From: Hydra vulgaris
Taxonomy: Eukaryota; Cnidaria; Hydrozoa; Anthoathecata; Hydridae
DNA length: 64,000 bases
NCBI RefSeq assembly: GCF_038396675.1
Contig: NC_088934.1
Span: 43,130,001-43,194,000, forward strand
Direction: 5' to 3'
The position numbers and the translations under genes are program-made. The first letter of the stretch is position 1. Every line of letters starts with the position of its first letter. Of the stretch, positions 1-64,000 are shown in pieces. Below the pieces are notes generated by a model. That model saw nothing but the letters and a program-made list of their open reading frames with translations, ran no database searches and had not been told where the DNA came from.

Positions 1-1020
1 GAAGGATCCCTGAATATCATCAGTCGAGATACAAAAGCAATTAGAGCTGCCTGTATCGGACCGAACAATCAGACGACGTGCTGTTGAAGCCGGATTGTTT
101 TCTCGACGCCCTGCAAAGACACCGCTGATTTCACTAAAAAACCAGAAGAAAAGACTCCTGTTTGCTACATCTCATATTGACTGGAATGTGCAGAAATGGC
201 GAACTGTTCTGTTTAGTGATGAATCGAATTTCAACATCATTGGGAGCGATAGCATTTGCCGTGTACGTCGACCGGCCGTAAAACGCCTCGATTTACGTTA
301 CTGCCATAAGACCGTGAAGCATGTTGGAGGCAATGTAATGGTCTGGGGGTGTTTTTCTGCTAACGGTCTAGATCCAATACATCGAAACGATGGAATAATG
401 GACCGTTTCATGTATAAAAATATCCTGAATGACTCATGCTGAATGTAATATGCCAATAAAATGGGTTTTTCAGCAAGACAACGATCGAAACACACTGCAA
501 AAGTAGTCAAGCAGTGGTTTCAAGACAACCACCAATCGGTGATGGATTGGCCGCCTCAATCTCCGGATCTCAACCCTATCGAGAACCTGTGGGAGATCGT
601 CAACCGCAGAATTAATCGTGAAGGTGTTCGTAATAAGGATCAACTGTTTGAACAAATCCAAAAGGCCTGTGCAGCGATTCCACAAAGTTTCATTGATCAC
701 CTGATCTAATCTATGCCTCGAAGATGCAAGGATGTGATCGACAACAAAGGATTCGCCACGAAATACTGATAGCGAAATACAGCTTGGTCAACATTTTGTC
801 GAGTTGCACTTGTTTTGTCCAGAAGGAAATCAACTTTTTTTTATACTTTTGATTAATTTATTAATTTTCGTGTACAAATAATGAGCTTTGTGATGAATAA
901 AACTTGAAGAACTTTGTCTCTAAACAATTACATAGTTATTTCTCTAAATTGAAAAAATGCAGCACTTTTATATAAAGAAACTAAATTAGCATTATTTGGT
1001 TGCACTCATTTTGTCCGATA

Positions 1021-1025
<5 letters not shown>
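1..1025 (+). mobile_element. Tc1/mariner-type DNA transposon, right part
   Basis: The element enters from the left edge and ends in a terminal repeat at about 998-1025 that reads inward as CACAGTATCGGACAAAATGA. It is followed directly by TA, the target dinucleotide of this superfamily. About 230 bp of non-coding DNA lie between the transposase stop and the terminus. The left terminus is outside the window. The (TA)n tract that follows begins at the target-site TA. Confidence 0.85.
2..769 (+). pseudogene. Tc1-type transposase, broken (partial)
   Basis: This encodes the C-terminal two thirds of a Tc1 transposase, the DDE enzyme that cuts and pastes its own element at TA sites. The end of the helix-turn-helix region is seen before SRRPAKT. 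The first catalytic Asp lies in LFSDESNF (about 215-235). The second lies in the QQDND block near 470-485, readable only after a frame change. The Glu lies in SPDLNPIENLW (about 565-600), giving the D34E spacing typical of Tc1. The frame is broken by TGA near position 11, a shift near 430-445, a second shift near 485 and TAA at 707-709 ahead of the natural end at 767-769. The product cannot be active. The family assignment is secure and the N-terminal half is off the edge. Confidence 0.9.
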
Positions 1026-1104
<79 letters not shown>

Positions 1105-1109
1105 ATATA
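1026..1109. repeat. (TA)n microsatellite
   Basis: About 84 bp of nearly pure TA abut the Tc1 terminus. Translations of it (YIYI runs) are not genes. Confidence 0.95.
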
Positions 1110-1139
1110 CGAGTTCCTGTCAGTAACAGTCCTGTCACC

Positions 1140-2960
1140 GCAAATCATTTACTATATGGAAAGAAGCTGAATAAAAAATAGTTTATGGAAAAGGAATAGA
1201 TTTAGAACTCGAAGCCCGAGCTGAATCTAAAAAGTCACACTGACGAAAAATCTTAAAAAGAATTCTTTCTTGTATTAAAGTTCTTGCTTGTCAGAACATA
1301 GCCTTACGTGATCACATAAAAAAACTTAGTACTGCTGATGAAGGAGCCAATATTGGAATCTTTCTAGCCCTTTTGAAACTCCTTGCTGAATATGACCTTC
1401 TCACTGCAAACCATCTACAGCATGCCAAAGAAAATCCAGGGTCCGTCTCATATCTGTCTCTAGATATTCAAAATTGAATTCATCAACCTACTTGCCTTTA
1501 CTGTTAGAGATAAGCTCCTCACCAGTATCAAAAGAAGTAAGTATGTTGATATCTTACTTGATTCGATTCCTGATCTGGCACATAGAGAACAGTTATCCAA
1601 AGTAGCATGATTTCTGGACATTAATTTTGTTACCAAGAATGTTGTGATCAGAGAGTCATTTCTTGGATACATTGAAATCCATGCCAAAGATGTAGCAACT
1701 CTTGAAACTGTTATTACTGAGAAATTTGAATCAGACAACCTACCACTGGCTGATTGTAGATCTTAATGTTACGACAACGCTGCTGAGATGACAGGACATA
1801 TCTGGTCTTCAACAACCCAGAGCATTGTTTGTGAATTGTGATAATCATAGTTTGAACTTAGTTAAAGTTCATGCTGCTAAAGTAGATCCTATAGTCATAA
1901 CATTTTTTGGAACAGTTGAAAGCATATATCTGTTTTTCTCGTCCGACTCGATGGGAGCAATTGAAAAATGCTGTTAAGATCACTGTTAAACTGGAAGCAG
2001 AAACCAGATGGAGTGCAGAAGCAGAAGTTGTTAAAGCAATTTTTGAAGGAGTCACTGAATTGGTTGAACTTCTTGAAAGTCTTTCAGATTACATAACCCA
2101 GACAATGGATACAAGAAATGAAGCAGGAATTTTACTTTAAAATATTCTGAAATTTGATTTCATTGTTTTACTTCATTTCTGGAACAACATTCTTGGAAAA
2201 GTAGACTGCGTTCAAAAACGACTACAAGATCCCACAATGAACTTTAAAGATGCAGCATCTGATATGGAAATTTTGGAAAATTATCTTAAAGAATTTCGTG
2301 ATCATTTGTGTCAAAATGCGATTGAGTATAGCAAGGGCAGATGTATGGAATAGGGAATTGAAGTTGAGAGGAGAGTCAGGCAACAACGAATAATGCCAGG
2401 TAAAAGGACTGGAGATAGTGGCCTCTCTGCTGAAGATGAAGTTAGCAGAGTTTTGAAAATGTATTGGATCGTTTCCAACAAGAACTAACAACTCGCTTTA
2501 GACGATCAAATGATCTCAAAAGAGGGATGGTAATGAAAATCAAGAAAGTTTGCAGCAACATTGCTTGGATCTGGGAAAATTTTACAATACAGATGTCAGT
2601 GGAACAGAATTGTTTACTGAAATCGCAGACTATTAGATGCTGCATAAATCTTATGGGGGCTTAATACCAACAACTCCTCTGGATTTACTTTCATTTATTT
2701 TCTCATACGGAGATGACATTTTTCTAAACTTACGCATTGCATAACAAATCTTGCTCACAACTGCAGTGTCAATAGCCAGTTGCGAACGTTCCTTTAGCAA
2801 GTTGAAGCTTATTCTTTCATATCTATGAGCTTCAATGGGGCAACAATGTCTTGTTAATTTGGCTATTCTTAGTTTCGAAAGTGAAACTCTAGTATCAACA
2901 GACTTTGACAACATAATATATAAATTTGCTGCAGTTAAGGCTAGAAAGATCAAATTATAA
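1140..2960 (+). pseudogene. hAT-type transposase, ZMYM1-like, heavily decayed
   Basis: Pieces of a hAT-superfamily transposase of the kind related to vertebrate ZMYM1 (DUF4371 plus a C-terminal hAT dimerisation domain) can be read in all three plus frames. Around 1290-1480 there is CQNIALRDHI followed by a helical block. Near 1640-1730 there is VIRESFLGYIEIHAKDVATL. Near 2755-2830 the hATC signature is SVASCERSFSKLKL. At least six stops or frame changes separate these blocks, so it is a relic. The zinc-finger N-terminus is not recognisable. It is followed at 3208-3222 by CTAGCTACGCCACTG, a typical hAT right terminus. No matching left terminus was found before 1140, so the left end is lost or too diverged. 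It lies head to tail with the next hAT relic. Confidence 0.75.
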
Positions 2961-3207
2961 TTTATAAATAGTTATTGATTATTGGATCTGATTGACCATC
3001 TGCCACTTTTAATGAATTATTCACATGAACCATAATGGATACGTAATTGGAAACATGAATTAAATTCAGTTTGCATTATGATTAGCATTTGCTTTTTTAT
3101 TTTATTAAAATTGTCATATACTTGGAAACATTGAGTGTTTTTTTTTAGTTCACATGTCTGCTTCAAGAAGGCGCCAATATTCAGCATTGCCCTGGGCAAC
3201 AGAAACC

Positions 3208-3222
3208 CTAGCTACGCCACTG
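3208..3222. repeat. hAT right terminal inverted repeat
   Basis: CTAGCTACGCCACTG is the reverse complement of CAGTGGCGTAGCTAG, the classic start of many hAT elements. It lies about 250 bp beyond the hATC coding block of the preceding relic. No convincing 8-bp target duplication was identified. Confidence 0.6.
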
Positions 3223-3517
3223 AATTCGAATTCAAATTTAAGTTTTTTTATTATAACCTAACTAACTTATTAAGTTATAATTTAAATTTTAAATACAGTG
3301 CAATTATTTAAACATTTAGTGCCACTTAGAACTACAATCTATTATAAAAACAATAACGAAGTGAATATTACAAATTGTTAAATTAAAGTTTAACTCTTTA
3401 TTTAATTAATTACAAGTAAATTTAAAAAGTTAATTAAAAATGTTCTGCTTCTTATATTACTATCTTGACCTAAAGTTAATACCATAAAAAAATAATTAAT
3501 ATCAAAACTTAAAATTC

Positions 3518-5800
3518 ATGCAAGTACCTGACTATAATAAGTCCAAAATCATGTCTGGAATACCAACGAGAAATAGAGATATAAGAAGAACGTGGGAATC
3601 TGGTGCATCAAAAAGAAAAAGAAAGACTGAAACAGAGAAATCAAACCAAGCTATGAGTTCCAGTATGATAAAATTTCTTAAGAAACCCCCTTTCAACTGT
3701 CACTGCTCCAGAGTTCTCTGATGAATCTCTTGGCCAAGTTTCTTTGGTTCCTTAAACAGAACTAGCTTCAGAGTCGAATGTATCAGCTGTGATCCAAGAG
3801 TTTGAACGCAATAAAGATTTGGCAAGTAATAAAATTTGTGACTCAGTAAATTAAGAGCAAGCAATTTATTCGAACGATTCATTTATAAACCTAGATGCGG
3901 GAAAATGGACATTTCCAATAACCAACTCTCAGCGTTCAAAATCAAGGACACATGGAGTGCAAGGTTAAATGGATGGAATTTTATAAAAGAATCAAAAACG
4001 GAAAAACAGTAGATGAGGAAAACGAGGGATTGATTAGAAAATTTCAACAATAATGGTATAATTTGTTTGAAAGATTGATTGATATAATAAACGTTTTAGC
4101 CTCACACAATCTGGCATTTAGAGTTCATCGCGAATCACTTAACCCGGATAATAGCAGATACTGTGGTAAAAATATAGACTTGTTTAAGTTGTTATCCAAA
4201 TATAATCTGACGCTAAACGAGCACTTGCAACAAATTAATGAAAAACAAATTGCTCAAAATTATCTGAGCCACGATATTCAAAATAAATTAATTACATTGA
4301 TGTTTAAAACAGTTATTGATGAAATCATACACAGAGTTAAACAAGCAAAATACAATGCCATTTTTTCTTGATTGCACTAGAGATGCAAGTCGTATTGATT
4401 AAATGTCAATAATATTAAGATTTTGCAATTCCTCAACTGGAGAGATAGAGGAACATTTTGTTGGTTTTATTGCCGTTACAGAAACTACAAGAGAGTATTT
4501 AGCAAACTCCATATTACAAGAACTAGAGAGAAATGGTATGGAAATACAAAATTTTTGAGGACAAGGATATGATGATGGCGCCAATATGGTAGGCAATAAT
4601 AAAGGTGTCAGAACAAGAATACTCAACATTAATCCAAGACCATTCTTCTCACCGTGCGGACGTCATAGCCGGAATTTATTTTTAATAGATGCAGCTAATT
4701 CTTCTACAACAGCTAAAACATTTTTCGGTTTTATTAATAAAATCTATGTACTCTTTTCGAAGTCAAACAAGCGTTGGGAACTTACAAAAACTAAATTGAA
4801 ACTACCACTAAAACCTCTTCAGAGACACGGTGGGAGAGTATAATAGGGGCAGTAAAAGCTATACTTTTGAAACTTGATAAGGCTATCGAATGTGTGAATG
4901 ACTTGAAAAATAAAACGGACGATTCGGAAACTCTAAGCGACTGCGAAGCAGTTTTAAACGAAATTTAACTTTCGAATTTATTGTTGCTATGCACGTGTGG
5001 TATGAGATTTTATCTCATGTAAATAATATAAGTAAACTATGGCAATCGATTCCAGTAAACTTAAAAGTTGCTATTGATACTTTACGTTCATTTTGTACTT
5101 GAAAAGTTGCTGTTGAAAAAATCTATGATACTGGATTTGAGAAAAGCGTTGCAAATGCTCGATTGTTTATGAAAAAAAGCGCTAACGAAATTGAGTCACA
5201 ATTTAAAGAAAAAAGAATGATACGAAAAAAACGAATGTTCGGTTTGATGAACATGGATGAACCTATAAAATCTGCTGAACCACAGTAAAAAGCAAATTTT
5301 TTTAACAAAAAGATAGACGCAGTCAAAGTCGACACTGAATATCGATTCAAAGCGCTTAATGAATATTTTGACCGTTCTGGTTTTATTTACGGTATCAATT
5401 ATTTGAAATTTTTGTCAAGAGAGGACCTGCTCAAGCATTGTAATAATTTAGAAACAATACTTAGGGAAGGTGAAAACAGCGACATAGATCCTTTCGAACT
5501 TTATGATGAACTGCAAATTATAAAATCTATTCCACTAGAAAATATATAAATAATGCAAAGCAACTTATACAGTAGATTTTAGAAAATAATTATTTTTTAT
5601 GTAAAGATTTGGAAGAAGTAAATCCAAATCTTTACATAACAATCAGTATCATGCTCACAATTCCAGTAAGTACAGCTTCTGCTGAGAGAAGTCTCTCAAA
5701 GTTAAAACTGATTAAGACCTACTTAAGAAGTACGATGAGCAAAGAAAGACTTTATCATTGAAGTTAAAATAGCAGCAGGTGTTATTTATGGCACAATTTG
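3518..5800 (+). pseudogene. second hAT-type transposase, ZMYM1-like, decayed
   Basis: A second ZMYM1-like hAT transposase relic in the same orientation. The N-terminal basic segment is at 3560-3690 (SGASKRKRKTETEKSNQ). The TTF/DUF4371 part is at 4063-4371, a clean 102-codon block containing FRVHRESLNPDNSRYCGKN. The central RNase-H-like region is at 4360-4720 with GYDDGANMVGNN and a shift near 4380. The C-terminal hATC block is at 5630-5770 and reads PVSTASAERSLSKLKLIK after frame changes. Stops at about 4050, 4557 and several points between 4840 and 5290 make it non-functional. It differs enough from the hAT relic to its left to be an independent insertion of another subfamily. Ends were not resolved. 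Confidence 0.75.
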
Positions 5801-6239
5801 AAAAAGATTTAGCCAGACTAAAAGCCGAAGAGCTCGTCTTTTTTATTTTGTGTTTGTGTAATTATTGTTATTCATTCATATCATAATTAACAACGACTGC
5901 AAGTCTAGATTGCAAATCCAGAATCACGGAATTCTTGAATCCGAGTACAAATAATAAGAACAAGTAAGTGTGAATACCTATATCAAAATTAAGTGTAAAA
6001 TAAATATGTTTAAAATAATTAGCAGTACCAGCTCTGACTTGAGTTTATAACTTTTCAATAAAATATAGTGCTCAATAAATATTAAAGCCCGGCCAAATTA
6101 AGGTTTGTTTTTACTATTTTTATTTTACATTATTATTACATTACAAATTAATTAATTTTTTTTTTTTTTAGTTTTTTTTACCTCGCAAAACTAACTTTTA
6201 ACCCACGTACACAATTGGCCTAGCGAACATTCACAACAT
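5801..6239. other. intergenic, AT-rich
   Basis: About 440 bp that probably include the 3' non-coding part of the hAT relic and the 5' part of the Harbinger relic. No coding signal, RNA or clear repeat was seen. A GC-richer spot at about 6088-6096 (GCCCGGCC) could mark a transposon end. Confidence 0.5.
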
Positions 6240-6850
6240 GGATTAAAAGTCAAGTTTTAGGAAAAGTATTAGTTATATGGCTTCTACAAGAACCTATTCA
6301 TAACAATCTGAAACCTGTTTTTGTGAAAGCTAGTTATCAAAAATGCTGAGTAACTCTTGATTGTACAGAAGTGTTTATAGAAAGTTCAAAGTCCTTTGAT
6401 AAACAATCAACCATCTGGTCTGACTATAAAATTTATAATACATTTAAGTTCCTGATAGATGTTAGTCCAACTGGGTGTATTACATTTCTTTCTTCATGTT
6501 ATAAAGGTAGAGCAAGTGACAAGTTTATAACATGGGGCAGTGGTTTATATGATCTACTAGAGCGAGATGACGAAGTTATGGCTGACCGAGGTTTTCAAAT
6601 ACAGAAAGATTTGATTTTAAATTTTTGTACTTCAGTTTTGCCACCTGGTGTCCGCTGGAAAAGTCAGTTTACCACCATAGAAGTTGAAAAAACTAAACAT
6701 GTTTCAAATTTAAGAATACATGTAAAGCGAGCTGTTAACCGTATTAAAACGTACATAATTCTAAATGGAAGTCTGTCGATTAGCATGCTAAAACATGCAG
6801 ATGACCCTAAGCCGAAAATTATTACTCATGAAGAAAATTTATTGTTTTAG
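6240..6850 (+). pseudogene. Harbinger-type transposase, DDE_Tnp_4 domain
   Basis: Matches the catalytic half of PIF/Harbinger or IS5-like transposases (DDE_Tnp_4, often found with THAP domains). In order it shows LDCTEVFIES with the first Asp (about 6360-6385), QSTIWSDYK, the FLSSCYKGRASDKFI block, VMADRGFQI with the second Asp (about 6578-6605), and the EVEKTKHVSNLRIHVKR block (about 6680-6735). In the family the last block normally reads HVER and the Glu is the third catalytic residue. Here it is Lys (HVKRAVNRIK), so the active site is lost although the frame 6371-6850 is open for 159 codons. There is a stop near 6346 upstream and no recognisable N-terminal DNA-binding part. It is probably a dead, 5'-damaged copy. 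Confidence 0.85.
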
Positions 6851-7742
6851 TTTGTTTGTTATTTGTAAAAAAATTTTATAAATTTTTTTTGTTTTATTAT
6901 TACTTATACATGTATAGTAACTATGGTAACTATTTGATGTGCTTTTGGGTTATTATTATTGTCTACTCTCTTCAATGATGTCATAGCTAGCTGTTTGTAC
7001 CTTTGCAGAAAGTTTTTTTCAATTTCAATAAATCTTTCATATTAATAGTTCATTTCTATCTTATTATTATTTATTTATAAAATATAAGGTATGATATTTT
7101 TTGAAGGCTTTTATCTTTATGTAATACAAAAAGCATTTTATGATTTTATGAAAATTTTTTGGTATGTAACTTGCAATTTTCCTAAATTTTTACAGTTCAA
7201 TTGAATTCATTAAATATTAAACATATAAAAAGGTGGAAACAAAGAACTCAATAAATATAATAGATGTTTATTGGTTAATCGGAGAGGTTAATTGGTTAAC
7301 TGGAGATTAATTTACTTAATAATCTCAATCGGTGTATTGATAAAATGAAATTAAACTAAATAAAAGAATTTCTTACTTTTTGCTTATGGAATACGTAAAG
7401 TATGTAACTACAGTGGAGCAATTAGCTCCAGGCTCACAAAAAAGTGGATGCAAAAACAAATCTAGTAACTTTTTTTTAAGTTTTTAAAGTTCAAAGATCG
7501 GCCCCAATGGGCATGTGTTGTCTTGGGGACGTATGTAGGACGTCTGGACATTTGTAAGTTGTTTACGGACGACGCGTGTATACTGGGACAAGTTTAAAAC
7601 CAGCTACAGGCGGCATAAGTACCTGTTAAGACACTGATTTTTGCAATAAAGAAATCAATTATTTGCCTCTGACTTTGACACAAACAACTTCTTTAACTGT
7701 GACTACTATTTGGGTGGAGTGGTCTTACTTTTCTTACTTTTT
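6851..7742. other. intergenic, no gene seen
   Basis: AT-rich non-coding DNA. The GC-richer stretch at about 7495-7620 has no open frame of note. Confidence 0.5.
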
Positions 7743-7990
7743 AGGGATCGTCTAGAAAGTATGTACGCTTGGATGAGGAAGAGGGGGTCTACAAATGGCG
7801 TATATGAGATGGGGAGTAGGGGGTTAATCATAAAAGTAAAGAGACGCTAAATTTAAAAATACATTATAAAATATTGGGTATGTAGGTCAATAGCGTAGGT
7901 ACTTTTAGAGGGTACTCAAACAAGCGTTTAGAAAAACGCGGGGGAAAAGGGGGTCTAAATAAAAGTGTACGTATCTTATGGACGAACCCT
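7743..7990. mobile_element. MITE with AGGG...CCCT termini
   Basis: The left end AGGGATCGTCTAGAAAGTAT and the right end, read inward as AGGGTTCGTCCATAAGATAC, match at most of about 26 positions. The element is 248 bp and has no coding capacity. A target duplication is not obvious. A related single end (GGGGTTGTCCATAAATTACG) lies at about 48,314. Confidence 0.6.
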
Positions 7991-9012
7991 AATGTCTTTC
8001 TTTTTGTGACTGGAAGTCAAAAATGTCATTTATGGAGTAGCCCTAATATTAATAAGCAAATTGTAAAAATAGAAGTTGTTGAAGTGCTATTTTTCATTTT
8101 GTTAACAAAATGAAAAATAAGTCAAAATAAAGTAACATAGGGTGGGGTCAAAATATAGTAACATAGGGTGTAAATTAGGGTTGCCAAAACCCAGAAAACT
8201 TTTCATTCCGGGATTGTCAAATACAATCCCAGGGCTACTTTATGCTTTAAAATAAAACTAATAACTTAATTCGGTATTTCATTATTTTCTGCAATCATAT
8301 CTATTTCATTTGACAAATTTTCAACATTGTCCAATGACTTTCTAAGGTGAGTCTAATTTGTGACATTTAATTTTTTAAGAAGGTTCAACCTTTTTATCTT
8401 CTTAATTAAAAATCTATTATTAATTAAATCAAAATAAGTAATTTATAATTGCATATTGACTATTCTTTTAAAGCTATGAAAGTATAGAAAAATCGAGACC
8501 CCGCAGGAGCAGGGGTGGTTCTAGGAAAAGAATGAGGGGGGAGGGCAAGTCCTTAAAAAGTACCGACTGCTTTTTTAACAGAAAAAAAGTCCTCAAAACT
8601 CTAAATCACCCACCTGAAATGTGTTAGATTCTCGGCTAACTAACTATATTCCTAAATCATTGCAGAAACTTCTAAATATAAATCAATCAATTAAAACGAA
8701 GACCGTAAAAATATAAATTATATGTAAAGGTGATGAAAGTTAACTTATATTGGTATGGTTGTACAAATAGTACATTTAGGTTAAACAAGTGGGAAAAAAC
8801 TTTGTAAAGTTTTCTATTTAAATTTCATCCACAAATTTTTCAATAAAAATATTATACCAAAATGTTGCAATAAAAATCTCATCAACAAAATCACAGTATT
8901 ATATATTTTATTTAAAAACACAATATAGTTAGAGGTAGGTAATTATTAACAAATTCCACAAAGACATTTTATAAAGATAATTTTATCTACAACTATGCCA
9001 TGTGGGGTCCAT
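7991..9012. other. intergenic, no gene seen
   Basis: Non-coding. A short tandem duplication of a GTAACATAGGGTG-containing unit is visible at about 8131-8170. A G-rich patch occurs at 8500-8550. Otherwise AT-rich with no feature. Confidence 0.5.
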
Positions 9013-10323
9013 TCAACAAAGTATGTACACTAAACTTGGTAACACCATTTGTAACATAAATTGGGTGTAATAAGTATGATTAGTTGTAAGTTTTACATCA
9101 GCACCCTCTTTTACTGAATATGGTAAATTTAATTCTGTTGGTGTAGTAAAATTATTCATGTAAGGGCATTTCACCTCGATACAAGTTTTAGAGCAGCAAT
9201 CACATGACATTATTCGATCTGGACTTGTTCCGATATAAGGATATTCATAACCCAGGTAAAGTCCGCATTCATTTAAAGTAAGATTTTTATGATGTTCTTT
9301 CATTTTTACATAAAACGCATTTACTGCTTCTCTTCTCTTTTTACATAAAACGCACTGCTTGTACGACCATATTTTAAGGCTGGAATGACCAAAACCCGTG
9401 GTCCCCATTAACTTAACAGCTTTTTTAATCTTCTCCATATTTTAATCTTTTTTAATCTTACTCCATATTGTTACTTCGTGTGCTTTAGAGGCAATTATAA
9501 CATTTTTTCGATTGTGATACCAGTTTTCATTTTCATTTTGACCTCATATCAATACTTCAACTCGACTTATTTTCTTAGCTGACATATTTACTTTTAAACT
9601 TTTAAAAAATTAAGCGCATGATGAAGAGGTAGAAATTAAATTGTTAATTCTTAGTAAATCAATTGGTGGCATACTTTTGTCAAAATTTCATAAATAATGT
9701 CTATTTCGGGCTTTGGAACAGCAGTAAGCAAAATACTTGTTAGAACAACTTTCTTAAGAGCAGAAGATACATCAATGATATCTAATAATTATACCGTATC
9801 ATTTAATAAAGAATTATACACTTTATTTGTGTAGCTACCAATTTTCTTTTGTTTTTACCTCTTTCGCCTAAATCTTTACGACTAAAGCCAAGGTCATAGA
9901 TTTTAGAAGGTGCTACTTCTTTTTGAGATGACAGCCATTCATTTGAAGCGCTTGTACATACAGGGTTTGTTAGACCATTTTTAAAAGCAGTTTCCACTCT
10001 ATACATTGCTGCAGCAACATGATCACAAGTTTGACCCATGCCAGCCATGCATGTACAATGACAGGCTTTTATTTTAGCGCTTTTTTCTAATACCAAACAC
10101 AGTTTATGATATGTATCATTGATAGATTGTGATCTCCAACATTCTGATTTAAATGAACAGTAATTGCTACTGTTAGACTAAGACACTTAAGGGGCTGAAG
10201 CCAGAAAGATTTGTAGTAACTCAATGCCTTCGAGTTTTTATAGTCACTTAAGTTTTTATTTCCGAGTTCTGAAAGATTAAACATTAAATAATTAAATATA
10301 TCTGGATATAACATTATAACCAT
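9013..10323 (-). pseudogene. SWIM zinc finger plus YqaJ-type nuclease protein, broken
   Basis: On the minus strand one ancestral gene is read in pieces. The segment 10323-10150 gives an N-terminal helix (DIFNYLMFNLSEL). After a frame change near 10,140 comes a SWIM zinc finger, CHCTCMAGMGQTCDHVAAA, with the C-x-C ... C-x-H ligands (about 10060-10000). After a decayed linker with stops (9800-9440) comes a YqaJ-like exonuclease core (9438-9013). This keeps GTSPDRI (Asp), EVKCPY (the E-x-K catalytic pair) and the YYTQFMLQM helix. YqaJ-fold enzymes are lambda-exonuclease-like DNA nucleases. SWIM-YqaJ fusions are abundant in invertebrate genomes and are usually treated as mobile or multicopy genes. 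Stops between the domains argue for a relic, although the nuclease domain itself is open. Its mobility is inference. Confidence 0.75.
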
Positions 10324-11792
<1,469 letters not shown>

Positions 11793-11984
11793 TGTTTAGG
11801 AAAAAACAAGTCTAATTATAAATCTCTTAAAAGCTCTACGTATGCAGAAAAGGTAAAATAGTTCATTCTAAAAAAGCCATTTGTTAGAACGAATTATTTT
11901 ACTAAAAATTGAAGTAAATAAAAAATATGTATCGAAATAATCAGTTTGCTAAAGACCCTTTTTTTACTTATCCCAAAAGCTTGG

Positions 11985-12100
<116 letters not shown>

Positions 12101-12479
12101 ATAAAGAATAGAAAAAGACGGTGTGGAACAGTCTAACTAGGATTTGTTTTATAAACCTGAAAAAAATTAAAGGAAAATCAAAATCATAGGAGATAGATAT
12201 TTTTAAAATTTTGTTGCAACTAGCCACGGTCTTTCCTACATGACAACTTTAAAAGAATTAATAAAAAATATGAAAATGTTAGTAATGTTTGATATGTTTG
12301 AACTATTCGGAAAAATAAGGAGTTTCTTAAATAACAAGAAAATTAATTTTTTTTAAATTAAAATGAAAGTAATAACAAACAGACAGAATATATTAAAAGT
12401 CATTTAAAAAACGACAAAATTAAGGTAAAAAAATGCAAAAAATGTAGATTGAATTCAAAAAACCGTCAGATTAAATGAA

Positions 12480-12720
12480 AAAAACTTATGACAAATAGTC
12501 GTGGGCCAAAAATCAAACCTGCGGCATATCAATTGTCATCGGGATATATTCAGAAATTAAGCAGTTTTGACAATGACAGACAATTGCAATTTTCTCGCTC
12601 GAAACAGCACTTCTTTTTTTTCCAAATAGTTTATTTTTTTTCCTGAATTCGACTCATCCTTAAAAAAGTTTTTCATATATTCATATAAAATAATTACCCA
12701 CAAAAATTGACATTAAAAAA
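12480..12720 (-). pseudogene. LTR-retrotransposon leader/gag fragment
   Basis: Read on the minus strand this resembles the gag start of the large minus-strand LTR element at 36.0-36.15 kb. Both share the 12,600-12,715 versus 36,035-36,160 similarity in the same orientation. A related stretch recurs at about 13,585-13,665 (TGGGCCAAAAATCG). The fragment opposes the integrase piece immediately to its right, so the locus is rearranged. No LTR boundary could be fixed. Confidence 0.4.
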
Positions 12721-12783
12721 CCGTTTAATGGACTGTGTTACACTTGGTCTGACGCTCTTACCGGTAACTCAAAAATAAAATCA

Positions 12784-13490
12784 AAAGTGACGTGTGAAAT
12801 GCTGATTCAAAAAAGAATAAGCGTTCTGCGACAACTTATTGAAGAGTATGATCTTAATGTTAATGTAAAACTGTTCCTTCGAAAGATTTAAAAATTTAGC
12901 TGACGCATAGATAAGAGTTTGAAGCAGATGGTTGAATAAATTGACAGAGCCTGAGAATTTGAACAATTCTGTTGGAGTAATGTTGCAGAGGCTGAAACCG
13001 TTTCTAACAAACACCAGTGAACCGGACACTTTGGAGTAAAACATACGTTAAATATTTTCGTAAAGTAATTCCAACCACTACCAAAAACGATGTTCGAGCT
13101 GCAATTAAAAATTACAAACTATGTCAGTTAATAAATCCAGCAATGATTGTGTACAATGACCTGTACACTGAGTAAAAGGTACAATGTACAATGACCTGTA
13201 CAATGAGTAAAAGGGTGAAAATTGAGCGTTAAAGAAAATAGGGAAAGGTTTGCCATGGATCCCGTATTTAGACTTAGAAAAATTTCTTACTCTTGATTAC
13301 GGACCTTCAAGATACGCACTGTGGCAACAACACTCGATTTCATACGGAAGTATTGCCATAATTTGAATACTCCGCCTGATTTTTTTGAGCGGGGAGCGCC
13401 ACCTGAAATTTTGACGGATGACGAAACAACTTTTAAAACTAAGGAGCTGAGAAGTTTTCTTTATGGTTAGGGAGTGCACAAATAAAATCA
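12784..13490 (+). pseudogene. Ty3/gypsy-type integrase fragment
   Basis: On the plus strand, blocks of an LTR-retrotransposon RNase H tail and integrase are visible. There is LRQLIEEYDLNVNVK at about 12,825. The integrase zinc-binding region is at about 13,010-13,120 (TGHFGVK then NYKLCQL, the HHCC type). The core region is at 13,295-13,470 (DYGPSRYALW followed by a degraded DNETTF-like block). Stops and frame changes are frequent. A 30-bp unit containing GTACAATGACCTGTACA is duplicated at 13,147-13,215, in the place where the first catalytic Asp block would be. It belongs to the same family as the minus-strand copy at 32-36 kb. Confidence 0.65.
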
Positions 13491-13928
13491 TGCTACAATT
13501 TGATAAGGTGATATGATATTTTGTATGATATTTCCGTAAGCATAAAATTATTATAATGTACTATGGTCAGCAAGCTATAAATAAATATGACAAATAGTTG
13601 TGGGCCAAAAATCGTTCCTGTGGCACATTGATTGCTATTGGAATATACTCAGATATTTATTCGTCTAAGCTTATTCTCTGCAGCCGACCAAGCGTGGGTT
13701 TTAATCAAATGATTATACAATGTGGGTTATTAAATTATACATGTGGATTTTTATCAAATGATTATACAAAGTTTTCAGGAAACTCTAAATGTATGTTTTG
13801 TAATAGTTTGTCATCTGCTTTCAATGTATTTGTGACGTTCTTGCTTAGGAAAAAAACCATGTCGAACCTTCGATATTAGATATTATATTCAGCATTAAAT
13901 AATCAATCATGTTTAAAACTTTTTATGA
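13491..13928. other. non-coding, LTR-element remnants
   Basis: Contains the second copy of the gag-like stretch at about 13,585-13,665 and nothing else recognisable. The 93-codon plus-strand frame at 13,598 is not supported by any family resemblance. Confidence 0.4.
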
Positions 13929-13984
13929 TTTTTATGATTTCTGATGAGTCTTAATTGATGAAACTCAGTGTAAAATGATAAGAA
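13929..13984 (+). ncRNA. hammerhead ribozyme, type I, Penelope-element style
   Basis: The conserved core is complete: CTGATGA (13,941-13,947), a 3-bp stem II GTC/GAT with a TTAATT loop, and GAAAC (13,960-13,964). It continues into a two-base-pair stem III (AC/GT) closed by the pentaloop TCAGT. The predicted cleavage site is after the A at 13,972 (GUA). Stem I is formed by 13,929-13,940 with 13,973-13,984: eleven pairs including one G-U, and one G-G mismatch. Minimal stem II and III are characteristic of the hammerheads in Penelope-like retroelements. No Penelope reverse transcriptase is adjacent; a TA tract follows. The structural call comes directly from the sequence. Self-cleavage is inferred. 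Confidence 0.75.
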
Positions 13985-13986
13985 AC

Positions 13987-14862
<876 letters not shown>

Positions 14863-14863
14863 T

Positions 14864-14941
14864 TTAAAGGAATTTGATTGATTTGTTCTTAAGAAATACT
14901 TTTCAGTATTTCTTAAGAACAAATCAATCAAATTCCTTTAA
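14864..14941. repeat. perfect 36-bp hairpin
   Basis: Arms 14,864-14,899 and 14,906-14,941 are exact reverse complements around a 6-nt loop TTTTCA. The hairpin lies just beyond the 3' end (minus sense) of the LINE that follows. Confidence 0.9.
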
Positions 14942-14949
14942 GTAAGGTT

Positions 14950-16860
14950 ATTAATATAATTATACATAAAAACTAGGCGCTGATAAAAATTTATTTTGTA
15001 TACGTTCATCACATTCATATTTCTCATTAAGGGTTTAGTATGCTCCCCTCTTTTTTTATTTTTTTTAAGTTTTGATGGTTCTGTACCCCATGTAATGTTA
15101 GCATTGTTTAATGTAACAATGAAATAAAGAAAAGTATATTAACTTTAGACAAACTGTATTTATATATGGACGAACTCGGTACATTAGACCAATGGTTTTA
15201 CTAACTTTTGATTGTAAATATTTAATATGGGGAAGCCAAGATAAATTATTATCAACAAGTATTCCTAAAAGCTTTATATAATCTTGCTTTTTTATTTGTA
15301 TGTTATTTAAAAATAGGTCTGGTAATTTTAGGGGAAGATTTTCTTTTTTGCATTTTTTTATGAAATAAGGTATACTTTGTTTTTTCAACGTTTAATTAGA
15401 GTTTATTCGCCATAAACCAAAATTCATGTCTGCATAAAGTTGTTTGATACTATTGTTGGAAAGACATAGGTTTGTATCATCTGCAAACATAATTGGGTTT
15501 AACTTCATCGACGCATCATTAAAGTCATTTACATAAACTAAAAATAAGAAAGGACCAAGTATCAACCCTTGCGGTACTCCACGCGAGATTTTAAGTATTC
15601 CGTATTCTTAATTTAGAACAACTTTTCATCCAATAGTAGACCATAGTAATTACTTCATAATATTTCAACTTTTCCAACAAAATACAATGATCAACAGTGT
15701 CAAAAGCTTTTGAGAGATCGATAAATATACCTAAAACAAACTTTTTTTTTTAAAGCTTTTATTTATTTGATCAACTAATTCAATACAAGCATGTTCAATT
15801 GAATGATTTTTGTGAAATCCAAATTGTTTTGAATAAAAGAAACTGTTTTTAGTAAAATGATCAAAGATTCTGTTGTAAACTTCACACGTTCGAATATTTT
15901 TGAAAATACAGAAAGCACTGATATAGGCCTGTATTTGGAAAACGCTAGAATGACCATCACTTTTATAAATTGGAAATACTTTTGCTAATTTAAGTAGATC
16001 AGGAAATACCCCTTGATCTAAAGAAAGTTTTATTATATAAAACAACGGTTTACTAATAATTTTTTTATTTGGAATAAGTATATTTCTGGGTGTATCATTA
16101 AATCCCGGTGGTTTATTCTTCTTTAAAGAGGAAAAAGCCGTTTCAAATTTTTTTAACGTGAAGTCAAAATCATGCAATATTGTGCCATCTGATGGTTTTA
16201 GTTTTTAAAAGAATTATAGGTTGACGAGGTTGGTGTAATTTTGTCATCAATATCAAGTCCAACATTTGTAAAATGTTTATTAAACTCCTCAGATATTTGT
16301 TTAGGGCAAAATATATCAGTATTTTTGATATTGATTCTTTTTGGTAGCAAAGAAGTTTTATTTTTATTTTCTAATTTATTATTATCTAATTTACATTTAG
16401 TAATTTGTTTGCTGTAATATATTTTTTCAGTTTTTTTAAGAAGATTGATAGAAAAGTATTTGTATGTTTTATAATTATTTTCATTAACTGCGTTTTTATT
16501 TTTAAGAAATTTATTGCATAATTTTGGTTTGGTTTTAGAATATTTTATAATTGTTTTATCCATCCATGGATTAGCAAGTGTTTTTGTTTTTATATTAATT
16601 AATTTGGACACGCTATATTGAAAATCTCTTGAAATTTGTTTAAAAATAAATTACACGCTTCATTTGCATTTTGACGTTTATAAACGTCACTCAAATTTTC
16701 TTTATATGAGTTGTGAAATAGAATGTATTAAGAGTTGAAAGGTTACGTTTTTTTAAGCTTAAAATTTTAGGTTGATCCTCCGAAATAGCTGTAACATTTT
16801 TTATGTTAATATATACAATGTTACTTGTAAAATGTTTAAACAGATAATAGGTTATTAACT
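14950..16860 (-). pseudogene. non-LTR (CR1/Jockey-like) LINE ORF2, decayed
   Basis: A minus-strand LINE reverse transcriptase. The pre-RT linker is at 16,611-16,198 (IYYSKQITKCKLDNNK). The RT start is at 16,177-15,731 with KKNKPPGFNDTPRNIL, then QFGFHKNHSIEHACIEL. The IDLSKAFDTVDH block is at about 15,725-15,680. GVPQGLILGPFLFL is at about 15,580, and the catalytic FADDTNLCLSN is at about 15,500. The C-terminal part 15,388-15,098 continues with YIKLLGILVDNNLSW. An upstream extension to about 16,860 is visible in broken frames. Several stops and shifts inactivate it, but the catalytic FADD is kept. It is related to, but distinct from, the LINE inside the Transib element and the one at 39-40 kb. 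Confidence 0.85.
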
Positions 16861-17034
16861 CTTATATAGAATACCATTTCGTCATATAGTGTACAAGTCA
16901 TACGTTGAGTCATTTCAATTGAACTATTCAAATTTTAGTTAATTATTTATTAATATTAGTAAAGCATATTTAACATTAATTACTTAAACTTTTATATGAC
17001 GTATAAATGACCAGGCAGCATATCTGGTATCAAT

Positions 17035-17210
17035 GCATATACCCTAATCAAAAAACTTAGATCCTATAAGTCCCTAATCAAAGATCCTTAGATCCTATAA
17101 GTCCCTAATCAAAAAACTTAGATCCTATCGAAATTTTGGAACCAAAAAGTATCAGACTCGACACCTTTGATCATACCAAATTAGATCATATCACTTTTTG
17201 ATTAGGGGTA
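17035..17210. mobile_element. small MITE with an internal tandem repeat
   Basis: The left end ACCCTAATCAAAAA and the right end TTTTTGATTAGGGGT form an inverted repeat. Between them a unit of about 37 bp containing CTTAGATCCTATAAGTCCCT occurs nearly three times. No coding capacity. Confidence 0.55.
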
Positions 17211-17665
17211 AAAATAATTATCGAGTTTGATAAAGTTATTTACTTCATGTTTAGTTTTTTTATTTAAAGATATAGAAATACCAGGCGATTGATGGAAATG
17301 CAAAAGTCATAACGAAACACCCATTAAGACTTTATAGTTGTAAAAAAGAATTTTTTGTGCATTTTTGGATTATATAATATGGAACATACAAGTATCAAAT
17401 GCTAAAACTAGATGATTGATGAGCATTTTCCCATAAAACCTTTAATATTGTTGAATACGCACGAATAACTTACTAACGGTGAGTATTATCAAAGGTTAAA
17501 AAATTAACGTCACATTTACGTTGTCTTGTTAACAAATTAAGTCTACAAATTTAAAAACCTTTATTTACGTAATTAGTAAAAAAACTATAAAATTATGCTT
17601 TCGAATCATTTAAGTGAAACTTTAAAAAGAAATATATTTAGCTAAAATTGAAACTGATTGAAAGA

Positions 17666-18746
<1,081 letters not shown>

Positions 18747-18817
18747 TATTTAAATTTACTTTGTTCCATTTGTTTACTGTGGTGTTTTTTAAAAAGAGGC
18801 GTATGTGTTATTCTCAC

Positions 18818-18997
18818 CTGCAAAATCTTGGCTCCTTTAGATTTTCTCCTTACTCTCATCATTAAAATACTTTTTACCTTTTGTTTTGCAATTCCTTTAG
18901 CGGTGCTATGTGACAAATTATTCAGCCCTCTTGGAGTTACGTTAATAAGAAATAAAAAAATAACAAATATAATGTTTTGCATAAATTCAATTGCCAT
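18818..18997 (-). CDS. possible first exon of a secreted peptide gene
   Basis: On the minus strand an ATG at 18,997 opens 60 codons that start with a hydrophobic, signal-peptide-like stretch (QNIIFVIFLFLINVTP). A basic region follows (KQKVKS, RVRRKSKGAK). Codon 60 is CAG immediately followed by GTGAGA (18,817-18,812), a strong splice donor, so this may be a phase-0 first exon. The frame continues open to 18,581, overlapping the last exon of the Cys-rich gene on the other strand. No downstream exon was identified and no family is recognised, so it may be chance. Confidence 0.25.
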
Positions 18998-19116
18998 ATT
19001 TTTAACATAATTTTAATCAATTTTAAGAATTAGTGCGGAAAATTATTCGTTTGGCTAAAAATTAGTCTATCACATTTGTTTGAGCACTGAAAACATAACG
19101 CCGCATTATTGCCGAT

Positions 19117-19127
19117 ATATATACATA

Positions 19128-19213
<86 letters not shown>

Positions 19214-19244
19214 TATATATATATGTATACATATATATATATGT

Positions 19245-19330
<86 letters not shown>

Positions 19331-19363
19331 ATACATATATATATATATATGTATACATATATA

Positions 19364-19431
<68 letters not shown>

Positions 19432-19436
19432 ACATT
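19117..19436. repeat. long (TA)n microsatellite with GTATAC variants
   Basis: About 320 bp of TA with scattered ATGTATACAT variants. All long YI-repeat frames here are artefacts. Confidence 0.95.
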
Positions 19437-19477
19437 ATATGTATACATTGTTCTTAAAAGAACAGAGCAATTATGTA

Positions 19478-19615
19478 TTAGTAGAAAATCACTTAACAAA
19501 ATTTTTTTCCATTTAACACTGTGTTTCATCAACAAAGATTCATCAGATTTCTGATGAACCTTTGTTGATGAAACACAGTGTTAAATGGAAAAAAATTTTG
19601 TTAAGTGATTTTCTA

Positions 19616-19620
<5 letters not shown>
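19478..19620. ncRNA. palindrome with two opposed hammerhead-ribozyme cores
   Basis: A 143-bp nearly perfect palindrome sits between two TA tracts. On the plus strand it has CTGATGA (19,551-19,557), a stem II region ACC...GAT, GAAAC (19,570-19,574), the pentaloop ACAGT and a GTT cleavage site after 19,582. On the minus strand the mirror core has CTGATGA (19,546-19,540), a proper 3-bp ATC/GAT stem II with a TTTGTT loop, and GAAAC (19,527-19,523). The two CTGATGA motifs are only 4 bp apart. Stem I of each copy is reduced to four pairs (ATTT/AAAT). The bases are close to those of the complete ribozyme at 13.9 kb, so this looks like an inverted duplication of the same Penelope-type motif. Confidence 0.6.
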
Positions 19621-20060
<440 letters not shown>

Positions 20061-20539
20061 TGTTACACTGTCATTTTTTACCATTTTTGTTTAGATGAAA
20101 GAAAGAAATAAAAAAGATAATTCCCACAAAGCACAAGTTTTTTCTTAATAAACAAGTAAAAGTTGTAACAAAAGATAAATTTTGAAATATATATTTACTT
20201 GAAATTGTATTTTCCAAATGAAGTTATTCTTATGTCGTATACCTTAAACTTAGTTATTTTAGTGTCAAGAAAGAACTAATGTTAAACTTTACAAAATAAC
20301 AACAAAAGGGTTGATTATCATTCTGATTACCATTGCTAGCCATTGAGCTAAATAACTAATTATACGTTTAATAAACTCTGATAGTTGGAATTAATAATCT
20401 AATAGTCGGATTAGTTTGGTTTACCTTAACTAAACACATTCTATTGTGAACAACCCTTTTCTTTCTAGGTTTTGAACCCAAACCTGTTGTTTTTCTAGCT
20501 GCAAATATGGCAAACATTTATATAATTAAAATAATACAA
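20061..20539. other. intergenic, no gene seen
   Basis: AT-rich, without a recognisable feature. Confidence 0.5.
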
Positions 20540-21030
20540 TGAACGCTCTATGTAAGCAACTCATTTGAACCAATTTCAAATAAAAATGTTCTTATTGGGA
20601 AAAGTTGCTTATAGGCAAAAAAGGAGTATAAAAATACTTAAAGTCAAGAAAATATTTTTATTTATTTCTTTTACAAACTAATAAATTCAGTTTTTTTTGA
20701 AAAAGATAACATTTTACTATTATCATCATATAAGCCTAGTTATTAATTATATATATATTTTTTTAAATTAAACAATCAAAATATAATAAATCTGTCGTTT
20801 AGTACAGCACTAATAGCCTAAACAAACAAAAACAATAACATATATTTGTTCATGATAATGAACAAATATATGAATTGTAAATGATACACCCAGAAATATA
20901 CTTTTTCTCTTATTTTTAGTAACAAAATAACCTAATTGCAGGGTAAATCATCTAATGGAGTAGTTTCACTTTCTACTTGGGGATTTTCTTCAAGGTTAAA
21001 TGAATAATTTGCCTCGTCTTTTCCACTTGT

Positions 21031-22281
21031 CTACTTCATAATTTTAGTATCTGCTAAATTACAATCATTAAATATCGAATTATACAATCTTGCCAAGAGA
21101 ATATCATCTTCTTCTGAAAAGTGATCGGAAGGAAAGTTGTATTTAATTTCATCACTTGACAAAAAATGATGTTTAAATGAATTTTGTATAACTGACACTG
21201 GAATTTCATTCCATGCCTGCACCACTAAGTAAATAACATCATTCAAGTTTATATTTTTCTGTGCTGAAACTGTTCCATCTTCTGCACTTAAGGCTCCAAG
21301 ACATGCAAATAGATGTTTGCGATGGCGTTGTTTTAGTGATTTTATCACACTTTGATCTAATGGTTGCAATAATGGTGAGTCATTAAGGGGAAAGAACATA
21401 ACTTTGAAAATCGGGTTACCAGTAAAATTATTTTCAGACACAAGGCAAGTTGCATTATTTATTAAGAGAAGGGCTTTTACTGGAAGATTTTTAGATTCAA
21501 AGTGTCGAGTAACTGAAGGTATGAATATATCATTATACCAGTCACTAAAAAGTGTATAAGTTTGCCAAGCATTTTTGGATAATTTTTAATATACTGGCAA
21601 ATATATACTTTTGAAGCAACAAGAAAATTTCGATTTCCTTATCATCATCAAATTTAATTTATGTGTACCTGTAGCGTTTACGCATCGCATAATTGTTACT
21701 CTTTCCTTCATTGCCTTTCTTCCAGCAGCGGTTTTTTCAAAATTTGTAACGTTAATTTTATTGGGCAACCTTTTATAGATAAAACTAGGTTCGTCGCAAA
21801 CATATATTTGTTCAGGCAAAAAACCATTTTCAGCAATATAATTTTTAAATTTATTTTTAAATGAAATTGCTAGTTCCACCTTGCAAGACATACTCTCTCT
21901 ACAAACCAACAAAATCCGTATACCGTGGTATTTTTTAAATTTCGTTAACCATCCATCACTTGTTACAAATGTTTCAGGTCCATTATTTAATCTATTTACT
22001 TCAAGTGCTCTTAATTTTATCATTTCTTTTGTAACTAAATTGTTTAAATATCGCCGCAAGAAAACACTGTATCGCCGCAAGAAAACACTGTATTGCCGCA
22101 AGAAAACACTGTATCGCCGCAAGAAAACACTGAACTCTGATTCACATACGTTTTGAATGCTTCTTCTTTCTTTATTTTCTTTTACTCTACTTATTGTAGA
22201 TTTAGCCACTTCGTTACCAATGTCCTTTGTTTTCTTATCATTTTCAATGTCCTTTAAAATAGATATTTTACCATTTAACAA
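21031..22281 (-). pseudogene. pogo/Tigger (jerky-like) transposase, DDE_1
   Basis: The minus frame 22,281-21,586 (231 codons) starts inside the N-terminal helix-turn-helix region (ISILKDIENDKKTKDIGNEV). It passes through the CENP-B-type second DNA-binding domain (SDGWLTKFKKYHGI) and enters the DDE_1 core at VCDEPSFIYKRLPNK, which carries the first catalytic Asp. After a gap with stops the core resumes at 21,441-21,031 with LLLINNATC and then PLLQPLDQSVIKSLKQR. The second catalytic position, normally LLLDNAP, is Asn here. The CENP-B region is split by four copies of a 21-bp unit. The gene is inactive. Confidence 0.85.
22049..22132. repeat. 21-bp minisatellite, four units, in the pogo transposase
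   Basis: Four consecutive units of TATCGCCGCAAGAAAACACT plus G, one with a C-to-T change. On the minus strand they read as a 7-residue repeat (FLRRYSV) in phase with the transposase frame, so the expansion did not shift the frame. Confidence 0.9.
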
Positions 22282-22706
22282 AATTTAACGTCTTTTTTTT
22301 TTTCTGATTCATACTTTATGGTTAAATTTAAAGCACAAAAATTTTAATTTATTAATTAACAGAAAATAACAGAATTCAAGTAACTGCTCTGTTTAACAGA
22401 AATTCCCTTCAAAACTGGCAGCACAAAACACAAACATATTCCAATAACAGAATTTTTTACAATTTGAGGTTATGTTATTATGAACAGCTAATTTTACTTC
22501 TAAATTAATCTAAACTTAACTCAAATATTTAGCTTTACAAAAATAAGTTGCTTAATCAGAACAGTTGAACTAAAAAAAATTTCTTATATAGAGATTACTT
22601 ATAGAGAGGTAGTTATGAAGTAGTTGTATATGAAGTAAATGTATAGAGGTTGCTTATTAAGAATGTTACTTATAGAGAGGTTGCTTAAAAGCAAATCTCT
22701 ACATTA

Positions 22707-22744
22707 CACAGTGGGCCAGAATGCACTTTTACTGGACAAAATTC
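22707..22744 (+). promoter_or_regulatory. Transib left end: heptamer, 22-bp spacer, nonamer-like
   Basis: CACAGTG (22,707-22,713) equals the consensus heptamer of V(D)J recombination signals. After a 22-bp spacer comes ACAAAATTC (22,736-22,744), matching the consensus nonamer ACAAAAACC at 7 of 9 positions. This is the terminal sequence the transposase would bind. The nonamer equivalence is inference. Confidence 0.65.
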
Positions 22745-22753
22745 ATAACTAAT

Positions 22754-24022
22754 AGAGTATTTAATTATTTTAGTTTAAATAATTTATTATACAACAATCA
22801 GTTTGGCTTTAAGAAGAATAACTCAACCGAGCATGCAATTATTCAGTTGGTACGTGAGATTTCCAATTCTTTTGAAAAATCTCAATTTACATTAGGAATT
22901 TTTATCGATCTTTCAAAAGCATTTGATACTGTGGATCATGATATTTTACTTTATAAACTTAATTATTACGGAATAAATGAAAGAGTTAGTAAATGGTTTC
23001 AAAGTTATTTATCCAACAGAAAACAATTTGTTTCTTGTAATGATCTTAATCATACACAGTTTTTAAATGTTTCCTGTGGTGTTCCGCAAGGTTCCATCTT
23101 AGGCCCTCTTTTGTTCTTAATATATATCAACGACTTGCATAAAGCATCAAATCTTCTAAGTATTATGTTTGCTGATGACATAAACTTATTTCTATCTAAC
23201 AGTGACATCTACCTACTATTCTCCGTTATGAACAAAGAACTTCAAAACATATCTAAATGGTTTAAAAGTAACAAATTAACATTAAATGTAAACAAAACAA
23301 AATGGATTTTTTTCCACCCGCTCTCCAAAAAACGTTCTCTACCCCAAAATTTACCAAAAATTTTTATTGACCATAATGAAATAAAAAGAGATTCTGTAAC
23401 TAAATACCTGGGGGTTTTCATTGACGAGAACATCACATGGAAACATCATATTAACTATGTCTGCTCGAAAGTTTCAAAAAGTATTGGAATTCTATATAAG
23501 GCGCGTACTCATTTAGATAAAAATAATTTAACTAAACTTTATTATTCTTTTATTCATAGTTATATAAGTTATGGAATTATTGCCTGGGGTAGTACTGATC
23601 AAAGTAAGTTACAATGTCTCCATCGCCGTCAGAAACATGCGATCCGTGTAATTAATTTTGCGGATCGGTTCTCAAATTCCTCAATATTTTTCAATCAAAT
23701 GAAAATCCTCAATGTTTATAAACAAAACGTATATAAAAATTTATCTTTTGTTTATATGTGGAAGTATGATTTATCTCCTTTAATTTTTAAAGACCTTTTT
23801 ATTTTGAAACCTCTAAGCAAGTTTAACATGAGGAATAATAACTATTTAAATAAACCACTCTGTCGAACAAAGTTCAATCAATTCTGTATCACTTATCGTG
23901 CAGCTCATCTCTGGAACAAAATTATTTTGCCTAACTTCGGCTTACCCCTAACTTATTCTGTTTTTAAAATTAAATTAAAAGATCTCATTCTCTCTATTGA
24001 AAATATCTTAGAATATTTTTAA
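22754..24022 (+). pseudogene. 5'-truncated non-LTR LINE reverse transcriptase
   Basis: An uninterrupted plus-strand frame (about 433 codons when read from 22,721, of which the first ten or so are Transib sequence) encodes the RT of a CR1/Jockey-like LINE. It starts in the middle of the RT domain, with QFGFKKNNSTEHAI, IDLSKAFDTVDHDILL, GVPQGSILGPLLFLIYINDL and the catalytic FADDINLF. The thumb and C-terminal region follow with KYLGVFIDENITWKHHI and HRRQKHAIRVINFADR. The endonuclease and first ORF are missing, as expected for 5' truncation during target-primed reverse transcription. The open frame suggests recent insertion. A 3' tail with a GATCATTTGATC palindrome runs to an A-rich terminus at 24,300-24,326. 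Confidence 0.92.
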
Positions 24023-24327
24023 TTTGTCTTATGATATATAATAATTTTGAAATGTATGTTCAATCTTTGTTTTATACTTGTTGACAATTTGTTTCTATTT
24101 ATCTAAGTACTATTTTAATATTTTTATGTTAATTTTTTACGTTCTCTTATTGTAAAAAGGCGTTTTTATAATACTTTATGTACTCTGTTTTGTAAAAGGC
24201 TCCTGACGATAAGATCATTTGATCTTCTTTTAGAAGCCTTGTTTGTATTTGAAAAAAATATGTAATTTATATATATTACGTCAAATGTAAACAAAAACTT
24301 ACGAAAAAAATAAAAAAAATAAAAAAA
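22754..24327 (+). mobile_element. LINE insertion nested in Transib
   Basis: Begins at about 22,754, where the RT frame takes over from Transib sequence. It ends in an A-rich (TAAAAAAA)-type tail at about 24,326. AACTAAT precedes it (22,747-22,753) and recurs at the A-rich end, a plausible 7-bp target duplication. Confidence 0.75.
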
Positions 24328-24765
24328 ACTAATTTAATATTAGAGCTATATTCACTAAAATTAGTATGAGTACTAATATGATGTCTGCGCTTTTTATGAA
24401 GGTAATATTTTTTTATTTCGTTGCTATGGATACCTTTATTTTGCTTAGCAACAACCTACTTTTGTTATCTGCAGATATTTTATAAGTGCTATATTCACTA
24501 AATTTGGCATGAGTACCAATATGAGATCACACTTCTTACAAAAGTGATAATTTTTTAAATTTAGTTGTTATGGATACTTATATTGCTTAGTTACCGGAAC
24601 TTTCCTTAGTTACAAAGTGGTAAATTGATATTTGAATATCTTATCGGATTTTTGACCCACCTATATCGAATAAAAATTGAGTATTTAGGTAAATAATGTT
24701 TTAGGAATAATAAAAGCAAAAAATAGTGCAATTAAACGTTATCAATTTTAAATTACATCAAAAAA
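24328..24765. other. Transib 3' non-coding region with repeated motifs
   Basis: An imperfect tandem duplication with a unit of about 140 bp (24,339-24,470 and 24,480-24,600). Each unit holds GTTGCTATGGATAC or GTTGTTATGGATAC (24,420-24,433 and 24,564-24,577). Inverted relatives lie on the other side of the gene at 26,954-26,967 and 27,100-27,112, making them subterminal inverted motifs of the element. Confidence 0.65.
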
Positions 24766-26745
24766 TTATAAAACAATAATATCGTTTGAAGATTGTTTAA
24801 GTAATTGTAAAACATCTGAAGGAAATGCTTTATGATTTGTTTGGTGTGATGTTGATTTACGCAATGATGAAATAACAGGATCACTGGAAACTAGGAGTCT
24901 ATTGATAAGATCAGTATTTGTTGCTTTTCTGGATGTTTTTCGGCTGAAATTTTCGCGATAAGATTTAAAGTCTTTATTTCTAGCCTCTTGAGCTTCCTCT
25001 GACATAAGTCCGATGGGTAATGTAAGGCTTTTAATTATGTCATGTCCATGTATCAATACTTTGTGAACTGATTGAGCCATGTAATACCATGGATAAAGGG
25101 ACACATATAGTCTAAAAGTGTCAAAACAATAATCCTTGAACTTTAAGCAGTCTATTTCATATCCTGAAGAGAGCGTTACCAAGATAATGTAAAATCTGAA
25201 TATAAGGTTTTGGTCAATACCCAGAATTTCAGCTGTTTGTTCATATGCTGCAAAAGCAGGCCTTGAGGTATTGCCATCGTTACTTGTTCCAGAACCACCA
25301 CTTTTAGGGAAATCAACAACAAGTCCCATTTTGTTCATAAAATCAGTCTGAATCTTTTGTTTAGCTACAGATGCCTTTTCTTTGTGTTCTTTAGATCTTG
25401 CTTGCCACTTTCTTGTTTCTTTTTTATATGCAATGTGCAATAACATCTCAAAAAATCGAATCCATGCATGAAGACTGGAAAGACCATATTTGAACTCTCT
25501 GTTAGTATAATCTATATTAAGGATATCAAGACTATTCATATTTTTTGGAGAGACACCACACACTGAACAGCATTGGTATGAGTTATTTTTTTCAGATAAT
25601 ATTGTTTGAACCTTCCCATCAATCATTGTAAGTTCAATAATACAATTCACTTCAATAGAAGATCCGCAAACCTCTAATAAAATCATACCCAAGCTTTCTA
25701 TCTCACTTTTAATGTACTGATCTTCTTCAATCACAGATTCCTTGGATTCCATTTTGTATGCAAATCTTATGGGTCTACAATAGGCTGTGGAGGACGACTT
25801 TTGATTTCTCCAAATAGGCACCTTTTCGTTGCTGTTGTTAAATCCAGTCAAATCCAATGGGACAAGACAAGTAATAAATAATGATTCTTCACGCTTTAAA
25901 TCTCTGTTAATGTCGGGTTCTGATAAAAATTGTTTATAAATGCTTTGGCCAGTAGCACCATCAAAACCAGCCTTACACGTTAGTGTCATTGTTTTTATTG
26001 CTTTGTCGTTCAATATCAAGTGCCTTAGCACAGGTTCCTGAACTGCACAGATTCTTTGCAAAGTATGAGTCATTAAATCTTTTAAAGGAACTGAAGCTGA
26101 ATAGTCCTCCACTGTTATGTTTGCAGGATAACATTTCAATTTTGCATCTCTGACATCATTGTAAGCGGGGTAGATGTTATATTCTTTCTTCAAGGCTCCG
26201 CTTCTAATCAATTGATAGGAAGCTTTTGTCAGACTTGCATCAATTATTAAAGCCAGTGCTTCGTCTGCTGAATATTTAGTTGCTTTATCTGTATTTGATA
26301 TATTTAAAACATTCTTGGCAGCAATAACAACAGATTCATCTCTAAATTTTTTATTAGCAGCAAAAAATAATTCATTGGATGAATGAGATTCAATTAAACA
26401 AGATACACGCCGTTTTTTAGTTTTATTAGAACTATTATCAAATGCAACTGGTTTTTGACCACGTCTACTTGCAGTTGGTTCATTGTCTTTTTTTCTGACA
26501 ATTAAATATTCATTAAGTCAGTTCACAAACTTCTTTTCAAAATTTTTCACGGTATAGTTTGCAGATTTCCACTTTTTTTTATACAAGTAAACAAATCGTT
26601 GAACAGCATGTCTAAAATCAACGTCTTTAAAATCAGCAAATTTTGGCTGAATAAATTTTAATATATCTTCAGTAATATTTTGTTTTGAAATACTAAGATT
26701 GTTTTTTTGGAGAAAATTATGAATGTCTAAGTTTAACAAAACCAT
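24766..26745 (-). pseudogene. Transib transposase (RAG1 core homologue), one in-frame TGA
   Basis: A 660-codon minus-strand frame is interrupted only by TGA at 26,518-26,520 (codon 76); codons 77-659 are open. The family cuts DNA at CACWRTG-type ends by a hairpin mechanism and is the ancestor of RAG1. Residues that line up with RAG1 are visible. A first catalytic Asp lies in KAGFDGATGQSIYKQ (codon 262). A second lies in TMIDGKVQTIL (codon 376). The Glu lies in SEEAQEARNKDF (codon 587), matching the E962 context of RAG1. The zinc ligands are also kept: CSVC (393/396) and HKVLIH (561/566). The motifs GTSNDGNT and LYPWYYMAQSVHK are typical of Transib. Whether the TGA is a mutation or marks a downstream start (next Met at 26,211, too late for the N-terminus) is unclear. 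Confidence 0.93.
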
Positions 26746-27616
26746 ATCTAAATAATTATTGTAACAAGTATTTTGTATTTAAAAGTAAAATGTTATAATA
26801 TATATGCCGCCTGGACTACTAATACTTGTTAGTAATTAAGTTACTACAAGTGTTAGTAATTAAAATTAAAAGTAATTAAATTACTGTCAGTGTTAGTAAT
26901 TAAATTACTAACAACTACCGAAAATATGTTGTTGCTATGTTATGCAAAGTAAGGTATCCATAGTAACCAAAAAAAGTTAACCTCATAAGAATTCTGAATC
27001 TCATTTTAATACATACCCCCAATATTGTGTATTTAGCGCAAGTAAAATACTGTTAAAACAACGTTAATGTAAAAATGAGTTGTTGCTATGCAAAATTTAG
27101 TACCATAGCAACCAAGTTAAAACATACATAAAATCTGAACGGGGATTTAAGGGGACGAGCAATCAATTAAAACTCGATTGAAGCATCATATAGCTCAAAT
27201 AAATATAAAACAACGCATGGCAAATTGTGGTAATTATTAGTTATTGTGCGGCAAAAAATAAGTTTCTTAAGAAATTTTTTTTTTTAATCTGTGATTTTCA
27301 AAGTATAACTGAGATAACATGCTATAACAAATTTATTTCACACATTGGTTTTTCTTATCTCTAAATACTCTAGAATAACATGTACTAATTTTTTGTTTCA
27401 AAAACGTAGATGTAATTGAAATATAACACAACGTTGATGTCACCGTTAATTTTTTATTTATAATTTTTTTATTTTTTTATTTTATCTCAATATTCAAATG
27501 CTTAGAGTCCTGGTAACTAAGGGAATTAATATAAATAAATTATTAATAGATTTCTCCTAATATATGTAGATACTAAAATTAAATAGGTTTTCAAGATTAG
27601 ACAACTAAAATTTTTC
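26746..27616. other. Transib 5' non-coding region
   Basis: AT-rich. Contains AGTAATTAAATTACT-type short palindromes at 26,825-26,910 and the GTTACTATGGATAC-type motifs noted above. No additional gene. Confidence 0.6.
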
Positions 27617-27645
27617 CCATTTTGTCCACCTACTGGCCCACTGTG
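27617..27645 (-). promoter_or_regulatory. Transib right end: heptamer, 13-bp spacer, nonamer-like
   Basis: Read inward, CACAGTG (27,645-27,639), a 13-bp spacer GGCCAGTAGGTGG and ACAAAATGG (27,625-27,617), which matches the RSS nonamer at its first six positions. It aligns with the left end if nine spacer bases are gapped. Confidence 0.65.
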
Positions 27646-27678
27646 CATTATAGCAAAACTCTTCATTATAACAAACTA

Positions 27679-27960
27679 AAATCTCTACATTATAACAAAG
27701 ATTAACTATTAAAGTATTAAAAAAAATTAAGATATAATTTCTGCAGTGAAATTTAAATTTGAGCAAAAAACATTTATGGCACGTTTTTGTGGTACTATTT
27801 TCCACTGCGCGCCGCGGCTATTTTAATAAATTTATTATTAATAGTACCACAAAAACGTGCCATAAATGTTTTTTGCTCAAATTTAAATTTCACTGCAGAA
27901 ATTATATCTTAATTTTTTTTAATACTTTAGTAGTTAATCTTTGTTATAATGTAGAGATTT
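27679..27960. repeat. foldback element with 121-bp arms
   Basis: Arms 27,679-27,799 and 27,840-27,960 are reverse complements with a single visible mismatch. They flank a 40-bp loop that holds the only GC-rich spot nearby (GCGCGCCGCGG). Arm ends carry ATCTCTACATTATAAC, the same motif as in the DNA that flanks the Transib insertion. No coding capacity. Confidence 0.85.
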
Positions 27961-28589
27961 CAGCAAATTTTATGTAAAAAGATAATTTTTGAAGCCCAAC
28001 TGTTTCATATTTTTGTAAATCTTCAATTGAAGCTCATTTGCTTCGTCACTTTAAAAGTTATTTTCTATAAAACTTTTTATAAATAAGTATAAAGTGTTAT
28101 ACATTTTTGAAAGCATCATGCTATGGAGATTTTAGAACAAATTCATAATTTTAATTGTATGGTTTTGTTTACTAATAATTAAACTACAAAATGAGCTAGA
28201 AAATAAAAAATCCTAAAGTTTACCAATATTTTTAGTAGTCACCCACGCTTCCCCACGCTTTATTTTTGTAATTGATTTGTAGCTTAGATGTTCATAAAAT
28301 TGGTTTATTAAAAATTAGGTGCGGATACATGCGGTTTCTAAAATTATAGATAAAAAAAGTGTTAAAAGTCAGAAAACAGAAAACTGCTTTTTATCGTGCT
28401 TTCACACTATATCTGTTTATAACAATAATTTTGCGTAAGTTATTTTGTCTATTTTTTATTAAGAATTGATTTTGATGGACATACATTCTATTATTAGTAT
28501 TGTTATTGGTTGTTGTATATGAAGTTAAAATCCAAATATACTCTTTACGGCCATCTATATTTAACAAATGTTGTAATGGAATACTAGTG
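27961..28589. other. intergenic, no gene seen
   Basis: AT-rich. May contain the unrecognisable N-terminal part of the Transib relic that follows. Confidence 0.45.
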
Positions 28590-29190
28590 AAACACGAACT
28601 TTTTTAACAATGATAGATGGAAAAGTGGCTCAGATATTAACGGATACGCCTTCTGCATCTACATGTACAATAGGTGAAGCTACACGACAAATGAACGATT
28701 TGACTAAAGTGTCTGCTAGGCTCGATAATGAAAGTTCGTATTAATACGGACTATCCACACTACATGCCAGGATTCACACTACATGCCAAAAATAGTCAGC
28801 TAAAAGTAAAGAAAAAAATGACAAAAGAAAAAAAAGGAGACCTTGGTACAGAAACGTATTCGTGAGCAGCTAGGGTTAACCGTCAACAAACCGAAAAAAG
28901 TAAGTCGCTATACCAATTATGGTAATACTGCTAGAAAATGTTTTTACAATGCAAGCTGCTTTTCTGAAATCACTAGAGTAAATAAAAATTTGATTAAGCG
29001 ACATAATTCTAGAAGCTCTCTCCTTAGGTGTTATGATAAATACTGAATGTTTTGGCACATAGGCTACAGAAACTGCCTACATTTATGTGAGTAATTATAC
29101 CTTGAACTATATGCCGTCTTCAGTACACAAAATATTACTTCACGGAGAAAATAACATAAAAAAAATGGTCAACTTTCAGAAGATGCGCAA
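28590..29190 (+). pseudogene. second Transib transposase relic
   Basis: A plus-strand fragment of the Transib catalytic core. TMIDGKVAQILTD is at 28,609-28,647 and carries the second catalytic Asp. Then come a degraded CTIGEATRQMN, YGLSTLHA at about 28,747, KRIREQLGLTVNKPKK (28,852-28,900), GNTARKCFYNASCFSEI, a frameshifted SGYD...ATETAYIYV, and MPSSVHKILLHGENNIKK (29,110-29,165) with the H-x4-H zinc pair. A decayed SEDAQKK is at about 29,173. Sequence differs from the large Transib nearby, so it is another subfamily or an older copy. The C-terminus and ends are missing. Confidence 0.85.
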
Positions 29191-29947
29191 AAAAAAAGGT
29201 AAATGTTTTTTTAAAAATTTCAAAAGTTACGTGTTTGTTTTTATTCTTGAGTTTAGCCAAAAGCTCGTATAAATGTTTTTATATATATTTTTTGTATATG
29301 AATACATTTTCCAATTAAATAAGCATTTTATGTATTTTTTGCTGTTTCGAATACTTTAAAAGTTTTTTCATATAATTAAAAAGAACATGTTTAATTTAAA
29401 AATAAAATAAAAAATGAAAATTTTGAATTTTTTGATTTTTATTTACAAATTTTATACTTAAATTTTTTTTTTTATAAAATATATTTCTTTAGAAGCGTCA
29501 TATACTACTTCACATTATGCAAAATTTCAACACTTAATCTTTAGTAACAAAAAAGTTATTGATTTTTGATCCAAAACAGACCTTTATTATCCACCGTGCG
29601 GCGCTGCGATTCAGATACGTTTCGTTAGCGGATAAGTCCGCGCTTTTTAACTTGTCGTAACTTATGATCTCGTTTCGTTGTTAAACACTGTTGTATACTC
29701 TTATTATTAATATATCAGAAGATAATAAAAAACAAGCTTAGTTAATGAGTAACTAAAACGATAGTTTAAATGTTTTTAGTCTTAGCTTCATTTTTACTTT
29801 TAAAAACAATTTCATTGTTTTAGATCATTTCCATCATTTTTTATTTGATTTTATGATTTTGTGATTATTATCTTAGTTATAAACAGTTTTTACTATAGGT
29901 CATAGGTTGAATTCACCTTAGTTTATTTAAGGTTTAAAGGATTAAAA
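29191..29947. other. intergenic, no gene seen
   Basis: AT-rich. A GC-richer patch at 29,590-29,640 shows no feature. Confidence 0.5.
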
Positions 29948-30300
29948 ATGGCACATTGGACAAAGTTATCAATTGCGCAGTTTAGAAAAAGGAAATCAGA
30001 TAAAGAAATTGAGCTAACCAAATTGAATAAATTTAATAAAAAACTTCTTTATCCTCAAAAGTGTTCTGGCAAAACCTCTGAGACATCAACTTTAACATTA
30101 GAAAAGAATGAGAATATAGGCTACCCAGGCAATGACGAGTTTGACAAATTAAAAAAAAAAAAAACGGAAACTGCAAAAGATGTTCTCAAAATATAATATG
30201 ATGAACAAAGTGAAAACTGATTTCTCAGATCCTACTTCTAGGGAAAGATTATTAATACACAAAGAAAAATTAGAAGCGTTTTTTGGTTGAAAAGACCCAA
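29948..30300 (+). pseudogene. unrecognised charged ORF, frameshifted
   Basis: ATG at 29,948 opens 82 codons of a lysine- and glutamate-rich protein that begins MAHWTKLSIAQFRKRKSDKE. A run of twelve A at 30,152-30,163 precedes its end. In another frame 30,197-30,285 continues in similar style (MMNKVKTDFSDPTSRERLLI). The shift may be a homopolymer error, a mutation or an intron. I cannot assign a family. Lysine richness and the surrounding DNA suggest the N-terminus of a transposon protein, but that is a guess. Confidence 0.3.
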
Positions 30301-30327
30301 AACAAGTTTGCAAAGATTTTTCTCTCG

Positions 30328-30382
30328 GTAGAAAATCTCTATGTAGAAAATCTATATATAGAAAATCTCTATGTAGAAAAGC
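30328..30382. repeat. 15-bp tandem repeat
   Basis: About 3.5 imperfect copies of GTAGAAAATCTCTAT. Confidence 0.8.
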
Positions 30383-31967
30383 TTCTCTGTTTCGCAAAAA
30401 TTTTTCTTTATGTAAAATAAAGTTATCAGGAGTGTAAGCACAAGCCTCGCTCAGAACAATGATTGGCATAACATATCAGTAATTCTCTTTTTACATGAAA
30501 AAGGTTTAGAGCACTTTCTAACTTTAATACTTGGAAGCGCTTCTGTGCAAATCTAAAGAGAAACATCCAAGTTAACCAGAGCAACTGGGAAAAATGCTGG
30601 GTATCCCACATGGGTCTAATTGTGATATTGTTAGCGTCATCCAACTGGGTCCTATTTGACGGGAAATGCAATAATGAACCCAGATATTTGTTCAGTAAAG
30701 CGCATTTTCTTAGTTTAAGTTTGTTTTTCTTGAATAAAAAAAGAAATTGAGAATCTGTATTCTAAAGTTCTTTTTTCATTCAAGTGTCGCATTTTTTATT
30801 TAACATAAAAAAGTTAAGGTACTATTAATATTAAACTCGCTGTTAAGGCAAAAATTTGTATTAGACGCATGATTATTTAGTATGACATAATTTGTATGAA
30901 TTAGTTTAAAAAAAAGATTTCAATTTCAAAATGTTTTTAAGCTACAAAAAATTATTATTATACAATTACTTGGTACTAACTGTTTGACAATAGTTCTATT
31001 CTCACTTAGATGTTCTCTCATTACGCCGCCATGATTGCATAATAATATTCTTCTTTAATTTGTATCGTTTTTTCTTCTTTAGTGCTATCTTCCATTTTTA
31101 CACTAAGTTTATTAAGTAAAATAAAGATTTGAACAATATAATAATTTATAGCATATATACTTCCAAAGAAATAAAGATTAGAAATGTTTATTGATAACAT
31201 TAATTAGGACATACTTGCAGTGTGCCATATTTTGCGCATAACAAACAAGTATAAGGCAACTAAAGACACAAGTAAAAGATACAAGCCGGCTCAATACAGT
31301 ATATAAACCGTGTACGTGTAAGATAACCATAGCTGAATTAGAGTAGAGGTTCAGGGAATGAAATTTATTTAAAAGCAAACATTAAAAACAAAACACTATT
31401 ACTATTAAATCTCTTAAACAGAAAGTTTATTATAATTGTGAAAAAATGACAATACAAATTAAAAGAAAAATACAAAAATAAATACAGGAGAAATAAAATC
31501 TCAATGTGAAATACAATTTATAATGCTGTGTAAATACTTTTAGTTGCTATCACCAGTTGCAATCGCAAGGACTGACAGGCAGTCTGCAGGGAATCTAAAG
31601 CAGTTTTATAAAATGGTTAATGATTGATGTTATTAGCCTTGACAAGAATAGCTTGTAAACAACTATTATATAGCAAGATTACAATGTTATCATTTAAATT
31701 TTTAAGTCTTGCTTAAATTAACATCAAGTCCTTAGTCAGCTAGGCTGAGGGTTTAATATCTATATAATTTTATATATAGAAAACTAGTCAATATCAATAA
31801 CATTTTGATTAGATCTAATTGAACAATATTATGACATGAAAATTATTTTCTCTAACTTGAAAACATTCAAAAATTAAAAATAGATTTAACTTTGACTTAT
31901 TTCACAATAACAAAATTAGTAATTAAACTTATTATTACAATAAAAATCCACTTAAAACTCTATAACC
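30383..31967. other. intergenic, no gene seen
   Basis: No coding, RNA or transposon signal that I can support. Short frames here lack family resemblance. Confidence 0.45.
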
Positions 31968-32143
31968 AAGTGTAACAACCAAGTGTAACAGCCTAGTGTA
32001 ACAACCTAGTATAACAACCAAGTGTAAAAACAAATTGTAACAACCAAGTGTAACATCAAGTGTAACAACCTAGTGTAACAACCTAGTGTAACAACCAAGT
32101 GTAACAACCAAGTGTAACAATCAAGTGTAACAACCAAGTGTAA
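31968..32143. repeat. 13-bp minisatellite at the 3' margin of the LTR element
   Basis: About 13 copies of CAACCAAGTGTAA or CAACCTAGTGTAA with small variants. It directly adjoins the C-terminal end of the minus-strand LTR-element frame. The motif TGTTACACTTGG also occurs once at about 12,735 in the other LTR-element fragment, so the expansion may have started from an element boundary. Confidence 0.9.
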
Positions 32144-34066
32144 TTTTCTCCTAAAAAAATTTGCCAAAGAATGTTCTTGAACTTTCTTCATAAAATTTAT
32201 ACTCCTCCTTGGTCCTTAAGGACTATACAAATAATAATCGTCGTATTTTTGGGGCATGGAATCCATTTTCGGCTTCACCGTTTGATTGTAGTACGTCTTC
32301 TTGACTTGTCTCCAACACACTTTTACTTTGCTCAACATGGTTTTCCGCGTTATCACAACCGTTGTTTGTGTTCATTTCTATTTCGACTTCAGGAATACTG
32401 CATAATGTTGAAGTGTTATTTCGAAATCAAATAATGCTTTACGTGACGCGGAACACCATTAACTTCAACAACTTGTTTCGAAATGTTTCCAGTTAGTTTG
32501 GCTGGCTGCCACTTAGTATTTCACTTTGCATTTGGTGGTTTCAACCATACGTTATCATTATTTTCAAACGTTTCGTTTATATCAGCTTTTGCCGGAAGAG
32601 TATCATTTCACGTCAATTTGATACCTGTATATTTTCTCAATTGGTCTTGAATTGTTTTTGTCGGCTAAGACATTGTACAAATATATTGTTTCCGGTATTG
32701 ACATTTCAATCTTTCTGCAATTCTCTCAATTGTATAATGGTTTCTTACCACAATTTCATTTCATTTGTAATCATAAGCAGCTCGAAACTTAATGCGCACT
32801 CCCCAACCATCAAGAAAACTTCTCAACTCCTCAGTTTTAAAAGTTTCTTTGTTATCTGTCAAAATTTCAGATGGCGCTCCTCGCTCACAAACGATCAGGC
32901 GGAGTATTCAAGTAATGGCAATACTTCTGTATGAACTCGAAAGTTGTCGCCGCAGTGCGTATCTTGAAGGTCCGCAATCAATTAGAGTAAAAAATATTTC
33001 TGTGCAAAAATGCGTGATATCCACGGCCACTTTTTCCCAACTTTTTTTAGCGCTCAATTTTCCCTTCGTCCATTGTACAGGTGCTGGATCTAATAACTGA
33101 TATGGTTCGCAATTCACTTAATATTATCCCGTTGACAAAAATGTCGTCCACGTAAGCGGATGCTTTCCTCTTCACCATTTTGTCTTGATGAATAATAAAA
33201 CTCACAACAGATTTCATTATCTTTGGCGCAACATTTAATTCAAAACCAAGTCGTATCAAACAATACTTTTTGTTTTGAAATACCATTGTTTGGAATGACC
33301 TTGCGTCAATCAATAATTGCTGATTTGTTTCCCATTCTTCACCATTCCCTCAGCTTCTTAATACACACATCTGAATCTCTTGTATACGTTTTGATAAAAC
33401 TATTCACTTCTCTCCAGTCCAAAACGGGTCTGACTTTATTATATTTATTTCGTTGAATAACAGTCATTAAGGGAATTTGTCCTTGGGTGGTAGGACCACC
33501 AAAAAGATCCTACCACCCAAAAGAATCTTATTTTCGTCATTGTCAATTAACCATTTACGATTGACCCAATCCCATAATTTGTTTTTGTTTTCTGCTCTTG
33601 CATATTTGGTATGACGTATTTGGTAACTTTGTTATATAATTGGTCGGGTATTTCTCCATTTCTCCATTTCCATTGAACTTCCCATTCGACACCATTAAAT
33701 ATTGCTTCATGATCTTGTTTTTTAATTTAAATTTTATTGACTTTACCATCGGAGAATTCTGGGGTTTATTTCTTGACAACAGTTTTTGATTTATGATTAT
33801 CTTTGAACTTCCGGTGTCTACCATAGCTGTCGCTAACATACCGGTAACCTTCAGATGAATAATAGATAATGCACTAATTCCACCATTGTTCAGAGGCGAC
33901 GTAGCGTACAATTCTTCCTCCTGCACTCGTTTCCCTACGCCTTTAAACATTTTCCAGCCACTTGTCCTTCATCCCCACATTTAAAACATCGAAAAATGTT
34001 CTTCGAAACCAGGTTCTTTGCAAGGGAACAGTTTCTCGCAATATGATTTAACCCTTTGCAGTTGTA

Positions 34067-35475
34067 GGGTAGAGCGGGGCATATATCTCACCTAAAAATT
34101 ACTTAAAAAAATTTTTTTTTCGATAAAACATTTTAGATTATTGTGCTTCATTATTGTAGAGAAAATTCTAGAAATACCAAAATGCATTAAAAGTACCAAA
34201 TGCATTAGTAAGTTTGCGAAAAATAAAATTTACGAATTTTCGTAATATTTTATTTTTCGCAAACTTACTAATGCATTTGGTACTTTTAATGCATTTTGGT
34301 ATTTCTAGAATTTTCTCTACAATAATGAAGCACAATAATCTAAAATGTTTTAGATTATTGTGCTTCATTACTATTGCTAATTTGCTTTATTTATAAAAAG
34401 TTCATATTCTTTAGACAGTACTTTTTATCTTCTTTTAGAATGTGATTTTTAAAAAATATCTGGAATAGAATTTTTGAATCGTATTAATTTCAGTAAAATG
34501 ATTTTTGTTGGGCATATCGGGACAACAAGTTTTTTATATAATCGTCAATATTACTATGGTAGTAATGCTGTTTAAGGTTGTTTTTTTTATCTAAAATATT
34601 ATTTTTCTTATTTAGAAAAGCCATATTGGTAATTATTTCAAGTTAATTGTTATTTTTATAACTTAACTTCGATTATTACAAGTGTTTAGTGTAAACAACA
34701 AAGGTAAGAATTTATATAAGAATGATCAATCACCCAAAATGGGATGAAATATAGTTTTAGCTGAGAGTAAAAAGAAACTTAAAACTAGAAAAGCTGCTGA
34801 TACATATTGCATATTTAAGTTTGCTCTACATTGGCATATTGTTAATAAGCCAGCTCATCAAAATTGTTCCCAAATAGTTTCAGGATTTTTTTTGTGTGAT
34901 TTATGTGATCCATAATATTTTTGTTTAATTTTAAATTTAGTAGTTACCAATTTAATAATATATTCTAGTTTTGCCCTACTTAATTTTTAGAACAATTTCT
35001 TATTTTTGTTTGTTTAATAGTACATAATTTAATAGTGTATTTTATAATAAAACAGAAAAAAAATCTTTTTTTTAGTTATTTCTTTTTTGCATAAGTGTAT
35101 GGGCATGTCGTTTATCTGGATATGTTACTTTTTTGAGAGTTTAATGTCTGAACATTTACAACATTGAACATTAAATTAAATGATAAAATATCTTCATTTC
35201 TTTTTAATCATTTTTTTAAAGCGTTACAATTAACAAATAACTGCTGCTTTTTAACTGCCCCCTTTTGCCCCACCCACTCCCAAAATTTAAAAATTTTACT
35301 AGTCTAGAGTTTTGTTACTTTGGTTTTCGTGGCTTATTTTAAAATGTTTTTTTGTCTTTCCGTTTTTTTATATCAACGAGTTTTGGGTAATTTATAAAAA
35401 ACAGTGTTAACAATGATTAGTTTATCCGCAACTAGTATTTGTTTCTTAAGTGTTCCTATATGTCCCGCTCTAACC
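34067..35475. mobile_element. TA-flanked non-autonomous DNA element inside gag
   Basis: Ends GGGTAGAGCGGGGCATATA and, read inward from the right, GGTTAGAGCGGGACATATA (17 of 19 identical). TA lies on each side (34,065-34,066 and 35,476-35,477). Taking the element out with one TA restores the CCHC spacing of a gag zinc knuckle, which confirms the boundaries. It is 1,409 bp with no transposase visible. It contains a long hairpin near its left end. A similar terminus (GGGTAGATACGGGTAATCTG) occurs alone at about 36,497. Confidence 0.85.
34126..34350. repeat. long hairpin, arms about 108 bp
   Basis: AAACATTTTAGATTATTGTG and the following sequence through ATTTTACGAA-like bases is repeated inverted up to 34,350 with very few mismatches and a short centre. 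A further partial direct copy of the outer 22 bases follows at 34,351-34,372. Confidence 0.85.
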
Positions 35476-36170
35476 TAACACACCAACGGAACCTTTGTAG
35501 CTTGATTTCGAAACACAGCATCAACAGCATTATCTACGCATACATGGTTCAAAGCAGCTTACTTTGGGTAACATAACATCAATTGGATCTATAACGGCTT
35601 GACATCTTGATGATAAATCCTCGGGCAGTCCAACGACAAACACCAATCAAACAGATTCTTCTGACAATTTCGCGAGATAAGCTAATCGTTTCAAGTCGGC
35701 CGAAAACACATCAACTTTATCTCCAACATATATTTATCGTTTTACAAAAAGTTTGTTTGCCGTATAAGCATCTACAGAGAATGCTGCTAACAAAACACGC
35801 TTGACTTCTTCTTCTTGCTTATTTTTAGCGTTTAAAGTATCATATTTTAAAGAAGCAGTTTTTCTTAGAAGGATTGGAAAGAGTAATTCCAGCTTTACAT
35901 TGTGTATTTTTGCTTTCGTTTGGTGTATCCAAACGACAGCGTCCGGAAGTCCATCATACTTTTTAAACATATCCAATAATTTAATACTTAAATCTATGCT
36001 CGGTTAGCTTTAAATTTCTTGCTCCAATCAAAACTTCTTTTCTTTTCAAAAATTTATTTTTCAACCTGAATTCCACTCATTCACATCTTTCAAAAAGTTT
36101 AACATAAATTTATATAAAACAACTATCCACAAAAATCGACAAATACATAATGTTTTTTAAGTATGATACA

Positions 36171-36685
36171 CCTGTGCACACAAATACACATGTTTTTTAA
36201 GAAATTCTTTTTTTTCAAATAGTTCAAATAATTCAAGCGTTACTAACAATACTTTAAGAGTTGTCATGTAGGGGCAAAATTTAAAAAACATTTATGATTA
36301 TGATTATGGTTTTTCTTTAATTATTTTTAGGCTTATAAAATACATGTTAAACTCAACTTTGATAAATATAATATAAAACTGTGCACGAGTGAAACAAAAA
36401 TGAAAAAAAAAAAGTTACAACTTACCCCACACCATCTTATTATTCTTAGTAGTTAGTAATAATATATATGTATTATTTATTAAATCTTTGTGTAGGGTAG
36501 ATACGGGTAATCTGAGCACCTTAAGCGAAAATTAGGATATTTTTAAAAATAATTATGCTGCATCCATAGTTTTTGCGAATAAATAAATTTAAGGGATCCC
36601 TACTCATGATCCACTTAGATATTTGGGCACCCGAAATTTTTTCTTAAAATCACAGATGTTTTAAAAATGTTTAATTGGAAGTTCA
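36171..36685. other. intergenic with a solitary transposon terminus
   Basis: No gene. GGGTAGATACGGGTAATCTG at about 36,497 resembles the start of TA-type elements such as the one in gag. No partner end was found. Confidence 0.45.
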
Positions 36686-36793
36686 CGTCTCGTTCCAAAT
36701 TGATGTCGAAAAATTTTCTCAGAGGCAGGGTTTGAATCAAGAATCCTTTGTTTCTGAGGCAAGTGCGCTACCACTGCGCCACAACTGCTCAAA
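36686..36793 (-). mobile_element. tRNA-like SINE head
   Basis: On the minus strand, GTTGTGGCGCAGTGGTAGCG (A-box type) is followed about 30 nt later by GATTCAAACCCTGCC (B-box type). Spacing and elements fit an RNA polymerase III internal promoter. The anticodon stem is poor, so a SINE or tRNA relic is more likely than a working tRNA. Confidence 0.6.
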
Positions 36794-36949
36794 AGTGTCA
36801 AAATTATGATATATATGTTTCCATTATTTGATGTTCTACCACCACCAGATTACGGAACATCAACTATCAAGCCTATTTCATCTTTAAATCTATTTTAAAC
36901 TTGTTGCTTCAGATCCTCTACTTTAGATTTATCTTCTACTGTTCTTGCT

Positions 36950-38486
36950 GCCACTATTTCAAAGTCATTTAATATCCAATATGTGATAAACATTCAAAAA
37001 AAAGTCTTCAAGCATGTACGGATGATAAATCAAATGAATAACTGCCTTTCATACCCTTTTTCAAAACCATTTTGTCAATATCATTCATTGCGTTGGGACT
37101 TGCCCCACATATAGTACAGCATTGACTAGAATTTGTAACGTCTGAAAGAGCAGTGTGAACTTTTCCATCAATTATAGCAATTTGTATTGTATGATGTATT
37201 TTGATTTTTTTATTGTTTATACCAACTTCAGTATCTTGCAAGTTTAAAATCTCAAGCTTAATGAGATCCTCTTCTGAATTAGAAACTGCTGCCGTTTCTC
37301 TTTCAAATTTAAAACGCAGAGGTCTACATTACCATGTTGACGATGTTCGAGGATTTCGCCAAGCTAGGTACCGCTTTCCATTTGAAAAGCCACACAAGCC
37401 AAATGGCACTAGGCAAGAAATAAAAAGTGACTGCTCATTGTTTAATTTTCTTGTTACTGTACCTTGCAATATTTGTTTATATATTGTGGCAGGATAGCTC
37501 AGTTGGTTAGAGCGTCAAACTAAAAGTTAAAACCCGGACTGTTGTACGATACGGGTTCAAATCCTGCCACCGCCAACTCAGCGCTTTGGATTAGTCTTAA
37601 TGACTATTTGTGGCTGTTCCTATGCTAAGTCAACAATATCTTCGGATATAACATTGTATAGAAAAATATAGCATGAAAATTCAAATAAAAAAAAATAGAA
37701 AAATACAAAATGTCATGTCACCATAAAAGCCTGTTTTGTATATCAGAGAAAGACTGAGTCTTTCTCTGAGATACAAAATATCTGGAGTCCCTTCAGTGCT
37801 AAGGACATCATACTGTGCCTTGCCTCTTTTGTTTGCTGTATGATCCACCAAAGCTTGCAGTTTTATTTCAGCTGAAAAGTCTGAGACAGATATATTTGCA
37901 GAATATATCTAACTCAGACTTTTAGGATGCAAAGAATAACAGCTTTGCATCCCAAGCATCATTATACGGAAGATATATTTCAACTCCCTTTTCAACTGCT
38001 AGATTTTGAATAATTTGGTAGAAAGCTTTTGCCAATCTAACATCTAAAAAAAAACAAAGAGCTTCATCTTCAGACATTCTGCTATATTTTTTGAGGTTCT
38101 TTCAATTGGATTTTCTTTTCTCCGTTTAATTTCTGAAGCAAATTGTAACGCAGAACAGAATACATTTCAGTTAAGTGACTAACTTTTTGTTTTTTGGCCT
38201 TAGTAGTGTAGTCATCACAGTTTGCTTTAGTTTGTCTTCCTATAGGTATTGGTGTTACATTTAAATCTTTAGGAACATGACTTTGCCGCCATTTTTTATT
38301 CTCTTCTTTAATTCGAGCCATGCTGCTATATGACTTCCGCCACCTATCTCGTCGCTGCGTTGTTAAAGTTCGTAATTGCTTCTTGTTGCAATCCAAATTC
38401 ATAGCATTAATAGATTTTTCCATAATACCAGAGTCAGGTATTTGAAAGTTATTGATGATTGTGCATAAAGAATGCACAGAAATCAA
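36950..38486 (-). pseudogene. third Transib transposase relic
   Basis: Minus-strand pieces of a Transib protein. The N-terminal region is at 38,486-38,082, rich in basic residues (KKQLRTLTTQRRDRWRKS). A helical block follows at about 38,080-37,950. Downstream of an inserted SINE come IYKQILQGTVTRKL (about 37,480), SLFISCLVPFGLCGF, IAIIDGKVHTALSD (37,175-37,135) with the second catalytic Asp, and CCTICGASPNAMND with the zinc Cys pair. The segment around SFDLSSVHA ends at about 37,010. The first catalytic Asp is lost at the insertion point and the C-terminal third is absent. It is more similar in layout to the large copy than to the 28.6-kb copy. Confidence 0.85.
37485..37740 (+). mobile_element. 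tRNA-like SINE inserted in the Transib relic
   Basis: GGCAGGATAGCTCAGTTGGT at 37,488 is a canonical tRNA 5' end and A-box. GGGTTCAAATCCTGCC at about 37,552 is a B-box that also pairs with the first seven bases. The T-arm and acceptor 3' half are merged and the anticodon arm does not fold, so it is a SINE rather than a tRNA gene. The body continues to about 37,740, next to a 20-bp palindrome (AGAGAAAGACTGAGTCTTTC). Confidence 0.65.
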
Positions 38487-38489
38487 AAT

Positions 38490-39235
38490 ATTTCATTTTC
38501 AGAGTACAAAGACAAAAAATGTATTACTTAATTTAAATAAGAACAATAACAACAATATAAGAAAGATGATGTATTAATAAGGTTAGTGAAGCCATTTACT
38601 CATATAATAGTGTGTAAATGCTTACATTTTATATAATTTGTAAAGTAAGTTAAAAGTAATTTATATAAAGTAAGAAAATAAATTTACTTATACTTTACTT
38701 AATAACTTTGACAGGATCTTGTACAAAAGTAATGCAAAAAAGTAAAACTTTAAGGCACTAACATTTAGTTTGCCGCAACATTTCATTTGCGCGGTTTTAG
38801 GTACTTCTTCCCTGTAAAGTTTGAAAATATCAATAATATGTTTCCGCCCGTGATTAAAACCCTCTCTAATTTCGGTCCATGATAGTTTTAGCTATAATTA
38901 TCATTCTCTGAATCAAACCGTCTCAAAAATGTTCACTCTCTGGCCAACCATTCGAAAGGTCTGGAATTTAGACAAAGCTGAAACAAGGCAGTTAGCTGAA
39001 GGCGCATACACCCATGGGAAACTCAGAAAGGGCGTTTTTATTTGAAAGGAAAATAATTGTCATAATAGTAAGTTCTTTTTAACAAGACTTTTACGTAAAT
39101 GTATTTGTTATTAAAAAACTAAGAAGAGAAAGTTTAAACCTGTCCTGATTTATACGGGCTATAACACCACGATGTGAAGATTAAGGAGTCCCGAACTTTG
39201 TAAGAGGACGCTTTATTTTGTAAAGATTTTTTTGC
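38490..39235. other. intergenic, no gene seen
   Basis: Non-coding, with repeated AAAGTAA-type words at 38,640-38,750. Confidence 0.5.
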
Positions 39236-40130
39236 CACTTTGATACAAAAAATGTCCACCTGCTCAAGAATATCCTTTGACTCTAAAAGTCTTGGTTTAA
39301 ACAATATTATAGATATTATAAAGAAACCTCTTTTTAAAATTTTTAATCTTTCCCTAAAAAACGGCATTTTTCCTGACAATAACCATTCCACGGAACATGC
39401 AGTAATTGATCTTGCCAAACAAATTTTAAATGGTTTTGATAACAATAGTTACACATTCGGAATTTTTTTAGATCTATCAAAAGTATTTGATACTGTCAAC
39501 CACATGATTCTTATTTATAAACTACGCAATTATGAAGTAGTTCACTCCAACTTAAAGTGAATGCAATGTTATTTACAAAATCGTAAACATGGAGTACCTT
39601 ATGACTTAACATGTTCCCCATTTGAATCAATAAGTTGCGGAGTTCCCCAAGGATTAATACTTGGTCCTCTGCTGTTTTTAATTTATATTAATGATACTTA
39701 TTTGCCTTCAAAAATATTTAATTATGTTATTTTTGCTGAAGACACTAATGTTTTCTTTTCTGACTCAAATTTAAAAAATATTTTTTTATATTGTAACCTC
39801 AGAATTAACATATCTTAATGAGTGATTTAGAGCAAATAAACTTTCATTAAATATTGAAAAAACGAAACATATTTTGTTTGCTAAATCATTTAAATCCGAG
39901 AACCTTCCACTTAAATTACCTGAACTAACAATTAACAATATTAAAATAAAAAGAGTTTTTTCAATGAAAATACTCGGAATAATTTTCGATGAACATTTAA
40001 ATTGGAAAAGCCAAATAAAGCTAGATTATGTACAAGACAAAACATCTTTTAAATAAAATATGTTCAAAAAATTTATACTTTTCATTTATACATAGTCATA
40101 ATAACTATCGTAATATTGCCTGGGCAAACA
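39236..40130 (+). pseudogene. LINE reverse transcriptase fragment, decayed
   Basis: A third CR1/Jockey-like RT. LFKIFNLSLKNGIFPDN (39,330-39,380) jumps directly to HSTEHAVIDLAKQ, so the part between is deleted. Then come FLDLSKVFDTVNH, CGVPQGLILGPLLFLIYIND (39,636-39,695) and FAEDTNVFF, where the catalytic FADD has become FAED. The tail LGIIFDEHLNWKSQ is at about 39,973. Stops at 39,558 and several shifts inactivate it. It is related to the LINE at 15-16.9 kb, sharing the LPLKLP block. Confidence 0.85.
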
Positions 40131-42280
40131 ATCATTCATATTTCCTAAAAATTATTTATACAAAATAAAAACAAGCAAGTTGATTAGTTTTGGGCGCAGA
40201 TAGATACGAAAGTGCCGAGCAGTTACTCAAGAAATAAATGTTCAAAACGTATATTTTTTTAAAAGCTTCACTCGAATTAATCATAAATATGAATCAAAAG
40301 ACTCAATGAGTAATTACTACATCCCACTAACATCACTCAAAAAATGACTTCTCGACTATAAGCCGGGGACCACGCTTGTGGAATTCGGTTCTTGACGAAA
40401 ATATGAAAAAAAAAAATCTATTGATACATTTAAAAGAACTATAAAAAAAAACTTACTAAATTTAAACATTACGTACATTCTCTCATTTTTTTTAAAAAAT
40501 TGAAATAATTTTCAAAGGTTATGGTTATATAAAGTTTAGAAAATGGTTTCTCTTTTTCTAAAATAACATAATTAAACAGGAAAATTTGGTATTTCAACTA
40601 CACATATATTAATTTTTTAAATATATTCCCAAAAATTACAAAACTACAATTGTCAACTAAAATAGAATTATTAAACTCAAACTTCAGAAAAACACATGAT
40701 CATCAATTTTTAATGACGAGTTTTTAATGACTTTATTATGTACGGATATTTTGGGACTAGGCAATAAGACTATTTTTTTCATCTTTTTGCCCCCGCCATT
40801 CGTATATTTTACAAAAGAAAAGTAGTAATTTGTAAGGCAAATTTAGAAAAATAAAAAATTATAAAAATGAAAAATCAACCACTGCATTAATGAATGTCTT
40901 TTTGTAATTAAAAAAAAACAAAAATCAATGACGAAATTAAATTTGAAAAAAAACTAATTTTAAAATTATCAAATTAATAATAATAAAAATAAGAATAATT
41001 TGAACAGTATTATAATATTGTTTAAAAAATACAAATGATCTTATAGTCTAAAGTTGCTTATAAAAACTTAAGTCCGCGTCATTTGATTATTCACTGATTT
41101 AAGAGTTAAATTAACTTTCACTTCGAACTTTTTAAAGAGGAACAGAATTTGATTGTCAGACGAACTTATAACTTAATTAAAGATAATATTTTAAATCCCT
41201 TAAATGATTGGGGAGGTTGCTCAAAATTTATATGCTTATAGTTTTTGAACACTAAGAGATAATTACATGACATTTGAGACTTGTTAATGAACTTAAATTT
41301 AGTTTAAAATGTTAAAAAAATGTACCTATATATAAATGTTATAAACTCATCGCTCTTACGCTAATGGCATGAAATGTTATTAGTGTGAGAGCGATGAAAA
41401 TAGCGACGAAATGGAAAATTAAAATTTTAGGGATTTATTGTTAACAGACTCCGATTATCGCAATACTTTTGAAAAGCATAACATAAGCATGAATATATAA
41501 ATGTTTGGAGTTTGCTTCATATCGTTAAATAAAATTAAATTCTCAATCAAAAACAAAAAGCTTGCTACGAGCCTAATTTTAAATATGTGATTGGAGTCTG
41601 GTTGTTTAAATATTGTGATTTGCACTTTTGTTAACTTTTTTACATTAAATTTTTAAAAATTTAAAGTAAAAAAAGTAACAAAAATTTACTAAAATAAAAA
41701 GAACTTGAAGTTATTTCATCTGTATGATTAAACAACATCAAAATACTTTTTTTCACAATCGACCATATACTTTTAAATTTGAAAGTGTGCTTTTTTGAAC
41801 CATCTTTCTAAATTCGCTATATTAAATAAATTAAAATAGGCGGTTGTTGTGGTTATGAAAAGTTATAAATTTTCGTTAAGTTAATTACTTTTACTTTTTT
41901 AACTTTAATTTCTTTTTTTTAAATTACTCTTGATGTTACCTACGTCAGTTATTTAAAAGTTTTTTTATTGTTATTGTCTGGTTTATTGTTCTTGCTTTGG
42001 AAATGGCTCTGCATTTTGCAATTTTATTCTAAGTTTTGCATTTTGGCTTCTTTTATTCAGCATGGTTATTGATAAAACCAATTTAACCAAAATGAAAGTT
42101 GTTTCTGGAAATGACTAACTAGAATAATTGTTAGATAATAGAATAATGAAGGAATAATTGTTGTCTGGAATAGACTAATTGAAATTAGTTTATTCCAGAC
42201 AGCAGTTTTATGAATAGCTACTAACAAATAAATCAAAAAAATAAAATTAATTTTCATTTCTGCTAGAGTGGTTGTTACGA
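40131..42280. other. intergenic, no gene seen
   Basis: AT-rich. Two small palindromes are visible: ATCGCTCT/AGAGCGAT at 41,350-41,397 and an imperfect GTCTGGAATAGACTAATT inverted repeat at 42,161-42,202. Confidence 0.5.
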
Positions 42281-42520
42281 TCAGAGCCGTCCCGAACGGG
42301 GAGTGAAGGGGTATCCCCCTCTCCCAAGCTGTTATATATGCATTTGAGTTAGTACATTTGTACATTTAGCATTTCAGTTGGCAAGTTTTAAAGTATAGTT
42401 GACAAATGTCAAATATCGAGGACCTTTAATTTTTTGTGTGTGTCTCTAGTTGGCAAAAAACACATACGACCCCCTCCCTCTCCTCCCTCAAAGAAAGACC
42501 TCTTCGGGACGACCCTGACA
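42281..42520. mobile_element. possible MITE with CAGAGCCGTCCCGAA ends
   Basis: CAGAGCCGTCCCGAA at the left is matched inverted by TTCGGGACGACCCTG at the right, across 240 bp. No clear target duplication and no coding capacity. Confidence 0.5.
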
Positions 42521-43720
42521 ACAACCACGCTGAATAAGAAAAGCAAAAAGCAGCAGCATCGCTACAAATATGCCCGGCTCCTTTACGGTAAATTTTTATC
42601 AGGGCCACTAACCTATTTGTTCCCAACAAAAAAATTAATACTAAAACAAATAAATCAAAAAAAATGCCTTTTCAAAGCTTTTTTGCAAAAAAATCTTTCT
42701 TTCTAAAAATTTATAAACCCTAACTTTAAAAAAAAAGCAAATATAAGAGAAAATAAATAAGGGTACGACCCCCATTGCCCAGGAAACAAATTTAACACGC
42801 ATGTTCATCGGGATTACACAAATGCTGATAAAGTAAAATCAAAGTAAAGTTTGAAATATCAAGTAAAATCAAAAAAAAAAAAAGAGAGATTCAAATAAGT
42901 GGAGTTCTCCAGTTGCCTCTGAAAACAATTTTAAGGTGTACTTTTATCAAAATTACACAAATGCTGGAAGTTTCAGAGCTCTAGCTAGTCTGGAAGGTCG
43001 TTTGGAACGTTTGAAAAAAAAAATACAAGTTTATTCTAAAGCACTATTTTAATTGAATAAGATTTTATTTTTCTAATCATCCTTGTGCGGGTTGGACACC
43101 AACGCAAAAAAAGGAGGTTATTAGGGTTCCCACAACCTTTAGTAGAAGTATGAACAGGTTTCCTTGCCATTTTTTTTTTAGATAGGTTATATATGATAAA
43201 ACGGAATAAAAGATTATGTCTGATAAACACTCTTTTAATCATATAAATTATATCAAATAGTTTAAATGAATTATAATTTTTTGAAAACTGTTTAAGCAGT
43301 CGATGTCATTGCGGATACCAAAAATGTTATATTGCATCATATTATTATAACAAATTACTTGATTGAAAAGGCAAATACAAAGAAATAAAACTGGAGAAAA
43401 AGCGCGCTCTAACGAACATTGACTAAGTCAAGATTTACACATGCATGAATTACCTATAGCTTAGAAATTATGCCCCTTCCCTCCCCCCTTCCCCGCAAAA
43501 ATGTTTCATTATGGCCACTAACCTATTTCTGCTCAACAAAAAAAATCAATGATTATTTAACAGCCCCTATTAGCACTCATGCAGCAGGAAGCCGGTCTCT
43601 ACACTACTGGTGTACCCGCATGTTGACTATATTTGCCCCTATTTATAATAGAACTAACCCTTTATGAAATACTTAAAAAAAGATCCTTTCCCTATGCCCC
43701 ACCACAAACACTGCCCACAT
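42521..43720. other. intergenic, no gene seen
   Basis: Short shared phrases (GGCCACTAACCTATTT) occur at about 42,603 and 43,513, suggesting scraps of one repeat. Nothing coding. Confidence 0.45.
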
Positions 43721-43721
43721 A

Positions 43722-43836
43722 CATCAGAGTATTACCTGAAGTATTACCCAAAAGTGCCCTCAATCAGTATATTACCCAGAAACAAGTATTACCCAGAAAT
43801 ATATTACCCAGAAACAAGTATTACCCAGAAGTGCCC
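43722..43836. repeat. short tandem repeat with a TATTACCCAGAA core
   Basis: About six imperfect copies of a 15-20 bp unit containing TATTACCCAGAA. The apparent protein YYPE(I/V) repeats come from this. Confidence 0.8.
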
Positions 43837-43920
43837 TCAAAGCAATGGTTTGAATACGGTAAATATCTCAAAATTTATGTTAAATCAACATTAAATGACT
43901 GTTCTTTGAGAAAGTAAATA

Positions 43921-44906
43921 ATATATTTTACATTTTACTTATTTGCAAAGTAAAGTATACAATTTCAAGGAAAAAATTTATTTTTATTTGTAATAGTAAA
44001 TAACAATTTTTTTCAAATTACTCTTATATTAGTTGTTTGTGCTAATTAGTTACTTTTACACGTAAAAGTAATTTGTTGTTATGATGTAGTTTTATTTTAC
44101 TTTGTAAAGTAAGTGTAATGTTCATTAAATATCATACGTAAAACTTACGTAATTACGTAAGTTTACTTTATAAATAACTTATTTTACATTTAAAGAGTAA
44201 ATTACAATTTGATGTAAGTTTTTAACATAATTAAAACCAAAATTACTTTTCAAAGTAATTTACTTTACGCGACTTACCATTAAAAGTAAGACTTATTATT
44301 ACAAGTAAAAGTAAAAATGTAAATAAATTTTATTTGTAAGTAAATTACTTTTTCAAATAACAATTACTCATTTAAAAAACTTAACTTAAGTAATTAAGTT
44401 TTACACGTTTATTTATATAATTAATTTATATAAAAAAAAAGGAATTACTTTTAAATGTAAGTAAATTATATATTTTTATATGAGTTTTGTAAAGTAATTT
44501 ACGCTAAAAAATAATTCGCCTTTTTTATATCAAAATAAGTAAAAGTTCCACCCAAGTTATACTTTTTTAACATTATAATTACCTGCAATGTAGTGTTGTT
44601 ATAGCTCGTTTGAAAGTAAAAAAATAGTTAAAAAATATTATATAAATTAAAACGCAAATGCAGCTAATTTAAAAGCACAACAAGATATCGGTTTGACAAG
44701 TACTTTTAAAATTTCATTTATTATTTGGTATTTTTTTAAACTGTGCATAATTTCTTGTATTACTGTTGATTAATGTTAATAGAATAATATATATACACAT
44801 ATTATATACATTTTTAAAAAGCTTGGTAATTAAGTTTTTAATAACGTATCATATGACTGTATCAAATGTATCACACGACTGTATCAAAACATTTTTATAA
44901 ATCACT
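43921..44906. other. AT-rich DNA with many short AAGTAA-type words
   Basis: Dense AAAGTAATTTACTTT-like palindromic words, no gene. Confidence 0.5.
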
Positions 44907-44910
44907 TATT

Positions 44911-45186
44911 GGCGGACGTGTATTTCAGGCACCCTCATTTAGTAAATCCGTAAAAAACGAATCACGTTTTACAACATTTATTGAAAATTATACTTTAACC
45001 CAAAAATAAAATTTATTATATTGAAAGCCATACCCAAACCAAACCCTAAGCCAAACCTAAACCAAACCCGGAGCCTAACCGTAAGTTTTAGGGTTAGGGT
45101 TTGGTTAGGGTATGATTTTCAACAATACTTGTTTCGTATAAGACTTTTTACGGACTTACTAGAGGGGGTGCCTGAAAACGTCCGCC
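44911..45186. mobile_element. MITE with about 45-bp terminal repeats and a TTAGGG-like core
   Basis: The left end GGCGGACGTGTATTTCAGGC and the right end read inward, GGCGGACGTTTTCAGGCACC, match over about 45 bp with small gaps. TATT flanks both sides (44,907-44,910 and 45,187-45,190), a 4-bp duplication. The 276-bp element contains an inner inverted pair of CCCTAA/TTAGGG-rich arms (45,029-45,112). Confidence 0.8.
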
Positions 45187-45659
45187 TATTTTTTTCAAAA
45201 ATATTTACTAGAACTACTAATGTTTAAGTTACAATAAAATCTGAACTCGGTTTAACTCATATACGAAAACAATTTTGAATAAAGTATTTACAAAAAAAAA
45301 TCTTACATTTTTAGTCTCGAATGTATATGAACAAAAATGTCACTTTATCAAGTAAAATAAGAAACTATACATTTATTTTGTATGCATTTACCTACTTCTT
45401 TAACGTTCATCGTGATTTATTAAAGATTTTACTGCATAAAACCTCAAATAAAAATTTTAAAAGTTTGACTGGAAATGTAAAAAGCAAATTCAAACAGCTC
45501 ACGCGAGGTCCGAGTTTTAACTACTGTTAAACCTGGAAGAGGAGTGGACAATACTCACATTGTTATTTAGTGATGTAGCTTTTAAAAAGTTTTCATAATA
45601 TATAGTTAATAACATACTTTTATAAAATTCTCTTAATTGACTTTTGGTCGACTTATACC

Positions 45660-45960
45660 TTGTAATTTCTCCACTGTGCGCCATTATACGTCATTATGCA
45701 AGTGTTTTGATGTTGGTTAAATTAAACGAATTAAACTACAAGTTGTTTGACTATCCGTGGTATTCACCAGATTTGGCTTCCTCCATATAATACCTCTTTA
45801 GAAACTTGAATAGTAATGGCCGTTTTTTTTTCCTGAATATGAAGCCAGTTTTATTATAAAAAATATTTGTTATTTTATTTTTACCTTCAAATCGTTTTGG
45901 CCAATCTATATCAGCCATCATTTAAAAAACAATAAAAAGTTATTTGGGTAGAAAAAAATA
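45660..45960 (+). pseudogene. mariner transposase fragment
   Basis: The C-terminal part of a mariner transposase, readable after frame changes: LVKLNELNYKLFDYPWYSPDLASS at about 45,715-45,785 contains the SPDL signature, where the third catalytic Asp of mariner should follow. It continues with YLFRNLNSN. No termini found. Confidence 0.65.
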
Positions 45961-46315
45961 ATAATAATGATCACAGATAAAGAAACCTCGTTGGCGATAG
46001 TTTATGTTGTTGCAAAGAAAACTCTTAAAAATTTGGTTTGTTTTTTAAATTGTTTGATGTGATTTTCATTAACATTAAATTTTGATTCAGTCATTAAAAT
46101 TAGTCAGTTTGTTTAAGAAGAATTTTTGTAATCGTATCTTTACAAACAAGGTTTACAAGAATTCAAAAATTTCAGCATTTATGTAAACTAGATTACCATA
46201 GATATATAAATCATACAACATGGTTTAAATTTAAAAAAGTTTTATTTGACATAACAGTCATTCTTTAGATACTCCAAGAAAATCCAATAGTATTTGTACT
46301 AAACACCACTTAACT

Positions 46316-47620
46316 CTTTAACGGTGTATAACGGTTATATCCGTCGAAGGTAAAGTGATACTTATATGTAGACAACGGATATAGCCGTCGTTGATTATCC
46401 TTTATTTTGAAGACTTGTATCTCAGGCAAAACTCTATGATTTTTTTTAGTTTTTTACTAAAAGATATGAAAATAGTTCTATTTTATGGTCTGTATTTATT
46501 TTTTCACGATTCATTAATTTCTTATTCAAAGTAAAAATTCAACTAAAAAAATGGCGCATGAAAATGGCACAAAACAACAATTGAAAAAAATGGTACAAAA
46601 CACCAACCGGTTTTCAACTTTAATTTTTCAAAAAAATACGTATACTGCAGAAGAAGCCTTTATTTTTTTTTTTTTTTTGCGTCAGAAGAAATGTTTTCTT
46701 GCTCAAGTGAATCAGAATATACCGAATCCAGATATAGAAGTTCATGAACTCCAGTTGCACTCGTGACTATCTGTTAGACTTTTTGTAGAGCTTTTTGTAC
46801 CTCAGCGCAATGTTGCAATCGAAGAATCTTTATTATTATGGAAAGGACGATTGAGTAGGAAACATATCCCAAATAAACATGCATGGTTTGGTTTTAAGTC
46901 TTTTATGCTAGCAGAATCTAAAACAGGTTTTATTTGGAATGGTTTACTGTACACAGGAAAGATGGAAAAGGTAAACAATAATAATTAAAATTTAACACAT
47001 ATAAACGCACATATTGTCATGACACTTATAGTTAGAACAAAGGTTATTGTGTATTTATTAACGATTGGTACGCTTCTGTTGAAGTTTGTCAAAATCTTTT
47101 TCGGAAAGGTCTTCCAAATGGAATAATTTTCAAGAAGCTACAATGAGATGAGAGTTTAATTAACAATATAATAAAATATGGGTGGTGTTGATGAAGGTAA
47201 TCAAATGTTAACGGCTTACACCTAAGAACGTAGAAAACCAAGAAATGGTATAAAAATAATTTATGCATCTATTAAACAAATTGGTTTATAACGCTTACTG
47301 TATTGGTTAGAAGCTTGGATTTGCAAAAACATTAACTTTATTTCGCCAAAGCATTATTAATTACATATTTTCAAATTACATTACCAAGAACACCAATTTA
47401 AAATCTAGAGGTTTTATTTATCGAATGAGACTACTTGGGAAACTTTAGTACCTCCGAATCCAATCAAGACAAACTCAACAAGAAGATGTGCAGTATGTAG
47501 TGCTAACAAAATTAGAACTATAGATACACGTGTGTTGATTGTGATGTTGGTCTGTATGTTAATTCTTGCTTTTAACATTATCATATTTCTAAAGACTTGA
47601 AATTAAAAGTTTTATAACGT
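46316..47620 (+). pseudogene. piggyBac-type transposase relic
   Basis: At 46,820-46,965 the plus strand gives ESLLLWKGRLSRKHIPNKHA and then FGFKSFMLAESKTGFIWNGL. This is the region around the second part of the DDE_Tnp_1_7 domain of piggyBac-like transposases. GYCVFINDWYASVEV follows after a gap at about 47,048, carrying the next catalytic Asp. The C-terminal Cys-rich finger appears at 47,483-47,560 as RRCAVCSANKIRTIDTR with later Cys residues. The frame is heavily interrupted. A TTAA at 46,318-46,321 next to an inverted pair around GGTTATATCCGTCG/CAACGGATATAGCCGTC (46,332-46,400) may be the left terminus, since piggyBac targets TTAA. The right terminus was not identified. Confidence 0.75.
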
Positions 47621-48119
47621 ATGTTATTAAAAAATTGTAAAAAAAATATCGCTTAAACGTCCAACGCTAACAATCAAATTCTGACTTTTGGATCGAAACT
47701 CAGCACCGTACGACAGCGCCTCAGGCTGCGTATCAAATACGCTATGAGGCTCCAACCACAATATGCAAAGCATGTACTCTAATGCAAATATATGTACGTA
47801 TGTATCAAGGTGGCCACATAAGATTTTTATAGGAAAAAAAGGATATTAAAAGTTTTTAGAGAAGATTCTGCATTTAATTTAGAGGATTTTTTTTACAAAA
47901 CTAAAAAATTTTAAATGAAACCAAGAGACTTTTTATTTACAAGTTAAACGTCTATCTTTCTATACTTATGAGGTTTGCTCAGGGGTCAATAATGCTATTT
48001 TTTATACTAAATGACAACGATTTGCTAAAGCAATTTTTTACAATCCAACGCCCTTTCAGAAGTTAAGCAGATTTGAAGACCAGGAACTTTGATAATTTCA
48101 ACTGTTTTAAATAAATAAA
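47621..48119. other. intergenic, no gene seen
   Basis: A GC-richer segment at 47,695-47,770 has a loose inverted structure (CCTCAGGCTGCGTATC/GATACGC...GAGG type). Otherwise nothing. Confidence 0.45.
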
Positions 48120-48126
48120 TAAATAA

Positions 48127-48185
<59 letters not shown>
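48112..48185. repeat. (TAAA)n and (TA)n microsatellite
   Basis: About five TAAA units followed by about 52 bp of TA. Confidence 0.95.
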
Positions 48186-48188
<3 letters not shown>

Positions 48189-48443
48189 GCACACATTCAT
48201 ACCCTTCAGAAGGCGAATAACTTTCACTGTTTAATTGTGGCTTCTAGGAAAATACAGTTGATCGAAATTGCGATGAGACACGCGCGGTGACTAGTATTTA
48301 CGGTAACTAACTTAGGGGTTGTCCATAAATTACGTCACGCTCGGAGGGAAGACAACGTAGCAATATTTTGAAACTTTTTAAAGTTACTAAATTAAGACAA
48401 ATTAATATTAAAAAATTTGATAAACAAATATATACATAAAAAG

Positions 48444-51400
48444 TTAATCCTTTTTTGCACTTTCAAGTTTAGAAACCAATTTTCGATGTTTTGGAAATTG
48501 CTCCCAAGGGCTTTGAAGCTCAAACTTTCGAAACTCTTGTGCAAGCTCAACAGGATCTTGTACTAATCGTTTTAGTTCGGAATCATAGCGAATCTTTAAA
48601 TAACAAAAATTTATTTATAAAATAAAAAAAAGTATTAAAAACAACTATTATTATAAAACATTAAATAACACTTATTATTATACCTCATAAAATCCCGATA
48701 GAGGGAAATCCTTTCTCAATGGATGTCCTTCAAACCCGTAATCTGTTAGTATTCTTCGTAGATCTGGGTGGTTAGAGAAAAACACACCGTACATGTCCCA
48801 TATCTATAAAACACGTGACAAATAGGGGAAATCAGATTATAAAAACAAAAATCAAAAAACGGAGCAATAAAAATGTTTTATATAAAAATCTATACTTCAT
48901 TCAAGCTACATTTTGTAACTTTTGTCTTTCGATCTTAAATTAGTTTTAAGAAAAAACGAAAGTCATATAAAAATTATATAAAATATTGATTTATTATCAC
49001 AAAAACAAACTGACCGACAGAAATTGCTGGCTGACCTAAAACAAAACAAAAACAAACAAGAAAATACAGCTAATGCTATATTTATCATTTATATCTGTTA
49101 AATTTATGACTTATGCATAGAGGGATGCGTGATACAGATACTTAATTTAGTTACTCACTACTAAGTCAGACTGCCAATACACCTGATGCAAATTTAAATT
49201 GACGTTCTGCCAAAACCTAATGCAAATTATATGGTCTCATTCAAGGCCACTGCAAAAAGAATCAGGTTGAGCGCGGTACTTTCAGAAGCGAATGGTAGAT
49301 TTGAACCTATACTTTCAGAATCTCGGGTTTTTTTCGTCTCAGTTGTCGGTCCATACGAGACAATATTTTTCCGAGACGAGATCTCGTACGAAACCAAGAT
49401 AAACCGAGATTTTTTCAAAAATGTTAAAACTATGAAAATAAACTGAAATTTTTTGAAAATTTTGTGTTTTATAATTTTTTATTATTATTATATTAATGAA
49501 CCATAAATTTTCTACATTTATCAAATTAATGTTGACTCTTGAAAAAACTTTTCAAAAGACTTAAGTTATTCAAAGTTGCAGCTGTCATTCTCTCCCGTTT
49601 CTTACTACGGTGGTTGCTTGAAATTGAAAAATTTTGTTCACATCGAGTCGATGTTGGCTTGATTAATTTCAACGCATTTTCTAACATGCATAACTTTTCT
49701 GATCTGAATCCAGTCTTAACGTAGCTGTTAAATTCATCAGCAGTCAAATTATAAGGATCTTGGATTTGTTGTCGGGCATTGGATTCTCTTTTTTTTTCTA
49801 GGTGGGTCTTTGAGCTTTGGAACAAAGTTTGAAGTTGTTCGACGTCTTAAGGAAGCGAGAAGACGTAACTTAGGATTATTGGGAGTCTGTTCGACTGTCT
49901 GATGAGCTTCAGATGCAATTTCCACAACATCACCACTGTCATCATTACTGGATGGAGTGAAAAAATGTTTAAGCCAGAGTCTTTTCGCTTCTTCGATAAT
50001 TTCTTTATTTGATGAGAGTAAGAATGGGGACACTTTCGGCTCTTCAAGAACTCTTGGATTGTTGAGAAATTTGAGCAGACTAACAGTTAAGATCGAATCC
50101 TTTTAAAAATCTCTATTTCAATTTCTTCAATTAAATGAGCACAAATAAAACTTTTCTTCATTCGCAATTCCTTTAACAAAAACTCTAATGCGCCTTCTGC
50201 AATGTACAAGTCAGCATCATCACCACTCAAGGCATCCATAGCCATTTTACATGGTTGAAGAGTTGCTACCAGTTCAGGAACGTTTGTCTCTAAATAATCA
50301 GGCCAATCATGTCCAAATGATTTAAGAGTTTTTTTCATAGCTGGGATCATGTCTTTAAAAGTTTTCAACATTTTCAATGCACTGTTCCATTGAGTTCTGA
50401 CATCAAAAACTAGCAATTTGAATTTGATTCCAAGAGATTGAGTATTTCCTTTAAGCTTTTTGACAAATTTAAGTTTGTATTGGAATTTTTTTTAAATAGT
50501 TCGAACATCTTTGAGAGTTTTAGTACTAGGCAATGCAGGATTGTACTCAAATGCTTCCTCATCTTCCACATTTTCTTCATCAGAATTTGCTTCAACTTTA
50601 TTTTTGTCTTCATCCTCTTCTTCGTTTGTTTCTTAACTAAGCACGCTTGGTGCGTTGCAAAAACTCAGAGATGTACATGCTAACATGTCACTTTTTGTAT
50701 CTGATTCTTCTTCGCTTTGGTCTGATAATAAATTCTTATTTGCTCGATTGATATCTTTTTACGTTTTAGTACTCGTGTCACACAAAGATGGATTCCATGA
50801 TCATAGCAAATGTGACTTTGAGAGTCTTTGAAAGAGACGGAAGGATTTAGTGCAAATACTTGCCCCATCCACAGTTTGACCAAGGCAATCTCGGTCAGGA
50901 TCAATGCCGAAGGTTATTTATTGATAATTTTGCAACCTCAAAAGGGTTTTAGCATCACATTCTTTTCCCATTTTGATCATACCAAGATTTTGATTGTAAT
51001 TGTTGGGTCCAAAAATATAGATGTTCATAACTTAATTTTTGTTTAAATGTTGTCTTATCACTCACATAGGAAAACTTTCCTCAATTGGATATTATCAGCA
51101 TTATTTCCTTCATCACTTTGTCTCTCACATACGCTAATGAGCTATAAATTGTCAGACGAACTCTCTCGACGTTTTTGTAAGCATCAACCTATGTGTAATT
51201 TTCAATCAGCTTTTGCACCAATGGATTCGCAATTTGGTTGAAACTAAGTCCAATATTAGATGCTAGCTTAGCAACAATTTCGTCAGTCAATGTTTCACAT
51301 TAAAAAACTAGTCAAACATTTTTGAGCGAGATTGATGATGCGTTGATTTTTTTTGATTTGTCAGCAGAAGGAACATGGCAATATTGATGGAACTTCCATA

Positions 51401-54400
51401 AATGAGCGTGAATTTGTTTTGTATTGAAGTCTGTTTGAATTTTTCCTTCGCACTGTCAAGACACAATGTGCATTCAACGTCATTTTTTCAATTTTGTCAA
51501 AGTTGCAGTTGCTATACCAAATGTTATGACATTTGGTAAATTATTTTTTTATGAATAAATTTAATAAACACTTACTTAAATTTATGCTGAGGACTCGTGT
51601 TTACTCAAAAACGTTTTGACTCTTCTCTCATTAAAAAACGAAAGCTTAAATTTTGAAGGTTTTCAATCATTTTCAGTTATCTCGGTTTTTATATTTTCAC
51701 ATTTATTTTCTCGATATTCAGAGACCGAGATTCCAATAAAGAAAAATGACTGAGATTTCCGAGACCGAGATGTCAGAGACGAGTGAGATCTGAAAGTATA
51801 ATTTGAACCTCGAACCTTTATATTGTAACTCTGTTTATTCTACGCTGCTCAAATTCTTTGCTACTGACAGTGCAGAATACAGAAAGTTTTTACAAGAAAA
51901 ATTGAAGAGATAGAGTTAACATATTTAACATACCTAACTACTATGACCTATTTTACAGGTCCTTTTTTTAGCTAACTTTATTACTATGGATCACAATTAT
52001 TTTTATAAATTTTTAACTGTAGGGTGTGTTGATTCATTTTTTTTTTTTTTTTGAAAATCAAAAAAGAGTAGTTAATATATGTATTTTTACTATTAGTTAA
52101 ATACAGGAAAAATTAAAATGCTAAATTTCAGTGCAAGCTTGGTATAATTTTGATTTGAATATTTCATCTTTTAGGTAGTTTTAGACGTTAGTCATAATTT
52201 ACTCAAAGAAAGAGGCTCACTTCTATCCTTGCCAAGCATCTTCCCAACCTTGATTGGTCCAGCCCCAACTTTTATGACCTTACTGCGCCACTAACATCAT
52301 GGATCGTTAATATTGAAATTCAAAAAGCTTTTTACACAGACTATTTTTACAAAGTTTTTACTTTTCTTTTCAGATGTTCACAAAATAAATTTTATGAAAG
52401 GCTGGGCAGGTTATATAAAGTATGTACACAGTATAGCCACCAATTGTAAACTCCCTTTGTCCCAACTTTTAATTACTCCTCCCTCTCTGCAATTGTATGC
52501 ATTATTAATCAAAAAAAGGAGACCCCTTTTAAAAAATAAATAAACAACAATAAAAACCAAGTTTTTAGCATATTCAACATTTTTTAAAGTCTTTAGCTAC
52601 TCCACCTGCAACTTTTCAATTCTACCATATTTTTTTTGCTAACATTTTTTGACATATGTGTTTTTATACATATGTATTCTTCTACATTTTTCTGCAAAAC
52701 ATGCTTTGTAAAATTGCTTCAGAGTCTGCATACCATGCTGATCGCCTAATTGTTGGTATAACAATATCTAAAACATCTTTACTCTGAGTTTTAAGTAGTT
52801 CTAGTTGATAAAATACATGTCTAGGTCCTTTAAACCAACTTGATTTAACTTTTATATTAAACTAATTAGGTATATAAACACTAATTATAAAGTTCACAAT
52901 AAATCTTAAATTCTTTAGGTTTCCGTCAGTAAGACCATGATGAGATTTTGCCACATTCTGCAAAATTGAAGTGCTGTTGTTAGTCATCTACTGTGACAGA
53001 CTGGTCCAATTTCCAGAATTGCTAACCTGATAGATAGTACTCCAGTCTATATTGCTTGACAAATTTGATAAGCTTTGGTCAGTGCTTAATAATCTCCTGA
53101 CTGAGATAAATCAAAGGAAGACCTAAATTTATCTTAACAAAGTTTGTATTAATCTTAATCTCGGTTGCTGTGTCAAGCATTTTTCCAAGTGCTTCAGACC
53201 ATTTATATTAAGATAGCGTTACACCATCTAAATGCGCAGTTAGATGTCTTAACCCTAATTCACCAGTGTGTAGATTACAAACGATCCAAACTAATCTTTT
53301 ATTTAACTTTTTTCTACCCATTGCATGACTCCACCTGCCCAACCAGTATTGATATTTGTACTATCTCTTCAAATGGCTATGAGATGTTGATTTTGATTTT
53401 TACTGCTTAACCAAGTGATCTTCAATAACTTCAGTTTTTCTTTTATTAGTCTTATCTGGAACAAAATGAGAAAGATAGTCACCACCAGGATCATTAACAA
53501 CAGAGCCATGTTCTTTTTCAATCAAATAAGGAAAACTTCTTTTATTCACTTTTATAAACATTTTTGTGGCATCTACTTTCCCATAAAAAAGAAGAAATGA
53601 AACTGGTTTTTTTTCTAGGTCTAATTCAAACTAATTGTTTAATTCTTTTGCTAACTTTTCCTGAGTCCTTTTAACCTTATTATGATCATTAATGAGTTGG
53701 TAATTGCTTTTGCTAATAAGCTTTGTTCCAAACCGCCAGTTTCAGTCCTCTGAGAGTGGATAAATTGAAGCTCTAAAATCGGTATTTTCTGATCTCTCTT
53801 ACATTTACACTCTATATGAACTTTTCTATACATTCTTGATCATATTTGTATTCTGAACAAAGGATTAGTTTACATTTGAAAAATAAGATGTCCACAAGTT
53901 TGCTAATTTTGATTGAAAATGCACTGAAATAAAATCACTTTTGAAAGTAACACTTTTTTTAAAAAGTTATATTTTTTCACTACTCTTTTTCCTTTATTTT
54001 AAGAAATATGTTATCTAAAAAATTGACACATAGTAAGCGACCGGGGTTGGAATGTGACAGGGCCGGGTTTGATAAAACATAGCTGGGGCAGGGTTTGTGA
54101 CCGGGGCTGCATAAATATTTATACATCCTAAAGTATATTTTTTAACTCAAAATTCATGTTATATTACTTTATATATATGCAAATATATAAACATCATTAT
54201 ATATCAACATATATATCATCATGATGATTATTATCTACATGATCATAATAATCAGCATTACCATCTTCTTACTCATCATCAAGAGTATAAAGTTGAGTCG
54301 TCAGCAAATAGATGTGAAATTTTCATGAACATCATTATTATAGATAAGTAACAATACAGGAGCAAAGACAGAACCTTGTAGCACCCTTAAAGTTACTTAA

Positions 54401-57400
54401 AATAAAGAAGAGTGTATGCCTTCAAGAATAACTTTAATACTGCAGTTAGAAAGAAATGACTCTTGAAAATGATTTAATAATCTCAAAAAATTTATAAAGA
54501 TTTATAAAAATTTATAAAGAAACTAATAACAGTGTGAAGACTAATTGTAGCCTAGTTGGAGAGACCAAAGCGTTTTCTAGCACTTTGCACAAGCAGCCGA
54601 TTTTTAATCTGATCTCTCTTCTGTAACAGCGTAAGGCTTGCAGTGTCTAAAACGAAACTTATTTAATTACTGCAAAAAATATTGTTGACATTCCTATATT
54701 GATGAATTAGAACTCTATTACTCTCGGACAAAGTCTAAAAGCACATTGTAAATGTAATTAGGCCTGCTTATTTGCTAAACTTGAGTCACTCTCTCATTGT
54801 TGTAAGGTTGCATTTCTTTTTTTTTTCTACTAATACTTTAAACTCACCTCCCCAGGCCGAGAAGGCCACTAAAGATGAGGAGGCTACCTAATTATGGTTA
54901 TAACCCTCTCTAAACACTATAACTCCATAACACAAACCTTGATGAACAAAATCGCTGCGCGGAGAAATAAGTTAAGCGCTGTACTACCAGGGATGTGGTA
55001 GGGATCGAACTCGGAACCTCTTGCTTAAGAAGCGATCGCTCTACCACTACACCATTACCGTGTTATACTCAAAACTTAATAGTGGTTGCTTGCAATCTTA
55101 TTGAAACTAAATTAGAGTTTAAAAAAATATATTAATATATGCCAGTATTTAATAAATAGTAAGTGTAAGTATAAAATTATAATATTATAAACTTTTTTCT
55201 AGCCCTTGCTATCAACCCCTGCTAAATCTTATATTTTTGCCGGGGCCAGATTTGCAAAAAGTCACATTTTTAGCCGGGGGTGGGTTGGGGCTACAGTCAA
55301 TTCATTTTGACATACCCTAGTTTAACAGTAATGGGTAATTCCATGTCAAATCATCCAAAAAAATTAAAAAATGTCACCCTATGTTTGGGATTTTGCTAAT
55401 TTTTTTATATGTTATATGGTTTATGAAAATTAAGAAAATTTGAAATTTGAAACCTCTAACCCCTTACGGTTCTTGAGATATTCAGGTTTTAATTTTCTTA
55501 TTTATGCTGACTCAGCATTTTTTGCAAAATGTATTTTTGTCATTAAATAGCAATAATTAATGGACGAAATAAGGTATCATTCTGAAATTTGTACATAGAC
55601 AATCTTCCATATGGCGGATACAACTATTAAATTAAAAAAATTTTTAGACCATGTTAAGTACATGTAAATTGAATAATAATGGCATTTATTTTGAGGTATT
55701 TTGACGGTCAAATTTGTGATGTCACCTTGATAATTTTTTTTTAGGCATTACTATAACTTACAATATAGGTATCAAACTTCACTATTAATTAAAAATATAT
55801 TATTGCATTTTTTGACTTTTCTAAATTCAGCCTTTCAAGTAAAGCTTATATAAATGCTGAGTCAGCATAAAATTTATTGCTAACTTATTAATGAAAAAAT
55901 TAGCTATATCTTAATTTCTGGTTGTAAAAAGTCATTTTCAAAGTCATTTTGAAGGCAATAATAGATGTATATAAATATAAATTCTAAATTTTTTGTACCT
56001 GGGGTAGGCCCCCCCCGCCCTCCCAAAAAAAACGAAAATTTTCCTAATTTTGTAAAAAGTTATTTTTAAAGTCATTTTGAGAGCAATGATAAATTTTTAG
56101 GTATTTATAAATATTTAGTGGGGTAGGCTTCCCCCTCACCCGCCCTACCACAAAAAATATATATATATTTTGCTAATTTTGTTATACCAATAAAATAAGG
56201 ATTGCTTTCTTAAAATTTTTCCATCAAGCTTTTGGATGCCAGCTAGGTTGAGGGTCGCAAATAGGCATATTACCAAATCTTTCCAAAAATGTTTTAATGA
56301 AAATATATAAAGACAAGTTACCAAGAGATTTTTATTTGTGAGGCCAAATTGTGCTAATTACACATACAATTATATTGTAACTATATTTAAAAAAATTATA
56401 TACAAGTATAAAAATAATGACGCAATAGAAACTTTTTCTAAAAATCTTGATTATTTTGTTCAATAATTTTTGCCAACTCAATTTCTGAAATTTTGTATAC
56501 ACGACCATTTGTTGTAGATGGCGGATCAATGGTACATAAAATATGATTTGATGGGACCCAACACATATCTTCTCGTGCAGGCCTAGAAAAACTTGGACTG
56601 GGACCATGTGGGTGCATAAATTGAATTTTATAATCTCCTTCTCCTTCATCTTTTTTGTTTATAATTCCAATCCACCAAAAGCTGTCATACATGCAAGCTA
56701 CATAGTCCATATGATTATAAATAACTTGCTGCACAACCAGCTCATTTGGTATCTGCACAAGCTTAAATGTCTGAACATCAGTTTGTTGACTCATTCTTTT
56801 AAAAGAAATTGTATATTTATCAATTGGTATAAAATGGTGAAAGGATCTTGTTCCTGGCAAGGTTCTTCCCATAGTAAACCTTGGTTGCAATGATGATCGT
56901 ACTTCATTTATTTCTATTTTATAAACTAAAATAAATTGAATGTTTTTTATATTGGTTACACAAAATTCAAACATCTTATCTACCTCCAAAATCTGTCCAG
57001 TCACTGTTCTTTTTAAACTAGCTTGTGCAGTTAATTGTTTCACTGTGCCGCCAATGCCATCACAAGCAGACTTACCATGGCTAGTAGCAAAAAAAACCCA
57101 TTCAGCATCAATATCAAAGTCTTCTTTGTGATGACAAAGATTAATAAAGTTTTTAAAGTTTTTATATTGTGCTGCACATCCATCAGTGAAGTATTTAATA
57201 TTACTAATCTGTAAAATGTTTGCCTTAATGTAATTGGTAATGAGCTGTTGTATTTTATATACAAAGTATACATCATGCTCAGCGTCATCAGAAAGGATGC
57301 AAAATGACTTTAATAGTAGTTTATCATTTGATTTATAGTAAATAATAATAGGGTGAAGTGTACATTTTGGTTTATTCCAATGGTAACTTAGCACCTCATC

Positions 57401-60400
57401 CTGAACAATAAATTGGAAGTTCTCTGCAAAGTCACCCAATACTATACACTCATTTTGATTTAATAACTCTTTACAGTCTTTGAGGTACTAGGCTTGACTT
57501 TTAGCTATAAGTGAATGAGATGTTAATTTATCTATTTTATTGTATATAAGGTCGATAACATCTTCAATATTATTTTTTTGATTGATCAGCGTAGTTCTAT
57601 CTGTATGCTGCCATTGGTTAATTGTTATTTCTTTATCGCTGTTGTCAAACTTTGCTGTTAAGAATTCTTTTAAAGCAGCAATACCAGGGCATAACGGACA
57701 TCGATGTAACATGCACTCTACATTATCCCTATTGCAAACAATCATTTCCATCAAATCTCTATAGTCTTTGTCAATTTTAAGAGCATCAGTTAACAACTTA
57801 ACATTCTGATGATAGGTACAGACACAAACACAGTGGGTGCCAGACGAGTTTGTGGTTATACACCATCTAGGGCGAAGGCTGCAAAACTTAGAAAATCTGA
57901 CGTTTAAGTTAGAATGTTGGAATTTAAATGCTACATATAGTTCCTTTAAATTAATCAATATTAGTCTTTATTGCATGTGTACCCTATACTGACAAAATCT
58001 TTTTTTCCAGGCAGCATTCGTGTGTACTCGTCACTTTGATAAAAGCTATGAACAAGATCAATGGTTGCGTGGGAAAGCGACTTTCCTTTTTTTGATGATG
58101 GTTTATGCAAAATTCCATGTTTTTTTTAGCTTTTCTAGCTTCTCGTACTAGGTAATTAGATACATTAAAAAATTCTGCAGACTTTGCGAGTGACCATGAT
58201 TCTGGAGTTAGTGTTAATATCTGAATTTTTGCGGAGTATGATGTCACATTTTTTATCTTATCTTTCAATTCATTTAAAAGTGAGTATAGATCGTCAATTT
58301 GGTTATCAATTGAAGAACTTAATGGTGTACAAGATGGTGTCAATGTAATCATAGGATCAATATCATAAACTTTTTTTATTTTGTTTGCTGTTGCTCCAGT
58401 TATTTGATCAAATTTTCTTTTGGCAGCTGGTAATCGTTGGTGTTTTGGAATTGATTTAAGCTTAATAGGTGACACACCTATAGATCCAAGACTTTCATTG
58501 AGAGATGAACGTTGTTCTTGTTCAGGCTCAATCCTACTATAGCATTGATCAATTGATTTTAATTCTTTATTTATACAATGCACCCTTTTGTAACAACAAC
58601 TGCATAATTTCCACCCAGGTACAGCAGCAATGTCTTGTGTTTTTAGAGTTATTGCCATTGATAGCGATATCTTCACATTTCCTATGAAAAAAAGGAAACA
58701 ATCATTTCTAAAAACTAATATCAACTCACCATCATTGTAAAGAACAAATGAGTGTAATTGTTAATTTATAAATGTACCTAATTTTTTTTAAATTTATTTA
58801 ACTACTATTTTAATCAAAATAATAAACTGTTTCATCAAAATAGTATAAAAATTACCTTTCACATTTTTCTTTCGATTTCCATGTTTTTTATATAGATTAC
58901 ACCATTTCTGAAATTTTCTTTCAAATGCAGCTCCAAAGTATTCTCTATGATAATAGCAAACTGTTGTAAACAATTTTTCACAATCAAATAAACCAGCTCT
59001 CCATAATAACTCTTGTTTTTCAACACTTGAAAACGCTGATAGATCTAAAAGACCTTGTCTTCTTGTTAAATCTTGCTTGTGGCAATCAATATTACATTCT
59101 AATCCTATAGAACACTTTTCCATAATCTAAACTTTTTAATCTATTCATCTATAAAAATCTGATTTTGAAAAATTTTACTAAAAAAATTTTTTTAGAAATA
59201 CCATTCACATTATTTAGTTTATGGAAAACTATTTATACAAATTATTTGTTAGGATGTGTCATATTATATGACTTCCTTATATATATATGATTAAAAGGTA
59301 ATTAAATTTTATTTTATTTACCAATCATTTAGTATAATTTATAACATTCATTAATTAGTTAAGTAAATATAAAATTGCTGCAAAGTAATAGGAAACTAAT
59401 ATTTACAACACGAAATTTTTGTTTAACCTTGCTTGTGGCAGTCAAAATTACATTCTAATCCAATAGAACACTTTTCCATCATTTAAAGTTTTTAATCTAT
59501 TCGAAAAATCTGATTTTTATATATTTTACTAAATAAATTTATTTAGAAATACCATGAACATTATTTGGTTTATAGAAAACTCTTATTACAAATTATTTGT
59601 TAGGATGTGTCATATATGACTTCCTTATATATATGATTTAAAGGTAATTAAATTTTATTTTATTTACCAATCATATAGTATCATTCATAACATTCTTTAA
59701 TTAGTTAAGCAAATATAAAATTCCTGCAAAGTAACAGTAAACTAATATTTACAGAATGAAGTCTAAACAGAAGCAATAAAATAAAAATGGGGGAGGGGGA
59801 AGGGAAGCCTCCCTCAGGTACCAAATATTTATAAATACGTATACATTTATCATTGCCCTCAAAATGACTTTTTAAAAAAAATTATAATTTTGTAAAAAAA
59901 CTTTTTACAAAATTAGGAAAATTTTCATTTTTTTTTGGGAGGGCGGGGGGGGGGGGCCTACCCCAGGTACAAAAAATTTAGAATTTATATTTATATACAT
60001 CTATTATTGCCTTCAAAATGACTTTGAAAATGACTTTTTACAACCAGAAATTAAGATATAGCTAATTTTTTTATAATTAAGTTAGCAATAAATTTTATGC
60101 TGACTCAGCATTTATATAAGCTTTACTTAAAAGGCTGAATTTAGAAAAGTCAAAAAATGCAATAATATATTTTTAATTAAGAGTGAAGTTTGATACCTAT
60201 ATTGTAAGTTATAGTAATGCCTAAAAAAAAATTATCAAGGTGACATCACAAATTTGACCGTCAAAATACCTCAAAATAAATGCCATTATTATTCAATTTA
60301 CATGTACTTAACGTGGTCTAAAAATTTTTTTAATCTAATATTTGTATCTGCCATATGGAAGATTTTCTATGTACCAAATTTCAGAATGATACCTTATTTC

Positions 60401-61219
60401 GTCCATTAATTATTGCTATTTAATGACAAAAATACATTTTGCAAAAAATGCTGAGTCAGCATAAATAAGAAAATTGAAACCTGAATATCTCAAGAACCGT
60501 AAGGGGTTGGAGGTTCCAAATTTTAAATTTTCTTAATTTTTATAAACCCTATAACATATTAAAAAATTAGCAAAATCCCAAACATGGGGTGACATGACCT
60601 GGATGATTTGACATGGAATTACCCTAATTGCTATTGGTTATAAATATTAGTTATTAATATTTTTTGAAATCTGATTTTATAACACAAGATATAAATTCAT
60701 ATTTTATTCAATTTTATAACACAAGATGTGTCTTCACCAACATAACATTATGCTATTTAACAACACCAACGGCATCTTACATTTATCTTAGGTTATGCAT
60801 TTCTCGTTTATGTTAAAGATACTTATATTATTAACCTGTTTATGCAATCAATTAGTTAAGTCTGCGCATTTAACGACCAGTACTATATGCAATTTTTTTT
60901 CTTAAAGTAAAAAGACTTTACATTCAAACTTTTTCATATCTTGGAAATTAATAAATAAAGAGAGTTCTAATCTTATTTCCAGTAAGTTAGTCCAGACAGC
61001 TAGTAATAACAATAACAAAAGGAAGAAATTTTAAGTTACTTTTTATAAAGTGCAGCACAGTGTAAAAAATATTTTATTATTCTAAATAACTACCTCTCTT
61101 TCAGCCCAATTTGCTGAATGAAATAAGGAAGAAGCAGAATCCAGTGGTGTAAGTTCATCTGTGTATGTTTTTACTCGAATTCGTGTGTTATAACGCACAG
61201 ATAGCAAGTTGTAAACAAC
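48444..61219 (-). CDS. NDUFS3: NADH:ubiquinone oxidoreductase core subunit S3, C-terminal exons
   Basis: The 30-kDa core subunit of the peripheral arm of mitochondrial complex I. Three minus-strand exons are seen: 61,219-61,094 (42 codons, [17 protein letters not shown] to NWAERE), 48,803-48,684 (40 codons, [19 protein letters not shown] to DFPLSGFYE) and 48,593-48,444 (49 codons plus stop, [16 protein letters not shown] to SAKKD). All introns are phase 0 with GT/AG ends; they are 12,290 and 90 bp long. The 131 residues match the conserved C-terminal half of NDUFS3 with no gap or stop, so the gene is taken to be functional. The start, mitochondrial targeting peptide and upstream exons are not in view. 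An in-phase AAG before a GTAACT donor at about 63,978 might end a further exon, but this is weak. The large intron contains the transposons annotated separately. Confidence 0.95.
48804..49298. other. NDUFS3 intron, non-coding
   Basis: No gene or repeat recognised. It ends at the direct repeat that flanks the hAT element. Confidence 0.6.
49309..51800 (-). mobile_element. hAT element in the NDUFS3 intron
   Basis: ATACTTTCAGA at the left and TCTGAAAGTAT at the right are inverted termini, followed inward by repeated CTCGG/GAGACGAG-type words. ATTTGAACCT occurs directly outside both ends (49,299-49,308 and 51,801-51,810). This contains the 8-bp target duplication expected for hAT, although the shared bases are ten. 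The transposase pieces are all on the minus strand. Confidence 0.8.
49526..51480 (-). pseudogene. hAT transposase with BED-type N-terminus, broken
   Basis: Minus-strand blocks in order. A degraded BED zinc finger is at 51,480-51,380 (HAHLWKFH). [19 protein letters not shown] is at about 51,190. [21 protein letters not shown] is at 50,818-50,755. [20 protein letters not shown] is at about 50,393-50,335. The dimerisation region at 49,825-49,526 contains [20 protein letters not shown], the hATC signature. The open stretches 50,416-50,087 and 50,033-49,749 overlap in different frames, so shifts exist near 50,060 and 49,800, and stops interrupt the N-terminal third. The copy is inactive but not ancient. 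Confidence 0.8.
51811..52699. other. NDUFS3 intron, non-coding
   Basis: No recognisable gene. Small frames near 52,313 and 52,464 lack family resemblance. Confidence 0.5.
52700..53900 (-). pseudogene. relic of an unclassified invertebrate multicopy protein
   Basis: On the minus strand, frame-corrected blocks read [13 protein letters not shown] (about 53,360-53,320), [19 protein letters not shown] followed by [10 protein letters not shown] (about 53,300-53,215), [12 protein letters not shown] (about 53,085) and GPVCHSRWLTTT (about 53,010). From memory this order of motifs (tryptophan-rich strand, LHxxELxLRHLxxxLDG, SHSRWLT) is found in many uncharacterised, repeated genes of aphids, cnidarians and molluscs, probably transposon-derived. 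I cannot name the superfamily. Stops in every block show it is dead. Confidence 0.45.
54230..54420 (-). pseudogene. LINE reverse-transcriptase scrap
   Basis: The minus strand reads [20 protein letters not shown] (54,402-54,340) and, after a shift, [12 protein letters not shown] (54,320-54,285). These are the GVPQGS and FADD blocks of a non-LTR reverse transcriptase. Nothing of the rest is legible. Confidence 0.7.
54421..54839. other. NDUFS3 intron, non-coding
   Basis: Possibly further LINE remnants on the minus strand; none legible. Confidence 0.4.
54843..55066 (-). mobile_element. tRNA-derived SINE
   Basis: On the minus strand from 55,066: GGTAATGGTGTAGTGGTAGA (A-box type), then a CTTCTTAAG anticodon-loop-like segment, then CCGAGTTCGATCCCTACC (B-box, about 55,013-54,996). 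A SINE body follows down to about 54,843. The tRNA-like head is the best preserved in the window, but the anticodon stem pairs poorly and a body is attached, so it is called a SINE. Confidence 0.75.
55505..55517. promoter_or_regulatory. 13-bp Maf/AP-1-type palindrome (left TIR, outer)
   Basis: TGCTGACTCAGCA is a perfect palindrome about its centre base and equals the T-type Maf recognition element, which contains an AP-1 site (TGACTCA). Position in the repeat is mirrored at 60,449-60,461. Confidence 0.6.
55855..55867. promoter_or_regulatory. 13-bp Maf/AP-1-type palindrome (left TIR, inner)
   Basis: TGCTGAGTCAGCA, the same site in the other orientation of the centre base. Mirrored at 60,098-60,110. 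Confidence 0.6.
56438..59123 (-). pseudogene. transposase-like protein of the Sola-like element, slightly damaged
   Basis: A single minus-strand gene. Exon 1 (59,123-58,856) begins [20 protein letters not shown] and ends at a GTAATT donor. Exon 2 starts at 58,681 after TTTTTTCATAG and keeps the frame (phase 1). It contains Cys-rich [13 protein letters not shown], then after a one-base shift near 58,125 the motif [15 protein letters not shown] (about 58,030). After another break near 57,970 come [27 protein letters not shown] and [11 protein letters not shown], a likely zinc-binding region. TAG at 57,490-57,488 is the only stop between 57,958 and 56,438. The last part contains [25 protein letters not shown] and [15 protein letters not shown], which supply Asp residues spaced as in an RNase-H-fold transposase. 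Catalytic roles are inferred. It has close look-alikes in many invertebrates. Confidence 0.8.
60098..60110. promoter_or_regulatory. 13-bp Maf/AP-1-type palindrome (right TIR, inner)
   Basis: TGCTGACTCAGCA, the mirror partner of 55,855-55,867. Confidence 0.6.
60449..60461. promoter_or_regulatory. 13-bp Maf/AP-1-type palindrome (right TIR, outer)
   Basis: TGCTGAGTCAGCA, the mirror partner of 55,505-55,517. Confidence 0.6.
60629..61093. other. NDUFS3 intron, non-coding
   Basis: AT-rich, up to the donor of the 126-bp exon; nothing else seen. Confidence 0.6.
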
Positions 61220-61374
61220 CTAAATGTGATATATGACAAAACTAATATATAGGATAATACATTCTTTAAAATATAACCCTTAGTATTTACTATAAAGACA
61301 TATACCTAAAAAAAAATCTCTTATCTCAAGAAAAAAACATTAAAAAGAATTACCTATATAAATTTATTAAAAAA

Positions 61375-61629
61375 GTGAATAAAAAAATTATAAATATTAT
61401 TTCAAATAAATGCTTTTGTGTGGAGAAAAGAAATGTTAAGAATAAAATTGTTGAGAATAAAAGTGTTGATAATAAGAGTGTTGAGACTACGAGTGTTGAG
61501 AAAAGAAATGTTGAGATTAAAAATGTTGATAATAAGAGTTTTGAAACTACGTGTGTGGAGAAAAAAAATGTTGAGAATAAAATTGTTGAGTATAAGAGCG
61601 TTGATAATAAGAGTGATGAGAATATATAA
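61375..61629 (+). repeat. 15-bp minisatellite with an open 84-codon frame
   Basis: About 14 imperfect units of GTTGAGAATAAAAGT from about 61,415. They are arranged in a higher-order pattern: three blocks begin with GTGGAG or GTTGAG followed by AAAAGAAAT. All units stay in one frame and spell V(E/D)NK(S/I)-type pentapeptides. The repeat lies in NDUFS3 intron DNA on the opposite strand. There is no evidence it is translated. Confidence 0.85.
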
Positions 61630-61690
61630 TTATTTAATCAGACATTTATATACACTACTATCAGAATCACTCTAACATTGAGAATACATA

Positions 61691-61860
61691 CAGACTCTCG
61701 TTATCTTGACTACTTGATATCTCAAACTTTTGTGCATCCCGAACTTTATTTCTGGTCCTTTGCACACTTGTTTGAGCCAAAGTCCTCTCCATATCTGGAA
61801 CTCTTCATATCTCAAACTTTTTTTCCTGTCCTAAGAGTTTGAGATATCGAAATTCAACTG
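61691..61860. mobile_element. Tigger-type MITE
   Basis: Starts CAGACTCTCGTTATCTTGAC and, read inward from the right, CAGTTGAATTTCGATATCTC. Inner copies of GATATCTCAAACT are inverted, and TA lies on both sides (61,689-61,690 and 61,861-61,862). The 170-bp element without a gene fits a pogo/Tigger derivative. Confidence 0.75.
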
Positions 61861-61862
61861 TA

Positions 61863-64000
61863 ATATGTATGTATATATATACACACACGCACACACGCCA
61901 TTTAAAAAATAAAATATTCAATCCTAATGAATCCTAATGAATCCTGATAATATTGAAACCTAATGGTTTTAAAAAAAATTGATTTAGATTTTAATATTAG
62001 CAATTTTTATTTTTAATTAAATTTAATAATTCTTTTTTTAGTTTTTTTTTTGTTTTTTTTTGCATTTTTTAAAATTCTTGTTTTTAAAGCTTGATACAAG
62101 TTTTTGCTTATGTCAGATTCATAATTGTAGTTGACTTAAAACAAAAAACTTTTTCTGCTTAAAGCAAATTTGAGTCTCGACGACATAGTGCTTTGGCTTA
62201 TAAAGGCTCCTACAGGCTTTAAAGCCTTGACTAAATCTTTAAGAATTAGCAGCTCTTAATTTGATATTGTTATTTGAGACTGCACTTGAATAAGTGCCAT
62301 TTTAATACATTTGCTTAACTTGACGAAGCGTTCAACCATATCAAATAATAAGCTCCAACGTGTCATGCAGTCTAAAATAAGTTTAAGTTCATGTCCAAAC
62401 ATTTTTTATGTTTTTATGTTATGATTTTACATGTTTTTGCAACATTTTATCTTTGTTTTTGTATTTTATTTTTGTGTTTTTGCAACATGTCATCATATTT
62501 AACAGGTGATTTTTTAAACAACTTTATTGCGCAAACTTTTTTTAAATTTTTAAAATTTTTAAAACAACAACTTTTATGGAACTATTTTCAAATTCAATGT
62601 AGCCGAGCTCTTCACCTTGATTATATTCATCAACAGTTTAGCTATATATGAAATTGTTAACTTTCGTGTCTTTTAATTCAGCCGTTAATTGAATCTTAAT
62701 ACTTTTAGCATAATGAATGGCTATTTAATGCTTAATCTTTAGATACTTTTGCAAAACACTTTTACCTCCTTTAATTTTAATTAACACTTTTGCCTCTCTT
62801 AATTGTTACAATGATGTTACAGTTTTTGTTTACTTTGCACTTTAAGAAATACTCTCAAATAGGAGCATTGCTTTTAAATTTATAGAAAGTCATTTTAAAA
62901 TAGTTTTTCTATGTTGCTTTGAAATATTATTATGAAAAAAGTACAACAGTTTTAAACTATGTGTAGGCTATAATGGTATCCAACATCAACATTATAAAAA
63001 GTAGTGTTATGTAAAATAAAAAACCGGGAGCCAAACATCTGAACCAAATAGATCCAGATCTGGATCTCAAAAAAATGGTATGGGTAGCGGGTATTTAATT
63101 CCAGATCTTGGATCCAACTACGCCTTAGTTATCAGTTCTGACTGAAGCGCCTCTAACAGGAGTATAAGAATTTTAAGTAAGTTTACAAAACTTAGAAAAC
63201 CTAATCATGACATCAAAGGAAATTTTTATGAACTTTAAAGCTCTTTCATATTAACAAGTAAGATATCCTTACCATAAATTTGGATTAACATTGGTAGAAT
63301 TCATGAACTTGATTTTTTAATTCATCTCCCTAATAGACCTTCCTTTTTTTTTTTTAAAGTTCTGGTAATATGCCATGCATTTGTTTCAAGTACCTTTCAG
63401 TTTTTATCATTCTTAGCTGAAAAATAAATGAGTATCATCAATGTATTAACTCTCAGGAAGCAAAGTCAATAATTTCAGTTTTCCTGATTTTAAAGAAATA
63501 TCAAACATCGTTTTAAATAATTTAAATAGTGAGTTGAATAGTTGAATTTTATAATTTCTTGTTGAGAGTTTTTTTGTAACACAGCTCTTTTGTTTTTGCA
63601 TCATTTATTTAATCTGGAAAAACTCATTTATTTAATCTGGAAAAACTGCTTCTAGGTTGAAGTGTGGATATTATTTATCTTTCATTTTGCATAGCCAACA
63701 CTTTTGGAGATAGTAGTTTTTAAGGTGAACAACAGGATATTGATGCTTGAGTTAGAGTTTTTATTTGAAGTGTGAGTCTTATTCGTATTGCTATCTTTAT
63801 CTTTATATAAATCTATGAATGAATCCTTTCATAGCCTTCTAATGGTTTTTTAAATACAATAATTTTTAACATTCTGTGCTAATTTTATGACCAGGTATTA
63901 TATCTAACTCCATAGCTACAGCAAAGCTGATTACTTTGAAAGATTCTAATAAATAACCAAAAGATAAAAAATAAGTTACCTTATTTCTAAATTTTGAATT
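61863..64000. other. intergenic or NDUFS3 intron, no gene seen
   Basis: AT-rich, with a short CA/TA tract at 61,868-61,898 and an AGATCCAGATCTGGATCT palindrome at 63,050-63,067. If NDUFS3 continues upstream, this is its next intron. At the right edge the minus strand has an open segment followed by AAG and GTAACT (63,978-63,970) that could be an exon end, too short to judge. Confidence 0.45.

Follow-up and report, generated by a model that had tools for sequence, protein, structure and literature searches.

The element at positions 22707 to 27645 of the window (the whole stretch of 64,000 nucleotides of Hydra vulgaris DNA analysed here) is, with near certainty, a Transib transposon whose RSS-like ends are kept across families. 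It belongs to family A, a young Transib family, the two ends of which make a 12/23-like pair. Many near-identical Transib copies are present in the Hydra genome, some with unbroken transposase frames. The ends described in the earlier note, namely CACAGTG, 22 bp and ACAAAATTC on one side and CACAGTG, 13 bp and ACAAAATGG on the other, within a CATTA duplication, were confirmed. When the flanks are joined without the element, 17 of 18 bases agree with a repeat unit nearby, giving independent support for exact insertion at CATTA. The features are as follows.

22702..22706, + strand: left target-site duplication CATTA, with its second copy at 27646-27650 and an empty-site match
22707..27645, no strand assigned: whole Transib copy of family A, interrupted by a LINE; 99.1% identity to family copy L033 over 3320 aligned bases
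22707..22713, + strand: heptamer CACAGTG of the long (3') end
22714..22735, + strand: 22-bp spacer between heptamer and nonamer-like block on the 3' side (a length shared by C, D, E, F and H; family B has 24)
22736..22744, + strand: nonamer-like block ACAAAATTC of the long end; AAAA invariant at columns 32-35 in the six 22-spacer families
about 22754..24326, + strand: inserted LINE, one frame of which encodes a reverse transcriptase (RVT_1, E=4.4e-29)
24766..26778, - strand: Transib transposase gene, as ORFs 24766-26517 and 26518-26778 split by one in-frame stop
27607..27616 (bounds approximate), - strand: second A-run (GAAAAATTTT region) on the short side, at offset 21-22
27617..27625, - strand: nonamer-like block ACAAAATGG on the short side; all five 13-spacer families have AAAA at columns 23-26
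27626..27638, - strand: 13-bp spacer of the short (5') end (12-13 in 7/7 families)
27639..27645, - strand: heptamer CACAGTG of the short (5') end, read from 27645 to 27639
27646..27650, + strand: right target-site duplication CATTA, pairing with the left one

The copy measures 4.9 kb because the LINE sits inside it; other family A copies are about 3.36 kb long and have an unbroken transposase frame. The LINE is flanked by a 7-bp duplication, AACTAAT, at 22747-22753 and 24327-24333, and its stop-to-stop ORF (22676-24022) starts within the flank. Family A ends are terminal inverted repeats starting with CAC. Across the 911.5-Mb Hydra vulgaris genome, 1007+979 occurrences of the 13-mer CACAGTGGGCCAG were counted, against 0 for the reversed 13-mer used as a control. 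The 5-bp target-site duplication is perfect in 22 of 24 pairs, with C at position 1 in 38/44 when both strands are counted. L046 scored 2/13 by the script owing to one base change.

Seven Hydra families have both ends readable (A, B, C, D, E, F and H), and their transposases are 42-56% identical. All seven place the first A-rich block of the gene-upstream end 12-13 bp in and that of the opposite end 22-24 bp in, so that the polarity of the short end is fixed. The 5'/3' spacers are 13/22 in A, C, E and H (that of E being ambiguous by 1 because of its A-runs), 12/22 in D and F, and 13/24 in B; the ends of family D were taken from different copies, and the 5' heptamer of L063 is damaged. All spacers are within one base of 12 and 23, and the blocks of the two ends differ by about one helical turn, the difference being 9, 10 or 11 and not always 11. 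Block positions as found here were reached in 0/5000 shuffles for the 5' ends, 0/5000 for the 3' ends and 0/5000 for the 3' ends minus C and H. Thus the alignment of copies proposed in the earlier note showed the 22/13 spacing and the ACAAAA block to be conserved in family A and six further families, rather than equal spacers or a missing block. Against ACAAAAACC, the ACAAAA part of the nonamer agrees and the last bases mostly differ. The heptamer is followed by GG(C/T)CA(G/A), or by GGGCC in family H. The sequence of the 3' spacer is fairly well conserved too, 7 of its 20 interior columns being invariant, and its length may therefore follow from its sequence. Moreover, the 3' ends of A, C and H have 43-51 of 55 bases in common beyond the block despite transposases that are only 43-44% identical, so that end modules must have been shared or swapped. 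The evidence on spacing comes from Hydra families only; no relatives with DNA context outside Hydra were found in the viral contig or genome contig collections.

The earlier note overlooked an A-run at offset 21-22 of the short end. AAAA is present at offset 20-24 in 7/7 short ends (mean 1.97, with 0/3000 shuffles as high), a window picked after the data had been seen and among several tried; narrower windows gave 5/7 for 22-24 (5/3000 shuffles) and 6/7 for 21-23 (0/3000). The short ends are thus not plain 12-type signals, and the inequality of the two ends may be smaller than it seems. Like the 22/22 family described below, this speaks against a simple 12/23 reading.

The asymmetric ends are not a first sighting: both 12/23-like Transib ends and their proposed ancestry have been published (PMC8355894 and PMC9435367). 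Citing Kapitonov and Jurka 2005, PMC8355894 names as 12/23-asymmetric Transib5 of Drosophila melanogaster and Transib2, N1, N2 and N3 of Anopheles gambiae, which likewise carry a heptamer and a nonamer-like block at 12 or 23 (+/-1) on opposite ends, and PMC9435367 reports asymmetric TIRs in all Subgroup I Transibs and some of Subgroup II. Compared with the insect elements, as described in the text of PMC8355894 rather than by alignment, those of Hydra comprise seven families, have the short end always upstream of the gene, carry GG(C/T)CA(G/A) or, in H, GGGCC, and possess the second A-run. Neither the fixed polarity, nor a symmetric sister family, nor the second A-run was found in the published literature searched. 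ProtoRAG (27/31) and AanRAGL (4/13) resemble the Hydra elements in their bipartite asymmetric TIRs and 5-bp duplications (PMC8289069; PMC9435367) but carry RAG2L and other inner motifs; the spacer difference is 4 bp in ProtoRAG and 9 bp in AanRAGL, the latter equal to that of family A. For HzTransib, PMC8289069 describes symmetric TIRs that show little similarity to the nonamer.

The transposase of family copy L033 shares core homology with HzTransib (E=6.8e-104), and the DDE triad (D262, D376 and E587 of P0001) is invariant in the 40-row alignment A2. The match to HzTransib structures (PDB 6pqn, 6pqx and others) starts at residue 155 of the Hydra transposase, so the solved chain has no counterpart of the N-terminal NBD-like part. 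The modelled transposase has a RAG1-like fold, its core being about 16% identical to RAG1 in the structural alignment. With vertebrate RAG1/RAG2 and the 12RSS/23RSS, the element further shares the heptamer CACAGTG, the ACAAAA block and spacers that deviate from 12/23 by no more than one base; unlike that system, it is mobile, and no RAG2-like gene was seen in the 3360-bp family copy, in which, judged from ORFs alone, the transposase is the one stop-to-stop frame of at least 100 aa. The CTT1 motif Cx2Cx3GHx4C of RAGL or Subgroup I Transib occurs in 0/106 homologues and 0/7 Hydra families, some of them being C-terminally incomplete. A GRP or GRK motif occurs in 50 of 65 homologues of at least 600 aa. 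An hhalign comparison of the NBD-like region with RAG1 pairs the GRP motifs weakly (P=0.018, probability 2.6%), the NBD profile alone gave no RAG1 match, and 16 of 30 RAG1 rows are aligned from model residues 88-110. Equivalence to the RAG1 NBD thus appears weak by sequence and is in part backed by the modelled structure.

Among the matches listed, convergent pairs consist of one short and one long end in 67/67 cases for A (whose list contributed its 100 short ends in full and 86 of its 100 long ends), 16/17 for B (from 100 listed ends), 16/16 for D/F (from 100 listed ends) and 8/8 for E (from 44 ends), most ends in the B, D/F and E lists being unpaired. The E pairs join 13 with 22 (6), 23 (1) or 20 (1). 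Both ends are copied together with the element, and pairs within one family are consequently not independent; they fit a preference for a short plus a long signal, but they are inherited. In D/F ends, the spacing of the first block is bimodal with a free gap (the pattern had 1 match in the reversed control). Among the C1 matches listed, 72 ends were read, with spacings of 22 (33), 13 (26), 19 (4), 14 (3), 24 (2) and 15, 12, 21 and 10 (one end each), offsets inside pure A-runs being ambiguous by 1-2; 4/4 short C-type elements there retain both kinds of end, one of each.

An insect-like Transib family in the Hydra genome, the one such family examined and sought by a pattern for 22-bp spacers only, has 22-bp spacers on both ends and has spread. 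The seven asymmetric families do not form a clade of their own: 4 changes are required on the tree, where 12 rows with unscored ends lie among them. Spacing state has thus not stayed constant in Transib, and the Hydra data by themselves do not date the asymmetry to before RAG.

The reading that we tentatively favour is that Hydra Transibs use the asymmetry, a short plus a long end being the favoured substrate; the second A-run lowered our confidence in it from somewhat above even to somewhat below. The RNase-H-like core would read the heptamer and the N-terminal NBD-like region the ACAAAA block, synapsis of a short with a long end would be favoured, and hairpin-type excision would be followed by reinsertion with a 5-bp duplication, without RAG2. 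The 22/22 family, the second A-run in 7/7, the non-independent pairs, the shared or swapped 3' ends of A, C and H, the conserved 3' spacer, the weak NBD equivalence and the 9-11 difference all count against it. Chance A-runs in AT-rich DNA are a very improbable source of the pattern: such runs are common in the Hydra genome, but the shuffles for 5' ends, 3' ends and 3' ends without C and H and the bimodal spacing with a free gap reject them, and scattered block distances, looked for in D/F ends, were not seen.

It is unlikely, albeit worth weighing, that an A-tract about 20-24 bp in is the working site on every end, the short-end block at 12-13, one turn closer, being auxiliary or another register. 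The run in 7/7 short ends (0/3000 shuffles) and the 22/22 sister family speak for such hidden symmetry, but the 12-13 block is tighter in place and sequence, and the 20-24 window is post hoc. We consider it equally unlikely that the ancestor of these families had unequal ends, copied together ever since, and that the transposase is indifferent to the difference. A 22/22 arrangement does work in the sister family, within-family pairs are copies and ends are partly common between families; nevertheless, the positions are kept across transposases 42-56% identical, and the 4/4 short C-type elements among the matches listed keep one of each end. If either is the case, these families are a warning not to take asymmetric Transib ends for ancestors of RAG signals. 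It is attractive, though somewhat unlikely, to speculate that a RAG2-free transposase enforces a true 12/23-like rule alone, the blocks being one helical turn apart and the short end always lying on the upstream side of the gene. Related groups would then have switched between 22/22 and 12-13/22-24, the 20-24 A-run would be a relic or partner of the switch, and the gain of one block, or its displacement by one turn, would suffice to create a short signal, either before RAG or in convergence with it. The origin of the vertebrate 12/23 rule is a long-standing question, and one Hydra genome with both 12-13/22-24 and 22/22 families makes short/long discrimination by a RAG2-free transposase, and the switch itself, testable.

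Among 100 listed B ends, 79 are short and 21 long; the single 13+13 B pair spans 8.4 kb, versus about 3 kb for B, and probably represents two separate elements. L013/L017/L021/L022 and L012/L020 have flanks in common within each group and look like parts of other repeats. No partner ends were found for L069, L070, L071 and L072 (first block at 22, 19, 12 and 10), and for L068 (first block at 15) a 22-type partner lies at a distance of 1.75 kb but shows no matching duplication. L073 (first block at 22) has two partner-like places, neither with a matching duplication; one of them is a 22-type end with 2 mismatches, and L073 may be a 22+22 pair.

The Transib copy that the earlier note had placed at 22707-27645 of the window was recovered with the CACAGTG ends, the 22- and 13-bp spacers and the CATTA duplication described there; the window itself occupies G000:C15:43130001-43194000. 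Its transposase is read from the minus strand, which makes the 13-bp end the 5' (upstream) one and the 22-bp end the 3' (downstream) one.

Features in and around the element (window positions)
22707-27645, transposase on minus strand: Transib copy of family A, with both ends and the CATTA duplication
21031-22284, minus strand, beside the Transib: DDE_1 and HTH_Tnp_Tc5 domains in two ORFs, from a broken transposon that we take to be pogo/Tigger-like
27676-27963, adjoining the Transib: MITE-like inverted repeat (124 nt, 98% complementary, 40-nt centre), whose unit is similar to the Transib target site
56438-57487 and 57984-58760, minus strand: long ORFs, with no match in the Pfam comparison

The element is 99.1% identical to another family A copy (L033) across 3320 aligned bases, has a single in-frame stop in its transposase gene, and contains a LINE bounded on both sides by AACTAAT. 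Its flanks, once joined, differ from a neighbouring repeat unit by 1 mismatch in 18, and the nearest homologues that carry a name are Hydra vulgaris proteins. According to PMC12220107, CMC-Transib is among 14 putatively active families enriched in the H. vulgaris AEP haplotype relative to strain 105.

The earlier note had asked whether other Hydra copies share this layout (13/22, as 5'/3' spacer), and it recurs both within family A and in six further families with both ends. Across the genome (911.5 Mb, 15 contigs), allowing up to 3 mismatches, the short end gave 283+289 matches and the long end 374+360, the latter pattern also picking up family C ends, with 0 in the reversed controls; the transposase search (75 scored of 9083 candidates) gave protein identities of 98-100%. 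Among the matches listed (100 exact short ends and 86 of the 100 listed exact long ends), all 67 convergent pairs within 9 kb joined a short to a long end, none being short+short or long+long.

Spacers (5'/3', bp) of the six further families, all in the same genome
Family B: 13/24
Family C: 13/22
Family H: 13/22
Family D: 12/22
Family E: 13/22
Family F: 12/22

Transposases of different families are 42-56% identical pairwise, the short end lies 5' of the transposase in all seven families, and the copies read from families B, C, E, F and H have perfect target duplications. Both CACAGTGGG and the inner AAAA stand at column identity 1.0 in the 5' ends with a 13-bp spacer (five families) and in the 3' ends with a 22-bp spacer (six), as do a few columns past the block. 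The spacer interior is mostly at 0.2-0.6 in the former and less variable in the latter (7 of 20 columns at 1.0). None of 5000 shuffles placed the A-rich ACAAAA block as well in register, for the seven 5' ends, the seven 3' ends or the five 3' ends that remain once C and H are set aside; the test assumes independence between ends, which does not hold for related families. When the gap was allowed to vary from 11 to 23 bp, 100 listed D/F-type ends (of 120+129; reversed control 0+1) fell at 11 (2), 12 (39), 13 (10), 17 (1), 21 (3) and 22 bp (45). Convergent pairs among the listed ends were short+long in 16/16 cases for D/F, 16/17 for B and 8/8 for E. Family B showed 79 short vs 21 long among 100 listed ends, possibly reflecting short elements with another long end. 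One family D copy (L061) is rearranged, its 5' piece being in opposite orientation relative to the transposase. At G000:C1 ~2519297-2519326, two Transib-type ends (L008/L009) face apart, separated by 4 bp; in one of them the distance to the block is 15 bp, and its 22-type partner, 1.75 kb off, shows no matching duplication.

Past the block, the 3' ends of A, C and H agree at 43-51 of 55 positions (other pairs, 14-25), while their transposases are 43-44% identical, so end modules were exchanged or shared; the seven families do not count as seven independent cases. Residues ~84-150 of the transposase, containing the GRP motif, are regarded as NBD-like (resembling the nonamer-binding domain of RAG1) from the motif, collinearity with RAG1 in the profile match and part of the structural alignments, rather than from sequence statistics.

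The asymmetric Hydra Transibs have bipartite ends of fixed polarity and have spread recently. By analogy with RAG and with HzTransib, a Transib transposase with solved structures, cleavage would occur at the heptamer with hairpin formation, the two ends would be brought into synapsis, and insertion would follow with a 5-bp stagger; the putative NBD might bind the ACAAAA block, and a short+long pair might be the preferred substrate. The reading we favour, with confidence falling just short of even, is a 12/23-like pair of ends whose asymmetry is used by the family A transposase. It is doubtful that this RAG2-free transposase itself enforces a 12/23-like rule. According to section 6 of PMC8355894, mouse RAG1 without RAG2 lacks the 12/23 preference. 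For that reason a transposon with asymmetric ends but no RAG2 is informative; the same point reduces our confidence that the Hydra transposase reads the spacing difference. Unequal ends might instead be copied together by a transposase indifferent to their difference, which we consider unlikely.

Besides the block at 12-13, all seven short ends carry AAAA at the equivalent offset of 20-24 (shuffle mean 1.97; 0/3000 as high), and five of seven carry it at 22-24 (5/3000 as high), in offset windows picked after the data were seen; counting every AAAA, none of the seven long ends has one at 11-14. A short end thus resembles the combination of an A-tract at long distance and a block one turn nearer, which weakens a simple 12-versus-23 reading. 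The working site might then be an A-tract ~20-24 bp in at every end, the short-end block at 12-13 being auxiliary or in another register; this second A-run raised that symmetric reading from improbable to merely unlikely. The same result took the favoured use of asymmetry from somewhat probable to its present standing, and slightly lowered both the enforced rule, previously a modest possibility, and indifferent copying.

Hydra has a second Transib group, to which the insect protein P0047 comes nearest of the queries tried (63 matches, 41-54% identity). The group's sole copy with readable ends has CACAGTG-22-CCAAAAGTC and CACAGTG-22-CCAAAATTC, with a target duplication of CAATG/CGATG (one mismatch). 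The 22-bp pattern gave 93+89 matches (control 0) and, among 100 listed, 24 convergent pairs, both ends being 22-type as the pattern required; 12 of the 24 enclose a transposase match (31 of the 63 matches compared). The 22-bp spacers of the asymmetric and insect-like groups share 11-15 of their 22 bases, a level reached in 0-23 of 2000 shuffles; the long end is thus common to both, and the short end sets the asymmetric group apart.

Asymmetric Transib ends, 12/23 included, are already published in PMC8355894 and PMC9435367. We found nothing in the open-access literature searched on the polarity being fixed, on a symmetric family in Hydra or on a second A-run; PMC9435367, whose figures show the Hydra elements HvuTransib-7 and HvuTransib-9, may draw the ends described here in its figure alignments or supplements. 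In an unrooted 42-row tree, placed without the insect-like Hydra protein, a branch with 100/99 support parts the seven asymmetric families, together with 12 further rows whose end types were not read, from HzTransib and P0047. Should 22/22 be ancestral, the simplest story is that the 5' end changed by one turn; the insect-like group may equally well have lost the asymmetry, because PMC9435367 describes every Subgroup I Transib as having asymmetric ends. Hydra family D and P0009 form a pair in this tree, on branches of length 0 and 0.064; the label on P0009 reads Rickettsiales bacterium MAG, and the protein probably stems from host DNA within a bacterial assembly.
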